From a bacterium (GTDB taxonomy: Bacteria > UBP15 > UBA6099 > DSWB01): DNA of 6,880 nucleotides. The position numbers were made by a program, and so were the translations under genes. The notes beneath the pieces are model-generated. The model was not told where the DNA came from. It ran no database searches and worked only from the letters and a program-made list of their open reading frames with translations. The stretch is taken from the NCBI GenBank assembly GCA_020061125.1, contig JAGUYV010000276.1, positions 1 to 6,880 of the forward strand, read 5' to 3'. Positions 1-6,880 of this stretch are shown here, piece by piece. The first letter of the stretch is position 1, and the number at the start of each line of letters is the position of its first letter.

Positions 1-233
1 CGCGCCCCATTGACATTGATATCCTGCTTTACGGCGATCTTTCCGTTAACGAACCGGACCTGGTGATTCCGCATGAGGAACTCGGCAACCGGCTCTTCGC
101 TCTGGTTCCGCTGCTGGCCGTGGCCCCGGATCTGCCCATGCCCGCGCCCCGCGGCGGATCCGTGCGCGCGTTCGCCGTGCCGCGCATCCTCGCCCTCCGC
201 GATTCCGGCCAGATAATCCGCAAAATTTATTGA
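1..233 (+). CDS. folK: 6-hydroxymethyl-7,8-dihydropterin pyrophosphokinase (HPPK), C-terminal part, 5' truncated by window edge
   Basis: The reading frame begins at base 3 and gives 76 residues ending at TGA 231-233. It opens with RPIDIDILLYGD, the hallmark of the HPPK C-terminal half. The two aspartates of IDID correspond to the Mg-binding pair of the family (D95 and D97 in the E. coli enzyme). It continues with IPHEELGNRLFALVPLLAVAPDL, matching the conserved IPH...R.F.L.PL.EIAP block. HPPK transfers pyrophosphate from ATP to 6-hydroxymethyl-dihydropterin in cytosolic folate synthesis. The last 30 or so residues after APDL diverge and look family-variable. folK lies directly upstream of panB in E. 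coli as well, so the linkage is known. It also makes metabolic sense, because PanB uses a folate cofactor. The start codon and N-terminal half are outside the window. Confidence 0.93.
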   Translation, partial: RPIDIDILLYGDLSVNEPDLVIPHEELGNRLFALVPLLAVAPDLPMPAPRGGSVRAFAVPRILALRDSGQIIRKIY

Positions 234-258
234 ATTATCTTTTGATCAGGTTTAGGAT
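230..258 (+). promoter_or_regulatory. Candidate sigma-70-like promoter for panB
   Basis: TTGAAT (230-235) and TAGGAT (253-258) are separated by exactly 17 bp; each matches 4 of 6 consensus bases. The -35 hexamer overlaps the folK stop codon. The expected transcription start is near 265, which would place the whole panB leader structure inside the transcript. The match is moderate and chance hits are possible. Transcription could instead simply read through from folK. Confidence 0.33.
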
Positions 259-264
259 CAGGTT
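244..264 (+). repeat. Tandem 9-bp direct repeat GATCAGGTT, period 12
   Basis: GATCAGGTT occurs identically at 244-252 and 256-264, separated by TAG. The copies fall in the spacer and over the -10/start region of the candidate panB promoter. The 12-bp period is near one helical turn, so a regulator could contact both copies on one DNA face. No known operator is recognised. With only two short copies, this may be a chance duplication. Confidence 0.4.
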
Positions 265-272
265 AGAAGCTG

Positions 273-353
273 CTTGGAGCCTTCGCCGCCCGAGACAGTG
301 CAACTAAACGCTATTCCGCACAAGGCGCTCCGAGTATGTATGAGCGCCTTTTT
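273..353 (+). promoter_or_regulatory. Putative attenuator in the panB leader: terminator hairpin plus alternative antiterminator pairing
   Basis: The terminator element has a perfect 9-bp stem, AAGGCGCTC (322-330) with GAGCGCCTT (342-350). Its loop is 11 nt, and the T run (349-353) continues from the 3' arm. Only 16 bases separate the T run from the panB start codon, with the Shine-Dalgarno in between, so there is little room for a promoter after the hairpin. An upstream segment, CTTGGAGCCTT (273-283), can pair with 322-334. It forms 7 bp (273-279 with 328-334, one G-U), a 2-nt bulge (326-327) and 4 bp (280-283 with 322-325). That pairing occupies the entire 5' arm of the terminator, so the two structures exclude each other. 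No leader peptide or known riboswitch consensus is recognised. A plain folK terminator is the simpler alternative, but its position against the panB ribosome binding site argues for a role in panB expression. Confidence 0.55.
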
Positions 354-369
354 CATGGGAGGAACCGTT

Positions 370-1230
370 TTGAAAGTAACAGTCAATACGCTCAAGGAAA
401 TGAAGTCCAACGGTGAGAAAATCACCATGCTCACGGCGTACGACTACCAGTTTGCGCGCATCCTGGATGCGGCCGGAGCCGATACCTTGCTCGTGGGCGA
501 TTCCCTGGGCAATGTGATGCTGGGTTACGCCAACACCCTGCCGGTGACCATGGACGAGATGATCCACCACACCAAGGCGGTGGCGCGCGCGGCCAAACGC
601 GCGTTCGTGATCTTCGACATGCCGTTCATGAGCTATCAGGTGTGCGTAGAGGATGCGGTGTTTAACGCGGGCCGCGCGGTCAAGGAGACCGGGGCCGAGT
701 GCGTGAAGCTCGAGGGCGGCGGCCCCCTGGCCGCGGAGGTCACGGCCGCCATCGTGGAGTGCGGCATCCCCGTATGCGCGCATCTGGGCCTCACCCCGCA
801 GTCCGTGAACGCCATGGGCGGATTCGTGGTGCAGGGCAAGGCCCTGGCCAAGGCAAAGGAAATTCTGGATCACGCGCTCATGCTGCAGGCCGCGGGCGCG
901 TGCATGGTGGTGCTCGAAGCCGTGCCTTGGAAGCTGGCCCAGATTCTCACCGAAAAACTCGACATCCCCACCATCGGCATCGGCGCGGGGCCGCACTGCG
1001 ACGGCCAGGTGCTCGTGGTGCACGATATGTTCAACATGTCCGGCCGCGTGCCGCCCAAGTTCGCCAAGGTGTTCGAGGATGTGGAAAAGATCATGACCCG
1101 CGGCGCAAAGAATTATGTCAAGGAAGTCAAAGCCGGAACCTTTCCCGAGACCTCGCACTCGTTCGCCATTGACGACGCGGTGATCGCGAAACTCAAGCCC
1201 GCGTCCAGGAAGAAGGCGGCCAGGAAGTAA
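370..1230 (+). CDS. panB: 3-methyl-2-oxobutanoate hydroxymethyltransferase (ketopantoate hydroxymethyltransferase)
   Basis: This enzyme transfers the one-carbon unit of 5,10-methylene-THF to alpha-ketoisovalerate, the first committed step of pantothenate synthesis in the cytosol. I chose TTG at 370 because GGGAGG (357-362) lies 7 nt upstream and the product then starts KVTVNTLKEMKSNGEKI, the normal family N-terminus. In-frame ATGs at 340 and 355 and an earlier TTG at 274 lack such a site and would add unconserved residues. The 286-residue protein shows LTAYDY (21-26), VGDSLG (42-47, metal-binding D44), FDMPF (82-86, D83), VKLEGG (112-117, K113), AHLGLTPQ (137-144), VLEAVP (181-186, catalytic E183) and IGIGAG. 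These match the Mg- and ketopantoate-binding residues of the (beta/alpha)8 family. It is somewhat longer than the 264-residue E. coli enzyme and ends in a basic tail (SRKKAARK). It overlaps panC by one base (TAATG), which suggests translational coupling. Confidence 0.97.
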   Translation: MKVTVNTLKEMKSNGEKITMLTAYDYQFARILDAAGADTLLVGDSLGNVMLGYANTLPVTMDEMIHHTKAVARAAKRAFVIFDMPFMSYQVCVEDAVFNAGRAVKETGAECVKLEGGGPLAAEVTAAIVECGIPVCAHLGLTPQSVNAMGGFVVQGKALAKAKEILDHALMLQAAGACMVVLEAVPWKLAQILTEKLDIPTIGIGAGPHCDGQVLVVHDMFNMSGRVPPKFAKVFEDVEKIMTRGAKNYVKEVKAGTFPETSHSFAIDDAVIAKLKPASRKKAARK

Positions 1231-2075
1231 TGCAGGTCATCGAGACGCCGCAAGCCATGCAGGACTTCGCCCGCGACGCGCGCGCGCAGGGCCGCTCCAT
1301 CGGCCTCGTTCCCACCATGGGCTACTTCCACGAGGGGCACCTGTCCCTCATGCGCGCCAGCGCCGCGGAAAACGACATCACCATAACATCCCTGTTCGTG
1401 AACCCCACGCAATTCGGCGCGCACGAGGATCTGGACAAGTATCCGCGCGATGTGGAGCGGGACTGCGACCTGGCCCGGGGCGCGGGCGTGGATATCATGT
1501 TCACCCCAACCAACGAAATGATGTACCCGCCCGGATACCGCACCTACATCCGGGTCGAGGAGTGGAGCGACATGCTCTGCGGGGTCACTCGGCCCATCCA
1601 CTTCCGGGGCGTGGCCACGGTGTGCTGCAAGCTGTTTAACATCTGCATTCCCCGCCGCGCGTACTTCGGCCTCAAGGATGCGCAGCAGTGCCTCATCATC
1701 AAAAAAATGGTCGAGGACCTGAATCTGGATGTGGAAATAAAGCCCATGCCCCTGGTGCGCGAGGCCGACGGCCTTGCCATGAGCTCGCGCAATGTATATC
1801 TGTCCGAAGCCGAGCGCCGGGACGCGCTGCGCATCAGCCAGGCGCTGTTCATGGCGCGGGACATGATCGCCGCGGGCGAGACCTCGGCCGCAGCAATCCG
1901 CGGGGCCATGCGCGATCACATCGAACAATCGCCCCTGGCGAAAATAGATTACATCGAGACCGTGGACAGCCGCACCCTGGCGTCCGCGGACACCGTAAAA
2001 CCGGGCGTTCTCATCGCCGCGGCCGTGTTCTTCGGCCCCACGCGGCTGATTGACAATATTATCGTTGAAGGTTGA
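1230..2075 (+). CDS. panC: Pantothenate synthetase (pantoate--beta-alanine ligase)
   Basis: This 281-residue enzyme condenses pantoate with beta-alanine using ATP through a pantoyl-adenylate. The length matches the family (283 in E. coli). Nucleotidyltransferase signatures are in order: VPTMG (27-31), HEGH of the HIGH motif (34-37), LFVNPTQF (55-62), then IHFRGVATV (123-131) of the pantoate/ATP pocket. FGLKDAQQ (146-153) and MSSRN (184-188), the KMSKS-like loop, follow. The C-terminal part (LAKIDYIETVDSRTL) is the dimerisation and lid domain. The ATG overlaps the panB stop by one base, with AGGA only 4 nt upstream, so translation is probably coupled to panB. The substrate beta-alanine comes from PanD encoded next. 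Confidence 0.97.
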   Translation: MQVIETPQAMQDFARDARAQGRSIGLVPTMGYFHEGHLSLMRASAAENDITITSLFVNPTQFGAHEDLDKYPRDVERDCDLARGAGVDIMFTPTNEMMYPPGYRTYIRVEEWSDMLCGVTRPIHFRGVATVCCKLFNICIPRRAYFGLKDAQQCLIIKKMVEDLNLDVEIKPMPLVREADGLAMSSRNVYLSEAERRDALRISQALFMARDMIAAGETSAAAIRGAMRDHIEQSPLAKIDYIETVDSRTLASADTVKPGVLIAAAVFFGPTRLIDNIIVEG

Positions 2076-2117
2076 ACCGCTTTTTATTATGACAAAAGAA
2101 TCAGTAAGGGGGACCTG

Positions 2118-2525
2118 ATGATCAGGCACTTCTGCAAAGCAAAGATTCACCGGGCCACAATCACCGAGGCCAACCTGGATTACATGGGGAGCATCACCAT
2201 ATCCACGGAGCTGATGGAAGCGGCGAACCTGTACCCGTACGAAAAGGTGCAGGTGGTGGACATAGACAACGGAGCGCGCCTGGAGACCTATGTGATCCCC
2301 GGCGAGCGCCGGGCCGGCGAAATCTGCCTCAACGGCGCGGCCGCGCGCCTTGTCCACAAGGGCGACCGGGTCATCATCATTTCCTACTGCATGCTCGACG
2401 AAAAGGAAATCCAGGGCTTCCGCCCGCGCGTGGTGTTCGTGGACGAGGCCAACAAAATCACGGAGATCAAGGACCACGAGATCGCGTTCGCCACGCACCT
2501 GCAGGTGGTGTCCGAGGCGCGCTGA
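2118..2525 (+). CDS. panD: Aspartate 1-decarboxylase (pyruvoyl-dependent)
   Basis: PanD decarboxylates L-aspartate to beta-alanine for PanC. The proenzyme self-cleaves at Gly-Ser, and the serine becomes the pyruvoyl cofactor. Here YMGS places the cleavage at G24-S25, the family position. Other conserved residues are K9 in KAKIHR, R54, Y58 in ETYVI, and NGAAA (72-76), which forms part of the active site between subunits. The 135-residue product is slightly longer than the 126 of E. coli through a C-terminal extension after the [13 protein letters not shown] segment. AAGGGGG (2106-2112) lies 5 nt before the ATG, a strong ribosome binding site. It follows panC after a 42-nt gap that holds no convincing terminator, so it is probably cotranscribed with panB and panC. 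Confidence 0.96.
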
Positions 2526-2534
2526 CCCCCGCGT

Positions 2535-2563
2535 TTGACTTTCTCCAGACCCCGGGTTATCCT
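2535..2563 (+). promoter_or_regulatory. Sigma-70-like promoter upstream of nadA
   Basis: TTGACT (2535-2540, 5 of 6 consensus) and TATCCT (2558-2563, 4 of 6) are separated by the optimal 17 bp. They lie in the 92-bp spacer between panD and nadA, which is less GC-rich in its downstream half than the flanking genes. The expected start near 2570 gives a leader of about 48 nt to the nadA ATG. There is no terminator between panD and this site, so read-through from panBCD is still possible. This promoter would make the NAD genes and coaX a separately controllable unit. Confidence 0.55.
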
Positions 2564-2617
2564 GTCATACAGTTGATATCTGGTACCATTTTACCGCTTT
2601 AGCGCCGAGGATTCGCA

Positions 2618-3520
2618 ATGACCACACAGGAAACCGCAGAAAAAATTCAGCGCCTCAAACAGGAACGCAACGCCGTGATTCTGGCCCACAATTACCAGAT
2701 CCCGGAAGTGCAGGACATCGCCGACCACACCGGGGACTCCCTGGAGCTGGCCCGCATCGCCTCCAAAACCGATTACGATGTGATCGTGTTCTGCGGCGTG
2801 ATGTTCATGGCCGAAACCGCCAACATTCTTTGCCCGCAGAAAACCACGCTTATCCCCGACCCCAAAGCCGGGTGCCCGCTCGCGGATATGATTGACCTCA
2901 AGAAGCTGCAGAAGCTCCAGGCCCAGCACCCGGACGCGGTCACGGTCTGCTATGTGAACTCCAGTGCAGAGGTCAAGGCCCACAGTGATGTGGTGTGCAC
3001 ATCGGCCAACGCGGTCAAGATTGTGGCCTCCATTGACAAGCCCATCATCTTCGTCCCCGACAGGCACCTGGGCGATTACGCCGCGAAAAAGACCGGCCGC
3101 GAAATCATCCTCGGCCCGGGCTGGTGCCCCACGCACTACAACATTGACCCCGACGACATCAGGGATCTCAAGAACAAATACCCGGACGCCGAAGTTGTGG
3201 TGCATCCCGAGTGCACGCGCGAAATTCTGGCCCTGGCCGACCACATCTGCAGCACCTCGCAGATGATCCGCGCCGTGGCCGCTTCCAGCGCGCCGCGCTT
3301 CATCATCGGCACCGAGCAGGGCCTTCTGCACAGGCTCAAAAAGGATAACCCGGACAAGGAATTCCTCACCCCCGGCCCGTGCCTGTGCCCGAACATGAAA
3401 AAAATTACGCTGGACAAAGTTCTGCGGTCCCTCGAGACCATGGAACACAAAGTGGTGGTGCCCGAGCCGGTTCGCACGCAGGCGCTCACCGCGCTGGAGA
3501 GAATGCTCGAATATGTCTGA
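2618..3520 (+). CDS. nadA: Quinolinate synthase (4Fe-4S, NadA)
   Basis: NadA condenses iminoaspartate with dihydroxyacetone phosphate to quinolinate in de novo NAD synthesis; it needs an oxygen-sensitive [4Fe-4S] cluster. The 300-residue product belongs to the compact form of the family, like the Thermotoga and archaeal enzymes, and lacks the N-terminal extension of the E. coli enzyme. Visible features are AHNYQ (23-27), DSLELA (40-45), FCGVMFMAETA (58-68), CYVNSSAEVKA (111-121), CTSANA (127-132), PDRHLG (147-152), HPEC (196-199) and GTEQGL (231-236). The three expected cluster ligands are C86 in AGCPLAD, C170 in GPGWCPTH and C257 in CPNMKK. GAGGA (2607-2611) lies 6 nt before the ATG. The 3' end overlaps nadX by 8 bases, so the iminoaspartate producer and consumer are translated together. 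Confidence 0.98.
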   Translation: MTTQETAEKIQRLKQERNAVILAHNYQIPEVQDIADHTGDSLELARIASKTDYDVIVFCGVMFMAETANILCPQKTTLIPDPKAGCPLADMIDLKKLQKLQAQHPDAVTVCYVNSSAEVKAHSDVVCTSANAVKIVASIDKPIIFVPDRHLGDYAAKKTGREIILGPGWCPTHYNIDPDDIRDLKNKYPDAEVVVHPECTREILALADHICSTSQMIRAVAASSAPRFIIGTEQGLLHRLKKDNPDKEFLTPGPCLCPNMKKITLDKVLRSLETMEHKVVVPEPVRTQALTALERMLEYV

Positions 3521-4325
3521 ACACACACTGAAAAAAGTCGGCTTGATCGGCTGCGGCGCCATCGGCACGCGCATCGCAAGAGCCATTGACACCGGGGAAC
3601 TCAAGGCCGCGCTCGCGGGCGTGTGCGACATTGATCCGCAACGCGCGCGCACCCTGTCCGAGTCTCTGAACGGCAAACCGCCCATCATGAGCGCCGCGCA
3701 GATCGTGGACGCCGCGGACATCGTGGTCGAGGCCGCTCATGTGTCCGCGGTCCCGGAAGCCGTGGACCTGTGCATCGAAAAGGGCAAAGACCTCATGGTC
3801 ATGAGCGTGGGCGGGCTGACCCCGGAGCACTTCGAACGCTTCGAGAACAGCGCCGTGAACCTGTACATGCCATCGGGCGCGGTGTGCGGGCTGGACGGCG
3901 TGCTCGCCTCCAACCTCGAACACATTGACACCGTGACCCTCACCACGCGCAAGCCCCCGGCCGGACTCAAGGACGCCCCCTTCATCGTTCAGAACAACAT
4001 TGACCTCGACAGCCTCACCGCTGAAAAAACCGTGTTTGAAGGCTCGCCCGCGCAGGCCATCAAGGGCTTCCCCAAGAACATCAATGTGGCCACCACCCTT
4101 TACAACGCAGCGAATGTGGACGGCAAGTTCCGCGTGCGCATCGTGGCCGACCCGGCCGTGCACAGCAACATCCACGAAATCAATTTGAGCGGCGCGCTCG
4201 GCAGCATCCGCATCACCGTGGAGAATGTGCCCTCGCCGGACAACCCGCGCACCAGCGCCCTGGCTTACTACTCGGCCATCGCCACGCTGCGCAAAATCCT
4301 GTCCCATGTGAAAATCGGCACCTAA
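3513..4325 (+). CDS. nadX: L-aspartate dehydrogenase (NadX), iminoaspartate-forming
   Basis: NadX oxidises L-aspartate to iminoaspartate with NAD(P)+, supplying NadA without oxygen or fumarate. In this cluster it takes the place of the flavoprotein NadB. The 270-residue protein has an N-terminal Rossmann fold with VGLIGCGAIG (9-18, GxGxxG) and an acidic residue after strand 2 (CDID, 38-41). It then has the family blocks PSGAVCGLDG (120-129), TRKPP (145-149), GFPKNINVA (185-193) and DPAVHSNIHEI (213-223), with H221 as the likely catalytic histidine. GGAGAG (3496-3501), inside the end of nadA, lies 11 nt before the ATG. The overlap with nadA and the nadC gene downstream identify it as the NAD-pathway enzyme rather than another Rossmann dehydrogenase. 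No NadB-like gene is seen in the window. Confidence 0.94.
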   Translation: MSEHTLKKVGLIGCGAIGTRIARAIDTGELKAALAGVCDIDPQRARTLSESLNGKPPIMSAAQIVDAADIVVEAAHVSAVPEAVDLCIEKGKDLMVMSVGGLTPEHFERFENSAVNLYMPSGAVCGLDGVLASNLEHIDTVTLTTRKPPAGLKDAPFIVQNNIDLDSLTAEKTVFEGSPAQAIKGFPKNINVATTLYNAANVDGKFRVRIVADPAVHSNIHEINLSGALGSIRITVENVPSPDNPRTSALAYYSAIATLRKILSHVKIGT

Positions 4326-4329
4326 GACC

Positions 4330-4358
4330 CGGCGCGGTGGATCCCCGGCGCCGCGCCG
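4330..4358 (+). other. Strong GC-rich hairpin between nadX and nadC, no T tract
   Basis: CGGCGCGG (4330-4337) pairs perfectly with CCGCGCCG (4351-4358). A T-G wobble (4338/4350) and G-C (4339/4349) extend the stem to 10 bp around a 9-nt loop. It begins 4 nt after the nadX stop and ends 22 nt before the nadC ATG. Only two Ts follow, so it is not a canonical intrinsic terminator. It could protect the nadA-nadX message 3' end, mark a processing site, or lower nadC expression. The nadC ribosome binding site is weak: GGAG (4364-4367) lies 13 nt from the start. Confidence 0.5.
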
Positions 4359-4380
4359 TTCCCGGAGTCGCACACCCGCC

Positions 4381-5226
4381 ATGAATACTCTCCAACCCGA
4401 ACACTACACGGACCTCGTGAAACGCGCCCTGGCCGAAGACATCGGCGGCGGCGACATTTCCACGCAATGCCTGAACCTGGGCGATCGCCGCGCACGCGCC
4501 GTGCTCAAGGCCAAGGACAACGGCATCCTCGCGGGCCGCGATGTGGCCGCCGCATGCTTCCGCGAACTCGACCCGGACGCAGCCATCGAATTCAAAATCG
4601 AGGACGGCGCACGCCTGCGCGACGGCGATGTGATTATGGAAATCACGGGCCGCGCGGACGCGCTCCTCTCCGCCGAGCGCACGGCCCTCAACTTTCTCCA
4701 ACGCTTGAGCGGCATCGCCAAATACACCTTTCTGATGACCCAGCAGGTCTACGGCCTCAAGTCGAAAATCTACGACACGCGAAAAACCACGCCCGGCATG
4801 CGCATGCTCGAAAAATACGCCGTGCTCATGGGCGGCGGCACAAACCACCGCATCGGCCTGTTCGACCAGGTGTTGCTCAAAGACAACCACATCCTGCTCG
4901 CGGGCGGCGTGGCCAACGCCGTGAACGCGGCCAGAAAGAGCCTCGGCAAAGACGCATTCGTGGAAGTGGAAGTCGAAACCATGGACCAGGTGCGCGAAGC
5001 CCTGGACGCGGGCGCGAACCGCATCATGCTCGACAACATGAGCTTTCTCGAAATCGAGGAAGCCGTGAAGCACATAGACGGCCGGGCCGAGGTCGAGGTG
5101 TCCGGCGGCGTCACCCTGCTCACCGTCGGAACCATCGCGGATATGAATGTGGATGTCATTTCCGTGGGCGCCATCACGCACTCCGCGGACGCCCTGGACA
5201 TCAGCATGGATTTTCAGCCGGAATGA
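4381..5226 (+). CDS. nadC: Nicotinate-nucleotide pyrophosphorylase (quinolinate phosphoribosyltransferase, carboxylating)
   Basis: NadC converts quinolinate and PRPP to nicotinate mononucleotide, CO2 and PPi, completing the aspartate-to-NaMN route begun by NadX and NadA. The 281-residue length is typical. The N-terminal sandwich domain begins with LAEDIGGGDIST (17-28). The barrel carries ERTALNFLQRLSGIA (99-113), DTRKTTPG (132-139), K145, GGGTNHRIGLFD (151-162) and LLKDNH (165-170), the quinolinate- and phosphate-binding residues. EVEVE, MLDNMS and VSGG.TLL follow toward the C-terminus. The ATG lies 55 nt after nadX behind a GC hairpin. The nearest Shine-Dalgarno-like GGAG is distant (13 nt), so initiation may be weaker than for its neighbours. 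Confidence 0.98.
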   Translation: MNTLQPEHYTDLVKRALAEDIGGGDISTQCLNLGDRRARAVLKAKDNGILAGRDVAAACFRELDPDAAIEFKIEDGARLRDGDVIMEITGRADALLSAERTALNFLQRLSGIAKYTFLMTQQVYGLKSKIYDTRKTTPGMRMLEKYAVLMGGGTNHRIGLFDQVLLKDNHILLAGGVANAVNAARKSLGKDAFVEVEVETMDQVREALDAGANRIMLDNMSFLEIEEAVKHIDGRAEVEVSGGVTLLTVGTIADMNVDVISVGAITHSADALDISMDFQPE

Positions 5227-5244
5227 ACCCCTCGGGAGACCCCT

Positions 5245-6015
5245 ATGCTACTGGCCATTGATGTCGGCAACACCAACATCGTGCTCGGCGTGTTCGAGGA
5301 CGAAAACCTGCGCACGCACTTCCGGCTCTCCACCTCGCGCCAGCGCACCGTGGATGAATACGGGCTGCAGATCATCGCCCTGCTGCGCACCCAGAACATC
5401 CGCCCCGCCGACATCCACGATGTGATCATTTCCACCGTGGTCCCGCCCATCACCGACACCCTGGCCGAGACCTCCCGCAAATACTTTAACGCCGAAGCCC
5501 TGTTCGTGGACCCCGGCGTGAAGATCGGCATCAACATCAAATACGAAAACCCCAAGGAAGTGGGCGCGGACCGCATCGTGAACGCCGTGGCCGCCATGGC
5601 CGTGTACGGCGGCCCCGTCATTGTGGTGGACTTCGGCACCGCCACAACCTTCTGCGCCATCAACGACAGGGCCGAATATCTGGGCGGCGCCATCGCGCCG
5701 GGCGTGGGCATCTCCATGGAAGCCCTGTTCCGCGCAGCCGCCAAGCTGCCCCGCGTGCAGTTCAAGCGCCCGGCGCGCATCATCGGCAAGAACACCGTCG
5801 AGTCCATGCAGTCCGGCATGTTCTACGGGTTCGTGTCCCAGGTGGACGGCATCGTCACGCGCATGAAGGCCGAACTCGGGGAAGACGCAAAAGTTGTGGC
5901 CACCGGCGGCATCGCGCCCCTCATCGCACCGGATTCCCAGACCATTGACCATGTGTCCCCGCTGCTTACCCTCGAGGGGTTGCGCCTCATTTACGAAAAA
6001 AACCGCACGCCGTAA
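5245..6015 (+). CDS. coaX: Type III pantothenate kinase (CoaX)
   Basis: CoaX phosphorylates pantothenate to 4'-phosphopantothenate, the entry step to CoA. The type III form belongs to the ASKHA fold and is generally insensitive to CoA feedback. The 256-residue protein shows the phosphate-binding motif DVGNTN (6-11, D6), then EYG (38-40) and VGADRIVNA (106-114), part of the pantothenate site. VVDFGTATTF (127-136, with D129 in the monovalent-cation/catalytic region), GGAIAPGVGIS (147-157) and ATGGIAP near the C-terminus follow. GGGAG (5234-5238) lies 6 nt before the ATG. It follows nadC after only 18 nt, so it belongs to the nadA-nadX-nadC unit although its substrate is made by the panBCD products upstream. 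Confidence 0.97.
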   Translation: MLLAIDVGNTNIVLGVFEDENLRTHFRLSTSRQRTVDEYGLQIIALLRTQNIRPADIHDVIISTVVPPITDTLAETSRKYFNAEALFVDPGVKIGINIKYENPKEVGADRIVNAVAAMAVYGGPVIVVDFGTATTFCAINDRAEYLGGAIAPGVGISMEALFRAAAKLPRVQFKRPARIIGKNTVESMQSGMFYGFVSQVDGIVTRMKAELGEDAKVVATGGIAPLIAPDSQTIDHVSPLLTLEGLRLIYEKNRTP

Positions 6016-6038
6016 AAGCCCGGAGCCTCGGCTTCCGG
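6014..6038 (-). terminator. Terminator-like hairpin for the convergent PHP gene
   Basis: On the + strand CCGGA (6020-6024) pairs with TCCGG (6034-6038), and GC (6025-6026) with GC (6031-6032). There is one bulged base and a CTCG loop. Read on the - strand, the stem is followed after two bases by TTTT (complement of 6014-6017), the form of an intrinsic terminator. This lies about 85 nt past the PHP stop codon and reaches the coaX stop. The stem is short and imperfect, so support is moderate. Confidence 0.42.
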
Positions 6039-6074
6039 CAAAATCCATTCGCCAACTCTCCGTCGCCGGTTTTT
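6035..6074 (+). terminator. Weak candidate terminator after coaX
   Basis: CCGGC (6035-6039) can pair with GCCGG (6065-6069), which is followed directly by TTTTT (6070-6074). The stem is only 5 bp with a 25-nt loop, so it is a poor intrinsic terminator by itself. It shares bases 6035-6038 with the - strand-oriented hairpin, and the two cannot form together. The rest of 6016-6122 shows no gene or other clear structure. Confidence 0.22.
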
Positions 6075-6122
6075 CATTCGCCTTGCATCAGATATTTTGG
6101 ATTCTTGAATGCCGGGTGGATT

Positions 6123-6758
6123 TTACCAGCGCTCTTCGAGCGGCTTGATGATGTGGGGCGCGTAGCGGCCGGATTTGAGCGCTTCCACGAGCTGGGATTC
6201 ATCTTCGATATCGTCGGCGAACTCTGTGACCACCGCACCCACATCGCCGATGCGGTGTGCGTCGCTGCCCCCGATTCCGTGGATGCCGGTGGCCGCGCAG
6301 AAGGCTTTTCCCATGGCGTTCTCCTCGGCGGACGAAAGCCCGTTGTACATCTCGATGACCTGGAAAATGCGAGCGAACTCGGTTTCCTCCAAGGGCCGGT
6401 CTATGGCGCCGCTGTACCACCCGAACGGCTGGCGCCAGGGGTGCGCGGGAATCACGATGCCGCCCGCATCGCTCACGCGCTTGATGACCTCCCCGGCAGG
6501 CGGCACGCCCTTGATGTCGATGTGATAGCCGTACACCAGCAGGTGCCCTTCACGGGACATGACCTCCATGCCCCCGAGCACGAGAAAATCAAACTGCCGC
6601 GCGATCTCCTTCATCACCCGTCCGCCCTCGAGGGTGTCGTGCTCGGTCACGCAGATTGCGTCCAGCCCCTTGTCCATGGCGCGCCGGATGCACTCTTCGG
6701 GATCTATGAGGCTGCATGTGGACGAAATCATGGTGTGGATGTGCATGTCAATGATCAT
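6123..6758 (-). CDS. PHP-domain metal-dependent phosphoesterase family protein
   Basis: The 211-residue protein is a compact stand-alone PHP domain. It starts MIIDMHIHT, giving the HxH pair H6/H8. It continues with VTEHDT (37-42, H40), GGMEV (62-66, E65), VIPAHPW (102-108, H106) and GGSDAHRIGDVG (163-174, D166/H168). These are the expected metal-ligand positions of a trinuclear or dinuclear PHP active site, so it is probably catalytic. Relatives include the nucleotide 3',5'-bisphosphate phosphatase (TrpH/YciV) type and histidinol-phosphatase, but the substrate cannot be told from sequence; no signal peptide or membrane segment is seen. On the - strand GGAG (complement of 6767-6770) lies 8 nt before the ATG. 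The ATG overlaps the preceding gene's stop as ATGA, indicating a two-gene operon read toward coaX. It shows no evident link to the cofactor genes. Confidence 0.88.
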   Translation of the reverse strand: MIIDMHIHTMISSTCSLIDPEECIRRAMDKGLDAICVTEHDTLEGGRVMKEIARQFDFLVLGGMEVMSREGHLLVYGYHIDIKGVPPAGEVIKRVSDAGGIVIPAHPWRQPFGWYSGAIDRPLEETEFARIFQVIEMYNGLSSAEENAMGKAFCAATGIHGIGGSDAHRIGDVGAVVTEFADDIEDESQLVEALKSGRYAPHIIKPLEERW

Positions 6759-6880
6759 CGCAGACGCTCCGGGATGCGGTCGTAAACGAGTTGCGGAAAA
6801 GCGGCGAGAACATCGGATCTGGGGATTCCTTGGAGAGCGGCCGCTGCACGGTCGCGCTGCTCACGGGCCAGCGCCGCGGC
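6755..6880 (-). CDS. C-terminal fragment of an unidentified protein, 5' truncated by window edge
   Basis: An open frame of 41 codons runs from the window edge to TGA (complement of 6755-6757), overlapping the PHP start codon as ATGA. It is alanine/arginine-rich and probably helical: AREQRDRAAAAL, then IPRSDVLAAF and PQLVYDRIPERLR at the end. The pattern of a helix, IP.S, then L...L.Y..R resembles the C-terminus of polyprenyl diphosphate synthases (A..AL..LP.S..R..L..LA.YV..R). That resemblance is short and only suggestive, so no name is assigned. The tight overlap and the ribosome binding site for the PHP gene inside this frame support it being a real coding end rather than a chance open frame. 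Confidence 0.6.
   Translation of the reverse strand, partial: AAALAREQRDRAAAALQGIPRSDVLAAFPQLVYDRIPERLR

Follow-up and report, generated by a model that had tools for sequence, protein, structure and literature searches.

A single pan-motif hairpin in a candidate transcription-attenuation leader before panB in a small bacterial phylum

The leader before panB in the window (the whole stretch of DNA analyzed, 6,880 nt) belongs to an RNA element family that is already known, the pan motif (RF01749). It consists of one unit only, comes from a small phylum, is missed by Rfam and has a predicted strand-swapped antiterminator. Positions 270–353 of the forward strand probably act as a transcription-attenuation leader built on this one hairpin, in which closure of the hairpin by an effector would allow the downstream terminator to form and turn the operon down. 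A pan leader in this position is most likely a feedback switch on the synthesis of vitamin B5 and coenzyme A (CoA). Predicted attenuation at 270–353 is well supported computationally: the mutually exclusive pairings on which the initial annotation had based its attenuator were recovered, and two further families of the phylum share the design.

The window begins inside the 3′ end of folK (stop codon 231–233), and all following genes are on the forward strand. panB (ketopantoate hydroxymethyltransferase, 370–1230; Pfam PF02548, E = 2.9e-112) starts with TTG at 370–372, which is aligned with the panB ATG of relatives, and is preceded at a distance of 7 nt by the Shine-Dalgarno sequence GGGAGG (357–362). 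Both elements, read directly from the sequence, are where the initial annotation had placed them. The likely remainder of the operon (1230–6015, assigned with Pfam) comprises panC, panD, nadA, aspartate dehydrogenase (nadX), nadC and type III pantothenate kinase (coaX), such that genes for pantothenate (panB, panC, panD), NAD (nadA, aspartate dehydrogenase, nadC) and CoA (coaX) form one same-strand run from 370 to 6015. As the pantothenate and NAD pathways both draw on aspartate, the leader may control NAD synthesis too. By direct reading, a possible but weak promoter, TTGAAT–17 nt–TAGGAT (4/6 and 4/6 matches), overlaps the folK stop codon at 230–258 on the forward strand and falls below the threshold of the promoter scan (9/12); a transcript from it would begin a few bases 5′ of the pan hairpin. 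An open reading frame in frame with panB from 274 was considered and set aside: it runs to panB without a stop, so that a leader peptide is not evident, and TTG 370 with GGGAGG suits the relatives better.

An intrinsic terminator is predicted at 322–353 (forward strand), consisting of a perfect 9-bp stem, AAGGCGCTC (322–330) with GAGCGCCTT (342–350), an 11-nt loop and a T run at 349–353; direct reading confirmed the stem and T run of the initial annotation base for base. The U tract is short, with 5 T, 2 of them inside the stem. The program's terminator scan did not list this hairpin because it allows only loops of 3–8 nt. Neither strand of the window has another T-run hairpin with a perfect stem of 8 bp or more and a loop of at most 12 nt. 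Dinucleotide shuffling of the window (100 shuffles, both strands searched) never produced one, nor did any of 3000 shuffles of 234–369. Folding of 255–375 was ordinary overall (z = −0.98), and the evidence is therefore position and conservation, not global folding energy. The placement is that of a terminator-type attenuator, with an intrinsic terminator between the promoter, here weak and unproved, and the first gene.

As judged by its sequence and pairing plan, 270–298 (forward strand) is a pan-motif (RF01749-type) hairpin, corresponding to the second unit only and standing without its first partner. Described by Weinberg et al. (2010; PMC2864571), the pan motif is a cis-regulatory orphan RNA associated with pantothenate operons. 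Its stem carries two bulged As, both conserved, and the element lies upstream of panB, panC or panD, mostly in tandem (PMC2864571). The hairpin in the window has the exact 3 + 5 + 2 bp plan, CUG-CUUGG-(A)-GC...GC-CCGAG-(A)-CAG, in which 270–272 pair with 296–298, 273–277 with 290–294 and 279–280 with 288–289, leaving A278 and A295 bulged and a loop at 281–287; its predicted energy is −9.9 kcal/mol. It carries the second-unit sequence GCUUGGA..CCGAGAC (alignment A2 and leave-out covariance model) and stands 71 nt before panB-panC-panD. Like tandem pan leaders, it is followed by a terminator; unlike them, it comprises one unit instead of two, has CUG/CAG in place of CCG/CGG at the bottom of the stem, and scores below the Rfam cut-off. 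No second pan unit was present in the 120 nt upstream of 270. Tandem arrangement is not a strict criterion for RF01749, since the source ascribes it to "most" members (PMC2864571). Rfam scans of the window and of the leader gave no match at any useful score. The gathering score of RF01749 (36.2 bits) was not reached in the window or in any leader of the phylum, with scores of 26–29 bits in genomes G003, G005 and G006; these low scores are explained by a single hairpin being half of the 92-nt tandem model of Rfam.

The analysis covered 7 genomes of the phylum, 5 of which, including the window's own, contained panB with upstream DNA; in the remaining 2, panB was cut by the contig end or was not found. 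One strong pan site per genome, only before panB, was present in 5 of the 7. All four relatives with upstream DNA have the hairpin before panB and then a terminator, and folK lies upstream of panB in relatives too. Beyond CTGCTTGGAGC(n)GCCCGAGACAG, located 69–107 nt before panB, and the later terminator, leaders of different families in the phylum share little. A strict scan for two bulged As detected the hairpin in the window and at loci L083 and L084–L086 (background 0.028 per 600 nt); because L084–L086 are near-identical, the evidence within the phylum amounts to three lineages.

A covariance model (R2) was built from pan units of other phyla only, with the window's phylum left out. Over the whole 4.1-Mb assembly, 270–298 ranked first (23 bits, E = 5.8e-4), ahead of a second-best site at 14.8 bits. 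Run without filters, R2 placed the hairpins of L083 and L084–L086 at the top of each locus (20–21 bits); they were not listed in its genome-wide search with a loose first look. A second model (R1), which includes the window's clade, gave exactly one strong site in each of the 5 genomes, always before panB, at 32–36 bits, these sequences being part of the model. At E < 1e-5, R1 matched 28 of 86 panB loci in Bacillota, Chloroflexota, Syntrophales and others. The initial annotation, recognizing no known riboswitch, had proposed an undescribed panB leader element, and the Rfam result alone would have suggested the same, given the lack of a useful match to the leader and of any leader in the phylum above the RF01749 cut-off. 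A wholly undescribed element is nevertheless barely credible: the second RF01749 unit has the same plan, sequence, pair of bulged As and gene context, the model without the window's phylum still matches 270–298, and the upstream arm of the proposed switch proves to be the 5′ strand of the pan hairpin.

Conservation, which the initial annotation had named as the check on both helices, held for the pan hairpin, where both-side changes were found in 3 of 10 pairs and slid controls lost pairing. Two of these three changes separate the window's phylum from the others: CUG/CAG replaces CCG/CGG, and G-C replaces U-A beside the bulge. The terminator keeps its place but not its sequence, and the antiterminator bases differ by family. 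The 273–283 pairing was therefore dropped as a conserved helix for covariation testing, since relatives use other bases; with the pairing rebuilt from different bases in each family, the antiterminator cannot show classical covariation.

Pelotomaculum (L021) has a full tandem pan RNA, with an RF01749 score of 57.9 bits and CCGCTTGGAGCCGGGACGGACCGAGACGG as its second hairpin. The hairpin in the window is almost identical to the second hairpin, CCGCTTGGAGCC..GGACCGAGACGG, of tandem pan RNAs that Rfam detects. Of 113 genomes in the class of Pelotomaculum, 98 exceed the RF01749 cut-off; within this class (L094–L132), nearly every terminator downstream of a tandem pan RNA starts with (G)CCTTTCGG, which is complementary to the CCGAGA of the second hairpin. 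Besides those of the phylum (L083–L086), single pan units were found at L020, L032, L042, L043, L060, L061 and L074, which are single hairpins with a terminator from Syntrophales and related Deltaproteobacteria; the subset scored with RF01749 fell below its cut-off. By a simple rule, an intrinsic terminator follows the hairpin after 6–36 nt in 55 of 57 leaders; in the two exceptions (L025 and L063) the stem is present and the T run poor.

These comparisons bear on two other accounts of the region. If 322–353 were a plain folK terminator, with panB transcribed from a promoter elsewhere and unregulated, its position about 90 nt downstream of the end of folK (233) and the presence of folK upstream of panB in relatives would be accounted for. 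This is improbable: there is little space for a promoter in 354–370, and the same hairpin-terminator pair heads pan operons of Bacillota, Chloroflexota and Syntrophales that start with other genes, some of them with a DUF2520/Rossmann-like reductase or a Peptidase_S58 protein, which ties the terminator to the pan hairpin and not just to the end of folK. Control at the level of translation, in which the leader would govern access to GGGAGG instead of termination, finds a parallel in L102 and L103 (= places L010 and L011; Lachnospiraceae-like), where the ribosome-binding site of panB is immediately preceded by one first-unit-type hairpin, TGGACGGTACCC..GGGACTGTACCA, and no terminator is present, an arrangement that suggests translation control in these Clostridia. 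For the window it is very improbable, as a strong stem and T run lie between the hairpin and the ribosome site, and the latter is outside the contest between pan hairpin and terminator.

In attenuation, the contest would be for one strand of the hairpin. The candidate antiterminator strand, 273–283 (CTTGGAGCCTT; forward strand), comprises the 5′ strand of the pan hairpin and 3 nt of its loop, and the shared arm, 322–334 (AAGGCGCTCCGAG; forward strand), comprises the terminator 5′ arm (322–330) and the start of the terminator loop. The two can form 11 bp, one of them G-U, with a 2-nt bulge, exactly as initially described. The predicted duplex (−17.1 kcal/mol) is stronger than the pan hairpin. 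When the terminator 5′ arm and loop were shuffled 20,000 times, 54 of the shuffles (0.3%) paired as strongly, as did 0.5% of 20-mers from the window. In a transcript cut before the terminator 3′ arm, the predicted fold in the window is the antiterminator, and the predicted probability of the pan hairpin was 0.00 in the window, 0.60 in L083 and 0.42 in L084, rising to 0.87, 1.00 and 0.99, respectively, in the full leader. The fractions of shuffled terminators doing as well were 0.030, 0.015 and 0.050 for the window, L083 and L084. The pairing of 273–283 with 322–334 was itself not found in the relatives, which pair through other bases: ACAGGAAG/CUUCCUGU in L083, and GAGA/UCUC, GGAA/UUCC and CAUCAA/UUGAUG in L084. 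That three families each arrive at this predicted contest through bases of their own is the strongest evidence for selection; across all 55 leaders, support for an exclusive antiterminator is weak.

Among the 55 leaders, complementarity of the hairpin 3′ strand to the terminator 5′ arm exceeded that in shuffles (median p = 0.12), most clearly in Chloroflexota, where CCGAGA faces UCUCGG, and the 5′ strand was not enriched (median p = 0.55). The window, which had been chosen for its pairing, was the sole leader with a striking 5′-strand match (p = 0.002); its antiterminator thus differs from those of other pan leaders, which favor the 3′ strand or have no clear pairing. An equilibrium-fold test of switching over the 55 leaders was weak (median q = 0.34; 11 of 55 at ≤0.1), and switching is for this reason not claimed as proven for all pan RNAs.

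The proposed sequence of events is as follows. With polymerase at 334–341, the terminator 5′ arm would take over the 5′ strand of the pan hairpin (273–283 with 322–334), and this antiterminator would block the terminator so that the operon is read. An effector signaling plentiful pantothenate or CoA would hold the pan hairpin closed, leaving 322–330 free for 342–350; transcription would then stop at about 353, before panB, and panB-panC-panD-nadA-nadX-nadC-coaX would be turned down. With no effector present, the full leader already has its predicted minimum at pan hairpin plus terminator (−27.6 versus −19.6), and the ON state would hence need folding during transcription. Because the closed pan hairpin goes with the formed terminator, an effector that stabilizes the hairpin should lower expression, which is the usual direction of feedback for a biosynthetic operon. 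It is unlikely that the sign is the opposite or the route another one, with a protein or ligand on the pan hairpin favoring read-through and the 273–283/322–334 pairing incidental. The weak fold test over 55 leaders and the use of other pairings by relatives speak for such a route; against it, in each of the phylum's three families an alternative pairing is predicted to open the pan hairpin while the terminator is still incomplete, and 3′-strand complementarity is enriched over shuffles.

In protein-binding attenuators of the PyrR, TRAP and BglG type, a protein on a small hairpin or repeat decides between antiterminator and terminator, and the pan leader resembles them in having a small hairpin as candidate recognition site upstream of such a choice. 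We know of no protein that binds pan RNA. As pan effector, a protein is favored over a metabolite by the shortness of the stem and the lack of conservation in the loop. With metabolite-sensing OFF riboswitches that act through a terminator, the leader shares an upstream structured element and an exclusive antiterminator/terminator pair; unlike known aptamers, the pan hairpin measures only 29 nt (10 bp) and its loop is unconserved. No CoA riboswitch was known as of 2022 (PMC9971707). It is distinctly unlikely that the single pan hairpin itself senses pantothenate, a CoA-pathway intermediate or CoA, and so would be the missing CoA-pathway riboswitch class in minimal form. For tandem pan RNAs, a dimeric protein-binding motif was suggested (Weinberg et al., 2010; PMC2864571), whereas the single unit in the window would not provide two sites on one RNA. 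The accessible literature names no effector or ligand for pan RNA since 2010. The pan motif is recorded before panB in transcriptomes of Bacillus methanolicus (PMC4342826) and Paenibacillus riograndensis (PMC5670726), and the accessible portions of these two papers report no test of it.

Since the Rfam tandem model overlooks single-unit pan RNAs, which a half-unit model detects at the panB loci of several groups, pan regulation is more widespread than the tandem model suggests. A one-hairpin pan RNA with a clear terminator and a competing pairing is the simplest form to test, and shows which strand would be freed or held, at exact positions. In Dehalococcoidia-type pan operons (L054, 704–1711; L078, 311–1288; L069, 509–1477), Peptidase_S58 (DmpA-type) comes first after the leader, followed by the DUF2520/Rossmann-like reductase, a pair that may be linked to the supply of beta-alanine and the reduction of ketopantoate.
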